A stretch of DNA of 64,000 bases from Rhodoferax saidenbachensis (GTDB lineage Bacteria > Pseudomonadota > Gammaproteobacteria > Burkholderiales > Burkholderiaceae_C), in the NCBI RefSeq assembly GCF_001955715.1, contig NZ_CP019239.1:2728001-2792000 (forward strand). The letters run 5' to 3'. The position numbers and the translations under genes are program-made. Below, one piece after another: positions 1 through 64,000 of this stretch (its first letter is position 1; each line of letters begins with the position of its first letter). The notes under the pieces are model-generated. The model worked only from the letters and a program-made list of their open reading frames with translations, was not told the origin of the DNA and made no database searches.

Positions 1-1
1 C

Positions 2-1105
2 TACGCGCCACGCTTCGCCCAGTTTGAAGCGGCCGACCATGCGGGCGCAAGCTGGAACTCTGCGGCCTGCCTGTGCACCCTGAACTGGATGGTGTTCCGG
101 CAGTTGTGGAGTGCCGCGCTGGTCTATGTGGGTGCGCTGGTCGGCGGTGCCCTGCTGGTGTTTGGCATTGGCCGCCTGGTGCTGCAGTTCTCGCAGGAAA
201 CCGAATGGGGCCTGCTGGCCGGTTTTGTGGCAGCAGCGTTTTTGCTGCCCGGCCTGTACGGCAACGCGATCTTCCACGCCCAAACCCGCAAACGCATGGC
301 CGCAGCTCTGGCCGCCAACACCACACTGCCCGAAGCCGTGTCCATGCTGAGCCGCCAGGCCAGCACACGCCGGCGTTTTATCTGGCTCGCGCTGGCCAAC
401 CTGGCCGTCGTGGGCGCCGCTGCGGCCGCGTACACCCTGCTACCCAACGTGGCGAACCTGGGCATCGTCCCCGACCAGCCCGCAGATGCCCGCAATGTCG
501 CAGTCGGTCGCACCACCGATGCTGCGTCCGGCCCAGCACTCGCCGCCTCTGCAGCGGCACCCGCGGCTTCGGCACCGGTTGCCGCAGCGTCTGCCCCAGT
601 GGCAGCAGCCAGCGCGGTAACGACTGGGCCTGCCTCGGCCCCCGCCGCCGCAGCAGCAGCTTTGCAAGCGGCCTCAGCGCCATTGGTAGTCGCTTCTGCA
701 CCCCTAGCCGCCAAGGCTGCAACACCGGCCATCACCCCACCTGCCAAGCCTGTCGCTTCGGCACCGCGCGTAACCACAACGCCAGCCCCAACACCTTCGG
801 CCGCCGCAGCCAAACCGGCCAAAGCGCAGCCTGCACCTGCCACGGCCACCGTCGCGCCCAAAAAACCGCTGGCCGCACAACGTTACTTCATCAATGTGGG
901 CCTCTTCGCCGAGGAGACCAATGCGCGCAATGCACACACCAAGCTGCTGGACGCGGGCTTGGTGGCGTTCACCGAAGAGATGAAAACGCCCAAGGGCAAA
1001 CGCATTCGTGTGCGCGTGGGACCGTTTGAGGCTATTGGTGATGCGGATGCTGCGGCAGAGCGTATTCGTGGGCTTGGGTTGGACGCAGAGTTGTTCCAAC
1101 GCTAG
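2..1105 (+). CDS. DUF2628-like membrane protein with C-terminal SPOR domain (5' end outside window)
   Basis: The reading frame is open from the first bases of the window, so the true start lies upstream; residues YAPRFAQFEAADHAG before the first internal ATG (89) look like the conserved part of DUF2628-type proteins. Three hydrophobic segments follow (around nt 110-190, 200-265 and 375-445). A long Ala/Pro/Ser-rich linker spans about nt 480-870. A SPOR domain ends the protein (starting RYFINVGLF, about nt 880-1100). SPOR domains bind denuded peptidoglycan glycan strands, so an envelope or division-related role is likely. The linker is low-complexity and probably spans the periplasm. The function of the full protein is unknown. 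Confidence 0.8.
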   Translation, partial: YAPRFAQFEAADHAGASWNSAACLCTLNWMVFRQLWSAALVYVGALVGGALLVFGIGRLVLQFSQETEWGLLAGFVAAAFLLPGLYGNAIFHAQTRKRMAAALAANTTLPEAVSMLSRQASTRRRFIWLALANLAVVGAAAAAYTLLPNVANLGIVPDQPADARNVAVGRTTDAASGPALAASAAAPAASAPVAAASAPVAAASAVTTGPASAPAAAAAALQAASAPLVVASAPLAAKAATPAITPPAKPVASAPRVTTTPAPTPSAAAAKPAKAQPAPATATVAPKKPLAAQRYFINVGLFAEETNARNAHTKLLDAGLVAFTEEMKTPKGKRIRVRVGPFEAIGDADAAAERIRGLGLDAELFQR

Positions 1106-1161
1106 CGCTCAGACCACTGCATGGCCGAAGATCAGGCTTTTGCTGGTGAGAGGGTTTGAGG

Positions 1162-1716
1162 TTTTGGCATGTCGGGATATGCGCCCGACAGCGCACTCAC
1201 TTTTCTTGCTTCGCCAAGAAAAGTAAGCAAAAGAAGGCGAGCCGGATTCGTCGGCCCTTCGCTTCGCTACGGGCACGCTGCGTTGCTCGGTTTGGGCGGG
1301 GTCTGGCTCGAACTCGCCTTCGGCTCAAACAATCGCCAGCCCTGATCCGCCCAAACCTGCGCTACTCGCCTCCTCATTACGGCACCAGCCAAGTAACCGA
1401 AGACCAAATACCAACTTCGTCCGCGCTACGCGCGGACGGGTATTCATCTCATTTGGCCGAGCGTAGCGATGGCCTGTAATTCGCCCTAATCCCTTCTGGC
1501 TGCGCCGAGGAGCGCAGGGTTCAGTGGATCAGGGCTGGCGATTGTCTGAGCGCAGCGAGTTCGAGCCAGACCCCACTGAACCCGAGCACCGCAGGTTGCC
1601 CCGAAGCGCAGCGTAGGGGTCGCAGACAGTAGGGTCGCCTTTCTTTTGGTGACTTTTCTTTGGCGAAGCAAAGAAAAGTTACTGCGCTGTCGGGCGCACA
1701 TCCCGACACGCCAAAA
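1162..1716. repeat. 555-bp imperfect inverted-repeat element filling the intergenic region
   Basis: The whole gap between the SPOR gene and the alpha-E gene is occupied by a large palindromic structure. The left arm (about 1162-1370) and right arm (about 1505-1716) are reverse complements with scattered differences. For example CGGGATATGCGCCCGACAGC near 1173 matches the complement of the stretch near 1690-1710, and GGGGTCTGGCTCGAACTCG near 1300 matches the complement near 1555-1575. A shorter hairpin (GTCCGCGC...GCGCGGAC, about 1420-1440) sits in the unpaired centre. Several fortuitous open frames cross it but none resembles a protein. It looks like a dispersed non-coding repeat and could act as a bidirectional transcription barrier. 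Confidence 0.75.
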
Positions 1717-1752
1717 AAGAAGTAACGCCCCAAGAAGGAAACGAAAAAAGAC

Positions 1753-2709
1753 TCAGGTCACCGGAACCAAAAATTCCCGGCTGATATGCGCACCCAGATC
1801 ATTCACCCGATCCAAAAACTGCGTGAGGTAAGCGTGCAAGCCAGTAGCCAAAATCTCATCAATCCGGCCAAACTTCAAATCCGCCCGCAGCTTGCCCGCA
1901 CGACGCAAGGTCTCGCTGGACGGATCCCCCGCCACCAGCGCCAGATTGGCCACCACCTCGTTCAAACTGGCATGCAGCGAACGCGGCATGTCGGGCCGCA
2001 GGATCAGCAGCTCGGCCACCCGCTCCGGTTTGATCACGTCACGGTAGACCTTGCGGTACACCTCGAAACCCGAGACGCTGCGCAAAATCGCGCTCCAGTG
2101 GTAGAAGTCGTACTCTTGGTCCTTCTCGCTGGCAGTGCCAAAGAAGTCGCTCTGCACGGCGTGGAACTTCACATCCACCAGACGCGCCGTGTTGTCGGAG
2201 CGTTCCAGGAATGTGCCCATGCGCATGAAGTACAGGGCTTCGTCCATCAGCATGGTGCCGACGGTCACGCCGCGTGACAGGTGCGAGCGGAACTTCACCC
2301 ACTCGAAAAACTGCGCCGGGTCCTGTTCGAATTCCTTGCTCTTGACCATGCGTTTGACTTCCAGCCAGGTCTGGTTTTGCGTTTCCCAGACTTCGGTGGT
2401 CAACGTGCCGCGCACAGCGCGGGCGTTCTCACGCGCGGCGCTCAGGCAGGAGAGGATGGAAGATGGATTGCTCTCATCCTTGACCATGAAATCCATGACT
2501 TCACGGGCCTGGATTTCACCGTATTTTTCCTTGTAGGTGTAGAGCAGTTCGCTGATGGACAGCAGGCCCTGCCAGCCCACCTGGGCAACGGCTTCGGACT
2601 GCGGCAGCAAAGAGGTCTGGTAGTTCACGTCCAGCATGCGCGCGGTGTTCTCCGCGCGCTCGGTGTAGCGGGACATCCAGAAGAGGTGGTCAGCGGTGCG
2701 TGACAACAT
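1753..2709 (-). CDS. Alpha-E domain protein (DUF403)
   Basis: A 318-residue all-helical protein of the alpha-E (DUF403) family, recognised from the start MLSRTADHLFWMSRYTERAE and the hallmark pattern R-YTERAENTARML near residues 14-25. Alpha-E proteins occur almost always beside circularly permuted ATP-grasp enzymes and transglutaminases, in neighbourhoods predicted to build or modify a peptide; no reaction is established for alpha-E itself. The gene starts 15 nt after the ATP-grasp stop, so the two are co-transcribed. The same domain is present again as the C-terminal half of the fusion protein at 15904-18585. Length is normal for the family. Confidence 0.9.
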   Translation of the reverse strand: MLSRTADHLFWMSRYTERAENTARMLDVNYQTSLLPQSEAVAQVGWQGLLSISELLYTYKEKYGEIQAREVMDFMVKDESNPSSILSCLSAARENARAVRGTLTTEVWETQNQTWLEVKRMVKSKEFEQDPAQFFEWVKFRSHLSRGVTVGTMLMDEALYFMRMGTFLERSDNTARLVDVKFHAVQSDFFGTASEKDQEYDFYHWSAILRSVSGFEVYRKVYRDVIKPERVAELLILRPDMPRSLHASLNEVVANLALVAGDPSSETLRRAGKLRADLKFGRIDEILATGLHAYLTQFLDRVNDLGAHISREFLVPVT

Positions 2710-2724
2710 GGTGGCTGGCCTTTC

Positions 2725-4242
2725 TCAAGCGGACTGGGTTTGGGACTGCGAAGCGGATGAAGCAGGTGCGGCAGCGGGCGCGGAATCGTCTTCCAGAATC
2801 CAGGTGTCTTTGGTGCCGCCACCTTGCGATGAGTTGACCACCAGCGAACCGTCTTTGAGCGCGACACGGGTCAGGCCACCGGGCACCATCTGCACGGTCT
2901 TGCCCGACAACACGTAGGGACGCAAATCGATGTGGCGCGGCGCAATGCCGCTTTCCACAAATGTCGGGCAACTCGACAGGCTCAGCGTGGGCTGGGCGAT
3001 GTAACCACTGGGGTTGGCCAGCACGGCCTTGCGGAAGTCTTCAATCTCGGCCTTGGTGGCGGCCGGGCCCACCAGCATGCCGTAACCACCGGCACCGTGC
3101 ACCTCCTTGACCACCAGGTCTTTCAGATTCGCCAGGGTGTAGGCCAGGTCATCCTTGTTACGGCACATGTAAGTCGGCACGTTGTTCAGGATGGGTTTCT
3201 CTCCGAGGTAGAACTCGATCATCTTGGGGACATAGGGGTAGATGGACTTGTCGTCCGCCACACCGGTACCCACAGCGTTGCAGATGGTCACATTACCGGC
3301 GCGGTAGGCGTCCAGCAGGCCCGCGCAACCCAATGTGGAGGTGGGGCGGAACACCGTGGGGTCCAGAAAATCGTCGTCCACACGGCGGTAGATCACGTCC
3401 ACCCGCATGGGGCCGCGCGTGGTGCGCATGTAGACGAACTTGTCTTTCACAAACAGGTCCTGCCCTTCGACCAGTTCCACGCCCATTTGCTGCGCGAGGA
3501 AGGCGTGCTCAAAGTACGCGCTGTTGTACATGCCGGGGGTCAACACCACCACAGTCGGGTCGGCAATGGTGTCGGGGCTGCTCTGGCGCAGCGTTTCCAG
3601 CAACAAGTCGGGGTAGTGGGCAATCGGCGCGACGCGGTGCGCGCTGAACAGGTCGGGGAACAACCGCATCATCATCTTGCGGTCTTCCAGCATGTAGCTC
3701 ACACCGCTGGGCACACGCAGGTTGTCTTCGAGCACGTAGTACTCACCGTTGCCCTGGGCATCCGGCGCGCGCACGATGTCGATACCGCTGATGTGGGAGT
3801 AAATCTGGTGCGGCACATCCACACCGACCATCTCTGGACGGAACTGCGCGTTGTTTTCGATCTGCTCACGCGGCACCACACCGGCTTTGATGATTTCCTG
3901 GTCGTGGTAGACGTCGTGGATAAAGCGGTTCAGCGCGGTGACGCGCTGCACCAGGCCCTTTTCCATGCTGGACCACTCGTGGGCCGGGATGATGCGGGGG
4001 ATCAGGTCAAAGGGAATGAGGCGCTCGGTGCCCGCGCCCTCTTCGTCTTTCTCGCCGTACACGGCGAAGGTGATGCCCACGCGGCGGAAGATCATCTCGG
4101 CTTCTTCGCGGCGCTTGGCCATCATGTCGCCGGGCTGTCGGGCCAGCCATTCGTCGTAGATCTTGTAGTGGTCTCGTATCTGCGCCCCCTTGGTAAAAAA
4201 CTCGTAGGGGAGCTGGGTGTACATCTCGTCGAATTTCCGCAT
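2725..4242 (-). CDS. Circularly permuted ATP-grasp protein (DUF404/DUF407)
   Basis: A 505-residue member of the circularly permuted type 2 ATP-grasp family, predicted to ligate a carboxylate to an amine using ATP. Family hallmarks include GVTF/GITFAVYGE near the N-terminus, the PRIIPAHEW block, LEDNLRVPSGVSYMLE and the EVHGAGGYGMLVGP loop. I chose the ATG at 4242 because AGAGAGG lies five bases upstream on the coding strand; a GTG six codons further up would fall at the predicted transcription start. The last 20 or so residues are an Ala/Ser/Gln/Thr tail (ending ASQSQTQSA). The gene heads a two-gene operon with the alpha-E gene and has a sigma-54 type promoter directly upstream. Substrate unknown. 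Confidence 0.9.
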   Translation of the reverse strand: MRKFDEMYTQLPYEFFTKGAQIRDHYKIYDEWLARQPGDMMAKRREEAEMIFRRVGITFAVYGEKDEEGAGTERLIPFDLIPRIIPAHEWSSMEKGLVQRVTALNRFIHDVYHDQEIIKAGVVPREQIENNAQFRPEMVGVDVPHQIYSHISGIDIVRAPDAQGNGEYYVLEDNLRVPSGVSYMLEDRKMMMRLFPDLFSAHRVAPIAHYPDLLLETLRQSSPDTIADPTVVVLTPGMYNSAYFEHAFLAQQMGVELVEGQDLFVKDKFVYMRTTRGPMRVDVIYRRVDDDFLDPTVFRPTSTLGCAGLLDAYRAGNVTICNAVGTGVADDKSIYPYVPKMIEFYLGEKPILNNVPTYMCRNKDDLAYTLANLKDLVVKEVHGAGGYGMLVGPAATKAEIEDFRKAVLANPSGYIAQPTLSLSSCPTFVESGIAPRHIDLRPYVLSGKTVQMVPGGLTRVALKDGSLVVNSSQGGGTKDTWILEDDSAPAAAPASSASQSQTQSA

Positions 4243-4266
4243 AAGAACCTCTCTGAACACTCTCTA

Positions 4267-4282
4267 AGCAATCTTTAGACCA
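4267..4282 (-). promoter_or_regulatory. Candidate sigma-54 (-24/-12) promoter of the ATP-grasp/alpha-E operon
   Basis: Reading the minus strand, TGGTCTAAAGATTGCT places GG and GC exactly as in the sigma-54 consensus TGGCACG-N4-TTGCW. The expected transcription start, about 12 nt downstream, falls near 4256, leaving a roughly 14-nt leader that contains the Shine-Dalgarno sequence (4248-4254) and leads into the ATG at 4242. The -24 element is imperfect after TGG. This is inference from sequence match and spacing only. Confidence 0.55.
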
Positions 4283-4333
4283 GCTAGAGCCCGCTCACAC
4301 GACTTTCTGCCAGTGCGAACCGACCTTGTTTTT

Positions 4334-4463
4334 TGCACCACTATGGCACACGATGGTGCCAATACCGCTGCGAGCTTTCCCGCGTACATGCCACATTTTG
4401 GGGATTCCACGACTGCCAACGCATGGCACCACAATGGGGCGAGTCATGCACCACGATGCTCCG
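4334..4463 (-). promoter_or_regulatory. Three NtrC-like enhancer boxes upstream of the sigma-54 promoter
   Basis: Three similar motifs lie 50-180 bp upstream of the candidate promoter, inside the 3' end of comEC: TGCACCACTATGGCACA (4334-4350), GGCACCACAATGGGGC (4425-4440) and TGCACCACGATGCTCCG (4447-4463). Each shares GCACCAC-N-ATG and resembles the NtrC site TGCACC-N5-GGTGCA, with the second half-site degenerate. An overlapping perfect dyad TGGCAC-N6-GTGCCA is at 4344-4361. The position is right for activation of sigma-54 transcription. The motifs also encode ComEC residues, so some similarity could be coincidental. Confidence 0.4.
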
Positions 4464-6833
4464 CTCCTGGTAGCGCTGCAAAACGGACGCCGCTGGATGC
4501 CCAAAGCGATTGCGGTAGCCCGATTGCATCAGAGCGAACTGCGGCGCCACCGCATCCAGAAACGCCGCGCTGCTGGAGGTCTTGCTGCCATGGTGTGGAA
4601 CCAACAGTACGTCACTGTGGAGCAGATCCGCACTGTCGGCAATCAGACGCGCCTCCTGGGCCTGTTCGATATCTCCCACCAACAGCGCCGTATGTGCCCC
4701 GCTGGAAATGCGCAGAACACACGACAGGGCATTGGGTTTGCCCTGGCGGTCGTAATCCTCAGCACGCGGATGTACCACCGCGAAGTCCACCCCATCCCAG
4801 CGCCACTGCTGTCCGGCCACACAACGCTGCGCGGGCCGCAGCACCTGCAATGGGTGTTCCGGTTCGATGGAACTCAACAACGTGGCCTGCGGTTGCATGG
4901 CCAACACCGCCTGCGCGCCACCTACATGGTCAGCATCGCGGTGGCTCAGCACCAGCGTGTCCAGCCGTGTGTGCAGCGCCTGCAACAGCGGCACCAACAC
5001 GCGGTGACCGGCGTCACTCTCCAGGCTGTAGCGCGGCCCGGCGTCATACAGCAGCGCATGGTGGGCCGTACGCACCAGCACCGCATTGCCCTGCCCCACA
5101 TCGGCGGCCAGCAGTTCAAACTGACCTTCTGGGGGCAACGGCGCCTGCCACAAAAACACCGGCAACAGCAGCGGCAAGCCCAGCAGCCGCATGGGCCACG
5201 ACCACGGAAAGACCAGCGCCATGCCTCCGAGCACACCGGCCACACCCAGCCACAGCGGCGGCATCGCCACTGACAGTGCCGCCCAGGGGAACGCAGCCAG
5301 CCATTGCAGACCCGCCAGCAGCAAGCCCACAGCGCCCGCTGCCACATCCCACAGGCCGGGCACCAACACACCGAAGAGTGCCAACGGCGTCACCACCAGC
5401 GTGACCCAGGGAATGGCGAACGCATTGGCCAGCAAACCCACAATGGAAACCTGCCCGAACAACAGCAACGTCAATGGCGCCAGAGCCAGCGTAATGACCC
5501 ACTGCTCCCGGAATATGGCCCCCACGCTTGCCACTGCGTGTGCTGCGCTGCCCCCCAGGGGGGCTAATTTCCCTTGGGGCGGCCCAGCGGAAAATTCCGA
5601 AACAAATCGGCCTCCAGCCCTTGTGGAATGTGCGCGACCAGCTCCTGAATCTGTAGCAAATAACACACCCACCGCCACAAAACTGAGCCAGAAACCCGGC
5701 TGCAGCAAGGCCCACGGATCCAGCGCCACCACCACCGCGCAGGCCAGCATCCACACCTGCGGCCAGGGCCAGCGCGCGCCGCTCAGGCGCAGGGCGGCGA
5801 TGGTCGCCAGCATCACACAGGTGCGCTGGGCCGGCACACCCCAACCCGCAAACGCCGAATAGGCGATGGCCAGCAAAACGCCACCCGCCAGCGCGGCACT
5901 GGACGCGGGCCACCATCGGCAAAGGCGGCCCGAGCGTCGCCACAACCAGCCCAGCACCAGCGCGGCCGCCCAGGCGAACATCGTGATATGGACGCCCGAA
6001 ATAGACATCAAATGGGCGACCCCGGTAGCGCGGAACACATCCCAATCCACCCGGTCAATCGCGTTCTGGTCCCCCACCACCAGCGCCGCAATCAGGCCGG
6101 CATACTGGCGCGGCGTGATCTGGGCCAGGATCTGGTCACGTACCGTCTGGCGCACTAGCGACACCGGATGCCGCCAGGTCTGCCCCAGGCGTTGTGGTGC
6201 GGGGTCGTTGGCACCGGCGCGCACATAGGCCGTGGCCTGCACGCCCTGTTCCCACAGCCACAGCTCGTAGTCAAACCCGTGCGGATTGCGGCTGCCATGC
6301 GGCGCCTTGAGCCGCAGCGTCATGCGCCAGCGCTCACCGGCCTGCACCACGTCGGGCACACGCTGCAGCCCCGCCAACTCGGTCCCTGTGGGGTAGACAC
6401 CGGCGTACCAACCCACATCGATGCGCGGCGGCACGGCTATGGGCTGGCCATCCAGCGCCGCAGATTCCACGCGCAGGCGAAAGCGCAGCCCGGCCTCGTT
6501 GCGCTGGGGCATGTCGGTCACCACACCGGTGACCACCAGGTCGCGCCCCTCCAGCGCCGGGTCCAGTGCGTGCTGCAAGAAAGCCGATGCCCGCAAACCC
6601 GTGGCACCCCAGCCCAGTACCAACGCAGCCACCACGAGCAACGCGGTATTTGCTATTTTTTTAGTAGCTGCTTGCGCAAGCAGGATAAGGGCTAAAGCCA
6701 CAAACAGTGCATAAACTCCCCAGTGCCACAGGGCGGACTGCTGCAACTGCAGCGCCGTGCCCGCCAGAAGTCCCGCCAGGGCCAGAAACAGGGTCTGCCC
6801 TCGAAGCGACGGGAAATGTGCAAGGCCATGCAT
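4341..6833 (-). CDS. comEC: DNA internalization competence protein ComEC/Rec2
   Basis: An 830-residue inner-membrane protein that forms the channel carrying single-stranded DNA into the cytoplasm during natural transformation. It has an N-terminal DUF4131 membrane region, a central multi-spanning competence domain (about residues 200-560, including the block LMSISGVHITMFAW), and a C-terminal metallo-beta-lactamase-like domain. That domain shows ADVGQGNAVLV near residue 575, the metal-binding motif SHRDADHVGG near 629-638 and HHGSKTSSS near 745. Length is normal. Two stretches are derived from dispersed repeats but stay in frame: about residues 45-61 (DNA 6651-6700) and about 391-431 (DNA 5541-5661), both probably in loops. 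The gene ends just upstream of the ATP-grasp operon and carries its putative enhancer sites. Confidence 0.93.
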   Translation of the reverse strand: MHGLAHFPSLRGQTLFLALAGLLAGTALQLQQSALWHWGVYALFVALALILLAQAATKKIANTALLVVAALVLGWGATGLRASAFLQHALDPALEGRDLVVTGVVTDMPQRNEAGLRFRLRVESAALDGQPIAVPPRIDVGWYAGVYPTGTELAGLQRVPDVVQAGERWRMTLRLKAPHGSRNPHGFDYELWLWEQGVQATAYVRAGANDPAPQRLGQTWRHPVSLVRQTVRDQILAQITPRQYAGLIAALVVGDQNAIDRVDWDVFRATGVAHLMSISGVHITMFAWAAALVLGWLWRRSGRLCRWWPASSAALAGGVLLAIAYSAFAGWGVPAQRTCVMLATIAALRLSGARWPWPQVWMLACAVVVALDPWALLQPGFWLSFVAVGVLFATDSGAGRAHSTRAGGRFVSEFSAGPPQGKLAPLGGSAAHAVASVGAIFREQWVITLALAPLTLLLFGQVSIVGLLANAFAIPWVTLVVTPLALFGVLVPGLWDVAAGAVGLLLAGLQWLAAFPWAALSVAMPPLWLGVAGVLGGMALVFPWSWPMRLLGLPLLLPVFLWQAPLPPEGQFELLAADVGQGNAVLVRTAHHALLYDAGPRYSLESDAGHRVLVPLLQALHTRLDTLVLSHRDADHVGGAQAVLAMQPQATLLSSIEPEHPLQVLRPAQRCVAGQQWRWDGVDFAVVHPRAEDYDRQGKPNALSCVLRISSGAHTALLVGDIEQAQEARLIADSADLLHSDVLLVPHHGSKTSSSAAFLDAVAPQFALMQSGYRNRFGHPAASVLQRYQERSIVVHDSPHCGAMRWQSWNPQNVACTRESSQRYWHHRVP
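5541..5661. repeat. Composite dispersed repeat embedded in comEC
   Basis: Two different dispersed repeats lie side by side within the coding region. The first (5541-5590) is the GC-rich palindromic type with CCCCCCAGGGGGG and CCTTGGGGCGGCCC, also found at 32891-32935. The second (5601-5661) is the short repeat with GCCTCCAGCCCTTGTGGAAT, TGCGCGACCAGCT and TAGCA, matching the intergenic copies at 49996, 54018 and 58137. Together they contribute about 40 in-frame residues (about 391-431) rich in Gly, Arg and Ala. Confidence 0.7.
6651..6700 (-). repeat. Dispersed short repeat copy inside comEC
   Basis: On the minus strand this reads GGCTTTAGCCCTTATCCTGC, then TTGCGCAAGCAGCTA, then AAAAAAATAGCA: the conserved parts of the dispersed repeat (AGCCCTTAT, TGCGCAAGCAGCT, ATAGCA). 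It encodes a short stretch including AQAATKKIAN in ComEC, between two hydrophobic segments, so it is tolerated as loop sequence. Confidence 0.65.
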
Positions 6834-6900
6834 GCGGTCATGCTAACCCGGCACGGATGGCAAACCCGGGATGGCGCGGCTTTTGCTTTATCCTGTCGAA

Positions 6901-7166
6901 GAGCCTGCCTACGATCTATACGGGGTCACGTTGATGCGCAATCGGGATGAGTTGTCCGCCAAGACCACGCCGCATGGGCTCATGCCCATGCAAGGGGTTT
7001 GGTGGGCAAATCGCCCGATTTCGCATCAACCCGAACGGCAAGTGCCTTTTCGGGCAGTCTGCGGCGTTGCAAAGCCTTGCCGGGCACCAGCCCGACTGCG
7101 TTTTGCGCCTTGCAGCCCATCCCGAAAAGGCACTTGCGTGGCCCCGTATAGACCGTAGGAAGGCTC
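6901..7166. mobile_element. 266-bp MITE-like element with terminal and nested inverted repeats
   Basis: The ends (6901-6929 and 7138-7166) are 29-bp inverted repeats matching at 26 of 29 positions (GAGCCTGCCTACGATCTATA on the left). Nested inside are a 14-bp pair (6933-6946 with 7014-7027), an 18-bp palindrome CATGGGCTCATGCCCATG (6973-6990), and a perfect 16-bp pair CAAGTGCCTTTTCGGG (7039-7054 with 7121-7136). It carries no convincing protein. The size and nested hairpins resemble a miniature inverted-repeat transposable element or a structured repeat, and it ends 20 bp before the start codon of the DUF2126 gene. Confidence 0.65.
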
Positions 7167-7186
7167 TCAACACTCAGAGAGCATCC

Positions 7187-10100
7187 ATGTCCATTCACGC
7201 CGCGCTGAACCACGTCACCCACTACAAGTACGACCGCCCGGTCAACCTGGGGCCGCAGGTGATCCGCCTGCGCCCTGCCCCCCACTGCCGCAGCAAGGTG
7301 CTGTCGTACTCACTGAAGATCGAGCCCGCCACCCACTTCGTCAACTGGCAGCAGGACCCGTTTGCCAACTACCAGGCGCGCCTGGTGTTCCCCGAGAAAA
7401 CCACCGAATTCAAGGTCACGGTCGACCTGGTGGTGGACATGGCGGTCTACAACCCGTTCGACTTTTTCCTGGAGCCCGAGGCCGAAGAATTCCCCTTCGC
7501 CTACAAAGCCGAGCTCAAGGAAGAGCTCACCCCCTACCTGGCCGCTGACCCGCTGACACCGCTGGTCAAGTCCTACCTCGACAAGATAGACCGCACCAAA
7601 CGCCGCAGCGTCATCTTCCTGGTCGATCTGAATGCGATGGTGCACCAATCGGTGGACTACACCATCCGCATGGAACCCGGCGTGCAAACGCCGGAGCAAA
7701 CGCTGGCGCTGGGCTCCGGCTCCTGCCGCGACTCGGCCTGGCTGCTGGTGCAACTGCTGCGCAACTGCGGCCTGGCCGCGCGTTTTGTCTCCGGCTACCT
7801 GATCCAGTTGAAGCCCGACGTCAAATCACTCGACGGCCCCAGCGGCACCGAAGTCGACTTCACCGACCTGCACGCCTGGTGCGAGGTCTACCTGCCCGGC
7901 GCCGGCTGGATCGGGCTGGACGCCACCTCGGGCCTCTTGGCCGGCGAAGGCCACATCCCGCTGGCCTGCACACCCCAACCCTCGGGCGCGGCGCCCATTG
8001 AAGGCGGCGTGGACGAAAGCGAAGTGGAGTTCGAGCACTTGATGGCGGTCACCCGCATCTACGAATCTCCACGCGTCACCAAACCCTACACACCGGAACA
8101 GTGGGCCGATGTGATGGCACTGGGCGAAGCCGTCGACAAGGAATTGAATGCGGGCGACGTGCGCCTCACCATGGGCGGTGAACCCACCTTTGTGGCCGTG
8201 GGCGACCGCGAGGCCGCCGAGTGGAACACCGACGCACTGGGCCCGACCAAACGCGGCTTTGCCACCGAGCTGGTGCACAAGCTGCGCGAAGAATATGGCC
8301 AGGGCGGCTTCCTGCATTTTGGCCAGGGCAAGTGGTACCCCGGCGAGCAGTTGCCACGCTGGGCACTCAACATCTACTGGCGCACCGACAAACAAAAGGT
8401 CTGGAACGACCCCACACTGTTTGCCGACGAACGCGTGCCCACGCACTACACCAGCGAAGACGCTGGCCGCTTCATCCGCACGCTGGCGGGCAAGCTGGGC
8501 GTGACCGACAAATACATCCAGACCGCCTACGAAGACACCTGGTACTACCTGTGGCGCGAGCGCCGCCTGCCGGTGAATGTGGACCCATTCAACTCCAAAC
8601 TCGACGACGAGATGGAGCGTGCCCGCCTGCGCCGTGTCTTCACGCAAAAGCTGGATGCGGCCATTGGTTATGTGTTGCCGGTCAAGCCCACCGAAGGCCC
8701 TGCCCTGGCCGGACCGGCGTGGACCACCGGCCCCTGGTTCTTCCGCGACGAACGCATGTACCTCATGCCCGGCGATTCGCCCATGGGCCTGCGCCTGCCC
8801 CTGGATTCGTTGCCCTGGGTCAGCGAAGGCGACTACCCGTATCTGATCGAACAGGACCCGTCCGCACCACGTGGCCCGCTGCCCTCGCACGGCAGCATGG
8901 CTGCGCGTTATGCGCCTGGCGCACAGGTCCGCCCGGGTACCGTGCTGGACAGTGGTGCGCCCTACCTCTCGGGCACCGGGCCACGGCCCGAGGCCACGCG
9001 CAAATTCCAGCAATCGATTGGCCCCGCCATCAGCCGCGTCGCCGCCAACGCCCAGAGCGTGGACCAGGCGGAACCGGCTGACTTTGCCCGCGTACCTGCG
9101 AAGAACGAGTCTGCGCACTGGATCACCCGAACCGCGTTGTGTGTGGAAGTGCGCGACCCGCGCCGCGCCAGCGGCCCCAAGGCCGAAGCCGTGGGCGTGG
9201 CGTCCGGCGTGATCTACGTCTTCATGCCGCCGCTGGAAAAACTGGAGGACTACCTGGACCTGCTGGCCGCCGTGGAAGCCACCGCAGCCGAACTCAAAGT
9301 GGAGATCGTGCTGGAGGGCTACCCGCCGCCACGCGACCCACGTTTGAAACTGCTGCAGGTCACACCCGACCCCGGTGTGATCGAAGTCAACATCCACCCG
9401 GTGACCAACTGGAAAGAACTGGTCTACAACACCGAGTTTTTGTACAACGCCGCGTTCGAATCGCGCCTCTCGGCCGAGAAGTTCATGACCGACGGCCGCC
9501 ACACCGGCACCGGCGGTGGCAACCACTTTGTGATGGGCGGCGCCACACCGGCCGACAGCCCGTTCCTGCGCCGACCCGAGATGCTGGCCAGCCTGCTGCT
9601 GTTCTGGCATAACCACCCGTCCCTGAGCTATTTGTTCAGTGGCATGTTTGTCGGCCCAACCAGCCAGGCGCCGCGTGTGGACGAAGCCCGCAACGACCAA
9701 CTGTACGAGCTGGAAATTGCGATTGAGCAGATTTACAAAAACCGCGAGATCTATGGCCAGAGCATGCCGCCGTGGCTGGTGGACCGCACGCTGCGCAACA
9801 TCCTGATCGACGCGACCGGCAACACCCACCGCAGCGAGTTTTCCATCGACAAGATGTACTCGCCCGACTCGGCCACCGGCCGCCTGGGCCTGCTGGAGCT
9901 GCGCGCGTTCGAGATGCCGCCGCACCCGCACATGAGCAGCGTGCAGCAGCTCCTGCTGCGCGCCCTGGTCGCGCGGTTCTGGAAGGCACCGTACAAGGCG
10001 CCCGCCACCCGCTGGGGCACCGAGCTGCACGACCGCTTCATGTTGCCCACCTTCATCAAGCAGGACTTTGACGATGTGATCGCGGAGATGAATATGGCGG

Positions 10101-10699
10101 GCTATGCGTTTGACGCGAGCTGGTTTGCGCCGCACTACGAGTTCCGCTTCCCCATCGTCGGTTCGGTGCAAACCGCAGGCATGGAACTCACGCTGCGCAA
10201 TGCGCTGGAGCCCTGGCACGTGATGGGCGAAGAAGGCACAGCAGGCGGCACCGCGCGTTATGTGGATTCGTCGCTGGAGCGCATGGAAGTGCGTGTCACC
10301 GGCATGAACGAAAGCCGCTACGTGATCACCTGCAATGGTCAGGCCCTGCCCATGCAAAACACCGGCACGGTGGGCGAATTTGTCGCCGCAGTGCGCTACA
10401 AGGCCTGGAACCCGCCGAGCAGCCTGCACCCCAGCATCGGCGTGCATGCGCCGCTGGTGTTTGACGTGGTCGACACCTGGGTCAAGCGCTCTCTGGGTGG
10501 CTGCCAGTACTTTGTGGCCCACCCCGGTGGACTCAGCTACGAGACCTTCCCGGTCAATTCCTACGAGGCCGAAAGCCGCCGCCTGTCCCGCTTTTCTGCC
10601 ATGGGGCACACCCCCGGCAAGCTGCTGGTGCCGCCAGCCACCATCAACGTGGCGGGCAGCAAGGAGTTTCCTTTCACACGGGACCTGCGCCGACGTTAA
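7187..10699 (+). CDS. Transglutaminase-DUF2126 (putative amidoligase) two-domain protein
   Basis: A 1170-residue cytoplasmic protein with no signal peptide. The N-terminal part (about 1-290) is a bacterial transglutaminase-like domain with the papain-type triad visible as Cys180 (SGSCRDSA), His229 (DLHAWCEV) and Asp245 (LDATSG). The large remainder is DUF2126, a family placed with glutamine-synthetase-fold putative amidoligases; motifs include LTMGGEPTF near 330 and GGGNHFVMGG near 780. The start at 7187 matches the conserved beginning MSIHAALNHVTHYKYDRPV; an upstream in-frame extension would run into the repeat element. It belongs to the same functional set as the ATP-grasp and alpha-E genes nearby. 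The chemistry of the set is predicted, not shown. Confidence 0.9.
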   Translation: MSIHAALNHVTHYKYDRPVNLGPQVIRLRPAPHCRSKVLSYSLKIEPATHFVNWQQDPFANYQARLVFPEKTTEFKVTVDLVVDMAVYNPFDFFLEPEAEEFPFAYKAELKEELTPYLAADPLTPLVKSYLDKIDRTKRRSVIFLVDLNAMVHQSVDYTIRMEPGVQTPEQTLALGSGSCRDSAWLLVQLLRNCGLAARFVSGYLIQLKPDVKSLDGPSGTEVDFTDLHAWCEVYLPGAGWIGLDATSGLLAGEGHIPLACTPQPSGAAPIEGGVDESEVEFEHLMAVTRIYESPRVTKPYTPEQWADVMALGEAVDKELNAGDVRLTMGGEPTFVAVGDREAAEWNTDALGPTKRGFATELVHKLREEYGQGGFLHFGQGKWYPGEQLPRWALNIYWRTDKQKVWNDPTLFADERVPTHYTSEDAGRFIRTLAGKLGVTDKYIQTAYEDTWYYLWRERRLPVNVDPFNSKLDDEMERARLRRVFTQKLDAAIGYVLPVKPTEGPALAGPAWTTGPWFFRDERMYLMPGDSPMGLRLPLDSLPWVSEGDYPYLIEQDPSAPRGPLPSHGSMAARYAPGAQVRPGTVLDSGAPYLSGTGPRPEATRKFQQSIGPAISRVAANAQSVDQAEPADFARVPAKNESAHWITRTALCVEVRDPRRASGPKAEAVGVASGVIYVFMPPLEKLEDYLDLLAAVEATAAELKVEIVLEGYPPPRDPRLKLLQVTPDPGVIEVNIHPVTNWKELVYNTEFLYNAAFESRLSAEKFMTDGRHTGTGGGNHFVMGGATPADSPFLRRPEMLASLLLFWHNHPSLSYLFSGMFVGPTSQAPRVDEARNDQLYELEIAIEQIYKNREIYGQSMPPWLVDRTLRNILIDATGNTHRSEFSIDKMYSPDSATGRLGLLELRAFEMPPHPHMSSVQQLLLRALVARFWKAPYKAPATRWGTELHDRFMLPTFIKQDFDDVIAEMNMAGYAFDASWFAPHYEFRFPIVGSVQTAGMELTLRNALEPWHVMGEEGTAGGTARYVDSSLERMEVRVTGMNESRYVITCNGQALPMQNTGTVGEFVAAVRYKAWNPPSSLHPSIGVHAPLVFDVVDTWVKRSLGGCQYFVAHPGGLSYETFPVNSYEAESRRLSRFSAMGHTPGKLLVPPATINVAGSKEFPFTRDLRRR

Positions 10700-10840
10700 T
10701 TTTTCACGCTATCACACTGCCTGCGGATCAAGAATCACCCATTTGGGGGATAGACACGGAGCCTCGGGAGGCGTACCTTCAGCACTACGGTATTTTTCTA
10801 GAACTGAAAGCTGCGGGCGCAGAGGAACGGGGTGCGGAAC

Positions 10841-11410
10841 ATGTTTAATTTATCCAAACGGGGAGCGGTCGACTCCCGGCTCCCCGCCACCGACAGTGTG
10901 AGCCCCAGTGCCGCCAACTCCAGCAGAGGCGGCACCGATATCGAACGCGAACTGGTGCGCGTGGCCTTCAAGGACACCCTGCGTGCCACTGGCGTACCGG
11001 CCGACTGGCTGAGCTGTGAAGTGCGTTTGGTGGCCGACCGCGGCATGGCCGAACGCATGCAGGTGCATTTGGTCATGCAGCAGTGGAGCGGGCACTTGCT
11101 GCGTTATGCCGTGGCGTTCCAGACCCAGTTGCGCCAGTGCCTGGACCGCTACGAACCTTCTGTCGACCACGGCCAGTACGAATGGGTATGGCGATTCTCC
11201 GCGGACTGCGCCAGCCCCTTCCCCACCATGCCCGCGCCCGAAGAATGGGCCAAGAAGCTCGAAGCCAGCAAGACCCAAAAACCGCCTGAGCTTTTTGAGC
11301 GCCGCAAAGCCCCCCGCACTGCGGCCGCCCCCGGGCCATCCAAGCCCGGCGTGGTCAACCCCGCAACGACCGCCAAGCCAGATCTGCGGGACGTTTTCTC
11401 CCACTTGTAA
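10841..11410 (+). CDS. Conserved hypothetical protein following DUF2126
   Basis: A 189-residue protein I do not recognise. The central part (about residues 25-115) looks like a compact alpha/beta domain with AFKDTLRATGVPADWLSCEV and a Trp-rich segment YEWVWRFSADCASPF; the C-terminal 60 residues are Pro/Ala/Lys-rich and probably disordered. There is no signal peptide or membrane segment. The start is taken at the ATG of MFNLSK, preceded by AGAGGAACGGGG; a GTG three codons earlier is possible. It lies 140 bp downstream of the DUF2126 gene on the same strand. Confidence 0.6.
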   Translation: MFNLSKRGAVDSRLPATDSVSPSAANSSRGGTDIERELVRVAFKDTLRATGVPADWLSCEVRLVADRGMAERMQVHLVMQQWSGHLLRYAVAFQTQLRQCLDRYEPSVDHGQYEWVWRFSADCASPFPTMPAPEEWAKKLEASKTQKPPELFERRKAPRTAAAPGPSKPGVVNPATTAKPDLRDVFSHL

Positions 11411-11458
11411 GCGCCCGCACTGCGTGGCAGTGCAGCTTCCCTTCGCAGGGAGAGGCGG

Positions 11459-14400
11459 TCAGGCCTGTGCCTGTTGAGGCACCGACGGCGTCAGCACCGG
11501 CCCCGTGCCACTGAAGCGGTCCAGCGCCAGGTAAATCACCGGCGTGATGAACAACGTGATGGCCTGGGAGAACACCAGACCACCCACCACTGCCAGCCCC
11601 AGCGGCTGGCGCAACTCGGCGCCGGCCCCAATACCCAAAGCGATGGGCAAGGCGCCCATGAGAGCGGCCATGGTGGTCATCATGATGGGGCGGAAGCGCA
11701 AGATGCAGGCCTCACGGATGGCCACCTCCGGACTCATGCCCTGGTGGCGTTGCGCATCGAGCGCAAAGTCAATCATCATGATGGCGTTCTTTTTCACGAT
11801 ACCGATCAGCAGCACGATGCCAATGGTCGCGATCAGCGTCAGGTCTTGCCCAAACAACATCAACGTGATCAGCGCCCCCACCGCTGCCGAAGGCAGACCG
11901 GCCAGGATGGTGATGGGGTGGATATAACTCTCGTACAACACGCCCAGCAACACATAAATGACCAGCAGCGCCGCCGCAATCAGGATGGCCTGGCTGCCCT
12001 GTGAGCTTTTGAATACCGCGGCATCACCACCGTAGCTGCTGATGATGGATGCGGGCATCTGGATGGCCTCGCGCGCTGCATCGATCTTTGCAGTCGCGTC
12101 ACCCAGCGCCACACCGGGTGCCAGATTGAACGACACGGTGACCGCCTGCAACTGGCCCACGTGGTTGATCGAGGTGGCGCCCACCGTGCGCTCCACCGTG
12201 GTGAAACTAGACAAGGGCACCAAAGAACCAGTGGAAGCGCGCACATAGATGCCGCCCAGAGCACTTTCGTCCTGCTTGGCTTCGGGCCGCACTTCCATAA
12301 TGACCTGGTAACTGTCGGTGGGCAGGTAGATCGTGGACACCTGGCGCTCACCAAACGCGCTGTACAGCGCGGTGCGGATGTTGTCTACCGATACGCCCAG
12401 GCTATTGGCACGGTCGCGGTCGATCTTGAGCTGCGCCTGCAGGCCGCGCAATTGCGAATCGCTGGTCACATCGCGGAACATGGCGTCGCCGCGCAATTTA
12501 TCCTGCAGCTTGGCCGCCCAACTGCTCAGCTCATCAGCCTGCACACTTTGCAGGATGTACTGGAACTGCGCCTTGCTTTGCCGCCCGCCAAGTTGCAGAT
12601 TCTGGATGGGGCGCATGAACACACTGATACCCGCCACATCGCGCAACTTGCGGCGCAAGCCCTCCACCACCTGCTTCATGGGCTGGCGTGTGCCGGAAGG
12701 CTTGAGGCTGATGAACATACGCCCGGAACTCTGGGCACCGTTGCCACCATTGAAGGAGCTCACGGCGGCCACATTCGGGTCGTTGCGGATGATTTCTGCC
12801 GCACGTTCCTGCAAGCGCACCATCTGGGGGAAAGAGGTGTCTTCGCTGGCTTCGGTGGTGACCTGGATTTGCCCCAGGTCTTCTTCGGGAAAAAAGCCTT
12901 TGGGAATCACCATGACGAGCAACGCGGTGGCCACAAAGGTAGCGGCAGCCACCCCCAGAACGATCTTGCGGTGGGACAGTGCCTTGTCCAGCACCCGGGT
13001 GTAACCGGCCAGCAACGCATCAAAGCCGCGCTCAAAACCACGCACCACTTTGCCCGGCGGCTTCTTATGGGACTCGTCGCTCAGGAAGCGGCTGGCCAAC
13101 ATGGGCACCAGGGTCAGTGAGACAAAGGCCGACACCACAATGGACAGGCCCACCACCACGGCAAACTCGTGGAACAACAAACCGATCACACCCGGCATGA
13201 AGAAGATCGGGATGAACACCGCGATCAGCGAGATGGAAATCGAGACGATGGTGAACCCTACCTCCCGTGCGCCGCGCAATGCGGCCTGGAACGGCTCTTC
13301 ACCGCGCTCCACATGGCGGATGATGTTTTCCAGCACCACAATGGCATCGTCCACCACCAGGCCCACCGCCAGTGTCAGGCCGAGCAGGGAAATATTGTCC
13401 AGGCTGTACGAGAACCCCCACAGCAGCGCCACCGCCCCCATCAGCGAAATGGGCAAGGACAGTGCAGGAATGACCGTGGCCACAAAGCGGCGCAGGAACA
13501 GAAAGATCACCAGCACCACCAAAATGATGGTGCCAATCAGGGTCAGGGAGACATCGTGCAGGGCTTCGCGCACCGAGATGGACCGGTCGTTCACCGGCGT
13601 CATCGTCACAGACTGCGGCATCTGGCTTTGCAACTGGGGCAAGGCCGCGCGGATGGCGTCCACCACGCGCACCGTATTGGCACCGGGTTGGCGCAGGATG
13701 GCGACAGTGATGGAGTTTTCACCGTTGAAAGTAGCCCAGCTCTTGAGATTTTCAATGCTGTCTTCCACCTTGGCCACATCGCGCAAGCGCACCGGGTTGC
13801 CGCCGCGGTTGCTGACAATCAGGTCGGCAAACTCGGCCGCGTTGCGCAGTTGCCGGTTGGCCTGCAGCACCAGGGTCTGGCGCGGTCCTTCGAGGGTTCC
13901 CACCGGCGTATTGACGTTGGCGGCACGCAGGGCCGCGCTCAGTTCGTCCAGACCGATATTGCGCACTGCCAGCGCTTCGGGCTGCACCTGCACCCGCACC
14001 GCGTAACGCTTGGAGCCAAAAATATTGACCTGGGCCACACCGTCCACGGTGGACAGTGTGGGCGTAATCAGGTGCTCGGCGTAGTCCTGCAAATCCGACG
14101 GGGCCAGCGACGGCGAGCGCAGCGAGATCAGCAGTACCGGCGCATCTGCAGGATTGACCTTGCGGTAGGACGGCGGCGACGTCATGTCTTGCGGCAACGA
14201 GCGCTGCACGCGCAACAAGGCGGCTTGTACGTCGACCGCCACCGCGTCAATGCTGCGGCCTTCTTCGAACTCCAATGTCAGGGACGTGCTGCCCAGTGTG
14301 CTGGTAGAGCTGATGGTCTTGAGACCGGGCACGGTCTGAAACTGCTTTTCCAGTGGCAGCGCCACGGAGCTGGCCATGGTCTCGGGGTTCGCGCCAGGCA

Positions 14401-14551
14401 GCGAGGCGGAGACATTGATGATGGGTGTGTCGTAGCTGGGCAATGCCGCGACCGGAATACTCTGGAACCCGATAATCCCCGCCAGCACGATGGCCAGGTT
14501 GAGCAACACCGTCATCACAGGACGGCGGATAAAGAGTTCCGAGAAGTTCAT
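11459..14551 (-). CDS. RND multidrug efflux pump, inner-membrane permease (HAE1/MdtB-MdtC type)
   Basis: A 1030-residue AcrB-family proton-driven transporter. It begins with the family hallmark MNFSELFIRRPVMTVLL and contains two sets of membrane helices with large periplasmic loops. The proton-relay residues are visible: Asp401-Asp402 in GLVVDDAIVVLENI (helix 4) and the Lys at about 920 in GIVKKNAIMMID (helix 10). Sequence character is closest to MdtB/MdtC-type pumps. The gene overlaps the adaptor gene by 4 bp, so the two are translationally coupled. No outer-membrane channel gene is present in the window, so the pump probably uses one encoded elsewhere. Substrate cannot be told from sequence. 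Confidence 0.93.
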   Translation of the reverse strand: MNFSELFIRRPVMTVLLNLAIVLAGIIGFQSIPVAALPSYDTPIINVSASLPGANPETMASSVALPLEKQFQTVPGLKTISSTSTLGSTSLTLEFEEGRSIDAVAVDVQAALLRVQRSLPQDMTSPPSYRKVNPADAPVLLISLRSPSLAPSDLQDYAEHLITPTLSTVDGVAQVNIFGSKRYAVRVQVQPEALAVRNIGLDELSAALRAANVNTPVGTLEGPRQTLVLQANRQLRNAAEFADLIVSNRGGNPVRLRDVAKVEDSIENLKSWATFNGENSITVAILRQPGANTVRVVDAIRAALPQLQSQMPQSVTMTPVNDRSISVREALHDVSLTLIGTIILVVLVIFLFLRRFVATVIPALSLPISLMGAVALLWGFSYSLDNISLLGLTLAVGLVVDDAIVVLENIIRHVERGEEPFQAALRGAREVGFTIVSISISLIAVFIPIFFMPGVIGLLFHEFAVVVGLSIVVSAFVSLTLVPMLASRFLSDESHKKPPGKVVRGFERGFDALLAGYTRVLDKALSHRKIVLGVAAATFVATALLVMVIPKGFFPEEDLGQIQVTTEASEDTSFPQMVRLQERAAEIIRNDPNVAAVSSFNGGNGAQSSGRMFISLKPSGTRQPMKQVVEGLRRKLRDVAGISVFMRPIQNLQLGGRQSKAQFQYILQSVQADELSSWAAKLQDKLRGDAMFRDVTSDSQLRGLQAQLKIDRDRANSLGVSVDNIRTALYSAFGERQVSTIYLPTDSYQVIMEVRPEAKQDESALGGIYVRASTGSLVPLSSFTTVERTVGATSINHVGQLQAVTVSFNLAPGVALGDATAKIDAAREAIQMPASIISSYGGDAAVFKSSQGSQAILIAAALLVIYVLLGVLYESYIHPITILAGLPSAAVGALITLMLFGQDLTLIATIGIVLLIGIVKKNAIMMIDFALDAQRHQGMSPEVAIREACILRFRPIMMTTMAALMGALPIALGIGAGAELRQPLGLAVVGGLVFSQAITLFITPVIYLALDRFSGTGPVLTPSVPQQAQA

Positions 14552-15747
14552 GGTGTGCCTGCCTTGGCGGGTTTGGCAGCGTCTGCCGCTGCGGACTTGG
14601 ATTCCGCCTTGCCGTCTGGCCGGGACTCTTTGGCCCGCTCGACGATGGGGCTGTTGGGTCGCACATTCTGCTTGCCGTCCAGCACGACGGCCTCGCCCGG
14701 CTTGACACCGGTCACGGCCGCGTCATTGCCTTGTGCATAGACCAGCTTGATCGGGCGCGCGACGGCCTTACCGTCTTCCTTGACATACACAATCGTGCCG
14801 CGTGCCGTCTGGATAAGGGACGCCTGGGGCACCACCACCGCATCCTTGAGGGTACTCACGGTTTGCGTCACTTCCACGAACGCACCGGGCCACAGTTTTC
14901 CGTCCTTGTTGTCAAACACGGCCTTGGCCTTGACGGCGCCCGAACTGGGGTCGACCGCGTTGTCGACAAACTGCAGCCGGCCCTTGAACGTGCCTCCGCC
15001 ATCGGCCAAAGCGGCGCTGACAGAGGCGCCACCGTCTTTCAGGGCCGCCAGCGCATCCTGCAGGTCGCGCTGCGGAATGCTGAAGGCAACGCCCATGGGG
15101 TCGAGTTGGGTGATGGTGACCAATGCGGTCTGGTTGGCCTGGATGGCGCTGCCAGCAGACACATTGACCGCGCCGGCCCGTCCGGAGTTGGGGGCGGTGA
15201 CCCGGGAGTAGGACAGTGCCACACGGGCCGCATCAATCGCAGCCTGGTCCGCCGCAATGGTGGCGGAAATTGACTCGACCTGGGCTTGGGCCGTGTCCAC
15301 GGCGCCTTGGGAGATGAAGTTCTGCGAGAACAACTGTTGCGCCCGGGCGAATTGGCGCTGTGCATCGGCCAGGGTCGCGTTGTCCTTGGCCAACTGGGCC
15401 CGCGCCTTGGCGGCATTGGCTTCGTCGGTACGGGCATCCAGTGTGAACAACAACTCACCGGACTTGACGAACTGGCCTTCGCGGATATGCACCTTGCTCA
15501 CGGTACTGGTGACCTGGGCGCGCACATCCACGCTCGTGAGAGGTGTGACCGTGCCAGAGGCCTTGAGCACCACCACGAAGTCACGCTGCTGGGCGGGTAC
15601 CAGGCTCACGGTCACTGCAGTCTGGGGCGCTGTCGGGGCGCTTGCAGCAGCGGCCGGGGCCTGCGAAGCTGCTTTTTCGGAACAGCCAGCCAGCAACACC
15701 ACAATGGCGCTGCAGGCCACACCCAAGGATAAAAGTCCTGTCTTCAT
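14548..15747 (-). CDS. RND efflux periplasmic adaptor lipoprotein (membrane fusion protein)
   Basis: A 399-residue HlyD/AcrA-type adaptor linking the inner-membrane pump to an outer-membrane channel. A lipoprotein signal peptide is clear (VVLLAGC, acylated Cys22), followed by an Ala/Pro-rich linker. Then come the barrel-sandwich halves flanking a coiled-coil hairpin (about residues 100-180, rich in Ala/Gln/Asp), a beta-barrel domain and a membrane-proximal domain. The last 25 residues are Lys/Ala/Ser-rich. It is first in a two-gene operon with the permease. No dedicated regulator gene is adjacent. Confidence 0.92.
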   Translation of the reverse strand: MKTGLLSLGVACSAIVVLLAGCSEKAASQAPAAAASAPTAPQTAVTVSLVPAQQRDFVVVLKASGTVTPLTSVDVRAQVTSTVSKVHIREGQFVKSGELLFTLDARTDEANAAKARAQLAKDNATLADAQRQFARAQQLFSQNFISQGAVDTAQAQVESISATIAADQAAIDAARVALSYSRVTAPNSGRAGAVNVSAGSAIQANQTALVTITQLDPMGVAFSIPQRDLQDALAALKDGGASVSAALADGGGTFKGRLQFVDNAVDPSSGAVKAKAVFDNKDGKLWPGAFVEVTQTVSTLKDAVVVPQASLIQTARGTIVYVKEDGKAVARPIKLVYAQGNDAAVTGVKPGEAVVLDGKQNVRPNSPIVERAKESRPDGKAESKSAAADAAKPAKAGTP

Positions 15748-15903
15748 ATCTGCCTAAAGTCTTTGGAGGGGAGCGTGCCAGGCACAAGATTTGTGCGGCC
15801 TGGCCCAATCATATGATGACATCCGGCGAAAAAGAGTTCCTGCCGTTGTCTGCGTGTGTGAAGGCCCGGTAAAGGGACAGGCAGGCTGGCATACTCTGCA
15901 CCA

Positions 15904-18585
15904 GTGAAAGACGCCAACGAATCCCCCACCGCTGCAGCGACACGCAAACCCTCCGAAGTGCTGAGCAGCGCCTCGGACTGTATCGCCAGCACCGGCCACT
16001 ACGATGAATTGCGTGGCCGTGCCAGCAACAGCGGTGCACAAGCCCCCTCATCCGCCTCCGAATCCGCTATCAATTCTGTAGCTGATTGCGCAGATTTCAC
16101 GGGGGCTTGGGGCCAATTTTTTGCCCATGTGGAGGCGCAGACCCGGGCCGACCTGGACCAGCGCAGTGCCAGCCTGCAGCGGCAGATCCGTGACAACGGC
16201 GTGACTTACAACGTGTACGCCGACGAGGAAGGGCCGCAGCGCCCTTGGTCGCTGGACCTTTTCCCCCTGATCATCGACGCACCGAGCTGGCAGCAGATCG
16301 AGGTCGGCGTGCAGCAGCGCATGCGTTTGCTGGAGGCCGTGATGACCGACGTCTACGGCCCGCAAAGCTTCATGGCCCAGGGCCTGCTGCCACCGGCCCT
16401 GGTACAGGGCCACCCCGGCTACCTGCGCCCCATGCACGGCGTCAAACCCGTGGGCGGTACCCATTTGCATGTGGCGTCATTTGACCTGGCCCGCGGGCCG
16501 GACGGCAACTGGTGGGTGGTCGGCCAGCGCTGCCAGGCCCCGTCCGGCCTCGGCTACCTGCTGGAAAACCGGCTGGCAGTGTCGCGCCAGTTCCCGCAGG
16601 CCTTCCAGCACCTCAAAGTGCAGCGCCTGGCGGGCACCTACCGCGCGCTGATGGACAGCCTCAAGGCCATGAGTCCGCTGGGCAAAGACGCCCATATCGC
16701 CCTTCTGACGCCTGGCCCCTATAACGAAACCTATTTCGAACACGCTTACCTCGCGCGTTACTTGGGCCTGAGCCTGGTCGAAGGCAGTGACCTCATCGTG
16801 CGCGACGAGCGTCTGTTCCTCAAAACCCTGCGTGGCCTGGTGCCCGTGCACGGCCTGCTCAAACGCGTGGACGACCAGTACCTGGACCCACTGGAGTTGC
16901 GCCCCGACTCGACGCTGGGCGTGCCCGGTCTGTTGCAGGCCATCCGTGCAGGCAATGTGCTGGTGGCCAACGCACCCGGTTCGGCCTTTCTGGAGTCACC
17001 CGCACTGCTGGGCTTTTTGCCGGCGCTGGCGCGCCATGTGCTGCAGGAAGAACTGCTGCTGCCGGCCCTGCCCACCTGGTGGTGCGGTGAACGCAGCGCC
17101 ATGCAGGAAGCCTTGCCGCTGCTGGGCGAACGCGCGATCAAGCCCACCTACCCCGGCTCACCCATCCACGGCAGTTTCGACGCCGTGCTGGGCCATACGC
17201 TGGACCAGACCGAGCTGGATGCCTGGGCTGGGCGCATCATGCGCCAGAGTGAAGACCATACCGTGCAGGCCTACCTGCCCCTGTCGCAACTGCCCACCTG
17301 GCAAACCACCACCACGGGCGACACGGACACGGCCCACGGCCACATGGTGGCGCGCTCGGTGCTGCTGCGCGTTTTCGCCGTGTCGGACGGCACCCACCCA
17401 GCCACTGGCCAACCCCGCTGGCGCATCCTGCCAGGCGGCCTGGCCCGGGTGGCGGGCGCCAGTGCAGACATTGCCTCCATGCAGCGCGGTGGGAGCAGTG
17501 CGGATGTCTGGGCATTGACCCAAGGCGAGATAGACACCACCACCCTGCTGCCCCAGGCGCTGACACCGGCCACGCTGGCACAACACAAACGACTGGTCAC
17601 CAGCCGGGCCGCCGAAAACCTGTATTGGCTGGGCCGCTACACCGAGCGGGCAGAAAACTCGATCCGCCTGGCCCGCCTGACGCTGGAAGCCCTGGGTGGA
17701 GAAGACCAGACGTCGCCCCCGTTGCTGCAATGGCTCAGCAAAATGGCGGTGGCCAACACCCTAGTGCTACCGGGCGTGCCCTCTGCCCTGCAGGCACGCC
17801 GGGTGTTTGAGCGCTCCCTGATTTCCAGCCTGGGCGCCACCGACGGCGCCACCAGCGTGGGCTACAACCTGCGCGCGCTCAAAATGGCCGGCGCCACTGT
17901 GCGCGAGCGCCTGTCGCAGGAACACTGGAGCGTCATCGTGCGCGCCGAGGAAGAACTGTTTGCCCGCTGCGCACGGCTGACGTTGCACGGAGAATATGCG
18001 TCGACCGAAGCCTTGCGCGTGCTCAAGTCCGCCAGCGACCATCTCGCCGCCATCACTGGCGCGCAGACCGACCGCATGACACGCGACGATGGCTGGCGCC
18101 TGCTGAGTATTGGCCGCCATGTGGAGCGACTCAACTTCCTGGCTGCCGCTCTGGCACGCGGCTTTGAGGCCGGTGCGGTGCACAGCGAGGGCGGCTTTGA
18201 AGCCCTGCTGGGTCTGTTTGACAGCACCATCACTTTCCACGCCCAGTACCAGCAAAGCCGCGACGTGGCCGCCATGGTGAACCTGCTGGTGCTGGACCGC
18301 GACAACCCGCGGTCGCTGGCCTGGGTGGCACACACCCTGCGCGGACGCCTGGCCAAGCTGGCGGGCATGGCCACCGGCGTGCTCAGCCCGCTGTCCCTGC
18401 GCGTACCCGACCCCGATGGATGGGAACTGGCCGAGCTGTGCGAAACCACCACAACCAGCACGGAGCCCCCCGCACTGATGGAACTGCTGGACGCTTTGGG
18501 CCATGCCGCCTACGCCGTATCGGATGACATCAGCACCACCTATTTCACCCACTCGGGTGAAACGAAAACCAGCGTGGGGACCTGA
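15904..18585 (+). CDS. Fused circularly permuted ATP-grasp/alpha-E protein
   Basis: An 893-residue fusion. The N-terminal part (about 70-540) is a circularly permuted ATP-grasp enzyme (RDNGVTYNVYADEEGP near 100, HVASFDLARGPDGNW near 190, LLENRLAVSR near 220, RILPGGLARVAG near 515). The C-terminal part (about 570-880) is an alpha-E domain starting SRAAENLYWLGRYTERAE. It thus joins in one chain what 1753-4242 encodes as two proteins. The start is a GTG. The conserved opening HYDELRG (about residue 37) is separated from its usual continuation (AWGQFF) by about 30 residues, part of which comes from a dispersed repeat at 16066-16122. The stop overlaps the start of the transglutaminase gene. Confidence 0.9.
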   Translation: MKDANESPTAAATRKPSEVLSSASDCIASTGHYDELRGRASNSGAQAPSSASESAINSVADCADFTGAWGQFFAHVEAQTRADLDQRSASLQRQIRDNGVTYNVYADEEGPQRPWSLDLFPLIIDAPSWQQIEVGVQQRMRLLEAVMTDVYGPQSFMAQGLLPPALVQGHPGYLRPMHGVKPVGGTHLHVASFDLARGPDGNWWVVGQRCQAPSGLGYLLENRLAVSRQFPQAFQHLKVQRLAGTYRALMDSLKAMSPLGKDAHIALLTPGPYNETYFEHAYLARYLGLSLVEGSDLIVRDERLFLKTLRGLVPVHGLLKRVDDQYLDPLELRPDSTLGVPGLLQAIRAGNVLVANAPGSAFLESPALLGFLPALARHVLQEELLLPALPTWWCGERSAMQEALPLLGERAIKPTYPGSPIHGSFDAVLGHTLDQTELDAWAGRIMRQSEDHTVQAYLPLSQLPTWQTTTTGDTDTAHGHMVARSVLLRVFAVSDGTHPATGQPRWRILPGGLARVAGASADIASMQRGGSSADVWALTQGEIDTTTLLPQALTPATLAQHKRLVTSRAAENLYWLGRYTERAENSIRLARLTLEALGGEDQTSPPLLQWLSKMAVANTLVLPGVPSALQARRVFERSLISSLGATDGATSVGYNLRALKMAGATVRERLSQEHWSVIVRAEEELFARCARLTLHGEYASTEALRVLKSASDHLAAITGAQTDRMTRDDGWRLLSIGRHVERLNFLAAALARGFEAGAVHSEGGFEALLGLFDSTITFHAQYQQSRDVAAMVNLLVLDRDNPRSLAWVAHTLRGRLAKLAGMATGVLSPLSLRVPDPDGWELAELCETTTTSTEPPALMELLDALGHAAYAVSDDISTTYFTHSGETKTSVGT
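16066..16122 (-). repeat. Dispersed short repeat copy inside the ATP-grasp/alpha-E fusion gene
   Basis: On the plus strand this reads GCTATCAATTCTGTAGCTGA, then TTGCGCAGATTTCACGGGGGC, the reverse complement of the repeat core (AGCCC...TGCGCA..CAGCTA..ATAGC). It encodes about residues 55-73 (SAINSVADCADFTGAWGQF). The insertion sits exactly between the conserved HYDELRG and W-FF elements of the ATP-grasp N-terminus and keeps the frame. Confidence 0.65.
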
Positions 18586-19586
18586 TGCTGCTGCAGATTA
18601 CGCACGAAACGCACTACCGCTACCAGCCCGCGGTAGAGACCGCGCAACACGTGGCCTATCTGCAGCCTAATACCCACGACGGGCAGAACCTGTTGAGCCA
18701 CAGCCTGCACATCAGCCCGCAGCCCGCACAACAGCGCGACATGCCCGATGTGTATGGCAACACCCGTTGCTTCTTTTCGCTGCAGGTACCGCATGAAGAA
18801 TTGACCGTGGTGGCGCACAGCCTGGTCTCTACGCGGGCACACAGTCTGCCCGCCAGTGCCATGCCGTGGGAGCAGCAGCGCGAGAGCTTCCGTTACCAGG
18901 CAGGCAGCCCTTTTGATTCGGCGGCGGAGTTTGTCTTTGCCTCGCCCTTTGTGCCGCGCCACGCCGAGTTTGCCGCCTATGCGCGCCCCAGCTTTCTGGC
19001 CGGAGCCAGTGTGCTCGATGTCACAACCAGCCTGATGGAGCGTATCCACACCGACTTCACGTATGAGAGCCAAAGCACCGAGGTCAACACCCCGGCGCTG
19101 GAGGCCCTGGCCATGCGCCGCGGTGTGTGCCAGGACTTTGCCCACATCATGCTGGCCTGCATGCGCACGCTGGGCCTGCCCGCACGGTATGTCAGCGGCT
19201 ACCTGCTGACCGAACCGGCACCCGGTACCCAGAAGCTGGTGGGCAGCGACGCATCACACGCCTGGGTCAGCGTCTACGTGGCCGATTTTCCGCAGGGCGG
19301 GCGCTGGTGCGACTTTGACCCCACCAACAACCGCTGGGGTTGGTATGCGCCGGGTGTGGACTATGTCACCGTGGCCACCGGTCGCGATTTTGGCGACGTA
19401 TCGCCGCTGCGTGGCGTGATCCACGGCGGCGCCAGCCACACTCTCACGGTGGGTGTCACGGTATCGGCCATCGGAGACAATCCCGCCGGTGACGCGCCAG
19501 GCATGCAGGTGCAAAACCAGACACAGACACAAACCTCCTCTGCCCTGGGGCAGAGCCAGTCACAAACCCAGGGTACGTCCCATTGA
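18585..19586 (+). CDS. Transglutaminase family protein (bacterial N-terminal + transglutaminase core)
   Basis: A 333-residue cysteine-peptidase-like protein with an N-terminal beta domain typical of bacterial transglutaminase-like proteins (about 1-100) and a transglutaminase core. The triad is visible: Cys182 (RRGVCQDFAH), His225 (SDASHAWVSVY) and Asp245 (DFDPTNN). The start codon overlaps the stop of the ATP-grasp/alpha-E fusion (TGATG), so the two are coupled. The last 30 or so residues are a Gln/Thr/Ser tail (QTQTQTSSALGQSQSQTQ). It could hydrolyse or transpeptidise the product made by the ATP-grasp partner; this is inference from the family neighbourhood. Confidence 0.92.
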   Translation: MLLQITHETHYRYQPAVETAQHVAYLQPNTHDGQNLLSHSLHISPQPAQQRDMPDVYGNTRCFFSLQVPHEELTVVAHSLVSTRAHSLPASAMPWEQQRESFRYQAGSPFDSAAEFVFASPFVPRHAEFAAYARPSFLAGASVLDVTTSLMERIHTDFTYESQSTEVNTPALEALAMRRGVCQDFAHIMLACMRTLGLPARYVSGYLLTEPAPGTQKLVGSDASHAWVSVYVADFPQGGRWCDFDPTNNRWGWYAPGVDYVTVATGRDFGDVSPLRGVIHGGASHTLTVGVTVSAIGDNPAGDAPGMQVQNQTQTQTSSALGQSQSQTQGTSH

Positions 19587-19599
19587 ACAAGGAAACACC

Positions 19600-20055
19600 A
19601 TGAGCATTTACGACACACTCGCCGAACTCAACATCACCCTGCCCCCGGTCGCGGTACCGGCTGCCGCCTATGTGCCTTTTGTGCAGACCGGCAATCTGGT
19701 TTTTCTGAGCGGCCACATTGCAAAAAAAGACGGCAAACCCTGGGTCGGTCAGTTGGGCAAAAACACCACCACCGAAGAAGGCAAGGCCGCCGCACGCGCG
19801 ATTGCCATTGACCTGATGGGCACCCTGCACGCCGCCGTGGGCGACCTGAACCGCGTGACGCGCATCGTCAAACTGATGTCGCTGGTCAACTCCACGGGTG
19901 ACTTCACCGAACAGCACCTGGTGACCAATGGCGCCAGTGAACTGATAGGTCAGGTGTTTGGCACCAAAGGCGCCCATGCCCGCAGCGCCTTTGGTGTGGC
20001 ACAAATCCCCATGGGTGCCTGTGTCGAAATTGAAATGATTGTCGAAGTCGCCTGA
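19600..20055 (+). CDS. RidA family protein (YjgF/YER057c/UK114)
   Basis: A 151-residue protein of the RidA family, whose classical members hydrolyse reactive enamine/imine intermediates released by PLP enzymes. The Arg needed for that reaction in canonical RidA appears retained as Arg128 (in HARSAFGVAQIP), followed by the conserved VEIE. The start ATG has AAGGAAAC upstream, 13 bp after the transglutaminase stop, so it probably belongs to the same transcript. It ends just before an intrinsic terminator. A longer in-frame extension upstream overlaps the transglutaminase and is not used. Confidence 0.9.
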   Translation: MSIYDTLAELNITLPPVAVPAAAYVPFVQTGNLVFLSGHIAKKDGKPWVGQLGKNTTTEEGKAAARAIAIDLMGTLHAAVGDLNRVTRIVKLMSLVNSTGDFTEQHLVTNGASELIGQVFGTKGAHARSAFGVAQIPMGACVEIEMIVEVA

Positions 20056-20059
20056 ATAT

Positions 20060-20089
20060 AAAAAGGGCGCCCCAGGCGCCCTTTTTATT
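20060..20089 (+). terminator. Rho-independent terminator after the RidA gene
   Basis: A GC-rich hairpin (AAAAGGGCGCC-CCA-GGCGCCCTTTTT) immediately follows the RidA stop and is flanked by A and T runs, so it can work in both directions. On the minus strand it would also terminate the convergent chemoreceptor gene ending at 20101. Confidence 0.85.
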
Positions 20090-20100
20090 GGACGCGGCCT

Positions 20101-21687
20101 CTAGGCGAGGGACAAGGCCCGCGACGACGTCCCATGGCCACCACTGGCCACCTTGAACACAGCCACGGCCTGTTTCATGCGGTCGGCCTGTTCGCGCAGG
20201 CTCTCCGCCGCCGCCGCACTCTCTTCCACCAGCGCTGCGTTTTGTTGCGTCATCTGGTCCAGTTGGCCGATGGCCTGGTTCACTTCGGCAATGCCCGTGC
20301 TTTGCTCCGAAGACGCCGCGGTGATCGCGCTGATGACCTCCACGACCCGGCGCACCGACTGGACAATCTCCTGCATGGTGGAGCCGGCATCGCTGACGAG
20401 CCGGGTGCCCGACTCGACCTTGCTCACCGAAGTGCCAATCAGGCCCTTGATCTCCTTCGCCGCTTCCGCGCTGCGTTGCGCCAGGCTGCGCACTTCAGAG
20501 GCCACCACGGCAAAACCGCGCCCCTGTTCACCCGCGCGGGCAGCTTCGACTGCCGCGTTCAGGGCCAGGATATTCGTCTGGAAGGCGATGCCGTCAATGA
20601 CACCGATGATGTCTGCGATCTTCTTACTGCTGGCATCGATTTCCTGCATGGTGGTGATGACCTCGGTGACCACCGATCCGCCGCGCTCGGCGACGCTGGA
20701 GGCGCTGTCAGCCAGCGTGCTGGCCTGGCGTGCGTTGTCCGCGCTTTGTTGTACCGCCTGGGTCAGGCTTCCCATGCTCGATGCGGTGGTTTGCAGGTTG
20801 CTGGAAGTCTGCTCGGTGCGCTGCGCAAGGTCGTTGTTGCCAGTGGCGATCTCCGCGCTGGCCGTGGCAATGCTGTCGGTGCTGCTGCGCACCTGGGACA
20901 CCATGGCGCCGAGCGAGCGGTTCATGGCGGCCAGCGAACGCATGAGGTCGCCAAACTCGTCGGCACGGGACTCGTCCACATCGGCACTCAGATCGCCCTG
21001 CGCAATGCGCGAGGCCAGGCCATTGGCCTGCAGCAACGGCTGCTTGATCGCGCGAATCAGAAAGGCCGCACCCGCAAAAATAGCCGCCACCAGCGCCATC
21101 AGGCCCACGGCAGAGGCCAATGCCAACTGGCCACTCTGTGCATCAAAGTCTGCGCGCAGGGCGTCATTGGCACGCTCCTGGCTGTCCACGAATTCCTGGT
21201 GCGCCTTTTGCACCGCCAGCACGGCCGGGCGGTACTGGGCTTCCATGAAACTGGTGAGCTCGCCTGGTTTGCCCGTCACCTTGAGCAGGGCCGTCTGGCC
21301 GCTGAGCTCCTGTACCTTTTGCCGCAGCCCGGCAATTTTGGCCAGTTGTGCGGTGTCCTGCTCCGAGAGGCCCATGCTTTCCAGGTTTTTTTGCAGCTCG
21401 GCAATGCGCGCAAGGCTGTCGGAAATTTCGGTCTTGAAGGCGTTGACCACACCCGGATCAATGGACACCACCACGGCATAAGAACGGGTGGCATTCACTT
21501 CGGACAGCGCAGCCCATTGGTTGGCGGTCTTGATGCGCGCCAACATGGCCGTATTCGCAGTGGCGAACGCGGCGCGGTATTGACGGGACTGGAGGGCGCT
21601 GTACCCCAAAATCAACGCCATGATGAGCACCATTGCCACCATGGCCAGCCATAGCTTGGTAGCCAGGCGCAACCTGTCAAAACGCAT
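20101..21687 (-). CDS. Methyl-accepting chemotaxis protein (4-helix-bundle sensor), copy 1
   Basis: A 528-residue transmembrane chemoreceptor. It has an N-terminal membrane helix (about 12-32), a periplasmic four-helix sensor (about 33-190), a second membrane helix (about 191-212), a HAMP domain and a cytoplasmic signalling domain. The signalling hairpin tip is the highly conserved [20 protein letters not shown]. No CheR-binding pentapeptide is at the C-terminus (ends SSRALSLA). The start has GAGGAG upstream. Its signalling half is nearly identical to the neighbouring receptor at 21850-23433 while the sensor halves have diverged, indicating a tandem duplication. Ligand unknown. Confidence 0.93.
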
Positions 21688-21803
21688 TCCAACTCCTCAT
21701 TAATTAATTTTTAATTAAATCATGTGACATGGTCTTCCATGAACCGGGTAAACGCGCATACCGTGTGTTTTGGGCAGTGCCGTGTGGCACCGATGGCGAC
21801 AAC

Positions 21804-21832
21804 AAAAAAGGCGCCCTCGGGCGCCTTTTTTT
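21804..21832 (-). terminator. Rho-independent terminator between the two chemoreceptor genes
   Basis: AAAAAAGGCGCC-CTC-GGGCGCCTTTTTTT forms a strong hairpin with A and T runs on both sides, 18 bp after the stop of the upstream receptor (minus strand). It separates the two receptors into independent transcripts. The AT-rich stretch at 21700-21720 is the likely promoter area of copy 1. Confidence 0.8.
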
Positions 21833-21849
21833 CGTCAGCGAATGCTTCT

Positions 21850-23433
21850 TCAGCCGTGGCCCAAGGCTGGTGTTGCGCCGTGACCGCCGCCTGCCACCTT
21901 GAACACGGCCACGGCCTGCTTCATGCGGTCGGCCTGCTCACGCAGGCTTTCTGCAGCAGCCGCACTCTCTTCCACCAGCGCCGCATTTTGTTGGGTCATC
22001 TGGTCCAGATCGCCAATGGCGGTGTTGACCCCCGCAATGCCGGAACTTTGCTCGCTGGCTGCGGCGGTGATCTCGGAAATCACGTCCACCACGCGCTGCA
22101 CCGACTGCACGATCTCTTCCATCGTGGCACCCGCATCGGTCACCAGTTGGGTACCCGATTCGACCTTGGCCACCGAGGTGCTGATCAAGCCCTTGATCTC
22201 CCGGGCGGCTTCGGCGCTGCGTCCGGCCAGGCTGCGCACCTCGCTGGCAACCACGGCAAAACCCCGTCCCTGCTCACCGGCACGCGCCGCTTCGACAGCC
22301 GCGTTCAACGCCAGGATATTGGTCTGAAAGGCAATGCCGTCGATCACGCTGATGATGTCGGCAATCTTCTTGCTGCTGGCGTCAATTTCCTGCATCGTGG
22401 TCACGACTTGCGTCACCACCGTACCGCCGCGCTGCGCGACCGTGGATGCACTGGCCGCCAACGTACTGGCTTGCCGTGCGTTGTCTGCGCTGTGCTGCAC
22501 CATGCCGGTGAGGGAATCCATATTGGAAGCCGCCGCCTGCAGGTTGCTGGAAGTTTGTTCTGTGCGCTGTGCCAGGTCGTTGTTACCGGTGGCAATTTCC
22601 GCACTCGCGATGGCGATGCTGTCCGTACTCTGGCGCACCTGAGACACCATGCGGCTCAATGAACCATTCATGTCTGCGAGGGAGCGCAGCAGCATGCCAA
22701 ATTCGTCGTGCCGTTCGGTGTGCACTTCCGAGCTGAGGTCGCCCTGGGCAATGCGCGCGGCCAGTTCATTGGCCTGCGCCAGTGGCTCACGGATGGAGCG
22801 CACCAGCCATGCCGTGCCCAGGAAAATGATGGACACAATCACCGCCAAGCCGACCAAAATACCGTACGTGTTGGCCATGCGCCGGGCCTCTGTATCCACC
22901 TGAATGTCCAGCGCACGCTGCTGCTGCATCTTGATCATTTCCTTCTGGGCAGCCAGATAGCTACCCATGGCCGGCAGGTAGGTTCCGTTCATCATCTTCA
23001 TGGCCTCATCGGCCTTGCCATCGGTCTTCATCAGGCGCACCTTGTCCCGCGTCTCGATCACGGTCTTGCGCAGGGCGGCGATCTTCTGCAATTGGGCCTT
23101 GTCCGCCTCGGTGAGCGGCATGGCATCCATCTTCTTTTGCAGCTCGGAGATCTGGTTGCTGGTGGCCGTAACCGCATCCTTGAAGGCCGCCGTGACACCG
23201 GGCTCGCCACTCAGAATGATGGCCTGGTTGCGTGCCGCATTGGTCTCCGTCATGCCATTCCACTCGGTGGTGATTTGCACCATCTCTGTGGCCAGGCTCT
23301 GGGCCACGCGCCCTTCACCCAGGATGCTGGCGCTGCGGACCAGTCCAACCACGGCCACGGAGACGATACCCAAGATAACCAGAACAATGAAAATCCACAG
23401 CTTGGTAGACGTGTTGATGCTTTTGAATCCCAT
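21850..23433 (-). CDS. Methyl-accepting chemotaxis protein (4-helix-bundle sensor), copy 2
   Basis: A 527-residue paralogue of the adjacent receptor with the same architecture: membrane helix (about 12-30), periplasmic four-helix sensor (about 31-187, Met/Lys-rich and different from copy 1), second membrane helix, HAMP and signalling domain with the [18 protein letters not shown] tip. The C-terminus is again without a CheR-tethering motif. AGGAG lies upstream of the start. Likely to feed the same chemotaxis array as copy 1 but to sense a different compound. Confidence 0.93.
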
Positions 23434-23513
23434 ACGAATGTCTCCTATTTATCAGCTGTACGTCGCTGTTATTTTTTCAAAGCTTATGGGGTTTATCGTA
23501 CACCGATGCTTTG

Positions 23514-23984
23514 TCAGGAACCATAAGTTTGGACACGCTGGTTGGCCACCGCATCCAACTGGTCTTGCGCTACCCGGTGGGGCGCAATTTCAGCCAGCGG
23601 GAGCAATACAAAGGCCCGCTCCCGCATGCGCGGATGCGGTACATCCAACGTGGCACTGGCGATGCGGGCATCACCATAGAGCAACAGGTCCAGATCGAGC
23701 GTGCGCGGTGCATTGCGATAAGGGCGCTCACGGCCCGCGCCCAGCTCAATGGCCTGCAACGCAGAGAGTAAATCGGGCGCTGTCAGACGCGTCTGTATTT
23801 CTACGACGGCGTTGACATAGTCGGGGCCACCAGCATCCACCGGGGCGCTGGAATAGAGGGACGACTGAAGCGTGAGCGCCACACCATCCATATCGGCAAT
23901 CGCATCAATGGCGGTAGCCACGGTCGACGCCGCTGAGCCGAGGTTGGCCCCCAGGCCGATATACGCGGTAACCAGTTCCCGCAT
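23514..23984 (-). CDS. folK: 2-amino-4-hydroxy-6-hydroxymethyldihydropteridine pyrophosphokinase
   Basis: A 156-residue HPPK that transfers pyrophosphate from ATP to 6-hydroxymethyl-7,8-dihydropterin in folate synthesis. The N-terminal AYIGLGANLG and the signature RPYRNAPRTLDLDLLLYGD (Asp residues bind the two Mg2+ ions) are both present, followed by LDVPHPRMRERAFVL. It starts 23 bp after pcnB, the usual pcnB-folK order in betaproteobacteria, so it is co-transcribed with it. Length normal. Confidence 0.96.
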   Translation of the reverse strand: MRELVTAYIGLGANLGSAASTVATAIDAIADMDGVALTLQSSLYSSAPVDAGGPDYVNAVVEIQTRLTAPDLLSALQAIELGAGRERPYRNAPRTLDLDLLLYGDARIASATLDVPHPRMRERAFVLLPLAEIAPHRVAQDQLDAVANQRVQTYGS

Positions 23985-24007
23985 GGACTAAGGCATGTTC
24001 ACGCGCA

Positions 24008-25630
24008 TCAGGCGCCAGTGTCTGCGCCGCCGCCCTCGCCGGTATTGCCAGCGCCCTGGTCCGTGCCCTTGGCCGCACCCGAACGGCGGCGACGCCGGCG
24101 TTTACGGGGCGGGTTGTGGCCGTCTTCATCGGTTGCGCCTTGTGCATCGCGCTCTTGCACATCTGCACCGGGGTCCGCATCGGCTTGCACCGACTTCTTG
24201 GGGGCCCCCTCTTTGGCGGGAGCGCGCTGCACCCGGGGTGCCGGCTTGCGTTGCTGCTGCTCGGCACGCACCTGGTCTACCAGGTCCTGGCGCAGGCTGT
24301 CGTCGGCCATGCTGAATTCCTGCCACCAGTCGGCAAGCACTTCATCTACCTCGCCAATATCGGCGCGCAAGCGCATGAAGTCAAACGCCGCACGGAAACG
24401 TGCCTGCTCCACCAGGCCAAACGGCGTGCTGCCCACGCGCTTCTCGAAACGAGGCTGCATGACCCAGATTTCGCGCATGTCACTGGCCAGCTTGCCGCCG
24501 CCAGACACGTCACCAATACGCGCATGGAACACATCGTCAATCGCATCCATCAGTGCGGGATGGCCGTGTTGGCGGTCTGCCATGCGGCGGGCCCAGCCGT
24601 CGCGCACGTCGGCCCACAACACGCAGGCCAGCAGGAAGCTCGGCGCTACGGGTTTTCCTTCGCCCACGCGGCGGTCAGTGTCTTTCAGTGCCGCGCTGAC
24701 AAACGGTTGTTCGGCACGCTCCACCACCACATCCAGCAGCGGATAGATGCCGCGCGACATGCCCAGCTTCTTCAGTTGTTCGATGGATGCCAGCGCATGG
24801 CCGGTCTGCAGCAGCTTGAGCATTTCGTCGAACAGGCGGCTTTGTGGCACGTCGTGCAACAAGGACTGCGATTTGATCAGCGGCGCAGCCGTCTTGGCGT
24901 CCATCTTGAAACCCAGGGGGCTCAGCTTGGCAGAAAAACGGATGGCACGGATGATGCGCACCGGGTCTTCACGGTAACGCGTGGCAGCGTCGCCAATCAT
25001 GCGCAAGGTGCGGCTCTTCGCATCCTTCAGACCGTTGTGGTAATCGACCACGATTTGTGTCTCGGGGTCGTAGTACATCGCGTTGATGGTGAAGTCGCGG
25101 CGCACCGCATCTTCTTCCTGCGGGCCCCAGACGTTGTCGCGCAGCACACGGCCGGTGCTGTCCACAGCGTGTTTCATGCCGGCGAGTTCGCTTTTGCTGG
25201 TTTTCTCGTTGCCCGCTACCTGTTCGGCCGCGGCGTTGTCCAGGTAGGCACGGAAGGTGGAGACTTCAATCACTTCGTGCTCACGACCGCGGCCATAGAC
25301 CACGTGCACGATGCGGAAGCGCCGGCCGATGATGAAGGCGCGCCGGAACAAGCCCTTGACCTGCTCGGGTGTGGCATTGGTGGCCACGTCAAAGTCCTTG
25401 GGACGCAGGCCGACCAGCAGGTCACGCACCGCACCACCCACGATGTACGCCTCAAAACCCGCTTGTTTGAGGGTGTGCACCACGTTGCTGGCGCGCTCAT
25501 CCACCAGGGCAGGGTCAATGCCGTGTGAGGATGCAGGCACTTCCACGCGTTTGCCGAATTGCGGCTTTTTGGAAGCGGAGGACGCACTGGCAGATTTGCC
25601 TAGCAGTTTGTCGATAAATTTCTTGATCAA
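24008..25630 (-). CDS. pcnB: Poly(A) polymerase I
   Basis: A nucleotidyltransferase of about 540 residues that adds poly(A) tails to RNA and promotes its decay. The catalytic core includes YIVGGAVRDLLVG and the DFD metal-binding triplet (KDFDVATNA), then the R-F motifs RRDFTINAMYYDP and REDPVRIIRAIRF. The C-terminal region is strongly basic and ends in an Arg run (PPRKRRRRRR) and a Gly-rich tail. I place the start at a TTG (25628-25630) giving xIKKFIDKLLGKS, the usual beginning in relatives, with AGGAC upstream; the longer frame would overlap the preceding HAD gene. Confidence 0.9.
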   Translation of the reverse strand: MIKKFIDKLLGKSASASSASKKPQFGKRVEVPASSHGIDPALVDERASNVVHTLKQAGFEAYIVGGAVRDLLVGLRPKDFDVATNATPEQVKGLFRRAFIIGRRFRIVHVVYGRGREHEVIEVSTFRAYLDNAAAEQVAGNEKTSKSELAGMKHAVDSTGRVLRDNVWGPQEEDAVRRDFTINAMYYDPETQIVVDYHNGLKDAKSRTLRMIGDAATRYREDPVRIIRAIRFSAKLSPLGFKMDAKTAAPLIKSQSLLHDVPQSRLFDEMLKLLQTGHALASIEQLKKLGMSRGIYPLLDVVVERAEQPFVSAALKDTDRRVGEGKPVAPSFLLACVLWADVRDGWARRMADRQHGHPALMDAIDDVFHARIGDVSGGGKLASDMREIWVMQPRFEKRVGSTPFGLVEQARFRAAFDFMRLRADIGEVDEVLADWWQEFSMADDSLRQDLVDQVRAEQQQRKPAPRVQRAPAKEGAPKKSVQADADPGADVQERDAQGATDEDGHNPPRKRRRRRRSGAAKGTDQGAGNTGEGGGADTGA

Positions 25631-25661
25631 GTGAGTTGTCCTAGGGGAATCGGTTCGCGAA

Positions 25662-26348
25662 TCAGGCGAAAAGGTCGAGTATGCGCCATCCCCGCTCCTG
25701 CGCCAGGGCGCGCAGAGTGGCATCGGGGTTGGTCGCGACGGGGGTGTTGGCCCGCTCCAGCAGCGGCAGGTCGTTCATGGAATCGGAGTAGAAAGTGGTG
25801 TGTACCGTGCCCCAGTCCAGGCCGCGCTGCTGCAGCCATTGCGCCACCCGCACCACCTTGCCTTCGCGGAAGGACGGCACACCCGCAATGGTGCCGGTGT
25901 ACCAGCCGGTACCGCCAGGCGCAGTATCGCGCTCCAGTTCAATCGCAATCAGCTCCTGCACCCCAAGCGCCGTCGCGATGGGGCGGGTCACAAACTCGTT
26001 GGTAGCGGTCACCACGACCACCAGGTCGCCCGCCTTTTGGTGCGCCTGCACCAGCTCCAGCGCCTGGGATTGGATGCCTTTTAGCACTGTATCCCTCATG
26101 AAGTCTGCGTGAGCAGCTATGGAATCCGTAGCACCGTGGCGCACGATGGCGGCGGTGGCGAAGCGCACATAGGCGTGCACATCGAGGGTACCGGCCTTGT
26201 AGTGGGCGTAAAACGCGTCGTTTTGGCGCTTGAATTCATTCGCATCGGTCCAGCCGCGGGCTGTGGTGAATTCGCCCCAGGCGTAGTCCGAATCAAACGG
26301 GATCAGCGTGTGATCCAGGTCGAAGAGTGCAATTCTTTGCAATGTCAT
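25662..26348 (-). CDS. HAD-superfamily phosphatase (subclass IB, SerB/CicA-like)
   Basis: A 228-residue haloacid-dehalogenase-fold phosphatase. The motifs are in order: DLDHTL with nucleophile Asp10 and acid/base Asp12, VVTATNE (motif II), a Lys in FREGKVVRV (motif III), and YSDSMNDLPLLE (motif IV). The helical cap insertion after motif I marks subclass IB, as in phosphoserine phosphatase; the substrate is not certain. It overlaps hda by 4 bp and precedes pcnB by about 30 bp, forming hda-HAD-pcnB-folK. Part of the cap (around residues 72-89, IAAHADFMRDTVLK) is encoded by a dispersed repeat copy. Confidence 0.88.
   Translation of the reverse strand: MTLQRIALFDLDHTLIPFDSDYAWGEFTTARGWTDANEFKRQNDAFYAHYKAGTLDVHAYVRFATAAIVRHGATDSIAAHADFMRDTVLKGIQSQALELVQAHQKAGDLVVVVTATNEFVTRPIATALGVQELIAIELERDTAPGGTGWYTGTIAGVPSFREGKVVRVAQWLQQRGLDWGTVHTTFYSDSMNDLPLLERANTPVATNPDATLRALAQERGWRILDLFA
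26081..26133 (+). repeat. Degenerate dispersed repeat copy inside the HAD phosphatase gene
   Basis: Reads TTAGCACTGTATCCCTCATG, then AAGTCTGCGTGAGCAGCTAT, then GGAATCCGTAGCA. It aligns with the repeat consensus (CTAGCCCTTATGAAAT, TGCGCAAGCAGCT, ATAGCA) at most positions. It is in the coding region of the cap domain and keeps the frame. It is more diverged than the intergenic copies, so the assignment is less secure. Confidence 0.45.
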
Positions 26349-27031
26349 TGGTTTTCCAGCATCGATTTGATCAGCGGGATGGTGATGGCGCGCTGGGTTT
26401 GCAAGGCGTAACCGTCCATCAACTCCAGCAGCTCCATGAGGCTGCCCAAGTCGCGGCTGAAACGGGTGAGCATGAAGTCCATGACCTCATCGCTCAAAAA
26501 CACGCCGCGTGCGTCCGCCGCCTGGCGCAACACCGCACGGCGTTCGGGTTCACTCAGCGCCTGCAGGCTGAACACATGGCCCCAGCCCAGGCGGGTGCGC
26601 AGGTCATCGCGCAGTTTCAGTTCCACCGGCGCAAACTCGCCTGCCGCCAGCACCGGGCGCTGGTGGGTCTGCGCGTTGACAAACCAGTTGAAGGCCATGT
26701 GCTGCTGCTCGGAGGTGTACAGATGCACATCGTCCATCAGCACCGCTGCCCAGCCCTCGTCAAACTCGACGGGCTCCAATACCGAGGCATCCATCCACCC
26801 CACTCGGGCACCCTGCTCGCGCAAGGCCTCGCGCGCCGCCTTGAGCAAGTGGCTCTTGCCGCTACCGCCGGAGCCCCAGAAATAGGTGGGCACGGGCGAA
26901 CGCGTATGGGACCCAGCCTTGGCGCCAATCCAGAGTTCCAGATGTTTAAGCGCTGCTTCATTGGGCCCGGCGCAGAAGTTCGCCACCGTCGGCCCGGCAG
27001 ACAAACCAATGTCCAGGGCGATCTGTTGCAT
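26345..27031 (-). CDS. hda: DnaA regulatory inactivator Hda
   Basis: A 228-residue AAA+ protein homologous to DnaA domain III. Hda bound to the sliding clamp stimulates hydrolysis of DnaA-ATP and prevents over-initiation. A clamp-binding-type N-terminal segment (QIALDIGL), a Walker A motif (GSGGSGKSHLL) and a Walker B-type AVLMDDVHLY are visible, then RTRLGWGHVFSLQAL and the sensor region. I use the ATG of MQQIAL; a TTG two codons earlier is less likely. The gene lies immediately downstream of the PerM-like gene, with which it is commonly paired in this order. Confidence 0.93.
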   Translation of the reverse strand: MQQIALDIGLSAGPTVANFCAGPNEAALKHLELWIGAKAGSHTRSPVPTYFWGSGGSGKSHLLKAAREALREQGARVGWMDASVLEPVEFDEGWAAVLMDDVHLYTSEQQHMAFNWFVNAQTHQRPVLAAGEFAPVELKLRDDLRTRLGWGHVFSLQALSEPERRAVLRQAADARGVFLSDEVMDFMLTRFSRDLGSLMELLELMDGYALQTQRAITIPLIKSMLENQ

Positions 27032-27041
27032 TGCCAAGGTC

Positions 27042-28121
27042 TTATCCTAAGTACAAGCGACTGGCTAAATAGCTGGCACGGATGCGGCGAATCGCCACCA
27101 GCAGCACGGCGCTGACCGGCAAGGCCACCAGCACCCCCACAAATCCAAACAACTGGCCAAACGCCAGCAAGGCAAAAATCACCGCCAGCGGGTGCAGGCC
27201 GATGCGCTCTCCCACGAGGCGTGGCGTCAAATAGAGGCTTTCAATCAGTTGGCCCAGGCCGTACACCACGGCCACCATGACCAGCGGGTAAACCACACCG
27301 GTGCTGGAAAACTCCAGCAAACCGGCAAAAGTAGCCAGCACCAGCCCCACACCAAAGCCCAGGTAAGGCACAAAAATCGCCAGGCCCGTGAAGATACCAA
27401 TCGGCAGCGCCAGATCCAGCCCAAACAGGGCCAGTCCCACGCTGTAGCCCACGGCCAGCGTCAGCATGACCAGCAACTGCCCACGCAGGTACTGGCCCAG
27501 CACGGCATCCGCTTCCGCGAGAAAACTGTCCGTACCCGCCCGCATGCGGGGCGGAATGAAGTTGCGCACCTGGGCCACAAAGCGGTCCCAGTCCATTAGC
27601 AGGTAAAACAAGGCCACGGGTATCAAGATGGCATTGCCAATGATGGCAAAGGCCACACTGCCGCCCAGCTTGACCGAGGCCAGCACCGAGCCCACGGCGT
27701 CTTCCACATTGGCGTTGAGGTACTTCATGACAAAGCCCTTGATGCTGGTCACGTCCAGCGAGATGTGGATGCCCCACTGCGCCAGCCAGGGTTTGAGCGT
27801 GCCGTTGATGCTGTCCAGCAGCACCGGCAACTGCTCACGCATCAGCGGCAGTTCCTTGGCAAAAATGGGCACGATCAGCAGCAACACACCCAGCAGCGCC
27901 ACCACAAACAGCAGCTCCACCAGCACAACTGCCACCAGACGCGGGATACGCCCCCGCCCCGCATCGTCCAGCCAGTCCACCAGCGGTGTCAGCGCATAGG
28001 CCAGCACCGAGGCCACCACAAACGGTGCCAGCACCGGGGCCAACAGCCACAACACGCCGACCAGCAGCAATGCGATGAGCGCCCAGGCGATGAATCTTTT
28101 TTGGGTGGGGGTGAATTGCAT
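27042..28121 (-). CDS. AI-2E/PerM family membrane transporter
   Basis: A 359-residue integral membrane protein of the AI-2E transporter superfamily. It has hydrophobic segments near residues 10-55 (two), 60-85 and a large group from about 150 to 340, typical of the seven to eight helices in this family. Characterised members export autoinducer-2 or act in Na+/H+ exchange, so the substrate here is open. The start MQFTPTQKRFIAW matches relatives; a longer frame begins in the repeat region. Operon with hda and the HAD gene follows. Confidence 0.87.
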   Translation of the reverse strand: MQFTPTQKRFIAWALIALLLVGVLWLLAPVLAPFVVASVLAYALTPLVDWLDDAGRGRIPRLVAVVLVELLFVVALLGVLLLIVPIFAKELPLMREQLPVLLDSINGTLKPWLAQWGIHISLDVTSIKGFVMKYLNANVEDAVGSVLASVKLGGSVAFAIIGNAILIPVALFYLLMDWDRFVAQVRNFIPPRMRAGTDSFLAEADAVLGQYLRGQLLVMLTLAVGYSVGLALFGLDLALPIGIFTGLAIFVPYLGFGVGLVLATFAGLLEFSSTGVVYPLVMVAVVYGLGQLIESLYLTPRLVGERIGLHPLAVIFALLAFGQLFGFVGVLVALPVSAVLLVAIRRIRASYLASRLYLG

Positions 28122-28148
28122 GTGTGGGGATCGATCTTTAAACGCAGT

Positions 28149-28255
28149 TTTAGCGAAGACTAACAATTGTCCAAGGGACTTGTTACGTCGAAGCTAAAGC
28201 AAAGCTTCAGCGGAGACTAACAACTAACCGGAGGGTTTGTTAAGTCGAAGCTAAA
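28149..28255. repeat. Two 50-bp direct repeats, each able to form a hairpin, between the PerM-like gene and purM
   Basis: Unit 1 (28149-28198) and unit 2 (28206-28255) share GACTAACAA and TCGAAGCTAAA plus GGG...TTGTTA in the middle. Within each unit the ends are inverted copies (TTTAGC-GAAGACTAAC against GTTA.GTC-GAA-GCTAAA), so each can fold into a hairpin. They occupy the divergent promoter region of the PerM-like gene and purM. They could be operators for a dimeric regulator or part of a transcript leader. I know no regulator with this site. Confidence 0.55.
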
Positions 28256-28308
28256 ATCTGGGCAAATTCTATAGGGCTCGGTCCATCAGACCGCCCAATC
28301 CACGCTTC

Positions 28309-29352
28309 ATGACCCAATCTTCCTCCTCCACTCCCCTGTCCTACAAAGACGCTGGCGTTGACATCGTCGCCGGTGACGCCCTGGTCGAGCGCATCAAGCC
28401 GCTGGCCAAAAAGACCATGCGCGAAGGTGTTTTGGCCGGTATTGGCGGCTTTGGCGCGCTGTTTGAGGTCCCCAAGCGCTACAAGGAACCCGTTTTGGTG
28501 AGTGGTACCGACGGCGTGGGCACCAAGCTCAAGCTGGCTTTTGAGTGGAATATGCACGACACCGTGGGCATCGACCTGGTGGCCATGAGCGTGAACGACG
28601 TGCTGGTGCAAGGCGCCGAACCCCTGTTCTTCCTGGACTACTTTGCCTGCGGCAAGCTGGACGTGGACACCGCCGCAGCGGTCGTGGGCGGCATTGCCAA
28701 GGGCTGCGAACTCTCCGGTTGCGCACTGATTGGCGGCGAAACCGCCGAAATGCCGGGCATGTACCCCGCGGGCGAATACGACCTGGCCGGTTTTTGCGTC
28801 GGCGCGGTCGAAAAATCCAAAATCCTGACCGGTGCTGACGTGAAACCTGGCGATGTGGTGCTGGGCCTGGCCTCCAGCGGCGTGCATTCCAATGGCTTCA
28901 GCCTGGTGCGCAAATGCATCGAACGCGCAGGCGCTTCCGCGCCCGCCACGCTGGACGGCAAACCGTTCAAGCAGGCGCTGATGGAGCCCACCCGCCTGTA
29001 TGTGCTCAATGTGCTGGTCGCGCTGGCAAAACACCCGATCAAGGCCCTGGCCCACATCACCGGCGGCGGTCTGCTGGAGAACATTCCGCGTGTGTTGCCC
29101 GAAGGCACGGCCGCCCATTTGAAGAAGGGCAGCTGGCCGCAGACCGAACTTTTCGCGTGGCTGCAACAGACCGCCGGCATCGACGACATCGAGATGAACC
29201 GCACCTTCAACAACGGCATCGGCATGGTTGTGGTGGTGGATGCGGCCCACGCCGAAGCCACCGCCGCCACCCTGCGCGCCGCTGGTGAAAAGGTCTACAC
29301 GATTGGTGCCATTGCGGCCCAAGGCACGGGCGCTTCCGTCATCGTCGCCTGA
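28309..29352 (+). CDS. purM: Phosphoribosylformylglycinamidine cyclo-ligase (AIR synthetase)
   Basis: A 347-residue enzyme that closes the imidazole ring in purine synthesis (FGAM + ATP to AIR). Family motifs are plain: [19 protein letters not shown] at the N-terminus, the ATP-binding [58 protein letters not shown] and [16 protein letters not shown]. Length is normal. Transcribed alone and divergently from the PerM-like gene, with the paired 50-bp repeats upstream. Confidence 0.97.
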
Positions 29353-29412
29353 ACTTTGCCGCCCACCGGGGCTTTGATTCCGGCACAGCGACTCGACTTG
29401 CCCTGAGGGTTT

Positions 29413-29468
29413 GCTAGTAAATTTATAGCTGCCCACGCACGTATTTACTGGACTTTTGGCACTTTTTG
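29413..29468 (-). repeat. Degenerate dispersed short repeat between purM and the ParA-like gene
   Basis: Plus-strand text GCTAGTAAATTTATAGCTGC, then CCACGCACGTATTTACTGGAC, then TTTTGGCACTTTTT. It follows the reverse complement of the dispersed repeat (GCTAT...TAGCTGCTTGCGCA..TTCCAT..GGGC). It lies 40 bp upstream of the ParA-like start and may overlap its promoter. Confidence 0.45.
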
Positions 29469-29507
29469 TTCCAAACTTTGTCCTCTATTGGCTATACGGA
29501 GCGCGCA

Positions 29508-30389
29508 ATGCCGATCATTGCAGTGATCAATCGCAAGGGTGGAAGTGGCAAAAGCACCATGGCCACGCACTTGGCTGCGTGGCTGGCTCGCCAGGGGCTG
29601 GCTGTCATGCTGGGCGATGTAGACCGCCAACAATCCACGCGCGCCTGGCTCAAGCGGCGTGACGCAAAACTGCCTGGCATCGTTCCCTGGGCCATAGACC
29701 AGAAAAACGTACTCAAGGTCCCTCCGGGCGTCACCCACGTGGTGCTGGATACCCCGGGCGGCATGCACGGGTTTGAGTTAGCCAAAGTCGTCATGTCTGC
29801 CGACGCCGTGGTCATGCCGGTGTGCAATTCCATGTTTGACCGCGAATCCGCTGCTGCGTGCCACGCCGAACTGCTGGCCCTGCCCCGGGTGGCCTCGGGG
29901 CGCTGCAAGCTGGGCATTGTGGGCATGCGTGTCGACGCCCGCACCAAGGCAGCAGAATCCTTGCGGGAATGGGCGCTGGGGCTGAATGTGCCGTTTCTGG
30001 GTGTGCTGCGCGAGACCCAGCAATACGTCAAAAGCCTGGACAACGGCCTGACCATGTTCGACCTGCCAGGCCAGGCCCACAGCGGCGACCTGCTGCAGTG
30101 GGACCCGATACTGGAATGGCTCAGCCCGATTGTGAAAGTGACCCACGCGCCCCAGACACGCCCGGCGCCCCCCCCCGAACCCATCAAACCTGTGGCGGAA
30201 GTGGAAGCCCCCGCCCAGCGCATGAACGCGACGCGGGCAGCGAGCCTGATGCCCGCTCAGGAAGGACTGGTACACGGCAACCTCTATGCGTTTGCCCGCC
30301 CCGGGCCACTCGCAACCACAGACGCTGCATCGCGCCCCACGAATGGCGCCGAGCGCGCGGGAGTGCCCCAGTTCCTGCTGCGTCAGTAG
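29508..30389 (+). CDS. Orphan ParA-family ATPase
   Basis: A 293-residue ParA/MinD-type P-loop ATPase. The deviant Walker A motif is VINRKGGSGKSTMA, with the first Lys characteristic of the family; the switch I-like GDVDRQQSTRAWLKRR and the Walker B-like VVLDTPGG follow. After about residue 205 the chain becomes Pro/Glu/Ala-rich and probably disordered. No ParB gene or parS-like cluster is adjacent, so it is probably not a plasmid-partition ParA but one of the orphan chromosomal ParA proteins that position cellular cargo. Start chosen at the ATG of MPIIAVINRKGG, preceded by ACGGAG. Confidence 0.85.
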   Translation: MPIIAVINRKGGSGKSTMATHLAAWLARQGLAVMLGDVDRQQSTRAWLKRRDAKLPGIVPWAIDQKNVLKVPPGVTHVVLDTPGGMHGFELAKVVMSADAVVMPVCNSMFDRESAAACHAELLALPRVASGRCKLGIVGMRVDARTKAAESLREWALGLNVPFLGVLRETQQYVKSLDNGLTMFDLPGQAHSGDLLQWDPILEWLSPIVKVTHAPQTRPAPPPEPIKPVAEVEAPAQRMNATRAASLMPAQEGLVHGNLYAFARPGPLATTDAASRPTNGAERAGVPQFLLRQ

Positions 30390-30401
30390 CGCGGCGACAA
30401 C

Positions 30402-31253
30402 TTAGCCTTTTTGTCGGCGCAGGGCATCCACCTGGTCGGCAATCGCATCCACGTCCACCAGATTGTCGGCATGGGTGAGGTAACACTCCAAATCTGCGAG
30501 GGCCTCGCTGGCGTGGCCCAATTCGGCGTGGGCCAGCCCCCGGTCACGGTACTCGGACCAGGATTCCGGCAATAACACCACCAGACGCTCCTGCACCGCT
30601 AGCAAACGCTGCCAGTCTTGCTGGTGTTTGTAGATCTCTTTGAGGTTGCGCAGCATGCGGGCGATGATTTCACGCGATGGTGCCGGCTGCAGGTACAAAG
30701 CCAGCGGCGCCTCAAATTCGTCCACCAGACCGCTGCGACGTCGGTACGGATCCAGCATTTCAGACAGTTCTTCACGGCTGAAGGACTTGCCCGTCAGGGG
30801 GTCGATCACCGCCTGGCCCATGGGCAAATTCACCTTGATCAGGAAATGGCCCGGAAAACCAATGCCCTGCACCGACAAGCCCAAGCCTTGCGCCAGTTCG
30901 ATCCACAACACGGCCAATGAAATGGGAATGCCGCGGCGCGTACGCAGCAGCACATGGACAAAGCTGTTGTCCGGATCGTAGTAGTCGTTGACGTTGCCGC
31001 CAAAACCCAGGTCATTGAAAAAGAACTGGTTGAGCACCCGGAATTTCTGCAGGGGCCCAGCATCGGCCGGCAGGCGGCGACGCACCCGCGCCAGCAACTG
31101 GTCCACATCGGCCAGCACGGTCTGCACATCCAATTCCGGGTATTCGTCCTGGGCCAGGCTCAAGGCAGCTTCAAACAGCGCGAACTCCGTATCACGCTCC
31201 ACCAGGGCCGCAAAGTAATCCAGCGGCGTGGGCACATCAAATGAGAGATGCAT
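30402..31253 (-). CDS. sirB1: SirB1 family protein (transglutaminase-like with TPR region)
   Basis: A 283-residue soluble protein. The N-terminal half is the transglutaminase-like SirB1 domain (LNQFFFNDLGFGGNVNDYY, then GIPISLAVLWIELAQ and GFPGHFLIKV); the C-terminal half has two TPR-like helix pairs (about 190-275). The nucleophilic Cys of true transglutaminases is not apparent at the usual place (RTRRGIPISL). The biochemical role is not established. It lies just downstream of murJ on the same strand, separated by 18 bp. Confidence 0.85.
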   Translation of the reverse strand: MHLSFDVPTPLDYFAALVERDTEFALFEAALSLAQDEYPELDVQTVLADVDQLLARVRRRLPADAGPLQKFRVLNQFFFNDLGFGGNVNDYYDPDNSFVHVLLRTRRGIPISLAVLWIELAQGLGLSVQGIGFPGHFLIKVNLPMGQAVIDPLTGKSFSREELSEMLDPYRRRSGLVDEFEAPLALYLQPAPSREIIARMLRNLKEIYKHQQDWQRLLAVQERLVVLLPESWSEYRDRGLAHAELGHASEALADLECYLTHADNLVDVDAIADQVDALRRQKG

Positions 31254-31271
31254 TGCAGACCTCGCTTTCGC

Positions 31272-32831
31272 TTACCGTCGCAAAAACTGCCGCGGGTTCA
31301 GGCCCGCGGCCCATATGGCGCCGAGGTACACCCCGGCAGCCCCCACCAGCACCAGCGCCATCAGGCCGATGCGCTTGAAGCTCTCGGCGCGCAGGCCTAT
31401 CCATGAAAACTCCTGCGCCGCCCACAGCAGGTAGATCACCAACAACGCGCTGCCAGCCAGCACCTGTAGCGCAAAGATGCCCCAACCCGGACGTGGCCGG
31501 TAACTCTTGCGCGATAGCAGCCCCAGGAGCAGCCACGTCGCATTGATCAGCGCGCCCAGACCAATCGACAGGGTCAGCGCAGCGTGCTGGAAATACGGTA
31601 CCAGCAGGTAATTCAGAATCTGGGTGATCACCAGCACGGCAATGGCAATACGCACCGGCGTGCGCGTGTCCTGGTTGGCGAAATATCCGGGTGCCAGCAC
31701 CTTGATGGCCACAATGCCCACCAGCCCCACGCCCCAGCCCATCAGCGCCGTGGTGGTCTGTTGCACATCAAACGCACTGAAAGCACCGTAGTGGTAAAGC
31801 GTTGCCACCAGCGGCTGGGCAAAAGCCAGCAGTGCCACCGCGCTGGGCACGGCCAGCACCACCACCAAACGCAGGCCCCAATCCAGCATGTCGGAATACT
31901 GCGCGGTGTCGTTCTTGGCCCGCGCCGCCGCTAGCCGCGGCATCAGCACCACACCCAGCGCAACGCCCAGCATGGCGGTGGGGAACTCCATCAGTCGGTC
32001 GGAATAGGTGATCCAGCTCACACTGCCGGGCGCCAGGTGCGAGGCAATCTGGGTGTTGATCAGCATGGACAACTGCGCCACCCCCACGCCCAGCAAGGCC
32101 GGCAGCATCAGGTGCACCACCCGCTTGGTCGCCGGGTCCGCCCAAGCCAGGCGTACCTGGCTCCAGCGAAGGCTGATGCGTGGCAGCAGACCCAGGCTGC
32201 GCAGTACCGGAATTTGCACACCCAGTTGCAGAATCCCGCCGCCCAGCACGCCGGCAGACATGGCATAAATAGGCTCCACACCCCGCCCTGCCAGCCAGGG
32301 GGCCAGCAGCCAGGCCGCCAGGATCATGGACACATTGAGCAACACCGGCGTGGCCGCCGGCACCGCAAACCGTTTCCAGGTGTTCAAAATACCCGCCGAC
32401 AGCGCCACCATGGACATGAAGCCGATGTAGGGGAACATCCAGCGTGTCATCGACGTGGCGGCCGCAAACCCGTCCTGGCGCAACCCGCTGGCCATGGCCA
32501 GCACCAGCCAGGGCGCAGCCAGCACGCCCACGACGCTGGCCAGCACCAGCACCCAGGCCAGCACCGTCGCCACGTGGTTGATGACCTGCCGGGTCGCCTC
32601 TTCGCCGTCCTGCTCCTTGCTGGCTGCCAGCGCCGGGATAAAGGCCTGGCTGAAAGCCCCCTCGGCAAAGAAACGGCGAAACAGGTTGGGAATGCGAAAC
32701 GCCACGTTGAAGGCGTCGGTCATGGCACTGGCACCAAAGGTGGCGGCGACCAGCAGTTCGCGGACCAGGCCGGTGATACGGGATACCAGGGTCCACAGGG
32801 ATACGGTAGAGGCAGATTTAAGAAGGCTCAC
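31272..32831 (-). CDS. murJ: Lipid II flippase MurJ
   Basis: A 519-residue polytopic membrane protein (about 14 helices) of the MOP superfamily that flips the peptidoglycan precursor lipid II to the periplasm. The conserved N-terminus is SLLKSASTVSLWTLVSRITG, followed by FNVAFRIPNLFRRFFAEGAF, with essential Arg residues in that region. I chose the GTG at 32831 because it gives the standard beginning; the upstream in-frame extension is encoded partly by a dispersed GC-rich repeat and is not credible. Next to rpsT on the opposite strand, a common arrangement. Confidence 0.93.
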   Translation of the reverse strand: MSLLKSASTVSLWTLVSRITGLVRELLVAATFGASAMTDAFNVAFRIPNLFRRFFAEGAFSQAFIPALAASKEQDGEEATRQVINHVATVLAWVLVLASVVGVLAAPWLVLAMASGLRQDGFAAATSMTRWMFPYIGFMSMVALSAGILNTWKRFAVPAATPVLLNVSMILAAWLLAPWLAGRGVEPIYAMSAGVLGGGILQLGVQIPVLRSLGLLPRISLRWSQVRLAWADPATKRVVHLMLPALLGVGVAQLSMLINTQIASHLAPGSVSWITYSDRLMEFPTAMLGVALGVVLMPRLAAARAKNDTAQYSDMLDWGLRLVVVLAVPSAVALLAFAQPLVATLYHYGAFSAFDVQQTTTALMGWGVGLVGIVAIKVLAPGYFANQDTRTPVRIAIAVLVITQILNYLLVPYFQHAALTLSIGLGALINATWLLLGLLSRKSYRPRPGWGIFALQVLAGSALLVIYLLWAAQEFSWIGLRAESFKRIGLMALVLVGAAGVYLGAIWAAGLNPRQFLRR

Positions 32832-32890
32832 CGGGCAAGTGTAGCCCCCACGCGTGCATGTTGCCCCCACGCTCCGCCGCTGCGCGGGTC

Positions 32891-32935
32891 GCTGCCCCCC
32901 CAAGGGGGCTAACCCGCCTTGGGGCGGCCCGGCGG
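32891..32935. repeat. GC-rich palindromic dispersed repeat between murJ and rpsT
   Basis: GCTGCCCCCCCAAGGGGGCT, then AACCCGCCTTGGGGCGGCCC, then GGCGG: two nested palindromes (CCCCC-AA-GGGGG and CCGCC..GGCGG). It matches the first half of the composite repeat in comEC (5541-5590). It may form a strong hairpin at the start of the murJ transcript. Confidence 0.65.
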
Positions 32936-32967
32936 CGGGTTGCTCTCACGCGCACATCTTGGCCAAT

Positions 32968-32996
32968 TTGCTCGGTCAGGTGCCAAATGGTACAAT
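32968..32996 (+). promoter_or_regulatory. Sigma-70 type promoter of rpsT
   Basis: TTGCTC (32968-32973) and TACAAT (32991-32996) are separated by 17 bp, and the ATG of rpsT is 46 bp beyond the -10 box. The match to the vegetative promoter consensus is good for a highly expressed ribosomal gene. Confidence 0.7.
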
Positions 32997-33041
32997 CGCG
33001 GGCTTTGCTGACAACATCCTACGACACAAGGAAAACATACT

Positions 33042-33341
33042 ATGGCATCTACCAAACCCAAGAAAAAGAACCCACGCCTCGCGTCGGGCCGTAAACGCGT
33101 CCGTCAGGACATCAAGATCAACGCTGCAAACACCTCTTTGCGTTCCAAGTACCGTACTGCGGTCAAGAACGTTGAGAAGGCAGTTCTGGCTGGTGACAAG
33201 ACCAAAGCCGCAGAACTGTTTGCGAAGATGCAAGCTGTTGTCGACACCGTCGCCGACAAGGGCATCTTCCACAAGAACAAGGCCGCTCGCGACAAGAGCC
33301 GTCTGGCATCCAAGGTGAAGACCTTGGCTCTCGCCGCCTAA
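33042..33341 (+). CDS. rpsT: 30S ribosomal protein S20
   Basis: A 99-residue, Lys/Arg/Ala-rich helical protein that binds 16S rRNA early in small-subunit assembly. The sequence is typical of S20 ([20 protein letters not shown] at the N-terminus; the C-terminal part includes [15 protein letters not shown]). AAGGAAAAC lies upstream of the ATG. Single-gene transcript with its own promoter and terminator. Confidence 0.98.
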
Positions 33342-33409
33342 TTTTTAGGCAAATCGCACAGATCCTCCGGGATCTGCCGTTTGTAACGGGTGCGCTGTCA
33401 GCAAAGCAA

Positions 33410-33436
33410 AAAAGCCGTCTTAGGACGGCTTTTTTG
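33410..33436 (+). terminator. Rho-independent terminator after rpsT
   Basis: AAAAGCCGTC-TTAG-GACGGCTTTTTT is a perfect stem with a T run, about 70 bp after the rpsT stop. The A run on the other side lets it also serve the convergent flagellar-rod-like gene ending at 33458. Confidence 0.85.
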
Positions 33437-33457
33437 TTGCCCGCTCACTTTGCAAGG

Positions 33458-33757
33458 TCAGGCGCTGGTGTCCAGCAAGGTCCCCGCCATCTTGTCGCTG
33501 GTCTTGAAAACCTGCAGGTTGATCGCGTAGGCATTTTTGGCCTGTAACTGGTTGACCATGTCGGCCTCCAGCGCCGCGCCTTCGATTTCGGCCTTGGTCA
33601 GGCTGGTGGTGACACCGCCACCGACCTGCTCCTTTTGCTCCACTTCCTGGCGTTTGAAGCCCTTGGTGTTGACGTTGGCCACATTGTGTGCGGCTGAGTC
33701 CAACTGGGTCTGCGCCGCGTTGATACCAGAGAGTGCTGTGGAAGCGATAGTGTTCAT
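33458..33757 (-). CDS. Minimal flagellar basal-body rod-type protein
   Basis: A 99-residue protein that consists almost only of the two ends of flagellar rod/hook proteins. It has the N-terminal signature SALSGINAAQTQLDSAAHNVANVNTKGF (residues about 6-34) and the C-terminal block DMVNQLQAKNAYAINLQVFK with GTLLD. The large middle domain of FlgC/FlgG is missing, so it may be a short rod-like protein rather than a working rod subunit. It stands alone with no other flagellar genes nearby. The start MNTIAST is preceded by a G-rich segment; an upstream ATG is less likely. Confidence 0.75.
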   Translation of the reverse strand: MNTIASTALSGINAAQTQLDSAAHNVANVNTKGFKRQEVEQKEQVGGGVTTSLTKAEIEGAALEADMVNQLQAKNAYAINLQVFKTSDKMAGTLLDTSA

Positions 33758-33839
33758 GGGAAACCCCGCCTGGGTGGAGGATGTCAGCATTGAATCACAA
33801 AGCGCCGTCCAGAGGAATCCCCCAGGACCGGCCAGGGCT

Positions 33840-34163
33840 TCAGCCCCTTTCGGAGCGCTCTGGCGGTACGGGGCGGGTCTCGCTGACCTGCAATTCGTTG
33901 TCTTTGGCGAAATTCAGGCAAAAGTCCCAGGCCATCACATCGTGGTCACGCAGGTCGCGGTGGATGATCACGCACTTGACCTGCCCGATCGAGGTGGGCA
34001 CACACCAGGGCGAATAGCCCAGATGGCTGCCGGGCTGCGGGCCACCGGGTCGAAACGGACTCATCACCCCCGCCAAACGCTCCGCCCAGTCGCTGGGGCG
34101 AAAGGTCTTGCCCTGCGCAGTAACGCCCAGGATATAGAGTTCTTTGGAAGCGGTGGAAACCAT
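33840..34163 (-). CDS. DUF3579 domain protein
   Basis: A 107-residue protein of the DUF3579 family, a small alpha/beta fold found mainly in betaproteobacteria. Recognisable parts are ELYILGVTAQGKTFRPSDWAERL (about 8-30) and CVPTSIGQVKCVIIHRDLRD (about 54-73). Function unknown. Divergent from argD across a 241-bp gap, an arrangement I associate with this group. Confidence 0.8.
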   Translation of the reverse strand: MVSTASKELYILGVTAQGKTFRPSDWAERLAGVMSPFRPGGPQPGSHLGYSPWCVPTSIGQVKCVIIHRDLRDHDVMAWDFCLNFAKDNELQVSETRPVPPERSERG

Positions 34164-34340
34164 GGATTGGATGAAGGCGGTGAGCTGTTTGCGACAGCGT
34201 TAGAGGTGCTGCACCGCACAAGAATTCTACCCTCCTCCGCTGTCTGCGAAATGACAGCCCCACGCCGCCCGGGCGCATCACTGTGATGAGAAATGAGCAC
34301 CCAAGGCCCCTGTGCGATGCGCCTAAAATCAGGCTTCAAC

Positions 34341-34381
34341 GGCCCAACCTGCCTTTGTTCATGTTGGGCCGCCTTGTTTTT
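34341..34381 (+). promoter_or_regulatory. Terminator-like hairpin in the argD leader
   Basis: GGCCCAAC (34341-34348) pairs perfectly with GTTGGGCC (34363-34370), with a 14-nt loop, followed by GCC and a T-rich run (TTGTTTTT). It sits about 25 bp before the argD start codon. It could be an attenuator in the argD-argF leader or a terminator of a short upstream transcript. The rest of the gap (34164-34340) shows no further gene. Confidence 0.45.
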
Positions 34382-34404
34382 GAGTCAAACCACGGAGCCT
34401 TGCC

Positions 34405-35613
34405 ATGCCTTCCGCCACACCATCTTCACCCCACGTGATGAACACCTACGGCCGCCTGCCCATTGCCCTTTCGCATGGCCAGGGTTGCCGCGTGTGGGAC
34501 ACCAATGGCCGCGAGTACCTGGACGCACTGGGTGGCATTGCCGTCAACACCGTGGGCCACAACCACCCCAAGCTGGTGCCCGCGCTGCAGGACCAGCTCA
34601 CCAAGCTGATCCACACCTCCAACTACTACCACGTGCCGCACCAGGAAGTGCTGGCCCGCCTGCTGGTGGAGCGTTCCGGCCTGACCAATGTGTTCTTCTG
34701 CTCCACCGGCCTGGAAGCCAACGAAGCCGCACTGAAACTGGCGCGCAAGTTTGGCCACGACAAAGGCATTGAGCGCCCCGAGATCGTGGTCTACGAAAAA
34801 GCCTTCCATGGCCGCAGCATTGCCACGCTCAGCGCCACCGGCAACCCCAAGGTCCAGGCCGGTTTTGGCCCGCTGGTGGAAGGTTTTATCCGCGTGCCGG
34901 TCAACAACCTGGCCGCACTCAAAGCCGCCACCGAAGGCAATCCCAATGTGGTCGCGGTGTTCATGGAAGCCATCCAGGGCGAAGGCGGCGTCAACCCCAT
35001 GCACATGGACTACCTGCGCGACGTGCGCGCCCTGTGCGATACACGTGACTGGCTCTTGATGATTGACGAAGTGCAGTGCGGCATGGGCCGCACAGGCAAG
35101 TGGTTTGCGCACCAGTGGGCCGGTATCAAGCCCGACGTCATGCCCCTGGCCAAAGGCCTGGGATCGGGCGTGCCGGTCGGTGCGGTGGTGGTCGGGCCGC
35201 GTGCAGCCAACATCTTCCAGCCTGGCAACCACGGCTCAACCTTTGGCGGCAACCCGCTGGCCATGCGCGCCGGTGTGGAAACCATCCGCATCATGGAAGA
35301 AGAAGGCCTGCTGGAAAACGCCGAGAAGGTGGGTGCCTACCTGAAGGCCAGCCTGGAAACCGCGCTGGCAGCCGAGATTGCCAATGGCGGCGTGAAGGAA
35401 ATCCGGGGACTGGGCCTGATGCTGGGTATTGATCTGGCCAAACCCTGCGGTGCGCTGGTGCAGCGTGCGGTGGACGCCGGCCTGCTGATCAGCGTGACCG
35501 CCGACACCGTGGTCCGCCTGGTGCCACCGCTGATTCTGAGCCGTGCCGAGGCCGACGAGATTGTGACCATCCTGTGCCCGCTGATCTCTGCCCTGCTCAA
35601 GGAGGCTGCATGA
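34405..35613 (+). CDS. argD: Acetylornithine aminotransferase
   Basis: A 402-residue class III PLP aminotransferase for N-acetylornithine in arginine synthesis (it may also act on succinyldiaminopimelate). It shows MNTYGRLPIALSHGQGCRVW near the start, LIHTSNYYHVPHQE, the PLP-contacting LLMIDEVQCGMGRTGK and the Schiff-base Lys250 in PLAKGLGSG. Length is normal. It overlaps argF by 4 bp (ATGA), so the two are translationally coupled. Confidence 0.94.
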   Translation: MPSATPSSPHVMNTYGRLPIALSHGQGCRVWDTNGREYLDALGGIAVNTVGHNHPKLVPALQDQLTKLIHTSNYYHVPHQEVLARLLVERSGLTNVFFCSTGLEANEAALKLARKFGHDKGIERPEIVVYEKAFHGRSIATLSATGNPKVQAGFGPLVEGFIRVPVNNLAALKAATEGNPNVVAVFMEAIQGEGGVNPMHMDYLRDVRALCDTRDWLLMIDEVQCGMGRTGKWFAHQWAGIKPDVMPLAKGLGSGVPVGAVVVGPRAANIFQPGNHGSTFGGNPLAMRAGVETIRIMEEEGLLENAEKVGAYLKASLETALAAEIANGGVKEIRGLGLMLGIDLAKPCGALVQRAVDAGLLISVTADTVVRLVPPLILSRAEADEIVTILCPLISALLKEAA

Positions 35614-36635
35614 GCGCCGCCCGGCCGCCCGAAGGCGCTCGCACCGCAGCCCCTCGGGGCGAAGGTTCTTCTGTTCACGCAGCTGTCCCCAGCACCCTGC
35701 CCCTGGGTGCACCGCCGGTGCGGCATTACCTGCAGTTTGCGGACTTCAAGACCGAGGAGTACCACTACCTGCTGGAGCGCGCCGCGCTGATCAAGAAGAA
35801 ATTCAAAACCTTCGAAAAACACCACCCGCTGGTAGACCGCACGCTGGCCATGATTTTCGAGAAGGCTTCCACACGCACGCGTGTGAGTTTTGAAGCCGGC
35901 ATGTACCAGTTGGGCGGCAGTGTGGTGCACCTGACCACGGGCGACAGCCAGTTGGGCCGCGCCGAGCCGATCGAGGACAGCGCCAAGGTCATCAGCCGCA
36001 TGACCGACATCGTGATGATCCGCACCTACGAGCAGACCAAGCTGGAGGCCTTTGCCGCCAACTCGCGTGTGCCTGTCATCAACGGCCTGACCAACGAGTT
36101 CCACCCCTGCCAGATCCTGGCCGACATCTTCACCTACATCGAGCACCGTGGCCCGATCACGGGCAAGACCGTGGCCTGGGTGGGCGATGGCAACAACATG
36201 GCCAACACCTGGCTGCAGGCCGCAGCCCTGCTGGGTTTCCACCTGCGCGTGAGCACCCCCAGCGGCTACGAAGTCAATGAAAAAACGGCCGCGCGCCCAG
36301 ACAGCATGGGCGTAGGCAGCTATCAAACCTATAGCAAACCGATGGATGCGTGCCGCGGTGCCGACCTCGTTACCACCGATGTCTGGACCAGCATGGGCTA
36401 CGAGGCCGAAAACGAAGTGCGCCGCAAAGCCTTTGCCGCCTGGTGTGTGAACCGCGAGATGATGGCCGTCGCCGCACCCGATGCCCTTTTCATGCACTGC
36501 CTGCCCGCCCACCGCGGTGAAGAGGTGGAGGCCGAAGTCATCGACGGACCGCAGAGCGTGGTCTGGGACGAGGCAGAAAACAGAATGCATGTGCAAAAGG
36601 CACTCATGGAGTACCTTTTGCTGGGCAAGCTGTAG
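35610..36635 (+). CDS. argF: Ornithine carbamoyltransferase with N-terminal extension
   Basis: A 341-residue OTC making citrulline from ornithine and carbamoyl phosphate. The carbamoyl-phosphate loop STRTR is at 87-91, HPCQILADIFTYIE follows, and the ornithine-loop motif HCLPAHRGEE begins at His296. Start chosen at the ATG with AAGGAGG seven bases upstream, overlapping the argD stop. Typical OTCs begin at about residue 37 here (VRHYLQFADFKTEEY); the first 36 residues are an Arg/Pro/Ala-rich extension apparently encoded by a dispersed repeat. A GTG at 35718 could instead be the start but lacks a convincing ribosome site. Confidence 0.92.
   Translation: MSAARPPEGARTAAPRGEGSSVHAAVPSTLPLGAPPVRHYLQFADFKTEEYHYLLERAALIKKKFKTFEKHHPLVDRTLAMIFEKASTRTRVSFEAGMYQLGGSVVHLTTGDSQLGRAEPIEDSAKVISRMTDIVMIRTYEQTKLEAFAANSRVPVINGLTNEFHPCQILADIFTYIEHRGPITGKTVAWVGDGNNMANTWLQAAALLGFHLRVSTPSGYEVNEKTAARPDSMGVGSYQTYSKPMDACRGADLVTTDVWTSMGYEAENEVRRKAFAAWCVNREMMAVAAPDALFMHCLPAHRGEEVEAEVIDGPQSVVWDEAENRMHVQKALMEYLLLGKL
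35619..35665. repeat. GC-rich dispersed repeat variant at the 5' end of argF
   Basis: CCGCCCGGCCGCCCGAAGGC, then GCTCGCACCGCAGCCCCTCGGGGCG, resembles the reverse complement of the repeat at 32891-32935 (CCGCC-GGGCCGCCC-AAGGCG, then AGCCCC..GGGG). It encodes residues about 4-19 of the ArgF extension. Similarity is partial. Confidence 0.4.
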
Positions 36636-36730
36636 GCGACTTGCTGCGTCCCGTTTCGCAATTTCGTTCAATACAAAACACTGACGCGCAGCAACACTCC
36701 AAACCTTGACCAACAAGGATGGAGTTTGCA

Positions 36731-37348
36731 ATGCCTGCAGTGTGGATATCGATGGCTCTGTTTGCCCTGGCCGGGGCCATTTCACCGGGACCGGTGAATG
36801 TGATCGCGTCCAGCCAGGGCGCCCGACATGGATTCTTGCGCGCCCTGCCCCATGTGGCGGGCGCCAGCCTCAGCTACTGCGCCGTGGTGTTGCTCATGGG
36901 CGGCGGCATGCAGTGGTTGCTGCAGACTTGGCCCGCACTGACCACTGCCACGCAGTACGCAGGTGCGCTGTACCTGCTCTACCTGGCTTTCAAAATTGCG
37001 CGCGCTCCCACGCAGACCCAGTACACCCCCGATGCAGCCACACCGGGAACGCACTGGCAACACGGCGCTTTGCAAGGCGCACTCACCCAAGGACTCAACC
37101 CCAAGGCCTGGTTGGTGGCGCTGTCGGGTGTCAGCCTGTTTGTGCCGGCGGGTGCGGAAGCCGGCACCACGCTCTGGCTGTTCTGCGCCATCTCCGGGGT
37201 GGTCTGTTTCGGCTCCGTGGCCTGCTGGGCGGCGCTGGGCACGCTGATCCGCCAGTGGCTACAGCCAATCCACCACCAGCGCCTGTTCAACCGCGTGATG
37301 GCCGGCCTGTTGGTACTCACGGTGCTGGACATGGTGGACTTGCTCTGA
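36731..37348 (+). CDS. LysE family amino-acid exporter
   Basis: A 205-residue membrane protein of the LysE/RhtB family with six predicted helices. The N-terminal signature ISPGPVNVIASSQGARHG (about 20-37) and QGLNPKAWLVALSGVSLF (about 115-132) are typical; such proteins export amino acids or related compounds. I chose the second ATG, with GGAG eight bases upstream. It is followed at 23 bp by an AraC-type regulator on the same strand, a frequent pairing, which suggests export is induced by the regulator's ligand. Confidence 0.88.
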   Translation: MPAVWISMALFALAGAISPGPVNVIASSQGARHGFLRALPHVAGASLSYCAVVLLMGGGMQWLLQTWPALTTATQYAGALYLLYLAFKIARAPTQTQYTPDAATPGTHWQHGALQGALTQGLNPKAWLVALSGVSLFVPAGAEAGTTLWLFCAISGVVCFGSVACWAALGTLIRQWLQPIHHQRLFNRVMAGLLVLTVLDMVDLL

Positions 37349-37371
37349 GGGTTTCGATTTACCATCCGGAC

Positions 37372-38205
37372 ATGCCTGCCAGCCCGCATACCTTCACGCG
37401 CTACGCCAGCCTGCCGCACCTGGAGCTGCGCACCACCATACAGGCCAGCGACAGCTACCAGACCCACACACACGCCGAGTACTCGCTGGGCTGCATTGAT
37501 GCGGGCGCGGCCACCTACCTCCATGGCGCACACGCCGTGCCCCTGCGTCCCGGCATGACGGTGATGATGGAACCCGGACTGGCCCATGCCTGCAACCCTG
37601 TCCCGCAACAGCCCTGGTCCTACCGCATGCTGTATGTGGACGCGTTGTGGGTGCACCAAAGTTTTCTGCCGTTTGATGCGCAAGCCACACCCCGGCAGTT
37701 GGCGCTGGCACGCCACCACAGTGACGATGCCGCCCTCTTTGGTGCGCTGACCGAACTCTTCGACACTCTGGTAGGCACGCCAGATCCACTGCAGGTAGAC
37801 GAGCAGTTGCTTCAATTTTTAGAGCAGCATGTGCTGGTTCCACGCGGGCTGGAGCCCGAAAATACTTCAAACCAGCAGGGCCTGGCCCGGGTACGCGACC
37901 TGCTGCATGCGCGCGTGGAGCAGCCCCTGGCGTTGGCCGAACTGGCAGTCGCCAGCGGGCTCGACGGCTTTGCGCTGATCCGCAAATTCAAGCAGGCCTA
38001 CGGCCAAACGCCACACGCCTACCAGATCGACCTGCGGCTCAACCTGGCCAAGCAGTTGCTCAAGCAAGGTGCCGCCCTGGCCGATGTGGCGCACCAGTTG
38101 GGCTTTGCCGACCAAGCGCACTTTCAGCGCCAGTTCAAAAAGCGCCACGCCACCACGCCCAAAAACTACCAGGGCGACCATCGCCCCGCATCGTCCCGTG
38201 GCTGA
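37372..38205 (+). CDS. AraC family transcriptional regulator
   Basis: A 277-residue regulator. The N-terminal cupin-like AraC ligand-binding domain is about residues 1-150 (HTHAEYSLGCIDAGAATY, then GMTVMMEPGLAHACNP). The C-terminal double helix-turn-helix is about 170-270, with VASGLDGFALIRKFKQAYGQ and the second helix ADVAHQLGFADQAHFQRQFK. The start at 37372 gives the natural N-terminus. It probably controls the LysE gene just upstream, whose transcript it may share. Its end overlaps the YkgJ-like gene by 8 bp. Confidence 0.9.
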   Translation: MPASPHTFTRYASLPHLELRTTIQASDSYQTHTHAEYSLGCIDAGAATYLHGAHAVPLRPGMTVMMEPGLAHACNPVPQQPWSYRMLYVDALWVHQSFLPFDAQATPRQLALARHHSDDAALFGALTELFDTLVGTPDPLQVDEQLLQFLEQHVLVPRGLEPENTSNQQGLARVRDLLHARVEQPLALAELAVASGLDGFALIRKFKQAYGQTPHAYQIDLRLNLAKQLLKQGAALADVAHQLGFADQAHFQRQFKKRHATTPKNYQGDHRPASSRG

Positions 38206-38509
38206 CTCTGCCTGCACCAGCTGCGGCGCCTGCTGCGCCAGTTTCCGGGTTGATTTTTCGGTACACGAAAGCGACGACATGGGCGGCCATGTGCCTTCGG
38301 GGCTGACGGTGGACGTGAACAGCAGCCTGTGCCGCATGCGCGGTACCGACCACAGTCCACCCCGCTGCGCAGCCCTGACAGGCAAAGTAGGTGGCACCAT
38401 CGCCTGCGGCATTTACGAATGGCGCCCCTCGCCCTGCCGCGAGTTTGAGGAAGGCAGCGATGCCTGCCAGCGCGCCCGCAGCAGGCATGGGCTGCCGGCA
38501 CTGGGCTGA
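38198..38509 (+). CDS. YkgJ family cysteine-cluster protein
   Basis: A 103-residue protein with the Cys pattern of the YkgJ family, which probably binds zinc or an iron-sulfur cluster: CTSCGACC near the start, CRMR, CAAL, CGIYEWRPSPCREF and a final Cys. Function unknown. The start is a GTG overlapping the end of the AraC gene by 8 bp, so it is translated from the same message. Confidence 0.85.
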   Translation: MADSACTSCGACCASFRVDFSVHESDDMGGHVPSGLTVDVNSSLCRMRGTDHSPPRCAALTGKVGGTIACGIYEWRPSPCREFEEGSDACQRARSRHGLPALG

Positions 38510-38515
38510 ACCGCC

Positions 38516-38992
38516 TCAGTCCAGTGGCACTGGCAGATCGGCCATCTGCCCCTTGAATTCCTGCAGCGAGAAATGCGACTGCACCTGGCGTACACCGGGC
38601 AGGCGGTGCAGCTTGCGCTGCAGCAGCTCGGAGTAATGGTCCAGATCACGCGCCACCAAGCCCACCAGAAAATCCGCCTGCCCCGAAATCGCGTGGAATT
38701 GCACCACCTCGGGTATTTCCGACACCGCCTGCACAAATGCCTGCGACGAGGTTTCATTCTGGTGGTCAATGCCAATCAGCACAAAGGCCAGCACGCTATA
38801 GCCCAGCGCACGCCGGTCCAGCGCCGCGTGGTAGCCCTTGATGGTTCCCGCATCCTCCAGTTGCTTCACGCGCCGCCATGTCGGCGACTGCGACAAATTG
38901 GCCATCTGCGCCAGTTCACCCGAGGTGAGCCGGGCGTTGTCCTGCAAGGCCCGCAGAAGCAGGCGGTCGGCCTTATCGCTGAGTTGCTGCAT
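38516..38992 (-). CDS. Lrp/AsnC family regulator, probable regulator of the kyn genes
   Basis: A 158-residue feast/famine regulator with an N-terminal winged helix-turn-helix (about 5-50, ARLTSGELAQMANLSQSPTW then RRVKQLEDAGTIKGY) and a C-terminal RAM ligand-binding domain (about 65-145, including ISGQADFLVGLVARD). It is divergent from kynU with a 122-bp AT-rich gap. In betaproteobacteria and pseudomonads such a regulator (KynR type) activates kynurenine-pathway genes in response to kynurenine; the assignment here rests on position. Confidence 0.88.
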   Translation of the reverse strand: MQQLSDKADRLLLRALQDNARLTSGELAQMANLSQSPTWRRVKQLEDAGTIKGYHAALDRRALGYSVLAFVLIGIDHQNETSSQAFVQAVSEIPEVVQFHAISGQADFLVGLVARDLDHYSELLQRKLHRLPGVRQVQSHFSLQEFKGQMADLPVPLD

Positions 38993-39114
38993 TATTTTTC
39001 CAATTTTTCCCTCATAGAGACTAATTTAGTCCATTTTCATTATTTCAAAGATTAGATATCAACACTTTTTGAATCCCAACACATAATTAATCAAACCACT
39101 TATCCCCTGACCAT
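38993..39114. promoter_or_regulatory. AT-rich divergent control region of the Lrp-type gene and kynU
   Basis: This 122-bp gap is much richer in A and T than its surroundings. It contains an interrupted dyad ACTAATTTAGT (39021-39031) and several TTTT/AAAA runs, as expected of Lrp-type binding regions. Promoters for both directions must lie here; I cannot pick a single -35/-10 pair with confidence. Confidence 0.5.
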
Positions 39115-40425
39115 ATGGCCACCTCCCCCCTCTCCCTGAACGACTGCCGCGCACGCGACGCTGCAGACCCCCTGCGCTCCCTGCGCGACCTGTTCACGAT
39201 TCCCAAGGAGCTCATTTACCTGGACGGCAACTCCCTGGGCGTCATGCCCAAAGCCGCCACCGCACGCGCTGCGGAAGTGGTGGCGCAGGAATGGGGCCAG
39301 GGCCTGATCCGCTCCTGGAACACCGCGGGTTGGGTCAACCTGCCGCACAAGCTGGGCAACCAAGTGGCCCGCCTGATCGGCGCGGGCGACGGTGAAGTGG
39401 TCGTCACCGACACCACCTCCATCAACCTCTACAAGGCCCTGAGCGCCGCGCTGAGCATTACCAAAGAAGACGCACCCCAGCGCCGTGTGGTGGTCAGCGA
39501 ACGCAACAACTTCCCCACCGACCTGTACATCGCACAAAGCCTGTGCAACCAGCACGGCTACACGCTGAAGCTGGTAGAGCCTGAAGAGGTGTCCGCCAGC
39601 ATCAACGCCGATCTGGCGGTGCTGATGCTCACCCATGTGAACTACCGCACCGGTGCCATGCACGACATGGCCGCCGTCACCGCCGCCGTCCACAAGGCGG
39701 GCGGGCTGATGGTGTGGGACCTGGCACACAGTGCGGGCGCAGTACCCGTGGGTCTGCGCGATGCGGATGCCGACTTTGCTGTGGGTTGCAGCTACAAATA
39801 CCTCAATGGCGGTCCCGGTGCGCCAGCCTTTGTCTGGGTGCACCCGCGCCACACCGACCGTTGCTGGCAGCCGCTTTCGGGATGGTTTGGCCACTCCGCC
39901 CCTTTCGCCTTCACGCCCGACTACCAACCGGCCGGTGGTATCACGCGTTACCTGTGCGGCACACAACCTGTGGTGAGCCTGTCGCTGCTGGAGTGCGGCC
40001 TCGACTGTTTTGCCGCAGCAGAAAAGCTGGGTGGCATGGGGGCCTTGCGTACCAAGTCACTCGCACTGACCGACCTCTACATCCAGCTCGTGGAAGAGCG
40101 CTGCCAGGGCTTTGGCCTGGGGCTGGCCACACCGCGTAACCATGCACAACGCGGCTCGCAGGTCTGCCTGACACGTGAACACGATGCCGGTGGTGACTTG
40201 GGTTCTGGCGCTTTTGCCATCGTCCAGGCGCTGATCGCACGCGGCGTGATTGGCGACTTCCGCGCCGGTGACGGCGGTATCCATAAGGACATCCTGCGCT
40301 TTGGTTTCACACCCTTGTACGTGGGGTATGAAGATGTGTGGAATGCGGTGGAACACCTGCGCCAGGTGCTGGAAACCGAAGAGTGGAAGAAGCCCGAGTT
40401 CAACCAAAAACACGCGGTGACCTGA
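39115..40425 (+). CDS. kynU: Kynureninase
   Basis: A 436-residue PLP enzyme cleaving kynurenine to anthranilate and alanine. Family landmarks include [16 protein letters not shown] near 35-50, [12 protein letters not shown] near 98, [13 protein letters not shown] with the PLP-contacting Asp, and the Schiff-base Lys228 in [14 protein letters not shown]. Length is normal. First gene of kynU-kynA (1-bp gap) and divergent from the Lrp-type regulator. The formamidase gene kynB, often in the same operon, is not in the window. Confidence 0.95.
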
Positions 40426-40426
40426 T

Positions 40427-41311
40427 ATGAGCGACCCCACTTCCGGCTGCCCCATGCACGCAACATCCTCACCCGCAGCGGGCGAGGCCATCGTCGCCGA
40501 AGAGAAAGCCCAGCTCGATTTCAGCAAGAGCATGAGCTACGGCGACTACCTGCAGATTGACACTATCCTGTCGGCGCAAAAACCGCTTTCGCCCACGCAC
40601 GACGAACTGCTGTTCATCATCCAGCACCAAACCAGCGAGTTGTGGATGAAGCTGATGCTGCATGAGCTCAACGCTGCCATCGCCAACATCGCAAATGACC
40701 AGTTGGCCCCGGCGTTCAAGATGCTGGCGCGCGTCAGCAAGATCATGGAGCAGTTGGTGCACGCATGGGACGTGCTGGCCACCATGACGCCACCCGAGTA
40801 CACCGCCATGCGGCCGTACCTGGGGCAAAGCAGCGGCTTTCAGAGCTTCCAGTACCGCTGCATCGAGTTCGCACTCGGCAACAAAAATGCCGCCATGCTC
40901 AAACCCCACGCCCATGCGCCCGAACGCCTGGCCATGGTGCAGGCGGCTTACGAAGCACCGTCGCTGTATGACGAAGCGCTCAAACTGCTCGCGCGCCGCG
41001 GCATTGCAGTTCCTGCCAGCCATCTGCAACGCGACTGGACCCAACCCTACGTGGCTAACCCCGAAGTGGAAGCCGCATGGCTACAGGTCTACCGCGCGCC
41101 CGAATCGAACTGGGACCTGTACCAACTCGCCGAAGAGCTGACCGACCTAGAAGACGCCTTCCGCCTCTGGCGCTTCCGCCATGTCACCACCGTGGAGCGC
41201 GTGATTGGTTTCAAGCGCGGCACCGGTGGCACCGGCGGTGTGAGCTACCTGCGCAAGATGCTGGACGTGGTGCTGTTCCCCGAGATCTGGACGCTGCGCA
41301 CGGCTTTGTAG
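40427..41311 (+). CDS. kynA: Tryptophan 2,3-dioxygenase
   Basis: A 294-residue haem enzyme oxidising L-tryptophan to N-formylkynurenine. The motifs [18 protein letters not shown] (about 35-52), [20 protein letters not shown] and the C-terminal [20 protein letters not shown] (the His region ligating haem and the substrate-binding GTGG loop) are all present. The first 30 residues are a variable, Pro/Ala-rich lead. Co-transcribed with kynU. Confidence 0.96.
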
Positions 41312-41356
41312 CCCTGTCATGGGGTTGAAGTACGATGCGACCGCTTAGGAGGCTTT

Positions 41357-42211
41357 GTGGCGCGCATCAAACCAACCCGTTTCGAATTTCAGCCCGTACA
41401 ACTGGTACGGCCCTGCGAAATCGTGGCCTACCGGATTACGGAAGCCATCAGCGCCGGTGACGTGCGGGTGGGCGAGCGGCTGCCTTCAGAACAGGACTTT
41501 TCGGCCCAACTAGGCGTCAGCCGCCCGACCTTGCGGGAGGCCATCAAGCTCCTGGTGCAGGCCGGTATTGTGGAGGTGGTGCCCGGCTCTTCAGGCGGCA
41601 TCTTTGTCACCAGTGAACAGATTCCGTCCGATCTTTCCGGTGTGCCTCTGCTGGACCTGCCGCTTGACGAATTGGAAAACACCCTCGAAGCACGCCGCCT
41701 GTTTGAACCCCACATTGCACGCCTGGCCGCGATGTACGGCACCCCTTCCGACTTTGAACGCATGCGCAGCGCGGTCAACCTCAGCGCAGAGACGGTCAAA
41801 CGGTTCCGCGGCCGCAAGATCACCAACGAAGGCGCGCAACTCATGACGCTGGCCAGCACGCGATTCAATGTCGCCGTGGCGCGGGCCACGCAAAACCCCA
41901 TGCTGGTCAAAATGATGGACGTCATGTTGCGGCGCATTGAAATGGTGCGCATGTTGGCGCTGCGCGAGCTGCCTGACATTTCCGTTTCCACCCAGACGCT
42001 GGCGTCGTCACTGACCGCCATCGAGAGCGGTGACCCCCAGCAAATCGACCAGGCCACTGCCGACCGGATTGGCGTGCTGGAAGCAGCCTGGGAACGCGCG
42101 ACCGGCAAGCGCCTGCGCCGCCGCGCTCTGACGCAGGTGGCAGGGGCCAAGAGCAACATCCTGGGTGCAGCACCAGCGCCACGCAAGGCCGCCGGCAAAA
42201 AAGCCAGCTAG
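41357..42211 (+). CDS. GntR family regulator (FadR subfamily)
   Basis: A 284-residue regulator. The N-terminal winged helix-turn-helix is about residues 15-85 (ISAGDVRVGERLPSEQDFSA, LGVSRPTLREAIKLLVQAGI). The C-terminal FCD-type all-helical ligand domain is about 105-240, with ARRLFEPHIARLAA. A Lys/Ala/Arg-rich tail follows. The GTG start has TAGGAGG upstream. It precedes the TIGR04076-AKR-ABC transporter operon on the same strand and is the likely local repressor; a candidate operator lies before the operon. Confidence 0.88.
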   Translation: MARIKPTRFEFQPVQLVRPCEIVAYRITEAISAGDVRVGERLPSEQDFSAQLGVSRPTLREAIKLLVQAGIVEVVPGSSGGIFVTSEQIPSDLSGVPLLDLPLDELENTLEARRLFEPHIARLAAMYGTPSDFERMRSAVNLSAETVKRFRGRKITNEGAQLMTLASTRFNVAVARATQNPMLVKMMDVMLRRIEMVRMLALRELPDISVSTQTLASSLTAIESGDPQQIDQATADRIGVLEAAWERATGKRLRRRALTQVAGAKSNILGAAPAPRKAAGKKAS

Positions 42212-42310
42212 CCTCCACAGCTCGCTTGCACTTCGCGCCCCAAACTGGGGAGGCTGGCGCACGTGCGTTGTGGCCATCGTAGATTTTTTTACACGAACCC
42301 AAAAATAGTA

Positions 42311-42339
42311 TTGACAGTATTCATATAACGGCAAATAAT
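42311..42339 (+). promoter_or_regulatory. Candidate sigma-70 promoter of the AKR/ABC-transporter operon
   Basis: TTGACA (42311-42316) and AATAAT (42334-42339) are separated by 17 bp in a locally AT-rich stretch, 72 bp before the start codon of the TIGR04076 gene. The -35 matches the consensus perfectly, the -10 moderately. Confidence 0.6.
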
Positions 42340-42351
42340 TTATTAAGTTCA

Positions 42352-42365
42352 GTATATTTTTATAC
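42352..42365. promoter_or_regulatory. Candidate operator GTATA-N4-TATAC
   Basis: A perfect 5-bp-arm palindrome lies just downstream of the candidate promoter -10 box, within or near the transcription start region. FadR-type GntR proteins bind short AT-rich dyads in such positions and a GntR gene lies directly upstream. The pairing of site and protein is inference. Confidence 0.4.
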
Positions 42366-42410
42366 CAAACTTAGTTTTTTAAATTCTGGCCGCGGCCTTG
42401 GTAGGTGCCT

Positions 42411-42761
42411 ATGAATACTGACGAGTTCGAACTGTTTGACCTGCGCGTTGAAGTCGTTTCGCCGACGGACAAAAAAATCCAGTGCAACGCCAAGGTCGGC
42501 GACTGGTTTGAAGTCCGGGGCGAAATGCTGCATTTCCCCGAAGGCCAAGGTTTCTCAATGTACTCGCTTGCAGCCTTGTTGCCGCTGCTGCCTGCCAAAC
42601 AGCGGCCAACCCATCCCAACGACTGGATGAGCACCGATGCAGAAGTAGCCTGCCCCGACCCGCACTGCCCAACCCGCTTTCGCATTACACGCATCGGCAA
42701 ACGCACTTTCCGCCATGCAGACACCACCGCAGTACCGCTGCCCGAAACCCCTACTCCATGA
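42411..42761 (+). CDS. TIGR04076 family protein
   Basis: A 116-residue protein of the TIGR04076 family, recognised from the pattern EVRGEMLHFPEGQGFSMYSL (about 36-55), LPLLPAKQR and a Cys-containing stretch ACPDPHCPTRFRI (about 82-94). The role of this family is unknown; members occur next to oxidoreductase genes. It is first in the operon and overlaps the following aldo/keto reductase by 4 bp. The ATG at 42411 is preferred over a GTG two codons earlier because TAGG precedes it at a usable distance. Confidence 0.8.
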   Translation: MNTDEFELFDLRVEVVSPTDKKIQCNAKVGDWFEVRGEMLHFPEGQGFSMYSLAALLPLLPAKQRPTHPNDWMSTDAEVACPDPHCPTRFRITRIGKRTFRHADTTAVPLPETPTP

Positions 42762-43819
42762 ACATCACTTCACCCGCAACACACACCGTGGAAACCATTG
42801 AACTGACACGCGGCTACCGCATACCCCGCATCATCCGCGGCGGCTGGCAACTGGCCGGCGACCATGGTGAAGTAAACCGCGAACGCGCGCTGACCGACAT
42901 GGCTGCGTTTGTTGCAGTCGGCCTGAACACGGTGGACGGTGCAGACATTTACACCGGCGTCGAAGCCATGTACGGCGAGTTCAATGCACGCCAACGTGTA
43001 GCCAACACAAGTCGGTTGCAAGTGCACACCAAATTCGTGCCCGACTATGGTGACTTGGCCCACGTCGATGAAGCGTATGTCCGCCGCATCGTGACGCGTT
43101 CCTTGCAGCGCTTGCAGGTTGAACAACTCGACTTGGTGCAGTTCCACTGGTGGGATTACCAGACCGGTGATTTTGTCGCTGTGGCCCAGACCCTGAACAC
43201 GCTGCGCAAGGAAGGCCTTATCGCTCACCTGGGTGGTACCAACTTCGACACGGCGTCCACACAAGCCATGCTGCAGGCAGACGTGCCACTGGTCAGCATG
43301 CAGGTGCAGTACTCGCTGCTCGACCGGCGTCCCGCGCACACACTCGCGGGTCTGGGTGCGCGCCATGGCATGCATCTGCTGTGCTACGGCACGCTGGCCG
43401 GTGGCTTCCTGTCGGAGCGCTGGTTGAACCAGAGTGAACCCAACACGGACCTCGGCAATCGCTCACTCGTGAAATACAAACTCATCATTGAAGAGTTCGG
43501 AGGTTGGGCTGCATTTCAGACATTGCTGCGTGCACTCAAATCCATTGCAGACCGGCATGGTGTGAGCATTTCCACCGTCGCCACGCGCTGGGTACTCGAT
43601 CAACCGGCAGTGGCTGCTGCCATCGTCGGTGCGCGTTATGGCGACCACATTGGCGACGCACTGAATGTTTTCACATTGAAGCTGGACTCTGCGGATCACG
43701 CATTGTTAGGCCCCATTCTTGCTACATCACCAGGGCCTGGTGGAGACACCTACAGCCTGGAACGTGACAAGACCGGTCCCCATGGCCGGATCATGAAATA
43801 CGACTTGAATAAAACCTGA
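42758..43819 (+). CDS. Aldo/keto reductase
   Basis: A 353-residue TIM-barrel NADPH-dependent oxidoreductase. The catalytic tetrad is complete: Asp60 and Tyr65 (VDGADIYTG), Lys92 (HTKF) and His130 (QFHWWD). The cofactor region is near IVGARYGDHI (about 290-300). It is closely related to the AKR half of the fusion protein at 45130-46623 (both have the QFHWW motif, LLDRR and an A-T-RWVL-QPAVAAAI block), so the operon contains a diverged pair. Substrate unknown. Confidence 0.9.
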   Translation: MNITSPATHTVETIELTRGYRIPRIIRGGWQLAGDHGEVNRERALTDMAAFVAVGLNTVDGADIYTGVEAMYGEFNARQRVANTSRLQVHTKFVPDYGDLAHVDEAYVRRIVTRSLQRLQVEQLDLVQFHWWDYQTGDFVAVAQTLNTLRKEGLIAHLGGTNFDTASTQAMLQADVPLVSMQVQYSLLDRRPAHTLAGLGARHGMHLLCYGTLAGGFLSERWLNQSEPNTDLGNRSLVKYKLIIEEFGGWAAFQTLLRALKSIADRHGVSISTVATRWVLDQPAVAAAIVGARYGDHIGDALNVFTLKLDSADHALLGPILATSPGPGGDTYSLERDKTGPHGRIMKYDLNKT

Positions 43820-43852
43820 CCCCCCTTTGACTTAACCACCGGAGAAATGACC

Positions 43853-45133
43853 ATGCGCCTGCTTCTTACCTCGACAGCCCTCGCGATGTTGACACTCGCT
43901 GCCTCGCCCAACGCGTCGGCCCAAACACCCTCCTGCACCAACACGGTTGGCATGGTGGTTTCACTCACCGGAGCTGCGGGTCGTTATGGACAAGCTGCCA
44001 GCAAATCCGTGGAGCTGGCATTCAACGAACTGAACAAAGCAGCCGGTGCCCAAGGCATTGCCGGATGCAAACTCGCATTTGATCTGCGCGACGCACAAAG
44101 CCAGGGCTCCGTGGCGGTAGACCAGGCGCGCCAACTGGTCGACCTGAAGAAGGTACCTGCCATCATTGGCGGCATCATCAGCTCGGTGTCGGTACCCATG
44201 GTGACATCGGTCACAGCACCTGCCGGTGTCGTGCAAATTTCCCCCGCATCTTCCACACCATCACTGACAACTTTGGCTGTTGAAGGCAAAACCAAAGGCT
44301 GGTTCTTCCGCACCATCACCAGCGATGCACTGCAAGGCACCGCCGCCGCCAAGTACGCACTGGACCAGGGCATGACGACCCTGTCCATCATCCACGTCAA
44401 CAATGATTTTGGCGTGAACATGGTGAACGAATTCCGCCGTGCCTACCTGGGCCTGGGCGGCAAGATTATTGACGTCACACCCTACAACCCCGAGCAATCG
44501 TCGTACAACGCAGAAGTCACCAAGACCATCAAGAACGAGCCACCCGCGCTGTACTTCATTGGTTACCCCGGCGACGGCACCACCATCGTGCGCACCTGGA
44601 TTCAGCAAGGCGGCACCAAACGCATCCTGCTCAATGACGGCATGAACGCCGCCGACTTCATCAAGGGTGTTGGCCCGCAATACCTGACCGAGGCCTTTGG
44701 TACCTCCTCCGGCACCACGACCACTCCATCCACCGAATACTTCGCCAAGGCCTACCCCGCCATGAGCGGTGGTTTTGATGCAGGCGCACCCGCTGCAGAC
44801 CGCGCATTTGATGCAGCCGCCATTCTGGGGCTGGCTATCGCACAAGCAGGCAAATTCGAATCCGCAGCCATTCGTGATGCGATTCGCAAAGTCACAGAGC
44901 CAGGTGGTGAAGTGGTCTACGCAAGCCCCCAAGGTTTTGCCCGTGCATTGCAGTTGATCAAGGACAAGAAACCCGTGCGTTACGTGGGCGTCATTGGTGC
45001 TGTTCAGTTTGACAAGAACGGCGACATCGCAGGCCCTTTCCGCACTTGGCGCATCACCAAGGGTGAAGTCACCACGGTAGGCCAGATCTCGACCGAAGAC
45101 GTGCAAGCGATTCAAGTCAAACTGACCAAATGA
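43853..45133 (+). CDS. ABC transporter substrate-binding protein (branched-chain amino-acid type)
   Basis: A 426-residue periplasmic binding protein of the Leu/Ile/Val-binding type (Peripla_BP_6). It has a Sec signal peptide (hydrophobic core LLLTSTALAMLTLA, cleavage after ASA), then VGMVVSLTGAAGRYGQAASK and the second-lobe GGIISSVSVPMVTSVTAPAG. I prefer the second of two close ATGs because GGAG then stands eight bases away. Gene order puts it between the two AKR genes and upstream of LivGFHM, so it supplies the transporter's specificity; the ligand is unknown and need not be an amino acid. Confidence 0.92.
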   Translation: MRLLLTSTALAMLTLAASPNASAQTPSCTNTVGMVVSLTGAAGRYGQAASKSVELAFNELNKAAGAQGIAGCKLAFDLRDAQSQGSVAVDQARQLVDLKKVPAIIGGIISSVSVPMVTSVTAPAGVVQISPASSTPSLTTLAVEGKTKGWFFRTITSDALQGTAAAKYALDQGMTTLSIIHVNNDFGVNMVNEFRRAYLGLGGKIIDVTPYNPEQSSYNAEVTKTIKNEPPALYFIGYPGDGTTIVRTWIQQGGTKRILLNDGMNAADFIKGVGPQYLTEAFGTSSGTTTTPSTEYFAKAYPAMSGGFDAGAPAADRAFDAAAILGLAIAQAGKFESAAIRDAIRKVTEPGGEVVYASPQGFARALQLIKDKKPVRYVGVIGAVQFDKNGDIAGPFRTWRITKGEVTTVGQISTEDVQAIQVKLTK

Positions 45134-46623
45134 GCAAGACTGTTCCAACCTCTGGCGCGCTCCGCCCCGAGCGCGCCATGCTGGCCCCTGGCCTGGAGAT
45201 ATCGCGCATCGTGACCGGCCTCTGGCAAGTGGCCGACATGGAGCGCAGTGGCACGCTGCTGGACCCGCAAGCGGGTGCAGCAGCGATGAAGGCCTATGCC
45301 AGCGCCGGTTTCGATACCTTTGACATGGCGGACCACTACGGTTCATCCGAAGTCATCACCGGAACACTGCTGAAGTCGCCCGACGGCGCAGGCGTGCGGG
45401 CTTTCACCAAATGGTGCCCGCCCCCGGGCCCCATGACGGCTGAGGTGGTGCGCACCGGCGTGCAACGCGCGCTGGACCGCATGCAGACCGATTGCATCGA
45501 CCTGATGCAATTCCACTGGTGGACCTTTGAAGACCCGCGCTACCTCGACGCCATGCAAGAGCTGGCCAAGCTGCGCGAAGAAGGGCTCATTGCCCACCTC
45601 GGTCTGGCCAACTTTGACACCGCGCACCTGCGGCTGCTACTGAGCGAAGGCATTCCCATCGCCAGCAACCAGGTCTGCATGTCCTTGCTGGACCGGCGTG
45701 GCAACGAAGCCATGGCCACGCTGTGTCAGGAACGCGGCGTCAAGCTGCTGGCCTACGGCGTGTTGAGCGGCGGCTTCCTGAGCGACCGCTGGGTCGGCGC
45801 TGCCGAGCCAGCCGCCGTTAACGACTGGAGCAAGATGAAGTACCAACGCTTCATCCACGCCGTCGGTGGCTGGGAAGCGCTGCAAGGCGTGCTGCGTGCA
45901 GCGCAGCAGATCGGGCGCAAACATGGCGTGTCCGTGTCGAATGTCGCCACGCGCTGGGTGCTGGAGCAACCCGCCGTGGCGGCGGTGATTCTCGGCGCAC
46001 GACTCGGCGAATCGGAACACCGTGCCGACAACCTCAAGCTGTTCAACTTCGCGCTGGACGCAGATGACTACACCGTGTTGTCCAAGTCCTTTGCCAACAC
46101 CCAACGCCTCAACGGCGATTGCGGTGACGAATACCGCCGCCCTCCGTTCCTGACCGCCTCGGGCGACCTGAGCCACCACCTGGACGCCGTGCCACCGCTG
46201 TGGCCACGCCAACCGGTGGCCGGCAAACCCGACCGCTGGTATGTGGACACCGGCAGCGTGTGGGAACCCCTGGCGGGTTATGCACGCGCGGTGCGTGATG
46301 GCAACCGCATCATGGTGTCAGGCACCACCGCCACACACGGCAGTGGTCGCGTGATTGGCAAGGGTGATGCAGCGGTGCAAGCCAGCTACATCATCGACAA
46401 AATCATCGCCAGCATCAAAGCCCTGGGCGGGCAAGTGGAAGACGTGGTGCGCACCCGCATCTACCTCACCAACGCCAACGACTGGCAGGCCGTGAGCACG
46501 GTGCACGGCAGCTACTTTGGAAACATCCGCCCCGCCAACACCATGCTGCAGGTTGCCGCACTGATTGGTGACGGGTATCTGGTCGAAATAGAAGCCGAGG
46601 CCATTGTTCATGACACCCACTGA
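45130..46623 (+). CDS. Aldo/keto reductase-RidA fusion protein
   Basis: A 497-residue two-domain protein. The N-terminal AKR domain (about 10-320) has a full tetrad: Asp65, Tyr70 (DMADHYG), Lys94 (TKWC) and His129 (QFHWWT). A linker follows, then a RidA/YjgF-type domain (about 365-495; YARAVRDGNRIMVSGTTATH, VVRTRIYLTNANDW, VEIEAEAIV). The Arg needed for imine hydrolysis in classical RidA is Asn470 here (RPANTMLQ), so this domain probably binds rather than deaminates a substrate, as in the non-deaminating Rid subfamilies. Overlaps its neighbours on both sides (4 bp and 14 bp), so it is embedded in the transporter operon. Confidence 0.9.
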   Translation: MSKTVPTSGALRPERAMLAPGLEISRIVTGLWQVADMERSGTLLDPQAGAAAMKAYASAGFDTFDMADHYGSSEVITGTLLKSPDGAGVRAFTKWCPPPGPMTAEVVRTGVQRALDRMQTDCIDLMQFHWWTFEDPRYLDAMQELAKLREEGLIAHLGLANFDTAHLRLLLSEGIPIASNQVCMSLLDRRGNEAMATLCQERGVKLLAYGVLSGGFLSDRWVGAAEPAAVNDWSKMKYQRFIHAVGGWEALQGVLRAAQQIGRKHGVSVSNVATRWVLEQPAVAAVILGARLGESEHRADNLKLFNFALDADDYTVLSKSFANTQRLNGDCGDEYRRPPFLTASGDLSHHLDAVPPLWPRQPVAGKPDRWYVDTGSVWEPLAGYARAVRDGNRIMVSGTTATHGSGRVIGKGDAAVQASYIIDKIIASIKALGGQVEDVVRTRIYLTNANDWQAVSTVHGSYFGNIRPANTMLQVAALIGDGYLVEIEAEAIVHDTH

Positions 46624-47383
46624 ACCCCTGCTGGTGGTGGACCGCATTGCCAAGAACTTTGGCGGCCACCAGGCAGTGGACAACGTCTCCTTCCAACTGG
46701 CCGCCGGTGCCATCGGCGGGCTGATAGGCCCCAATGGGGCCGGCAAGACCACCCTGTTCAACTGCCTGGCAGGCTTCCTGAAGCCCACCTCGGGCTCCAT
46801 CACGCTCGGTGGGCAAGCCATCGCAGGGCGCGGCGCCTACGCGGTGTTCCAGGCAGGCCTGGGACGCACCTTTCAGATACCGCGCCCCTTCCCTGAAATG
46901 AGTGTGCTCGATAACGTCATGGTGGCCCCCTCAGGCCAATTGGGTGAGCGCTTCTGGGCCAACTGGCTGCAACCGGCGCGTGTGCGCGAGCAGGAACGCA
47001 AGACGCTGGAGGCCGCACGGTATTGGCTCGATTTTGTTGGCCTGACCGCATTGGCAGACCAGCCTGCGCGCATCCTGTCGGGTGGTCAGCGCAAGCTGCT
47101 GGACCTGGCGCGCGTGATGGTGACCCAGCCCAAGCTGGTGTTGCTCGATGAGCCCGGTGCCGGTGTCAACCCGGCGCTGCTGGACCAGATTGTCGACAAG
47201 GTGGCCACGCTCAACGCACAAGGCGTGACCTTCCTGATCATCGAACACAACATGGACCTCGTGGCCTCGCTGTGCAACCCCGTGATGGTCATGGCGCAAG
47301 GTGCATTGATCATGTCCGGCCAGGCCGACACCGTACTCAAGGACCCGCAGGTGATTGAAGCTTATCTGGGGACCACCGCATGA
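46610..47383 (+). CDS. livG: ABC transporter ATP-binding protein, LivG type
   Basis: A 257-residue ATPase subunit of a branched-chain-amino-acid-type importer. It shows Walker A GPNGAGKTT, the Q-loop region GRTFQIPRPFPEMSV, the signature LSGGQRKLLDLARV, Walker B LVLLDEPGAG and the switch His in LIIEHNMD. It lacks nothing essential. It overlaps the AKR-RidA fusion by 14 bp and livF by 4 bp. The symbol reflects family position, not proven substrate. Confidence 0.92.
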   Translation: MTPTEPLLVVDRIAKNFGGHQAVDNVSFQLAAGAIGGLIGPNGAGKTTLFNCLAGFLKPTSGSITLGGQAIAGRGAYAVFQAGLGRTFQIPRPFPEMSVLDNVMVAPSGQLGERFWANWLQPARVREQERKTLEAARYWLDFVGLTALADQPARILSGGQRKLLDLARVMVTQPKLVLLDEPGAGVNPALLDQIVDKVATLNAQGVTFLIIEHNMDLVASLCNPVMVMAQGALIMSGQADTVLKDPQVIEAYLGTTA

Positions 47384-48132
47384 CGACCACCCTACCCGCA
47401 CTGCAGGTCGAATCCCTGGAAGCCGGCTACGAGCCCGGCCTGTCCATCGTTCGCGGTGCCTCATTGACCGTTCAGACGGGCGAAATCGTGGCCGTGCTGG
47501 GCCCCAACGGCGCCGGCAAATCCTCTTTCGTCAAAGCCGTCGCCGGACTGGTGCCCATCACCGGTGGGCGCAACCTGCTCTTCGGTCGCGACATCACGAA
47601 AACGCCCGCACACCGCATGGTGTTCGAAGGCCTGGCCTTTGTGCCGCAAACCGAAAACGTCTTCGTGAACCTCAGCGTGGGTGAAAACCTGGAACTCGCC
47701 GCCGCCCTGATGAAGGCCGACCGCCGCGAACGGCTGGACCCCATCTACGCCATGTTCCCGGACCTGGCACGCCAACAGAAATTTCTGGCCGGTCAACTCT
47801 CGGGCGGACAGCGCCAGATGCTGGCCGTGGCCCGCGCACTCATCGCGCGCCCGCAGCTCCTGATCCTGGACGAACCCTCGGCCGGCCTCAGCCCCAAACT
47901 GGTGGAGCAGGTCTTCGCCAAATTGCGTGAAGTGCGCGACAGCGGCATCACCGTGCTGCTGGTGGAGCAAAACGTCAAGGCCGCTCTGGCCCTGGCCGAC
48001 CGCGCCGCGATTCTGGTCGAAGGGCGCGAACGCATTGTGGGCACCAGCGCCGAACTGCTGGACGACGAACGCATCGCCGCGCTCTACCTCGGCCGCCACA
48101 CCGGCAAACAAGCGGCAAAGGAAACAACGTAA
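47380..48132 (+). CDS. livF: ABC transporter ATP-binding protein, LivF type
   Basis: A 250-residue ATPase partner of LivG. Walker A is GPNGAGKSSFVKAVAG, the Q-loop region FVPQTENVF, the signature LSGGQRQMLAVARAL, Walker B LLILDEPSAGLSP and the switch LLVEQNVKAAL. It overlaps livG by 4 bp and its TAA stop shares a base with the livH start. Confidence 0.92.
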   Translation: MTTTLPALQVESLEAGYEPGLSIVRGASLTVQTGEIVAVLGPNGAGKSSFVKAVAGLVPITGGRNLLFGRDITKTPAHRMVFEGLAFVPQTENVFVNLSVGENLELAAALMKADRRERLDPIYAMFPDLARQQKFLAGQLSGGQRQMLAVARALIARPQLLILDEPSAGLSPKLVEQVFAKLREVRDSGITVLLVEQNVKAALALADRAAILVEGRERIVGTSAELLDDERIAALYLGRHTGKQAAKETT

Positions 48133-49049
48133 TGCTACAAATCATTGCCGACGGATTGATCATCGGCTCCGTGATCGCACTCGGAGCCATCGGTCTGAGC
48201 ATGACCCTGTCAATCGTGCGCTTCTCCAACTTCAGCCATGGCGAACTGCTCGGCTGGGGTGCCTACCTGGCGCTGGTGGCCTCCACCACGCTGACCGCCA
48301 TCAACAGCCAATGGGCCGAGCCGCTGGGGCCGTTTTCCTTTGGCTGGTCGCTGCTGGCCGCTGTGGTCGTCGCGGCCGTGCTGACCGCGCTCATGGCGCT
48401 GCTGATGGACACCATCCTGTTCAAGCGGCTGCGCAAACAAGGCACGATCACCCTGGTCATCGCCAGCTTTGGCGCAGCGCTGGTGCTGCGCAACCTGCTG
48501 CTGTTTTGGCAAGGTGGAGTGCCGCAGTATTTTTCGGAGAACCTGCAAATCGCCATCGCCGTGTTGCCCCGCTCCATCGCGGGCGGCTTGCGGTTTACGC
48601 CCGATCAACTTTTCATCCTGGTGCTGGCACTGGTCACCGTGACCGGGCTGCATCTTTTCCTGCGCCTCAGCACGCTGGGTCGCTCCATGCGTGCGGCCTC
48701 CATCAACCCCGGTCTGGCACGTGTGGCCGGTATTGACCCCGAGCGCATCCTGCGCGCCACCTGGCTCATTGGCGGCGGGCTCGCGGCACTGGCGGGCGTG
48801 TTTGCCGGCATCACCGCGCAACTGCGGCCCAACATGGGTGTGGAGTTGCTGCTGCCCCTGTTTGCGGCCGTGATTCTGGGCGGCATTGGCTCTATCTGGG
48901 GCGCCGTGTTGGGCGGGCTGATCGTCGGGCTGGCCGAGAGCGTGGCCGTGACGGTGATAGGTGCTGAGTACCGCAGTGCGGCGGCGTTCATGGTCCTCAT
49001 CGCCATCCTGATGGTCAAGCCCAATGGCATTTTCGGGGAGAAAAACTGA
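48132..49049 (+). CDS. livH: ABC transporter permease, LivH type
   Basis: A 305-residue inner-membrane permease with about eight hydrophobic segments. Family motifs are GLSMTLSIVRFSNFSHGELL near 20-40 and the cytoplasmic loop RAASINPGLARVAGIDPERI near 190-210 that contacts the ATPases. Start and stop share single bases with livF and livM, indicating tight coupling. Confidence 0.92.
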   Translation: MLQIIADGLIIGSVIALGAIGLSMTLSIVRFSNFSHGELLGWGAYLALVASTTLTAINSQWAEPLGPFSFGWSLLAAVVVAAVLTALMALLMDTILFKRLRKQGTITLVIASFGAALVLRNLLLFWQGGVPQYFSENLQIAIAVLPRSIAGGLRFTPDQLFILVLALVTVTGLHLFLRLSTLGRSMRAASINPGLARVAGIDPERILRATWLIGGGLAALAGVFAGITAQLRPNMGVELLLPLFAAVILGGIGSIWGAVLGGLIVGLAESVAVTVIGAEYRSAAAFMVLIAILMVKPNGIFGEKN

Positions 49050-49993
49050 TGGAAAACTTCACGGGCTGGCTGTCCTACGCCAGCTTCTTCCTGGTCTTCG
49101 CATCGGCCTACGCCATCATCACGCTGGGCCTGAATCTGCAGTGGGGCTTCACCGGTCTTTTTAATGTCGGCGTGGCCGGTTTTGTGGCCATTGGTGCCTA
49201 CACCTCGGCCCTGGTCACCACGCCTGCAGCGGCAGACCGCATGGCGGGCTTCGGCTGGCCAGTAGCGGTGGGCATGGTCTGCGCCATGCTGGCCACGGGT
49301 CTGGTCGGTCTGGTGGTCGGCGCCCTGGCGCTGCGGTTGCGGCACGACTATCTGGCCATCACCACCTTCGGCATTGCCGTCACCATCCAGGTCATCGCCA
49401 ACAACGCCACTCCCCTCACCGGCGGCCCGTTCGGTGTGCAGTTCATCCCCAAGCCCATGCAGGCCTGGCTGGGCACCGGCCTGGGCTGGACGATGGCCTA
49501 CCTGGCGCTGTGCCTGACCCTGCTGGCGCTGGTGTACTGGGCGCTCCAGAGCCTGGCCCACAGCCCCTGGGGCCGCGTGCTGCGTGCCATCCGCGAGGAC
49601 GAAGACGCGGCAGCCTCGCTGGGCAAACGTGCCTTTGTGTTCCGCCTGCAAAGTTTTGTGATCGGCAGCATGCTGATGGGCCTGGGCGGCGCGTTGTACG
49701 CACACTTCGTCGGCTTCATCGCACCCGAGGACTTTTTGCCCATCCTGACCTTCCAGCTCTGGGCCATGCTGATCGTGGGCGGCTCCGGCAACAACCGCGG
49801 CGCCATCCTCGGGGCCTTCGTGGTCTGGTTCTTCTGGACTACGGCCGGCAGCGTGATGCGAGAGCTGATCCCGCAAGCCCACCAGGCCCGCGCTGCGGCG
49901 CTGCAAGTGGTGCTGATTGGCGCGTTGATTGCACTCATGCTGGTGCTGCGCCCACGGGGCATCTTGGGGGAGAAACTGGCCGTCAGCCGGTAG
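49049..49993 (+). CDS. livM: ABC transporter permease, LivM type
   Basis: A 314-residue permease partner of LivH. It shows LNLQWGFTGLFNVGVAGFVA near 28-47, LRLRHDYLAITTFGIAV near 92-108 and the coupling loop RVLRAIREDEDAAASLGKRA near 176-195. Last gene of the operon; followed by a repeat copy and a terminator. Confidence 0.92.
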   Translation: MENFTGWLSYASFFLVFASAYAIITLGLNLQWGFTGLFNVGVAGFVAIGAYTSALVTTPAAADRMAGFGWPVAVGMVCAMLATGLVGLVVGALALRLRHDYLAITTFGIAVTIQVIANNATPLTGGPFGVQFIPKPMQAWLGTGLGWTMAYLALCLTLLALVYWALQSLAHSPWGRVLRAIREDEDAAASLGKRAFVFRLQSFVIGSMLMGLGGALYAHFVGFIAPEDFLPILTFQLWAMLIVGGSGNNRGAILGAFVVWFFWTTAGSVMRELIPQAHQARAAALQVVLIGALIALMLVLRPRGILGEKLAVSR

Positions 49994-49995
49994 TT

Positions 49996-50058
49996 TTATG
50001 ACGAAATAGGCCTCTAGCCCTTATGGAATGTGCGCAAGCAGCTATTGATTTAATAGCA
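49996..50058 (+). repeat. Dispersed short repeat, near-consensus copy after livM
   Basis: Reads TTATGACGAAATAGGCCTCT, then AGCCCTTATGGAATGTGCGC, then AAGCAGCTATTGATTTAATAGCA. This copy, with those at 54018 and 58137, defines the consensus used to recognise the copies within genes. The 3' part can form a small hairpin (TGCTATTAAAT/ATTTAATAGCA type). Confidence 0.8.
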
Positions 50059-50083
50059 ATTAGGTAACAAACTGCGCACCCCA

Positions 50084-50121
50084 CGCCGCCCTACCGTTAT
50101 TCAGGGGCGGCGTTTTGTTTT
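50084..50121 (+). terminator. Rho-independent terminator of the liv-type operon
   Basis: CGCCGCCC (50084-50091) pairs with GGGCGGCG (50105-50112), followed by TTTTGTTTT. It terminates the plus-strand operon; the minus-strand side has no T run. Confidence 0.8.
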
Positions 50122-50558
50122 CAGGTGCTGTGCAGGATGAAGTGCGCGCGGCGGTGGCGGATACGCCAGCCTTCCGGCGTGTGTTCCAGCGTGTCGATGA
50201 ACTCGCCCACCTGTGCCATGGCATCGGTCGGGCGGCCTTTGGGCGTGTGGGCCGCACTGTGCCGGCCTGACCACAGCAGCACCTTGCAGCGCGACTGGGC
50301 CGTGTCGGTGGCCTCGTCCAGCGCCACCGTGTGGTTGCTGATCAGGTGTTGCGTCAGGCGGTCCGGGTCACGCGCGGCGTAGGCCTGCGCAATGGCCGCC
50401 CTGCCCTGCAACACGCTGCCATCGGGGCGCACCAGTTCGCCGTCTTCCAGAAAGAGCGCGGCAAAACCCGCCGCGTCACCGCTGTCCACCGCATCGGCCG
50501 TGCGCAACACCAGGTCGCGGCATTCGGCCTCTGCGGCCAGTTGGGCCAGCGACTTCAT
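50121..50558 (-). CDS. NTF2-like/SnoaL-like protein
   Basis: A 145-residue protein of the NTF2-like fold (SnoaL_4 type). The typical N-terminal helix LAAEAECRDLVLRTADAVDS, then AGFAALFLEDGELVRPDGSV, and a C-terminal strand pattern GWRIRHRRAHFILH are seen. Members are isomerases, hydrolases, dehydratases or small subunits of ring-hydroxylating dioxygenases, so the reaction is open. Last gene of the minus-strand set; it starts 2 bp after the alpha/beta hydrolase gene. Confidence 0.8.
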   Translation of the reverse strand: MKSLAQLAAEAECRDLVLRTADAVDSGDAAGFAALFLEDGELVRPDGSVLQGRAAIAQAYAARDPDRLTQHLISNHTVALDEATDTAQSRCKVLLWSGRHSAAHTPKGRPTDAMAQVGEFIDTLEHTPEGWRIRHRRAHFILHST

Positions 50559-50560
50559 GG

Positions 50561-51286
50561 CTACGCCGCCGTGCGCTGCAGCCAGCGTGTCAGGCTTTGC
50601 GCCACAGCTTCGGGCCGCTCCATCAGGGACATATGGCCCGCGTCCTCAATCACATCCAGCACCGCGTGGGGTGCGAGCTTCTGCATGTCCGCATGCTGCG
50701 CGGGGGTGGACCAGGCGTCCTGCGCACCACACAACAACAGCGTGGGCACGGTCAGCGTGCACAGCACGTCTGACGCATCAGGCCGCGCCAGCAGCGCTTC
50801 GATCTGGGCGGCAAACACACCGGCACTCTTGCGCGCAAACATCGCCACCACCGATTCAATCAACACCGTATCCTGCACACGCGCGGGGTGCACCATGCCC
50901 TGCACCCAGGTCTGCGCCATGGCCCGCACACCCTGCATACGGGCGATGTCCAGCAGGGCGTGGCGCTTGGCCGCCTCTTGCGCGCCCGCATCACCGGCCG
51001 GGCGTGGCAGATGCCCCGTGTCCAGCAGTGCCAGGTGCGTCACGCGTTGTGGCGCCAGGCGCACCACTTCCAGCGCCGCACGCCCGCCCATCGAATGCCC
51101 CGCCAGCGCAAAGTATTCCGTGGGCGCCTGCTGCAACACCAGCTCGGCCATGGCCGTGATGCTGTTGGCCATGCCGTAGTCGATCACACGGGGCGTCGTA
51201 CCCGCAGGCAAATGCGGGTACAGCGACGCCCAGGCCTCGTCATCACACATCAGGCCGGGCAACAAAATCAGCGTGGAAGAAGTCAT
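50561..51286 (-). CDS. Alpha/beta-fold hydrolase
   Basis: A 241-residue serine hydrolase. The nucleophile elbow is GHSMGG (Ser65), the acid is likely Asp in LLCGAQDAWSTP (about 200) and the base His in DAGHMSLME (about 222). No signal peptide. It lies 28 bp downstream of the PhyH-type gene. The substrate class (ester, lactone, amide or C-C bond) cannot be told. Confidence 0.87.
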   Translation of the reverse strand: MTSSTLILLPGLMCDDEAWASLYPHLPAGTTPRVIDYGMANSITAMAELVLQQAPTEYFALAGHSMGGRAALEVVRLAPQRVTHLALLDTGHLPRPAGDAGAQEAAKRHALLDIARMQGVRAMAQTWVQGMVHPARVQDTVLIESVVAMFARKSAGVFAAQIEALLARPDASDVLCTLTVPTLLLCGAQDAWSTPAQHADMQKLAPHAVLDVIEDAGHMSLMERPEAVAQSLTRWLQRTAA

Positions 51287-51314
51287 GGTGAAGAGGTCCT
51301 TGGGGTTGAAAAAG

Positions 51315-52139
51315 TCAAGTGGTAGTCAGCAGCGGAAACAACGCATCATCCATCACCGCACCATCGGGCAGGTGATCTGACAATCCGGCAAACGGCGGAG
51401 AGGTGCGCCAGTTGCGCACCGCGTGGCGCGCGTCGTCGCCCAGGTAACGGGCCGAGAACACACGCCGCCGGTTGCCCGGCCCCACGCCGCTGCTGGCGTG
51501 TAACGCGAGCATGTGGAAGGCCACCGCGTCGCCGGGCTGCAGCGTCCAGCCCAGTTGTTCAAACTGCTCCGGGTGCGCGTCAATCTGCGGCAGCTCGGCC
51601 AGCGTGCCCTCGGGGAACCACTTGGCCTGCTGGTCGCGGAAGGTGCGCGGCATGTACCAGGTGCCCGCGTGCGAGCCGGCCACAAACCGCAACGTGCTCT
51701 CCAGCGGCACCGGGTCCACCGGTATCCAGAAGCTCACGTTCTGCCGCCCGCTCACGTTGTAGTAGGGCTGGTCCTGGTGCCAGGGTGTGGGCTGGCGCGT
51801 GCCGGGCTCTTTGACCAGCAGGTGGTCGTGGTAGATGCGCACCGTCTCGCTCTGCATGAGCTGCGCGGCCACACGCGGCAAGGCGCTGTGCTGCATCACG
51901 TCCGCATAGTCTGCGTTGTGCTGCCAGGTGCAAAAGTCTTCGACAAACTTGCCCGGGTCATCGGCCTGGCTCGCCACCAGCGCCAGCGGGCTCAGGTGGG
52001 CCAGGTTGTGCTCTATGCCGCGCGCAAGCTGGGCCACTTCATCGGGTGTGAGCACACCGCGCAGCACCACGGCGCCCTGGCGCGCGTAGTCCTGCACAGT
52101 GGCGGGGGGCAAGGTGTAGGTGGTGGGCATATTGGACAT
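51315..52139 (-). CDS. Phytanoyl-CoA dioxygenase (PhyH) family Fe(II)/2-oxoglutarate oxygenase
   Basis: A 274-residue oxygenase. The iron ligands are visible as His121 and Asp123 in PWHQDQPYYN and a distal His in AFHMLALHASSG (about 215); the 2-oxoglutarate-binding Arg is probably in RRRVFSARYLGDD. Such enzymes hydroxylate small molecules or acyl thioesters. It directly follows the decarboxylase gene (stop codon abuts the start), so both are co-translated, which suggests they act on the same substrate chain. Confidence 0.87.
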   Translation of the reverse strand: MSNMPTTYTLPPATVQDYARQGAVVLRGVLTPDEVAQLARGIEHNLAHLSPLALVASQADDPGKFVEDFCTWQHNADYADVMQHSALPRVAAQLMQSETVRIYHDHLLVKEPGTRQPTPWHQDQPYYNVSGRQNVSFWIPVDPVPLESTLRFVAGSHAGTWYMPRTFRDQQAKWFPEGTLAELPQIDAHPEQFEQLGWTLQPGDAVAFHMLALHASSGVGPGNRRRVFSARYLGDDARHAVRNWRTSPPFAGLSDHLPDGAVMDDALFPLLTTT

Positions 52140-53618
52140 TCAAGTACGGCGGGCTGCGGCCTGCCGAATGGCCGCCAGCAACAGGTCGATATCTTCTTCC
52201 CGCGTGCGGTGGTTCACCAGCGCCACGCGAATGGCCATCTTGCCATCCACACGCGTGGTGGAAGGCACGGCCATGCCGGACTCCTGCACGTCGGCCGCTA
52301 CATCGGCGTTGAACTGGTCCAGGTCTGCCCCTTCCAGGCCTTGGGCCAACACACGGAAGCACACCACGTTCAGCGTCACCGGGGCCAGCAGCTCCAGCGA
52401 TGCATCTGCCCGCACCCGCGCGGCCAACGTCTGCGCCAGCGCGCAGTTGCCGGCTACCACCTGGCCCAGCTTGTCGGTGCCATAGGTCTTGAGCGTCATC
52501 CACACCTTGAGCGCGCGAAAGCCGCGCGACAGGTCGGGCCCGAAATCGGTTGGCCACGGGTGGTTGCCCGCCAGGCCGCGCGCACTGCGCAGCAGGTAGG
52601 ACGGCTGCGTGGCAAAGGTGGATGCATGCAACGCCGCATCGCGCACCAGAATGCAACCCGCGTCGTACGGCACCTGCGCCCACTTGTGAAAATCAAACGC
52701 CACCGAATCCGCATCGCTGAGCCCGGCCACCACATGCCGCTGCGCGGGCGACAACATGGCCAGCGCGCCAAACGCCGCATCCACATGGAACCACAAGGCC
52801 TGCGCCCGCGTGAGTGCAGACAGGGCCACCAGGTCATCCACGGCGCCGGTGTCCACCGTGCCTGCACTGCCAATCACCATGAAGGGCTGCAGGCCCGCCG
52901 CGCGGTCTTGGGCGATGGCGGCTTGCAGTGCATCCATGTCCATGCGGTGCTGTGCGTCCAGCCCAATCAGCCGCAGCGCCTGGCTGCCCAGGCCGGCCAT
53001 GTCCATGGCGCGGGCCACGCAGTTGTGCGCCTCGACCGATGTATAGGCCACCAGTTGCTGACCTTGCAGGCCCTGCTGGCGCACGGCCGTGCCCAGCGCC
53101 CGCGTGCGCGCCACCAGCACCGCAATCAGGTTGGCCATGGACGTGCCGGTGACCAGCACGCCGCTGGCATCCTGCGGAAAACCCAGCATCTGCGCGGACC
53201 AGCGGATCACCTGGCGCTCTACCTCGATGGGCGCGTGGTCGCGACCACCCAGGTTGGGGTTGGTGGCAGAGGCCAGCAGCTCGGCCAGCATGCCCACGGG
53301 GTTGCCCCCGCCCTGCACCCAACCCATGAAACGCGGGTGGATGTTGCCGCTGCCATAGGGCTGCACCAGCGTCTGAAAGTCTTGGTACACCGCGGCCAGA
53401 TCGCCGGGCGCCGTGGGTACATCACCCGTGCGCAGCGCTTGCCGCTTGTCTGCCGGCATGGGCTGCCACACCGGGGCTTCGCGCAGGCCGGCCAGCATGT
53501 CCACCATATCGTCCAGCATGCGGTGGCCCATCTGGCGCACAGCGTTCCAGTCGGTCGGGTCCAGGCTGTCGGCTGCCGCCTGGAAGGGGGTGTCGGGCTG
53601 GGTCACAGAAGAAGCCAT
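52140..53618 (-). CDS. Group II PLP-dependent amino-acid decarboxylase
   Basis: A 492-residue member of the aromatic-L-amino-acid/glutamate decarboxylase family. Landmarks are HPRFMGWVQGGGNPVGMLAE near 94-113, TGTSMANLIAVLVARTRAL, AYTSVEAHNCVARAMDMAG, HVDAAFGA with the PLP-pairing Asp, and the Schiff-base Lys312 in DFHKWAQVPYDAG. Some relatives are aldehyde synthases rather than decarboxylases, so the product is open. It is the main catalytic gene of the minus-strand set and starts 6 bp after the small upstream gene. Confidence 0.88.
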   Translation of the reverse strand: MASSVTQPDTPFQAAADSLDPTDWNAVRQMGHRMLDDMVDMLAGLREAPVWQPMPADKRQALRTGDVPTAPGDLAAVYQDFQTLVQPYGSGNIHPRFMGWVQGGGNPVGMLAELLASATNPNLGGRDHAPIEVERQVIRWSAQMLGFPQDASGVLVTGTSMANLIAVLVARTRALGTAVRQQGLQGQQLVAYTSVEAHNCVARAMDMAGLGSQALRLIGLDAQHRMDMDALQAAIAQDRAAGLQPFMVIGSAGTVDTGAVDDLVALSALTRAQALWFHVDAAFGALAMLSPAQRHVVAGLSDADSVAFDFHKWAQVPYDAGCILVRDAALHASTFATQPSYLLRSARGLAGNHPWPTDFGPDLSRGFRALKVWMTLKTYGTDKLGQVVAGNCALAQTLAARVRADASLELLAPVTLNVVCFRVLAQGLEGADLDQFNADVAADVQESGMAVPSTTRVDGKMAIRVALVNHRTREEDIDLLLAAIRQAAARRT

Positions 53619-53624
53619 GCCGCT

Positions 53625-53900
53625 CTACTCTGCCCCGCCTTGCGTCAGCGCCTGCTGCATGCCGGGCACGTAGTCGGTGCTGATCCACTGGGCTATCACT
53701 TCGGGGATCAAGCTCTCGGGGTGGCCCGCTTCCTCACTCACACGCGCCACTTCTTCGGCGCCAGTGAGCGTGCCCACAAACATCTGAAACACCGCCTGCA
53801 AGCCGCCCTGCGCCAGTGCGGCGTCGCCCAAGGCTTTGAGCGCCTCCCAGGCTTGGGTTTCTGAAGTGGCGGTGGTAGAGAGGTAAGGCGTGGTGGACAT
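53625..53900 (-). CDS. Small hypothetical protein at the head of the decarboxylase operon
   Basis: A 91-residue acidic, helical protein that I do not recognise: a Thr/Ser-rich start, then ALGDAALAQGGLQAVFQMFV and GHPESLIPEVIAQWISTDYV. No membrane segment or signal. It is 6 bp from the decarboxylase and its coding bias resembles the neighbours, so I take it as real. Confidence 0.6.
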   Translation of the reverse strand: MSTTPYLSTTATSETQAWEALKALGDAALAQGGLQAVFQMFVGTLTGAEEVARVSEEAGHPESLIPEVIAQWISTDYVPGMQQALTQGGAE

Positions 53901-54017
53901 GGGAAAACGAAAAGAAATGGCGATGAGGCAAGTCTAAACGGGGTGCCTGCCGCAGGTTGCCGTACGTCAACCCGGCTGGGGCAAGGGAATGCTTTTACCT
54001 CGGTGGGCACCGGGAGT

Positions 54018-54081
54018 TTATGCATGAAATAGGCCCCTAGCCCTTATGAAATATGCGCAAGCAGCTTCTATTTTGATAGCA
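54018..54081 (+). repeat. Dispersed short repeat, near-consensus copy
   Basis: Reads TTATGCATGAAATAGGCCCC, then TAGCCCTTATGAAATATGCG, then CAAGCAGCTTCTATTTTGATAGCA. It lies between the divergently transcribed small-protein/decarboxylase operon and the Rrf2 gene. Confidence 0.8.
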
Positions 54082-54136
54082 CTTTGGCACTTCTGCACCG
54101 GCCCACCATAACCCTTGCACTCACCAAGGTTTATCA

Positions 54137-54159
54137 CATGCAACTAATAATGTTGCATG
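54137..54159. promoter_or_regulatory. Perfect palindrome over the Rrf2 start codon, candidate autoregulatory operator
   Basis: CATGCAAC (54137-54144) and GTTGCATG (54152-54159) are exact inverted copies separated by TAATAAT. The right arm includes the ATG of the Rrf2 gene. Rrf2 regulators bind as dimers to dyads near their own promoters; this is the most regular dyad in the region. Occupation would block transcription or initiation directly. Confidence 0.6.
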
Positions 54160-54642
54160 AAACAGAACAGCCAACTCTCTGACGTCCTCCACGTGCTGCT
54201 GCACATGGCCGAGGGCGAAGGCCCCGCCACTTCCGAGGCGCTGGCCGCCGCCATGCAGACCAACCCCGTGGTGCTGCGCCGCCTGATGGGTGGCCTGCGC
54301 GACGCCGGATTTGTGGTGTCGGCCAAGGGCCATGGTGGCGGCTGGGTACTGTCGTGCGACATGGACCGCATCACCCTGGGCGACGTGTACCAGGCGCTGG
54401 GCGCGCCGCCGCTGGTGTCGCTGGGCTTCCGCGAAGACCAGCCCACCTGCTTGGTGGCCCAGGCCGTGAACGACGCCCTGGCCGGCGCCGCCCAAGAGGC
54501 CGAAGCCCTGCTGCTCAAACGTTTTGGCGCCGTCACCCTGGCCACGCTCTCCAACGACTTTCACCACCGCATGGCGCAGCACAAAGCGCTGGGCCATGCG
54601 GGCCACCACCATCTACAGGAACACACCCATGAAAACCATTGA
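54157..54642 (+). CDS. Rrf2 family transcriptional regulator without Cys cluster
   Basis: A 161-residue regulator with an N-terminal winged helix-turn-helix (about 5-65; ATSEALAAAMQTNPVVLRRL then RLMGGLRDAGFVVSAKGHGG) and a C-terminal dimerisation helix. The three-Cys iron-sulfur motif of IscR/NsrR is absent (only two scattered Cys, at about 66 and 93), so it probably senses something other than through a cluster, as YwnA-type members do. A His-rich tail (HAGHHHLQEHTHENH) ends the protein. It overlaps the flavoprotein gene by 14 bp. Confidence 0.87.
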   Translation: MKQNSQLSDVLHVLLHMAEGEGPATSEALAAAMQTNPVVLRRLMGGLRDAGFVVSAKGHGGGWVLSCDMDRITLGDVYQALGAPPLVSLGFREDQPTCLVAQAVNDALAGAAQEAEALLLKRFGAVTLATLSNDFHHRMAQHKALGHAGHHHLQEHTHENH

Positions 54643-55525
54643 CTTTGCCGTCATCGGCGGCAGCTACGCCGGCCTCTCTGCCGCCCTGCAACTGGCCCGC
54701 GCGCGCCGCAACGTACTGGTGGTAGACGCCGGCCAGCGGCGCAACCGCTTTGTGGACGCAGCAGGCGAAACATCGCACGGCTTCCTGACGCAAGACGGCC
54801 GCCCGCCCGCCGAGATAGCCGCCGACGCCCGCGAGCAGCTCATGAACTACCCCAACGTGGAATGGATGCACGGCACCGCAGAAGACGCGCGTGTGGCAGC
54901 GGATGGGCGGCTGGAGTTCCGTGTGGGCACGGAGGCCATCAGCGCCCACCGGCTCATCCTGGCCACCGGCGTGCGCGACGAACTGCCACCCGTGCCCGGC
55001 CTGACCGAGCGCTGGGGCCGCAGCATCTTCCACTGCCCGTATTGCCACGGCTACGAGATGAACGCAGGCCGCATCGGCATCATCGCCGCGTCACCACTGG
55101 CGCTGCACCACGCCCTCATGCTGCCGGACTGGGGCAGCCCTACCCTGTTCCTGAACGATGCCTACACACCCAGCGAAGAAGACCTGGCCGCCATCGCCCG
55201 CCGCGGCACGCAGGTGGAGCCGGTGTTGATAAGCCGCATAGACGGCCACGCCGACGTGGTGCTGCAAGACGGCCGCACCATCACGCTGAATGGCCTGTTT
55301 ACCCAGCCGCGCACGCTGATGAGCAGCCCTGTGGCTGAGCAACTGGGTTGCGCGCTGGAAGAAGGACCTATGGGCCTGTTCATCAAAGTGGACGAAGGCA
55401 AGGCCACCAGCGTGCCCAATGTGTTTGCGTGCGGGGATGCCGCGCGGGCTGCGGGGAATGTGACGCTAGCGGTCGCGGATGGAGCGATGGCTGGGTTTGG
55501 GGCGCATCGGGCTTCGATGGTTTGA
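54629..55525 (+). CDS. Thioredoxin-reductase-like NAD(P)/FAD oxidoreductase
   Basis: A 298-residue two-dinucleotide-binding-domain flavoprotein. It has the FAD motif GGSYAGLSAALQLARARRNV, the redox-active CPYC (Cys136 and Cys139 in FHCPYCHGYE) and the C-terminal FAD motif NVFACGDAARAAGNVTLAVA. The NAD(P)-binding glycines are poorly kept (IGIIAASPLALHHAL), so the electron donor is unclear. The Rrf2 gene directly upstream overlaps it, so the regulator probably controls it. Likely role: disulfide or redox stress response. The start is the ATG of MKTIDFAVIGGS. Confidence 0.88.
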   Translation: MKTIDFAVIGGSYAGLSAALQLARARRNVLVVDAGQRRNRFVDAAGETSHGFLTQDGRPPAEIAADAREQLMNYPNVEWMHGTAEDARVAADGRLEFRVGTEAISAHRLILATGVRDELPPVPGLTERWGRSIFHCPYCHGYEMNAGRIGIIAASPLALHHALMLPDWGSPTLFLNDAYTPSEEDLAAIARRGTQVEPVLISRIDGHADVVLQDGRTITLNGLFTQPRTLMSSPVAEQLGCALEEGPMGLFIKVDEGKATSVPNVFACGDAARAAGNVTLAVADGAMAGFGAHRASMV

Positions 55526-55944
55526 GAACAGCTGTATTTCACAATTGGTCATTGCATCGACTACGGAGCACTGACACTTAGAAACCAAATAGTCGCTAGC
55601 CTCTGAGAAATAACCTCTGCGCGAGCAGGCTTCTATTTCTACAACAAATTGATTGCAAAGATCTTCGAGATGTACGTTGTAGCGGTGGCTTCGAGTTAGG
55701 TGCTGACTGTCGTTTCAAGCACATGAAAGCTGCCATTGCTATAGTGCAATTATTAGAGTGGTCGAGGCAACCAGTTCGATTAATTAGTTAACTGCAATGC
55801 ATGCGAGCGTTAACGGAAATTTTTAAAAGTGCGAATAAGCAAACCAATTTCGAGAGAAATGGATGCCAAGGTTGATCCTCCGTCGCCAAATTAAAGTACA
55901 GGATTTGCGGCACAAATTACGTTACGCGCCTTTGGGGAGATTTC
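55526..55944. other. AT-rich intergenic region before the SIR2 gene, with one degenerate dispersed repeat
   Basis: Base composition changes from GC-rich to AT-rich shortly after the flavoprotein stop. At 55581-55644 there is a decayed copy of the dispersed repeat (GCTAGCCTCTGAGAAAT, TGCGCGAGCAG, TTCTATTTCTA). The rest has no convincing gene. AT-rich stretches near 55770-55850 could hold the promoter of the SIR2 gene. GGGGAG six bases before 55945 is its ribosome site. Confidence 0.5.
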
Positions 55945-57435
55945 ATGGACTTTCTACAATTAGAAGAAAAATTATCAAGCTATGGCACCGGCGGCTATTA
56001 CTTGGTTGAATCCTTCTTGATAAAGCTTCTGCAAGCCGAAGCACAAGCCAAAAAACAAGATTTTGTTCACAGCTCAGGTAGCAACATTGCAACGTTTGAC
56101 GCTTTCGCCCCCAATGGATTCGGAGACATTCATGGCCCAGTTTCCATTGAAATTGTTAGGGCTTTAAGTACGAACAGAGTCATCAAAGAAGCTAATAGAT
56201 TCTCAAGTGCAACCAAAGAAGCAAGCACATCATTGCTCCTGATTTCACTAACAAAATATAGTCACAATTTAGTTCCGTTTATTAAGAAAAATTTTCCGGC
56301 TGCTGCAAGCGTTTATCTATGGGGCCCGAGCGAAATTCAATCCTTAATCGACCGACATCCGACGACGGCATCAAACTTAGCTGAAAACTTGTTTTCGAAT
56401 CGCTTTCGAGTTGCACTCGAAAGTAATGCAGAAGATTGGAAAACGCAGAGAGAAGGTGTAATAAATGCCGTTCGAGATCAATATAAGTCCGGTCGCTTTT
56501 CCATGTTCCTCGGCGCTGGTGTGTCGAGCAGTGCAGGACTGCCCGACTGGGACACGCTTCTGAATTCTTTATTTGTTTCAATGCTCACAGAGGACGTCGC
56601 AGGCACAAAGAACACTGATTCCGAACAGATATCAAGCATTGTCAAGCGGCTTAGACAAATCGACGGCCCATCTGCCTTAATGCTGGCAAGATACATACGC
56701 AAAGGCATCACCACAGACTCACCAACGGAGCAGGGCAAATTCATTGCCGCAGTGACGACCCAACTCTACGGCCTCCGTAATAAAAAATATTCAATCAGCT
56801 CTCAATTAATAAAAGCAATCGCAAACCTGTGCGCACCAAGTCGTACAGGGGCAAAAATGCGAGCCGTATTGACATACAACTTTGACGATTTGCTTGAACG
56901 CGAAGTAAAAAGTCGAGGTCTGTCTTATCGGAGCATATTTGAAGAATTAGATCTACCTTCTCCCGAAGAGTTGCCGATTTATCATGTTCACGGCTTCCTT
57001 CCGGAAGACCGATCAGAGTATGAAAACATCAATAAGGCGACACTCGTTTTTTCAGAGGAAGGCTACCACCAGATATACAGAGAGTCCTATCACTGGTCTA
57101 ACCTAATTCAATTAAACAGCCTCAAAGAAACATCTTGCCTGATGGTTGGTCTTTCGTTAACTGATCCAAATCTACGCAGGCTACTTGAGATATCGGCCAA
57201 ATCAATAGATAAGCCGAAGCACTTCGCATTTATGAAGCGAATAACATATGAGAGCTTTTCAATGGATGGAGAAAAGTCTGTCGTACGTGCACCAACTACA
57301 ACAGTTCGGCGTTTTCTAGATAGACATCACAAACTTAACGAAGAGGTCTTAAGAGAGTTGGGAGTAAATATTATTTGGTATGAAAACTATGACGAAATCC
57401 CAACTATTCTTCAGCAAATCGGGAAAGGTGTCTAA
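55945..57435 (+). CDS. SIR2-domain protein with degenerate nuclease-like N-terminus (probable defence gene)
   Basis: A 496-residue protein. The central domain is SIR2-like (SIR2_2 type): GAGVSSSAGLPDW (Gly190-Trp201) for NAD binding, TYNFDDLLE (Asn312, Asp314), the HVHGF His349 and VGLSLTDPNLRRLL near 395-408. The N-terminal region (about 1-160) resembles a restriction-endonuclease-like fold, with Asp52 (TFDAFAPNG) and Glu69 (VSIEIV) in place, but Val71 where the catalytic Lys is expected. Bacterial SIR2 proteins of this kind deplete NAD+ on phage infection. The AT-rich composition, unlike both flanks, indicates horizontal transfer. No partner gene (TIR, HerA, Argonaute) lies next to it. Confidence 0.82.
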   Translation: MDFLQLEEKLSSYGTGGYYLVESFLIKLLQAEAQAKKQDFVHSSGSNIATFDAFAPNGFGDIHGPVSIEIVRALSTNRVIKEANRFSSATKEASTSLLLISLTKYSHNLVPFIKKNFPAAASVYLWGPSEIQSLIDRHPTTASNLAENLFSNRFRVALESNAEDWKTQREGVINAVRDQYKSGRFSMFLGAGVSSSAGLPDWDTLLNSLFVSMLTEDVAGTKNTDSEQISSIVKRLRQIDGPSALMLARYIRKGITTDSPTEQGKFIAAVTTQLYGLRNKKYSISSQLIKAIANLCAPSRTGAKMRAVLTYNFDDLLEREVKSRGLSYRSIFEELDLPSPEELPIYHVHGFLPEDRSEYENINKATLVFSEEGYHQIYRESYHWSNLIQLNSLKETSCLMVGLSLTDPNLRRLLEISAKSIDKPKHFAFMKRITYESFSMDGEKSVVRAPTTTVRRFLDRHHKLNEEVLRELGVNIIWYENYDEIPTILQQIGKGV

Positions 57436-57830
57436 CTAACTACTCCATGCCGGTGCGAGCAATGGCAATGTCCAGTGGCACCTAACACGCTTCGTACTCC
57501 GGCGCCAGTTGACACAGCGCCATCGACTTACCGGTAGCACGCGATGCGTTCGCGGTCAAAGATAGTGATGTTGTCGACTGGCCTGTAATGAGACTTATAG
57601 AAAAAAGTTTCCAACGCCCGTAGGGAGGGCTTAATAAACCTCGCTCTTATAGCGAACGCCAATCAGTAAATCAGCAACTTTGGTGCAGCGGAAGTGACAA
57701 CAACCGCTAATCGCATAGCCTCTCCATCACAGCTCCGCCAACAGATTCACCCATCACTTCGGCACCCACCAAAGCATTTCCAAGATTCGCCCCCCAGACT
57801 TCTCTCATCACCACAAGAGAAGTCCCCACG
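57436..57830. other. Intergenic region downstream of the SIR2 gene
   Basis: About 395 bp of mixed composition with no protein I can support on either strand. It returns gradually to high GC. No tRNA, direct repeat of an island end or recognisable transposase remnant is visible, so the boundaries of the acquired segment are uncertain. Confidence 0.5.
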
Positions 57831-58112
57831 GCGATCACCTGCTTCATCCGCTACGAAATCGACCCGTTCCAGAAAGACCAGTTCACCGCCTACGCCAACA
57901 ACTGGGCCCGCATCATTCCGCGCCTGGGTGGACATTTGCTGGGCTACTTTGTGCCGCACGAAGACAGCAACTACGAGGCGTTGCGGACTCATCTCTTTCT
58001 CCAGCCTGGCGGAGTAAAGGGCCTACTGCCAGCGGGCAGTGCGCATGCTGAGCAAACGCCACTAGGACGCAAACACCTGGCGGGCCTGCGGCCTTCGGTC
58101 AACGCGCAGTAG
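57831..58112 (+). pseudogene. Decayed NIPSNAP family gene
   Basis: From 57834 the frame reads [20 protein letters not shown] and then [24 protein letters not shown] sequence (here [20 protein letters not shown]), a clear NIPSNAP-family N-terminus. There is no ATG at the expected place (GCG instead). Around 57980 the frame shifts: the continuation [10 protein letters not shown] is found in another frame and soon meets a stop. The remaining sequence to 58112 is degenerate. Intact members are about 100 residues; this is a broken remnant. Confidence 0.75.
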
Positions 58113-58136
58113 CCTCAGCAGGCGTTTCGCTGGGAT

Positions 58137-58200
58137 TTATGAGCCAAATTGGCCTCTAGCCCCCGTGGAATATGCGCAAGCAGCTTCTGTTTTGATAGCA
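58137..58200 (+). repeat. Dispersed short repeat, near-consensus copy upstream of the mrp operon
   Basis: Reads TTATGAGCCAAATTGGCCTC, then TAGCCCCCGTGGAATATGCG, then CAAGCAGCTTCTGTTTTGATAGCA. It lies between the NIPSNAP remnant and mrpA. The 147 bp from here to the mrpA start show no gene. Confidence 0.8.
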
Positions 58201-58347
58201 AAACAAGCCTCCCCCACGATCCACACCCACCCATTGGCAAGGCGGCCCCACAGTTTGCGTGTGACGCTGGCGGTGGCGATGGGCCGCCGTTTTCTGTGCC
58301 CATAGTGTTGTCGGTAACAATAGAAGTTACCCAACCAACCGACCTGC

Positions 58348-61290
58348 ATGCAAGCACCGCTTCTTCTTCTCGTAGCCCTGCCTTTCATCGGTAGCCTGAT
58401 CGCATCCGTACTGCCGTCCAACGCGCGCAATGCGGAGTCCACACTCGCTGGGCTCATCGCGCTGGCATGTGCTGTACAGGCCGCACTGTATTTCCCTGAA
58501 ATAGCCGCCGGCCACGTCATCCGCCAGCAGATCGAATGGCTGCCTTCACTGGGCATGAACTTCACGCTGCGCATGGACGGCTTTGCGTGGATGTTCTCGA
58601 TGCTGGTGCTCGGCATTGGTGCGCTGGTGGTGCTGTATGCGCGCTACTACATGTCGCCGGCCGATCCGGTGCCGCGTTTCTTCTCGTTTCTGCTCGCCTT
58701 CATGGGTGCGATGAGCGGTGTGGTGTTGTCGGGCAACCTGATACAGATCGCGCTGTTCTGGGAGCTGACCAGCCTGTTCTCGTTCCTGCTCATCGGCTAC
58801 TGGCACCACCGGCGGGACGCGCGGCGCGGCGCGCGCATGGCGCTCACAGTCACTGGCGCGGGCGGCCTGTGCCTGCTGGCCGGCATGCTGGTGCTGGGCC
58901 ACATCGTGGGTAGCACCGACCTGGACGTGGTGCTGGCCGCTGGCGAACAGGTCCGCGCCCATGCGCTGTACCCGGTGGTGCTGGTGCTGGTGCTGTTGGG
59001 CGCTTTCACCAAGAGTGCGCAGTTCCCCTTCCACTTCTGGCTGCCACACGCGATGGCCGCGCCCACGCCGGTTTCCGCCTACCTGCATTCGGCAACGATG
59101 GTGAAAGCAGGTGTATTTCTGCTGGCGCGCCTGTGGCCCGTGCTTGCGGGCAGCGAGGAGTGGTTCTGGATCGTCACACTCACGGGCCTGGCCACGCTGC
59201 TGATCGGCGGTTTCTCGGCGATTTTCCAGAACGACCTGAAAGGCGTTCTGGCCTATTCGACCATCTCGCACCTGGGCCTGATCACCACGCTGCTGGGGCT
59301 CAATAGTCCGCTGGCAGCGGTGGCGGCGGTGTTTCACATCATCAACCACGCCACTTTCAAGGCATCGCTGTTCATGGCGGTGGGCATCGTCGACCATGAA
59401 ACCGGCACGCGCGATATCCAGCGCCTGTCCGGCCTGTGGCGCTATATGCCGATCACCGCCACGTTGACCATGGTGGCGGGCGCGGCGATGGCCGGCGTGC
59501 CGCTGCTCAACGGCTTCATCTCCAAGGAGATGTTTTTCTCCGAGGCCGTATTCGTGACCTCTGCCCCCTGGTTTGACCACCTGCTGCCCGTGGCCGCGGT
59601 GGTGGCCGGGGCTTTCAGCGTGGCCTATTCACTGCGCTTCACCGTGGAAGTGTTCTTTGGCCCCGACACCTGCAATGCCCTGCCGCGCCAGCCACACGAG
59701 CCGCCGCATTGGATGCGGGTGCCGATCGAGTTGCTGGTGCTGGCCTGCCTGGTGGTGGGTACGCTGCCGCAATGGTCGGTGGGCCAGGTGCTGGCGGTGG
59801 CCGCCACACCGGTGGTGGGCGGCACGCTGCCGCCCTTTGACCTGGCCGTGTGGCACGGCTTCAACACGCCGCTGGTGATGAGCCTGGTAGCCATGACCTT
59901 GGGTATCGCGTTGTATGCGCTGCTGCGCCGGCCGATGGCCGCTGGGCAATTTGTGCGGCCGCCGCTGCTGGGCCGCTTCAGCGGCAACACCGCTTTTCGC
60001 CGTGTGCTGGCGCAGTTGACGGCGGCCAGCCGCGTGCTGCTGCGCGTGCTGAGCACCCACCGACTGCAGCCGCAGGTGCTGCTGATGATGGTGGTGACGC
60101 TGGCGGCCGCGCTGGCATCGCTGTGGCTCACGCTGCGCGCACCGACAGTGTGGACAGGTACGCGCCCCATACTCACCTTCTCACCGATGTTTGCACTGCT
60201 GTGGGTTGTCGGCATCGTGGCCGCCGTCAGCGCCACCTGGCAGGCCAAGTACCACCGCCTCACCGCGCTGGCGCTGATGAGCGTGGCGGGCCTGTGCACC
60301 GTCATTACCTTCGCCTGGTTCTCGGCGCCGGACCTGGCGCTCACCCAGCTCTCGGTGGAGGCGGTGACCACGGTGCTCTTTGTGCTGGGCCTGCGCTGGC
60401 TGCCCAAGCGTATTGAGCAGCAGGACTATGAACCCACCTTGCTGGCGCGTGTGAAAGCCCGGGCACGCCGCTCACGCGATCTGCTGGTGGCGCTGGGCGC
60501 CGGTATTGGTATGGCGACGCTGTCGTACGCGGTGATGACACGCAACTTCCCGCAAAGCATTTCGCCGTTTTTCCTGGAGCGCGCCGTACCCGAGGGGGGC
60601 GGCACCAATGTTGTCAACGTGATGCTGGTCGACTTCCGTGGCTTTGACACGCTGGGTGAGATCACCGTGCTGGGCGTGGTGGCGCTCACGGTGTACGCGC
60701 TGCTGCGCCGCTTCCGGCCCGCGCGTGAAAGCGTGATGCTGCCGCCGCAACAGCGGGCGGTGCCAGCCGACCTGGACACCGATCTCGTCAATGCGCAGAC
60801 AGACACCGACACCGCACGCGGTTACCTGCTGGTGCCTGCCGTGCTGATGCGCCTGCTGCTGCCCGTGGCAGCGGTGATCGCGGTCTACCTGTTCATGCGC
60901 GGCCACAACCTGCCCGGCGGCGGCTTCGTGGCGGGTCTGGTGCTGTCCACCGCGTTCATCGTGCAGTACATCGTCTCGGGTACGCAATGGGTCGAGGCGC
61001 ACATGCCTCTGGCGCCGCCACGCTGGATCGCCTTCGGCCTGCTGACGGCCTCAGGCACGGGGCTGGGCTCCTTCTTCTTCGGTTACCCCTTCCTGACAAC
61101 ACACATGGCGCATTTCACGCTGCCTTTGCTGGGCGAAATACACGTGGCCAGCGCCCTGTTTTATGACATCGGCGTATTCACACTGGTGGTGGGTGCCACA
61201 CTGCTGATCCTCACAGCGCTGGGCCACCAGGCCGTACGCGGCCGTCGCCAGCCGGGCCGTGTGCTGGCCACTCAAGCGTCGGGGGTCTGA
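58348..61290 (+). CDS. mrpA: Mrp-type Na+/H+ antiporter subunit A (MrpA with fused MrpB-like C-terminus)
   Basis: A 980-residue polytopic membrane protein. The N-terminal part (about 1-500) is homologous to the proton-pumping NuoL/NuoM subunits, with FTKSAQFPFHFWLPHAMAAP (Lys near 220) and HNDLKGVLAYSTISHLG-type motif at 293-310. The C-terminal part (about 790-960, RGHNLPGGGFVAGLVLSTAF) is the MnhB-like domain, so A and B are one polypeptide, the arrangement of group 2 Mrp operons in proteobacteria. The complex exchanges Na+ (or K+) for H+ and supports alkali and salt tolerance. First gene of the operon; shares one base with mrpC. Confidence 0.94.
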   Translation: MQAPLLLLVALPFIGSLIASVLPSNARNAESTLAGLIALACAVQAALYFPEIAAGHVIRQQIEWLPSLGMNFTLRMDGFAWMFSMLVLGIGALVVLYARYYMSPADPVPRFFSFLLAFMGAMSGVVLSGNLIQIALFWELTSLFSFLLIGYWHHRRDARRGARMALTVTGAGGLCLLAGMLVLGHIVGSTDLDVVLAAGEQVRAHALYPVVLVLVLLGAFTKSAQFPFHFWLPHAMAAPTPVSAYLHSATMVKAGVFLLARLWPVLAGSEEWFWIVTLTGLATLLIGGFSAIFQNDLKGVLAYSTISHLGLITTLLGLNSPLAAVAAVFHIINHATFKASLFMAVGIVDHETGTRDIQRLSGLWRYMPITATLTMVAGAAMAGVPLLNGFISKEMFFSEAVFVTSAPWFDHLLPVAAVVAGAFSVAYSLRFTVEVFFGPDTCNALPRQPHEPPHWMRVPIELLVLACLVVGTLPQWSVGQVLAVAATPVVGGTLPPFDLAVWHGFNTPLVMSLVAMTLGIALYALLRRPMAAGQFVRPPLLGRFSGNTAFRRVLAQLTAASRVLLRVLSTHRLQPQVLLMMVVTLAAALASLWLTLRAPTVWTGTRPILTFSPMFALLWVVGIVAAVSATWQAKYHRLTALALMSVAGLCTVITFAWFSAPDLALTQLSVEAVTTVLFVLGLRWLPKRIEQQDYEPTLLARVKARARRSRDLLVALGAGIGMATLSYAVMTRNFPQSISPFFLERAVPEGGGTNVVNVMLVDFRGFDTLGEITVLGVVALTVYALLRRFRPARESVMLPPQQRAVPADLDTDLVNAQTDTDTARGYLLVPAVLMRLLLPVAAVIAVYLFMRGHNLPGGGFVAGLVLSTAFIVQYIVSGTQWVEAHMPLAPPRWIAFGLLTASGTGLGSFFFGYPFLTTHMAHFTLPLLGEIHVASALFYDIGVFTLVVGATLLILTALGHQAVRGRRQPGRVLATQASGV

Positions 61291-61634
61291 TGGAAATCAT
61301 GCTCGCCATCGCCATCGGCGCCCTCACCACCTGCGGTGTCTGGCTACTGCTGCGCCCCCGGACCTACCAGGTCATCATGGGTCTGTCGCTGCTCAGTTAC
61401 GGCGTCAACCTGTTCATCTTCAGCATGGGCCGCCTGGCGGTGGACCTGGAGCCCGTGCTGGTGCCCGGCCAGCCGGTCACGCTGCAGTTCAACGCCGACC
61501 CCATGCCGCAGGCCCTGGTGCTGACGGCCATCGTCATCGGCTTCGCGATGACGGCGCTGTTCCTGGTGCTGCTGCTGGCGCAGCGTGGCTTCTTCGGCAA
61601 CGACCATGTGGACGGCCAAGGGGACGCCGAATGA
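61290..61634 (+). CDS. mrpC: Mrp-type Na+/H+ antiporter subunit C
   Basis: A 114-residue, three-helix membrane protein homologous to NuoK. Characteristic parts are RTYQVIMGLSLLSYGVNLFI (about 30-49) and DPMPQALVLTAIVIGFAMTA (about 71-90). Start overlaps the mrpA stop by one base and its end overlaps mrpD by 4 bp. Confidence 0.94.
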   Translation: MEIMLAIAIGALTTCGVWLLLRPRTYQVIMGLSLLSYGVNLFIFSMGRLAVDLEPVLVPGQPVTLQFNADPMPQALVLTAIVIGFAMTALFLVLLLAQRGFFGNDHVDGQGDAE

Positions 61635-63304
61635 TTCAGCATCTGTTGGTCATACCGGTACTGCTGCCGCTGCTTGCTGCCTGCCTGCTGCTGTTGGTCG
61701 GGGACCGCAGGCACCGCAGCCAGGCCACCTTGGGCGGGCTGGCTTTGCTGGCCAACCTGGGCGTCGCGCTGCTGCTCTTGGCGCAGGCCATGGGCGGCAC
61801 CGGCCCCAGCGCCTATGGTGTGTACCTGCCCTCCAACTGGGAGGCGCCGTTCGGCATCGTGCTGGTGCTCGACCGCCTGTCGGCCATGATGCTGGTGGTC
61901 GCTGCGGTGGTGGCGCTGATGGCGCAGCTGTTTTCTCTGGCGCGCTGGGACAAGGCCGGCGCGCATTTCCACGTGCTGTTGCAGATACAGGTGATGGGTG
62001 TCAACGGTGCATTTCTCACCGGCGACCTGTTCAATCTGTTCGTGTTCTTCGAGGTGATGCTGGCCGCATCGTACGGTTTGCTGCTGCACGGCTCGGGGCC
62101 GTCGCGTGTGAAGGCGGGGCTGCACTACGTCACCATCAATCTGGTGGCCTCATCGCTGTTCCTGGTGGGTGCGTCGATGATTTACGGCGTCACCGGCACA
62201 CTCAACTTTGCCGACCTGGCGGCAAAAATCCCGCTGCTGGCCGCACAGGATCGGCCGCTGTTGCACGCCGCCTGCGCGGTACTGGCCGTCGCCTTTTTGG
62301 CCAAGGCCGCGATGTGGCCGCTGAATGCCTGGCTCGTGCCCGCCTATTCCAGCGCCAGCGCGCCTGCGGGCGCGGTGTTTGCCTTGCTTACCAAGGTGGG
62401 CGTCTACGTGCTGCTGCGGCTATCGACGTTATGGTTCTCGCCGCAGGCAGGCGACTCGGCAGGCTTCGGCAGTGCCTGGCTGCTGTGGGGCGGCATGGGC
62501 ACATTGGCCTTTGGCGCACTCGGCATGCTGGCTTCGCAGCGGCCGGCGCGCCTGGCGGGTTTTGCGGTCATTGTCTCGTCAGGTACGCTGCTGGCCGTGG
62601 TCGGGCTGGCGCGGCCCGAGGTCACCGCGGGCGCGCTGTACTACCTGCCGACCTCCACGTTTGCGGTGTCGGCCTTCTTCCTGATCGCCGAATTGATGGA
62701 ACGCTCACGCCTGAGCGAGACCCGCTCCAGACTCGCACCGGAGGACGAAGAAGACCATTTGCCCTTTGCCCTGGCCGAGCAGGAACTGAACGAAGACACC
62801 AACCTGGACGACCAGCAAGAGGCGCTGATCGGCCGCCCCATACCAGCCGCCACAGCGCTGTTGGGCCTGGCTTTCATCGCCTGCACCCTGTTGGTGGCAG
62901 GCCTGCCACCGCTGTCCGGTTTTGTCGGCAAGGTGCTAATGCTGTCGGCCCTGCTGAAAGACACCGGCACCGTGGCCTGGACGTTGCTCACGCTGGTGGT
63001 GCTGTCGGGGCTGTTTGCGCTGGTGGCCCTGTCGCGGGTGGGCATGCGCTTCTTCTGGGCGCCCGTGAACCGCGCCGCGCCGGTACTGCGCGTGGCGGAA
63101 TTCCTGCCGATTGCTTTGCTGGTACTGCTGTGCGGCATCTACACGGTGCGCGCCGAGACTGTCATGGCTTACACCCGTTCCACCGTACAGGCCCTGTACA
63201 CACCGGCGGGCTACGTGCAGGCGGTAATGGGTGCGCGCCCGTTGCCCACCGCTACCAACGCCGACCGCCTGGGCCTGCCGCCGCCCCAGGCAGCGGCCCC
63301 ATGA
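61631..63304 (+). CDS. mrpD: Mrp-type Na+/H+ antiporter subunit D
   Basis: A 557-residue NuoN/NuoL-like subunit with about 14 membrane helices. It shows DLFNLFVFFEVMLAASYGLL near 133-152 (the conserved Glu of helix 5), FLAKAAMWPLNAWLVPAYSS near 221-240 and LPPLSGFVGKVLMLSALLKD near 424-443. An acidic insertion (EDEEDHLPFALAEQELNEDT) is in a cytoplasmic loop. Start chosen at MIQHLLVIPVLLPLL, overlapping mrpC by 4 bp; the upstream frame is in mrpA/mrpC coding sequence. Confidence 0.94.
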   Translation: MIQHLLVIPVLLPLLAACLLLLVGDRRHRSQATLGGLALLANLGVALLLLAQAMGGTGPSAYGVYLPSNWEAPFGIVLVLDRLSAMMLVVAAVVALMAQLFSLARWDKAGAHFHVLLQIQVMGVNGAFLTGDLFNLFVFFEVMLAASYGLLLHGSGPSRVKAGLHYVTINLVASSLFLVGASMIYGVTGTLNFADLAAKIPLLAAQDRPLLHAACAVLAVAFLAKAAMWPLNAWLVPAYSSASAPAGAVFALLTKVGVYVLLRLSTLWFSPQAGDSAGFGSAWLLWGGMGTLAFGALGMLASQRPARLAGFAVIVSSGTLLAVVGLARPEVTAGALYYLPTSTFAVSAFFLIAELMERSRLSETRSRLAPEDEEDHLPFALAEQELNEDTNLDDQQEALIGRPIPAATALLGLAFIACTLLVAGLPPLSGFVGKVLMLSALLKDTGTVAWTLLTLVVLSGLFALVALSRVGMRFFWAPVNRAAPVLRVAEFLPIALLVLLCGIYTVRAETVMAYTRSTVQALYTPAGYVQAVMGARPLPTATNADRLGLPPPQAAAP

Positions 63305-63308
63305 CACG

Positions 63309-63815
63309 ATGAAACCGACCATGCTGCGCAAACTCTTCCCTGCTCCTCTGCTGTCTCTGGCACTGGTCGCCCTTTGGATGGTGCTGAACCGCGACTATGG
63401 CCTGGGCCAATGGCTGCTGGCACTGCTGCTGGGCGTGGCCGTGCCCATCCTGACGCAACCGCTGCGGCCCACGCCAGTGCGCTTTCGCAAACCCTGGACC
63501 GCGTTCAAACTGTTTTGGCGCGTGGGCGGTGACGTTATCGTCTGGAACTGGCGTGTGCTGCTTGGCACGCTGGCACGCACACCACCGCGCGGTGCCTTCG
63601 TCACCGTGCCGCTGGACCTGCGCGACCCGAATGGCCTGGCCGTGTTGGCAGCCATCCTGTGCGTGATACCGGGCACCATCTGGAGCGAGCTGGCGCTGGA
63701 CCGCAGCGCGCTGCTGGTGCACATCTTTGACCTGCACGACGAACACGCAGCGCAGGCCGAGATCGACCTGATCAAAACACGCTACGAAAAACCACTGATG
63801 GAGATATTCGAATGA
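63309..63815 (+). CDS. mrpE: Mrp-type Na+/H+ antiporter subunit E
   Basis: A 168-residue subunit with two N-terminal membrane helices and a conserved cytoplasmic part (about 85-160). There PRGAFVTVPLDLRDPNGLAV, then ILCVIPGTIWSELALDRSAL and LLVHIFDLHDE match the MnhE/PhaE family. It starts 4 bp after the mrpD stop and overlaps mrpF by 4 bp. Confidence 0.93.
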   Translation: MKPTMLRKLFPAPLLSLALVALWMVLNRDYGLGQWLLALLLGVAVPILTQPLRPTPVRFRKPWTAFKLFWRVGGDVIVWNWRVLLGTLARTPPRGAFVTVPLDLRDPNGLAVLAAILCVIPGTIWSELALDRSALLVHIFDLHDEHAAQAEIDLIKTRYEKPLMEIFE

Positions 63816-64000
63816 GCACCCTACTGTTCGCCGCCATCGTCTTCACGCTTGCGTGTTACGTGCTGTCCATGGCACTGGCTCTGGTGCGCATGGTGCGTGG
63901 CCCTTCCGCACAGGACCGCGTGCTGGCCATGGACCTGATCTGGACCATAGGCATGCTGTTGCTGCTGGTACTGGCCATTCGTTACCGCAATTCGGCCTAC
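63812..64000 (+). CDS. mrpF: Mrp-type Na+/H+ antiporter subunit F (3' end outside window)
   Basis: The first 63 residues are present (starting MSTLLFAAIVFTLACYVLSM). They match MrpF, including RGPSAQDRVLAMDLIWTIGM, the conserved D-R-V-A-D-type motif. Family length is about 90, so about a third lies beyond the window; mrpG is expected next. Confidence 0.9.
   Translation, partial: MSTLLFAAIVFTLACYVLSMALALVRMVRGPSAQDRVLAMDLIWTIGMLLLLVLAIRYRNSAY

Follow-up and report, generated by a model that had tools for sequence, protein, structure and literature searches.

Introduction

SIR2 defence NADases are known in combination with TIR/SLOG, HerA, Argonaute or STAND modules, or with long sensor parts. 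In Avs4 an N-terminal nuclease domain is joined to a STAND ATPase and sensor repeats. Lamassu LmuA carries one or the other effector domain (nuclease or SIR2) and needs LmuB. Here we describe a protein in which a nuclease fold is the sole other domain beside SIR2. It belongs to a large, multi-phylum family that is unnamed by the models we searched. On balance, it is likely to be a single-gene abortive-infection NADase that is controlled by its nuclease-fold domain or acts together with it.

Results

One protein with a nuclease fold and a SIR2 domain

The window (the whole 64,000-nucleotide stretch of Rhodoferax saidenbachensis DNA that was analysed) contains the following features of the gene:

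55945..57435, + strand: whole gene, nuclease-fold domain and SIR2 domain (496 aa, ATG to TAA)
55945..56424, + strand: nuclease-fold domain, residues 1-160 (AlphaFold2 pLDDT 89.4; fold search)
56437..57432, + strand: SIR2 domain, residues 165-496
56512..56538, + strand: GAGVSSSAG, residues 190-198, NAD-binding loop
56878..56880, + strand: Asn312, SIR2 catalytic Asn (166/166 sequences; aligns with KomC N107, counted by hand)
56989..56991, + strand: His349, SIR2 catalytic His (165/166 sequences; aligns with KomC H146, counted by hand)

The initial annotation had reported a complete SIR2 core, and all three of its motifs, GAGVSSSAG, TYNFDD (residues 310-315) and HVHG (residues 347-350), are present in the 496-aa open reading frame. 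Pfam matched SIR2_2 (PF13289) to residues 307-433 (E = 2.8e-18) and found nothing besides it in the whole protein. A SIR2 Rossmann fold with the NAD-binding GAG loop was found in residues 165-496, and the nearest solved structures were those of the defence NADases ThsA, KomC and DSR2. KomC H146 is the residue changed in PDB 9xvc. By analogy with these families, the SIR2 domain would hydrolyse NAD+, leading to cell arrest. Residue counts here and below refer to an alignment of 166 sequences, made up of 49 diverse loci (12 of 61 had no usable protein of at least 410 aa and were left out) and 117 close homologues (3 of 120 were shorter than 440 aa and were left out).

PADLOC models gave partial matches to the SIR2 part only, the best being ThsA (2.8e-20), with LmuA also matching (2e-10). 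NCBIfam returned DSR matches only, at 22.3 (Dsr1) and 15.2 bits, below the cut-off of 1400. A nuclease fold plus SIR2 was covered by no PADLOC or NCBIfam model.

Structure prediction and a fold search, proposed in the initial annotation for residues 1-165, placed a restriction-endonuclease fold at the N-terminus (residues 1-160). The fold-search matches included LmuA nucleases and also RPB5, a non-nuclease user of the same fold. Of the PD-(D/E)XK features, the motif II Asp (D52) and the motif III Glu (E69) are present, and the Lys at the usual motif III place is absent (Val71). Sequence divergence is much faster in the N-terminal domain than in the SIR2 part.

When the N-terminal domain of a lysine-bearing relative was used as the query, all 95 matches lay ahead of SIR2; 91 of these proteins had a Pfam SIR2_2 match and the other four ended inside the SIR2 part. 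Joining of this domain to other effectors was seen in none of the 95, in a search restricted to proteins between 0.55 and 1.75 times as long as the query, short single-domain and very long proteins falling outside this range. At two Bacteroidales loci, L055 (6407-7762) and L061 (5732-7354), the N-terminal domain and SIR2 are encoded by separate adjacent ORFs, with gaps of 27 and 33 bases, and the N-terminal domain has its D and ExK intact. Both ORFs of a locus share one reading frame, interrupted by stop codons, and the simple reading is a split gene pair. As the two loci are divergent (36% and 44% identity to each other), a single sequencing error is unlikely, and the domain pair thus stays together without fusion. 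At a further locus, L045 (726-3793), the N-terminal-domain ORF is separated from the SIR2 ORF by one that looks, by eye, transposase-like, as if the gene had been split by an insertion.

The motif III lysine and the basic residue at position 78

The residues of the nuclease-like site are:

56008..56010, + strand: Glu22, motif I acid, first helix (155/166 sequences)
56098..56100, + strand: Asp52, motif II (159/166)
56149..56151, + strand: Glu69, motif III acid (156/166)
56155..56157, + strand: Val71, place of the motif III lysine
56176..56178, + strand: Arg78, at the start of the following helix (first turn, motif IV region), candidate lysine replacement

Asp52, Glu69 and Val71 are in the ORF exactly as the initial annotation had them. 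It had also called the nuclease inactivated. Valine does stand in place of the catalytic lysine, but the call of inactivation needs revising: the lysine is kept in 33 of the 49 diverse loci, and the window's clade, which lost it, strongly conserves Glu22, Asp52 and Glu69 and has a basic residue at 78. Judged from the alignment, a site that is altered, rather than plainly dead, would fit better.

Lys71 was found in 37 of the 166 aligned sequences, namely the 33 diverse loci just mentioned and four of the 117 close homologues. These four (P0018, P0083, P0094, P0116) sit inside a mostly Lys-less group, so the lysine was kept or regained within it. Among the 16 diverse loci without Lys71, eight group with the window's relatives and eight lie outside, three of the latter having Arg. 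A tree of 91 representatives, built on the SIR2 part, placed the window gene in a 54-row clade (SH-aLRT 99) that mostly lacks Lys71. Outside this clade most rows keep the lysine, with further losses or changes to Arg elsewhere, and at least eight changes of state were counted on the tree.

These data bear on what the domain does. The protein could hold two effectors, a nuclease that cuts DNA and a SIR2 domain that removes NAD+, with an unseen trigger and with the basic residue at 78 replacing Lys71 in the clade of the window gene; we regard this as possible, if tentative. It would suit the canonical D...ExK of the 33 diverse loci and the strong constraint on the acids in the Lys-less relatives of the window gene (121 sequences, effective number 47.7), where Asp52 ranked 7th, Glu22 11th and Glu69 14th of 160 columns. 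In the same relatives position 71 is variable (rank 76 of 160) and Lys or Arg occupies position 78 in 81%. Over the whole alignment, 111 of the 129 sequences that lack Lys71 have Lys or Arg at 78, whereas 3 of the 37 Lys71-bearing ones do. There is a precedent in the available part of PMC1913061, where the motif III lysine of DUF506, DUF790 and DUF1626 has migrated to the following helix, often as Arg. However, the association between positions 71 and 78 is not independent, because it is essentially that of one clade, and an independent-pairs test yielded six independent pairs on supported branches and was not significant. Basic residues at positions 9, 103, 137 and 153 were likewise commoner in the Lys-less set. 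Moreover, 31 of the 37 Lys71-bearing sequences have some Lys or Arg within 76-82, so that the alignment register may matter. Migration of the lysine to position 78 is suggestive only.

The initial annotation had proposed that the nuclease-like domain binds phage DNA without cutting it and switches on the NADase. Loss of the lysine, with position 71 free to vary, in a clade as large and well supported as that of the window gene is consistent with this design. A pure binding domain, however, need not keep E22, D52 and E69, and the motif is complete in most of the distant relatives. This makes the design doubtful in our view.

We think it unlikely that the nuclease fold serves for docking onto a phage protein, with no role for nucleic acid. 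The analogy here would be DSR2, whose sensor part binds the tail tube protein. The fast divergence of the N-terminal domain and the presence of RPB5 in the fold search would agree with docking, but the active-site acids are conserved where a docking surface could drift.

Spread and base composition of the family

At least 1371 homologues were found at E ≤ 1e-3 among 7997 candidates scored. The family proteins are of about 500 aa and are spread over many phyla. The 61 loci that we collected from species genomes belong to Pseudomonadota, Bacteroidota, Bacillota, Actinomycetota, Acidobacteriota, Armatimonadetes, a Methanotrichaceae archaeon and others. Within the window's genus the gene is patchy, being present in 2 of 100 sampled genomes, its own genome included. 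No family match was found in 50,697 phage records. Matches were found in 4 of 72,556 plasmid records, one of them full-length.

The gene lies in a stretch of distinct composition:

55530..57750, no strand: AT-rich stretch with the gene inside (44.3% GC)

Its GC content is 43.1%, against 65.4% in the flanking stretches, and its third-position GC is 41%, against 76-83% in four neighbouring genes read in frame. The sharp contrast with both flanks noted in the initial annotation was thus reproduced. The recent transfer read from it was not upheld. Of the 52 loci whose flanks were long enough to compare, 39 have a gene whose GC content falls 5 points or more below that of the flanks, and at none is it 5 points above. 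AT-richness therefore marks the family and not a recent arrival. Repeats flanking the gene, whether direct or inverted, were at chance-like levels, with no insertion signature. No tRNA gene was found in the window, Rfam gave no match, and promoter and terminator counts were no higher than in shuffled sequences.

Two other elements were noticed nearby. To the right of the AT-rich stretch, positions 57753-58034 hold a remnant of a NIPSNAP-family gene; an intact copy is present in a congener (locus L093, Pfam NIPSNAP 5.6e-21) and the window's own genome has one more stretch that resembles it. A dispersed repeat of about 60 bases occurs at 58135-58201 and also near 49996-50058 and 54018-54081 of the window, and at many places in its genome and in congeners.

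Genomic surroundings

Pfam assigned names to eight neighbours within about 6 kb of the gene (SnoaL-like, alpha/beta hydrolase, PhyH, pyridoxal decarboxylase, Rrf2, pyridine nucleotide oxidoreductase and two Mrp-antiporter subunits). The gene lies among metabolic genes, and the window locus is not a defence island. The initial annotation had seen no adjacent TIR, HerA, Argonaute or STAND partner, and our scan of the larger ORFs found none among these eight.

In other contigs, the same flank or both flanks of the gene could be followed in two congeners. In one (G009, L096:2139-5422) the flank leads to an OLD/AriA-like ATPase gene with a DUF2130 gene directly behind it, which may form a two-gene defence system. 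In the other (G030) an FMN oxidoreductase and an HxlR regulator lie between the two flanks. The contents of the site thus vary, and in one of these two congeners the cargo is defence-like.

We compared 714 ORFs of at least 90 aa, within 8 kb of the 61 loci, all against all. No recurrent partner gene emerged; the widest clusters reached only 4 of 61 loci, several contigs being short enough to hide a partner. Judged by eye, the two widest shared clusters (four loci each) encode an integrase and an ABC-type ATPase.

To compare defence content, ORFs from a simple longest-ORF picker were scanned with PADLOC. Within 5 kb of the gene at 27 loci, 145 ORFs gave matches to 192 families at the E ≤ 1e-15 threshold and to 36 at E ≤ 1e-60; for an equal number of control ORFs on the same contigs the figures were 16 and 4. 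These family counts overstate the contrast, because the models are redundant and one protein can match many related ones. Control stretches were hand-picked without knowledge of their content and lay no closer than about 30 kb to the gene. ORFs of more than 900 aa were left out (7 of 152 test, 6 of 228 control), and 145 of the 222 remaining controls were sampled. Among 25 of the 36 rows matched at E ≤ 1e-60 were PDC-S06, HamA, HamB, HerA, a cyclase, PDC-S02, DUF4297, GajA, a 2TM effector and SduA. The control regions also contained defence genes (BrxC, MkoA, ShosA and others). Ten chosen neighbour proteins were scanned singly; four matched no defence model and six gave strong matches, namely a DUF4297 protein, SIR2 and HerA proteins beside L017, a CBASS cyclase, the OLD/AriA-like ATPase and, more weakly, a protein matching PDC-M01B. 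Beside L006 and L017, HerA is paired with a partner of its own, DUF4297 or SIR2. Just upstream of the family member at another locus (L129:352-4760) are a 363-aa protein and an ATPase-like protein, by eye a Lamassu-like pair, to which PHROGs gave no name.

Ten loci are on viral contigs, two of which (L127 and L128) are P2-like. There, genes for head scaffold, terminase and portal precede the family gene, the portal gene being immediately upstream. The site between gpA and gpQ is described as a defence hotspot of P2-like phages in the available part of PMC9122126, and the gene at L127 and L128 occupies this P2-prophage defence hotspot.

The initial annotation had held that homologues consistently found outside defence islands, with a metabolic role, would speak against its reading. 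We found metabolic surroundings at the window locus and, elsewhere, more defence genes than in the control regions. An ADP-ribosyltransferase, deacylase or housekeeping enzyme with no defence function is very improbable: some conflict-system sirtuins are described as ADP-ribosyltransferases (PMC9503650, available part) and the window neighbours are metabolic, but the gene is patchy in its genus and has defence-rich neighbourhoods and prophage hotspots elsewhere.

Discussion

The explanation that we favour, a single-gene abortive-infection NADase, builds on the folds, catalytic residues, family, neighbourhoods and patchiness observed above. We read the protein as defensive because the nearest relatives of its SIR2 domain are defence NADases, the catalytic Asn and His are invariant or nearly so, the surroundings of the family are defence-rich and two members occupy the P2 hotspot. 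Against a single-gene defence system stand the metabolic setting of the window locus, the presence of some defence genes in the control regions too, and the scarcity of the family in phage (none) and plasmid (four) records.

Infection would be sensed through the nuclease-fold domain (residues 1-160), a role we assign to it because the protein has no other domain. This domain would control SIR2, most likely through nucleic acid held in the conserved acidic, metal-binding pocket, and perhaps also cuts nucleic acid. Once switched on, the SIR2 domain (residues 165-496) would hydrolyse NAD+, and NAD+ depletion would stop the infected cell. In the window clade the lysine is gone and basic residue 78 may stand in for it, most of the distant members being canonical (D...ExK). 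We are guessing on two points: that the trigger is nucleic acid, and that metal binding or cutting by the domain persists.

A bolder version can be offered only tentatively. It pictures a one-protein immune machine in which reading or cutting of invading nucleic acid by the PD-(D/E)XK nuclease would release the SIR2 NADase; the Proteobacterial clade would have been rewired, with its lysine in the next helix, and some Bacteroidales would make the machine as two proteins.

Comparison with known systems

In literature searches confined to PMC, neither a description of a single nuclease-SIR2 protein nor an experiment on any family member was found, and the available parts of PMC1913061, PMC9519451, PMC9503650, PMC10952713, PMC11514479 and PMC9122126 do not describe one. 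The DUF506, DUF790 and DUF1626 families resemble the present one, by description only, in that the motif III lysine is replaced and a basic residue lies in the next helix, but a SIR2 partner is not mentioned for them in the available part of PMC1913061.

Among the SIR2 systems, Thoeris ThsA combines SIR2 with SLOG and has an adjacent TIR gene. Our protein has no SLOG, there is no TIR among the eight named neighbours and, unlike in ThsA, SIR2 forms the C-terminal end of the protein. SIR2-HerA (Nezha) has an adjacent HerA, and short Argonaute SPARSA has APAZ and Argonaute; the former was not found among the eight named window neighbours, and the latter gave no Pfam match in the protein or in these neighbours. 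KomC, a SIR2 NADase of the KomBC/HamABC type, is SIR2 only, has 264 residues and works with the partner KomB, whereas here a nuclease-fold domain is fused. In DSR1 and DSR2 SIR2 comes first in a protein of more than 1200 residues; here it comes last in 496 aa and scores below the NCBIfam cut-off. Avs5 joins SIR2 to a STAND ATPase and sensor repeats, and the present protein is without a STAND domain. In contrast to Avs4, the nuclease-fold domain is joined here to SIR2.

Lamassu is alike on both sides of the protein, the PADLOC LmuA model matching the SIR2 part and LmuA nucleases appearing in the fold list of the N-terminal domain. It differs in that both domains are in one protein here, with no SMC-like (LmuB) gene among the eight named neighbours. 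With natural members that have or lack the catalytic lysine, and with fused and split forms, this family makes it testable in one small protein whether a nuclease fold serves as sensor, effector or both.
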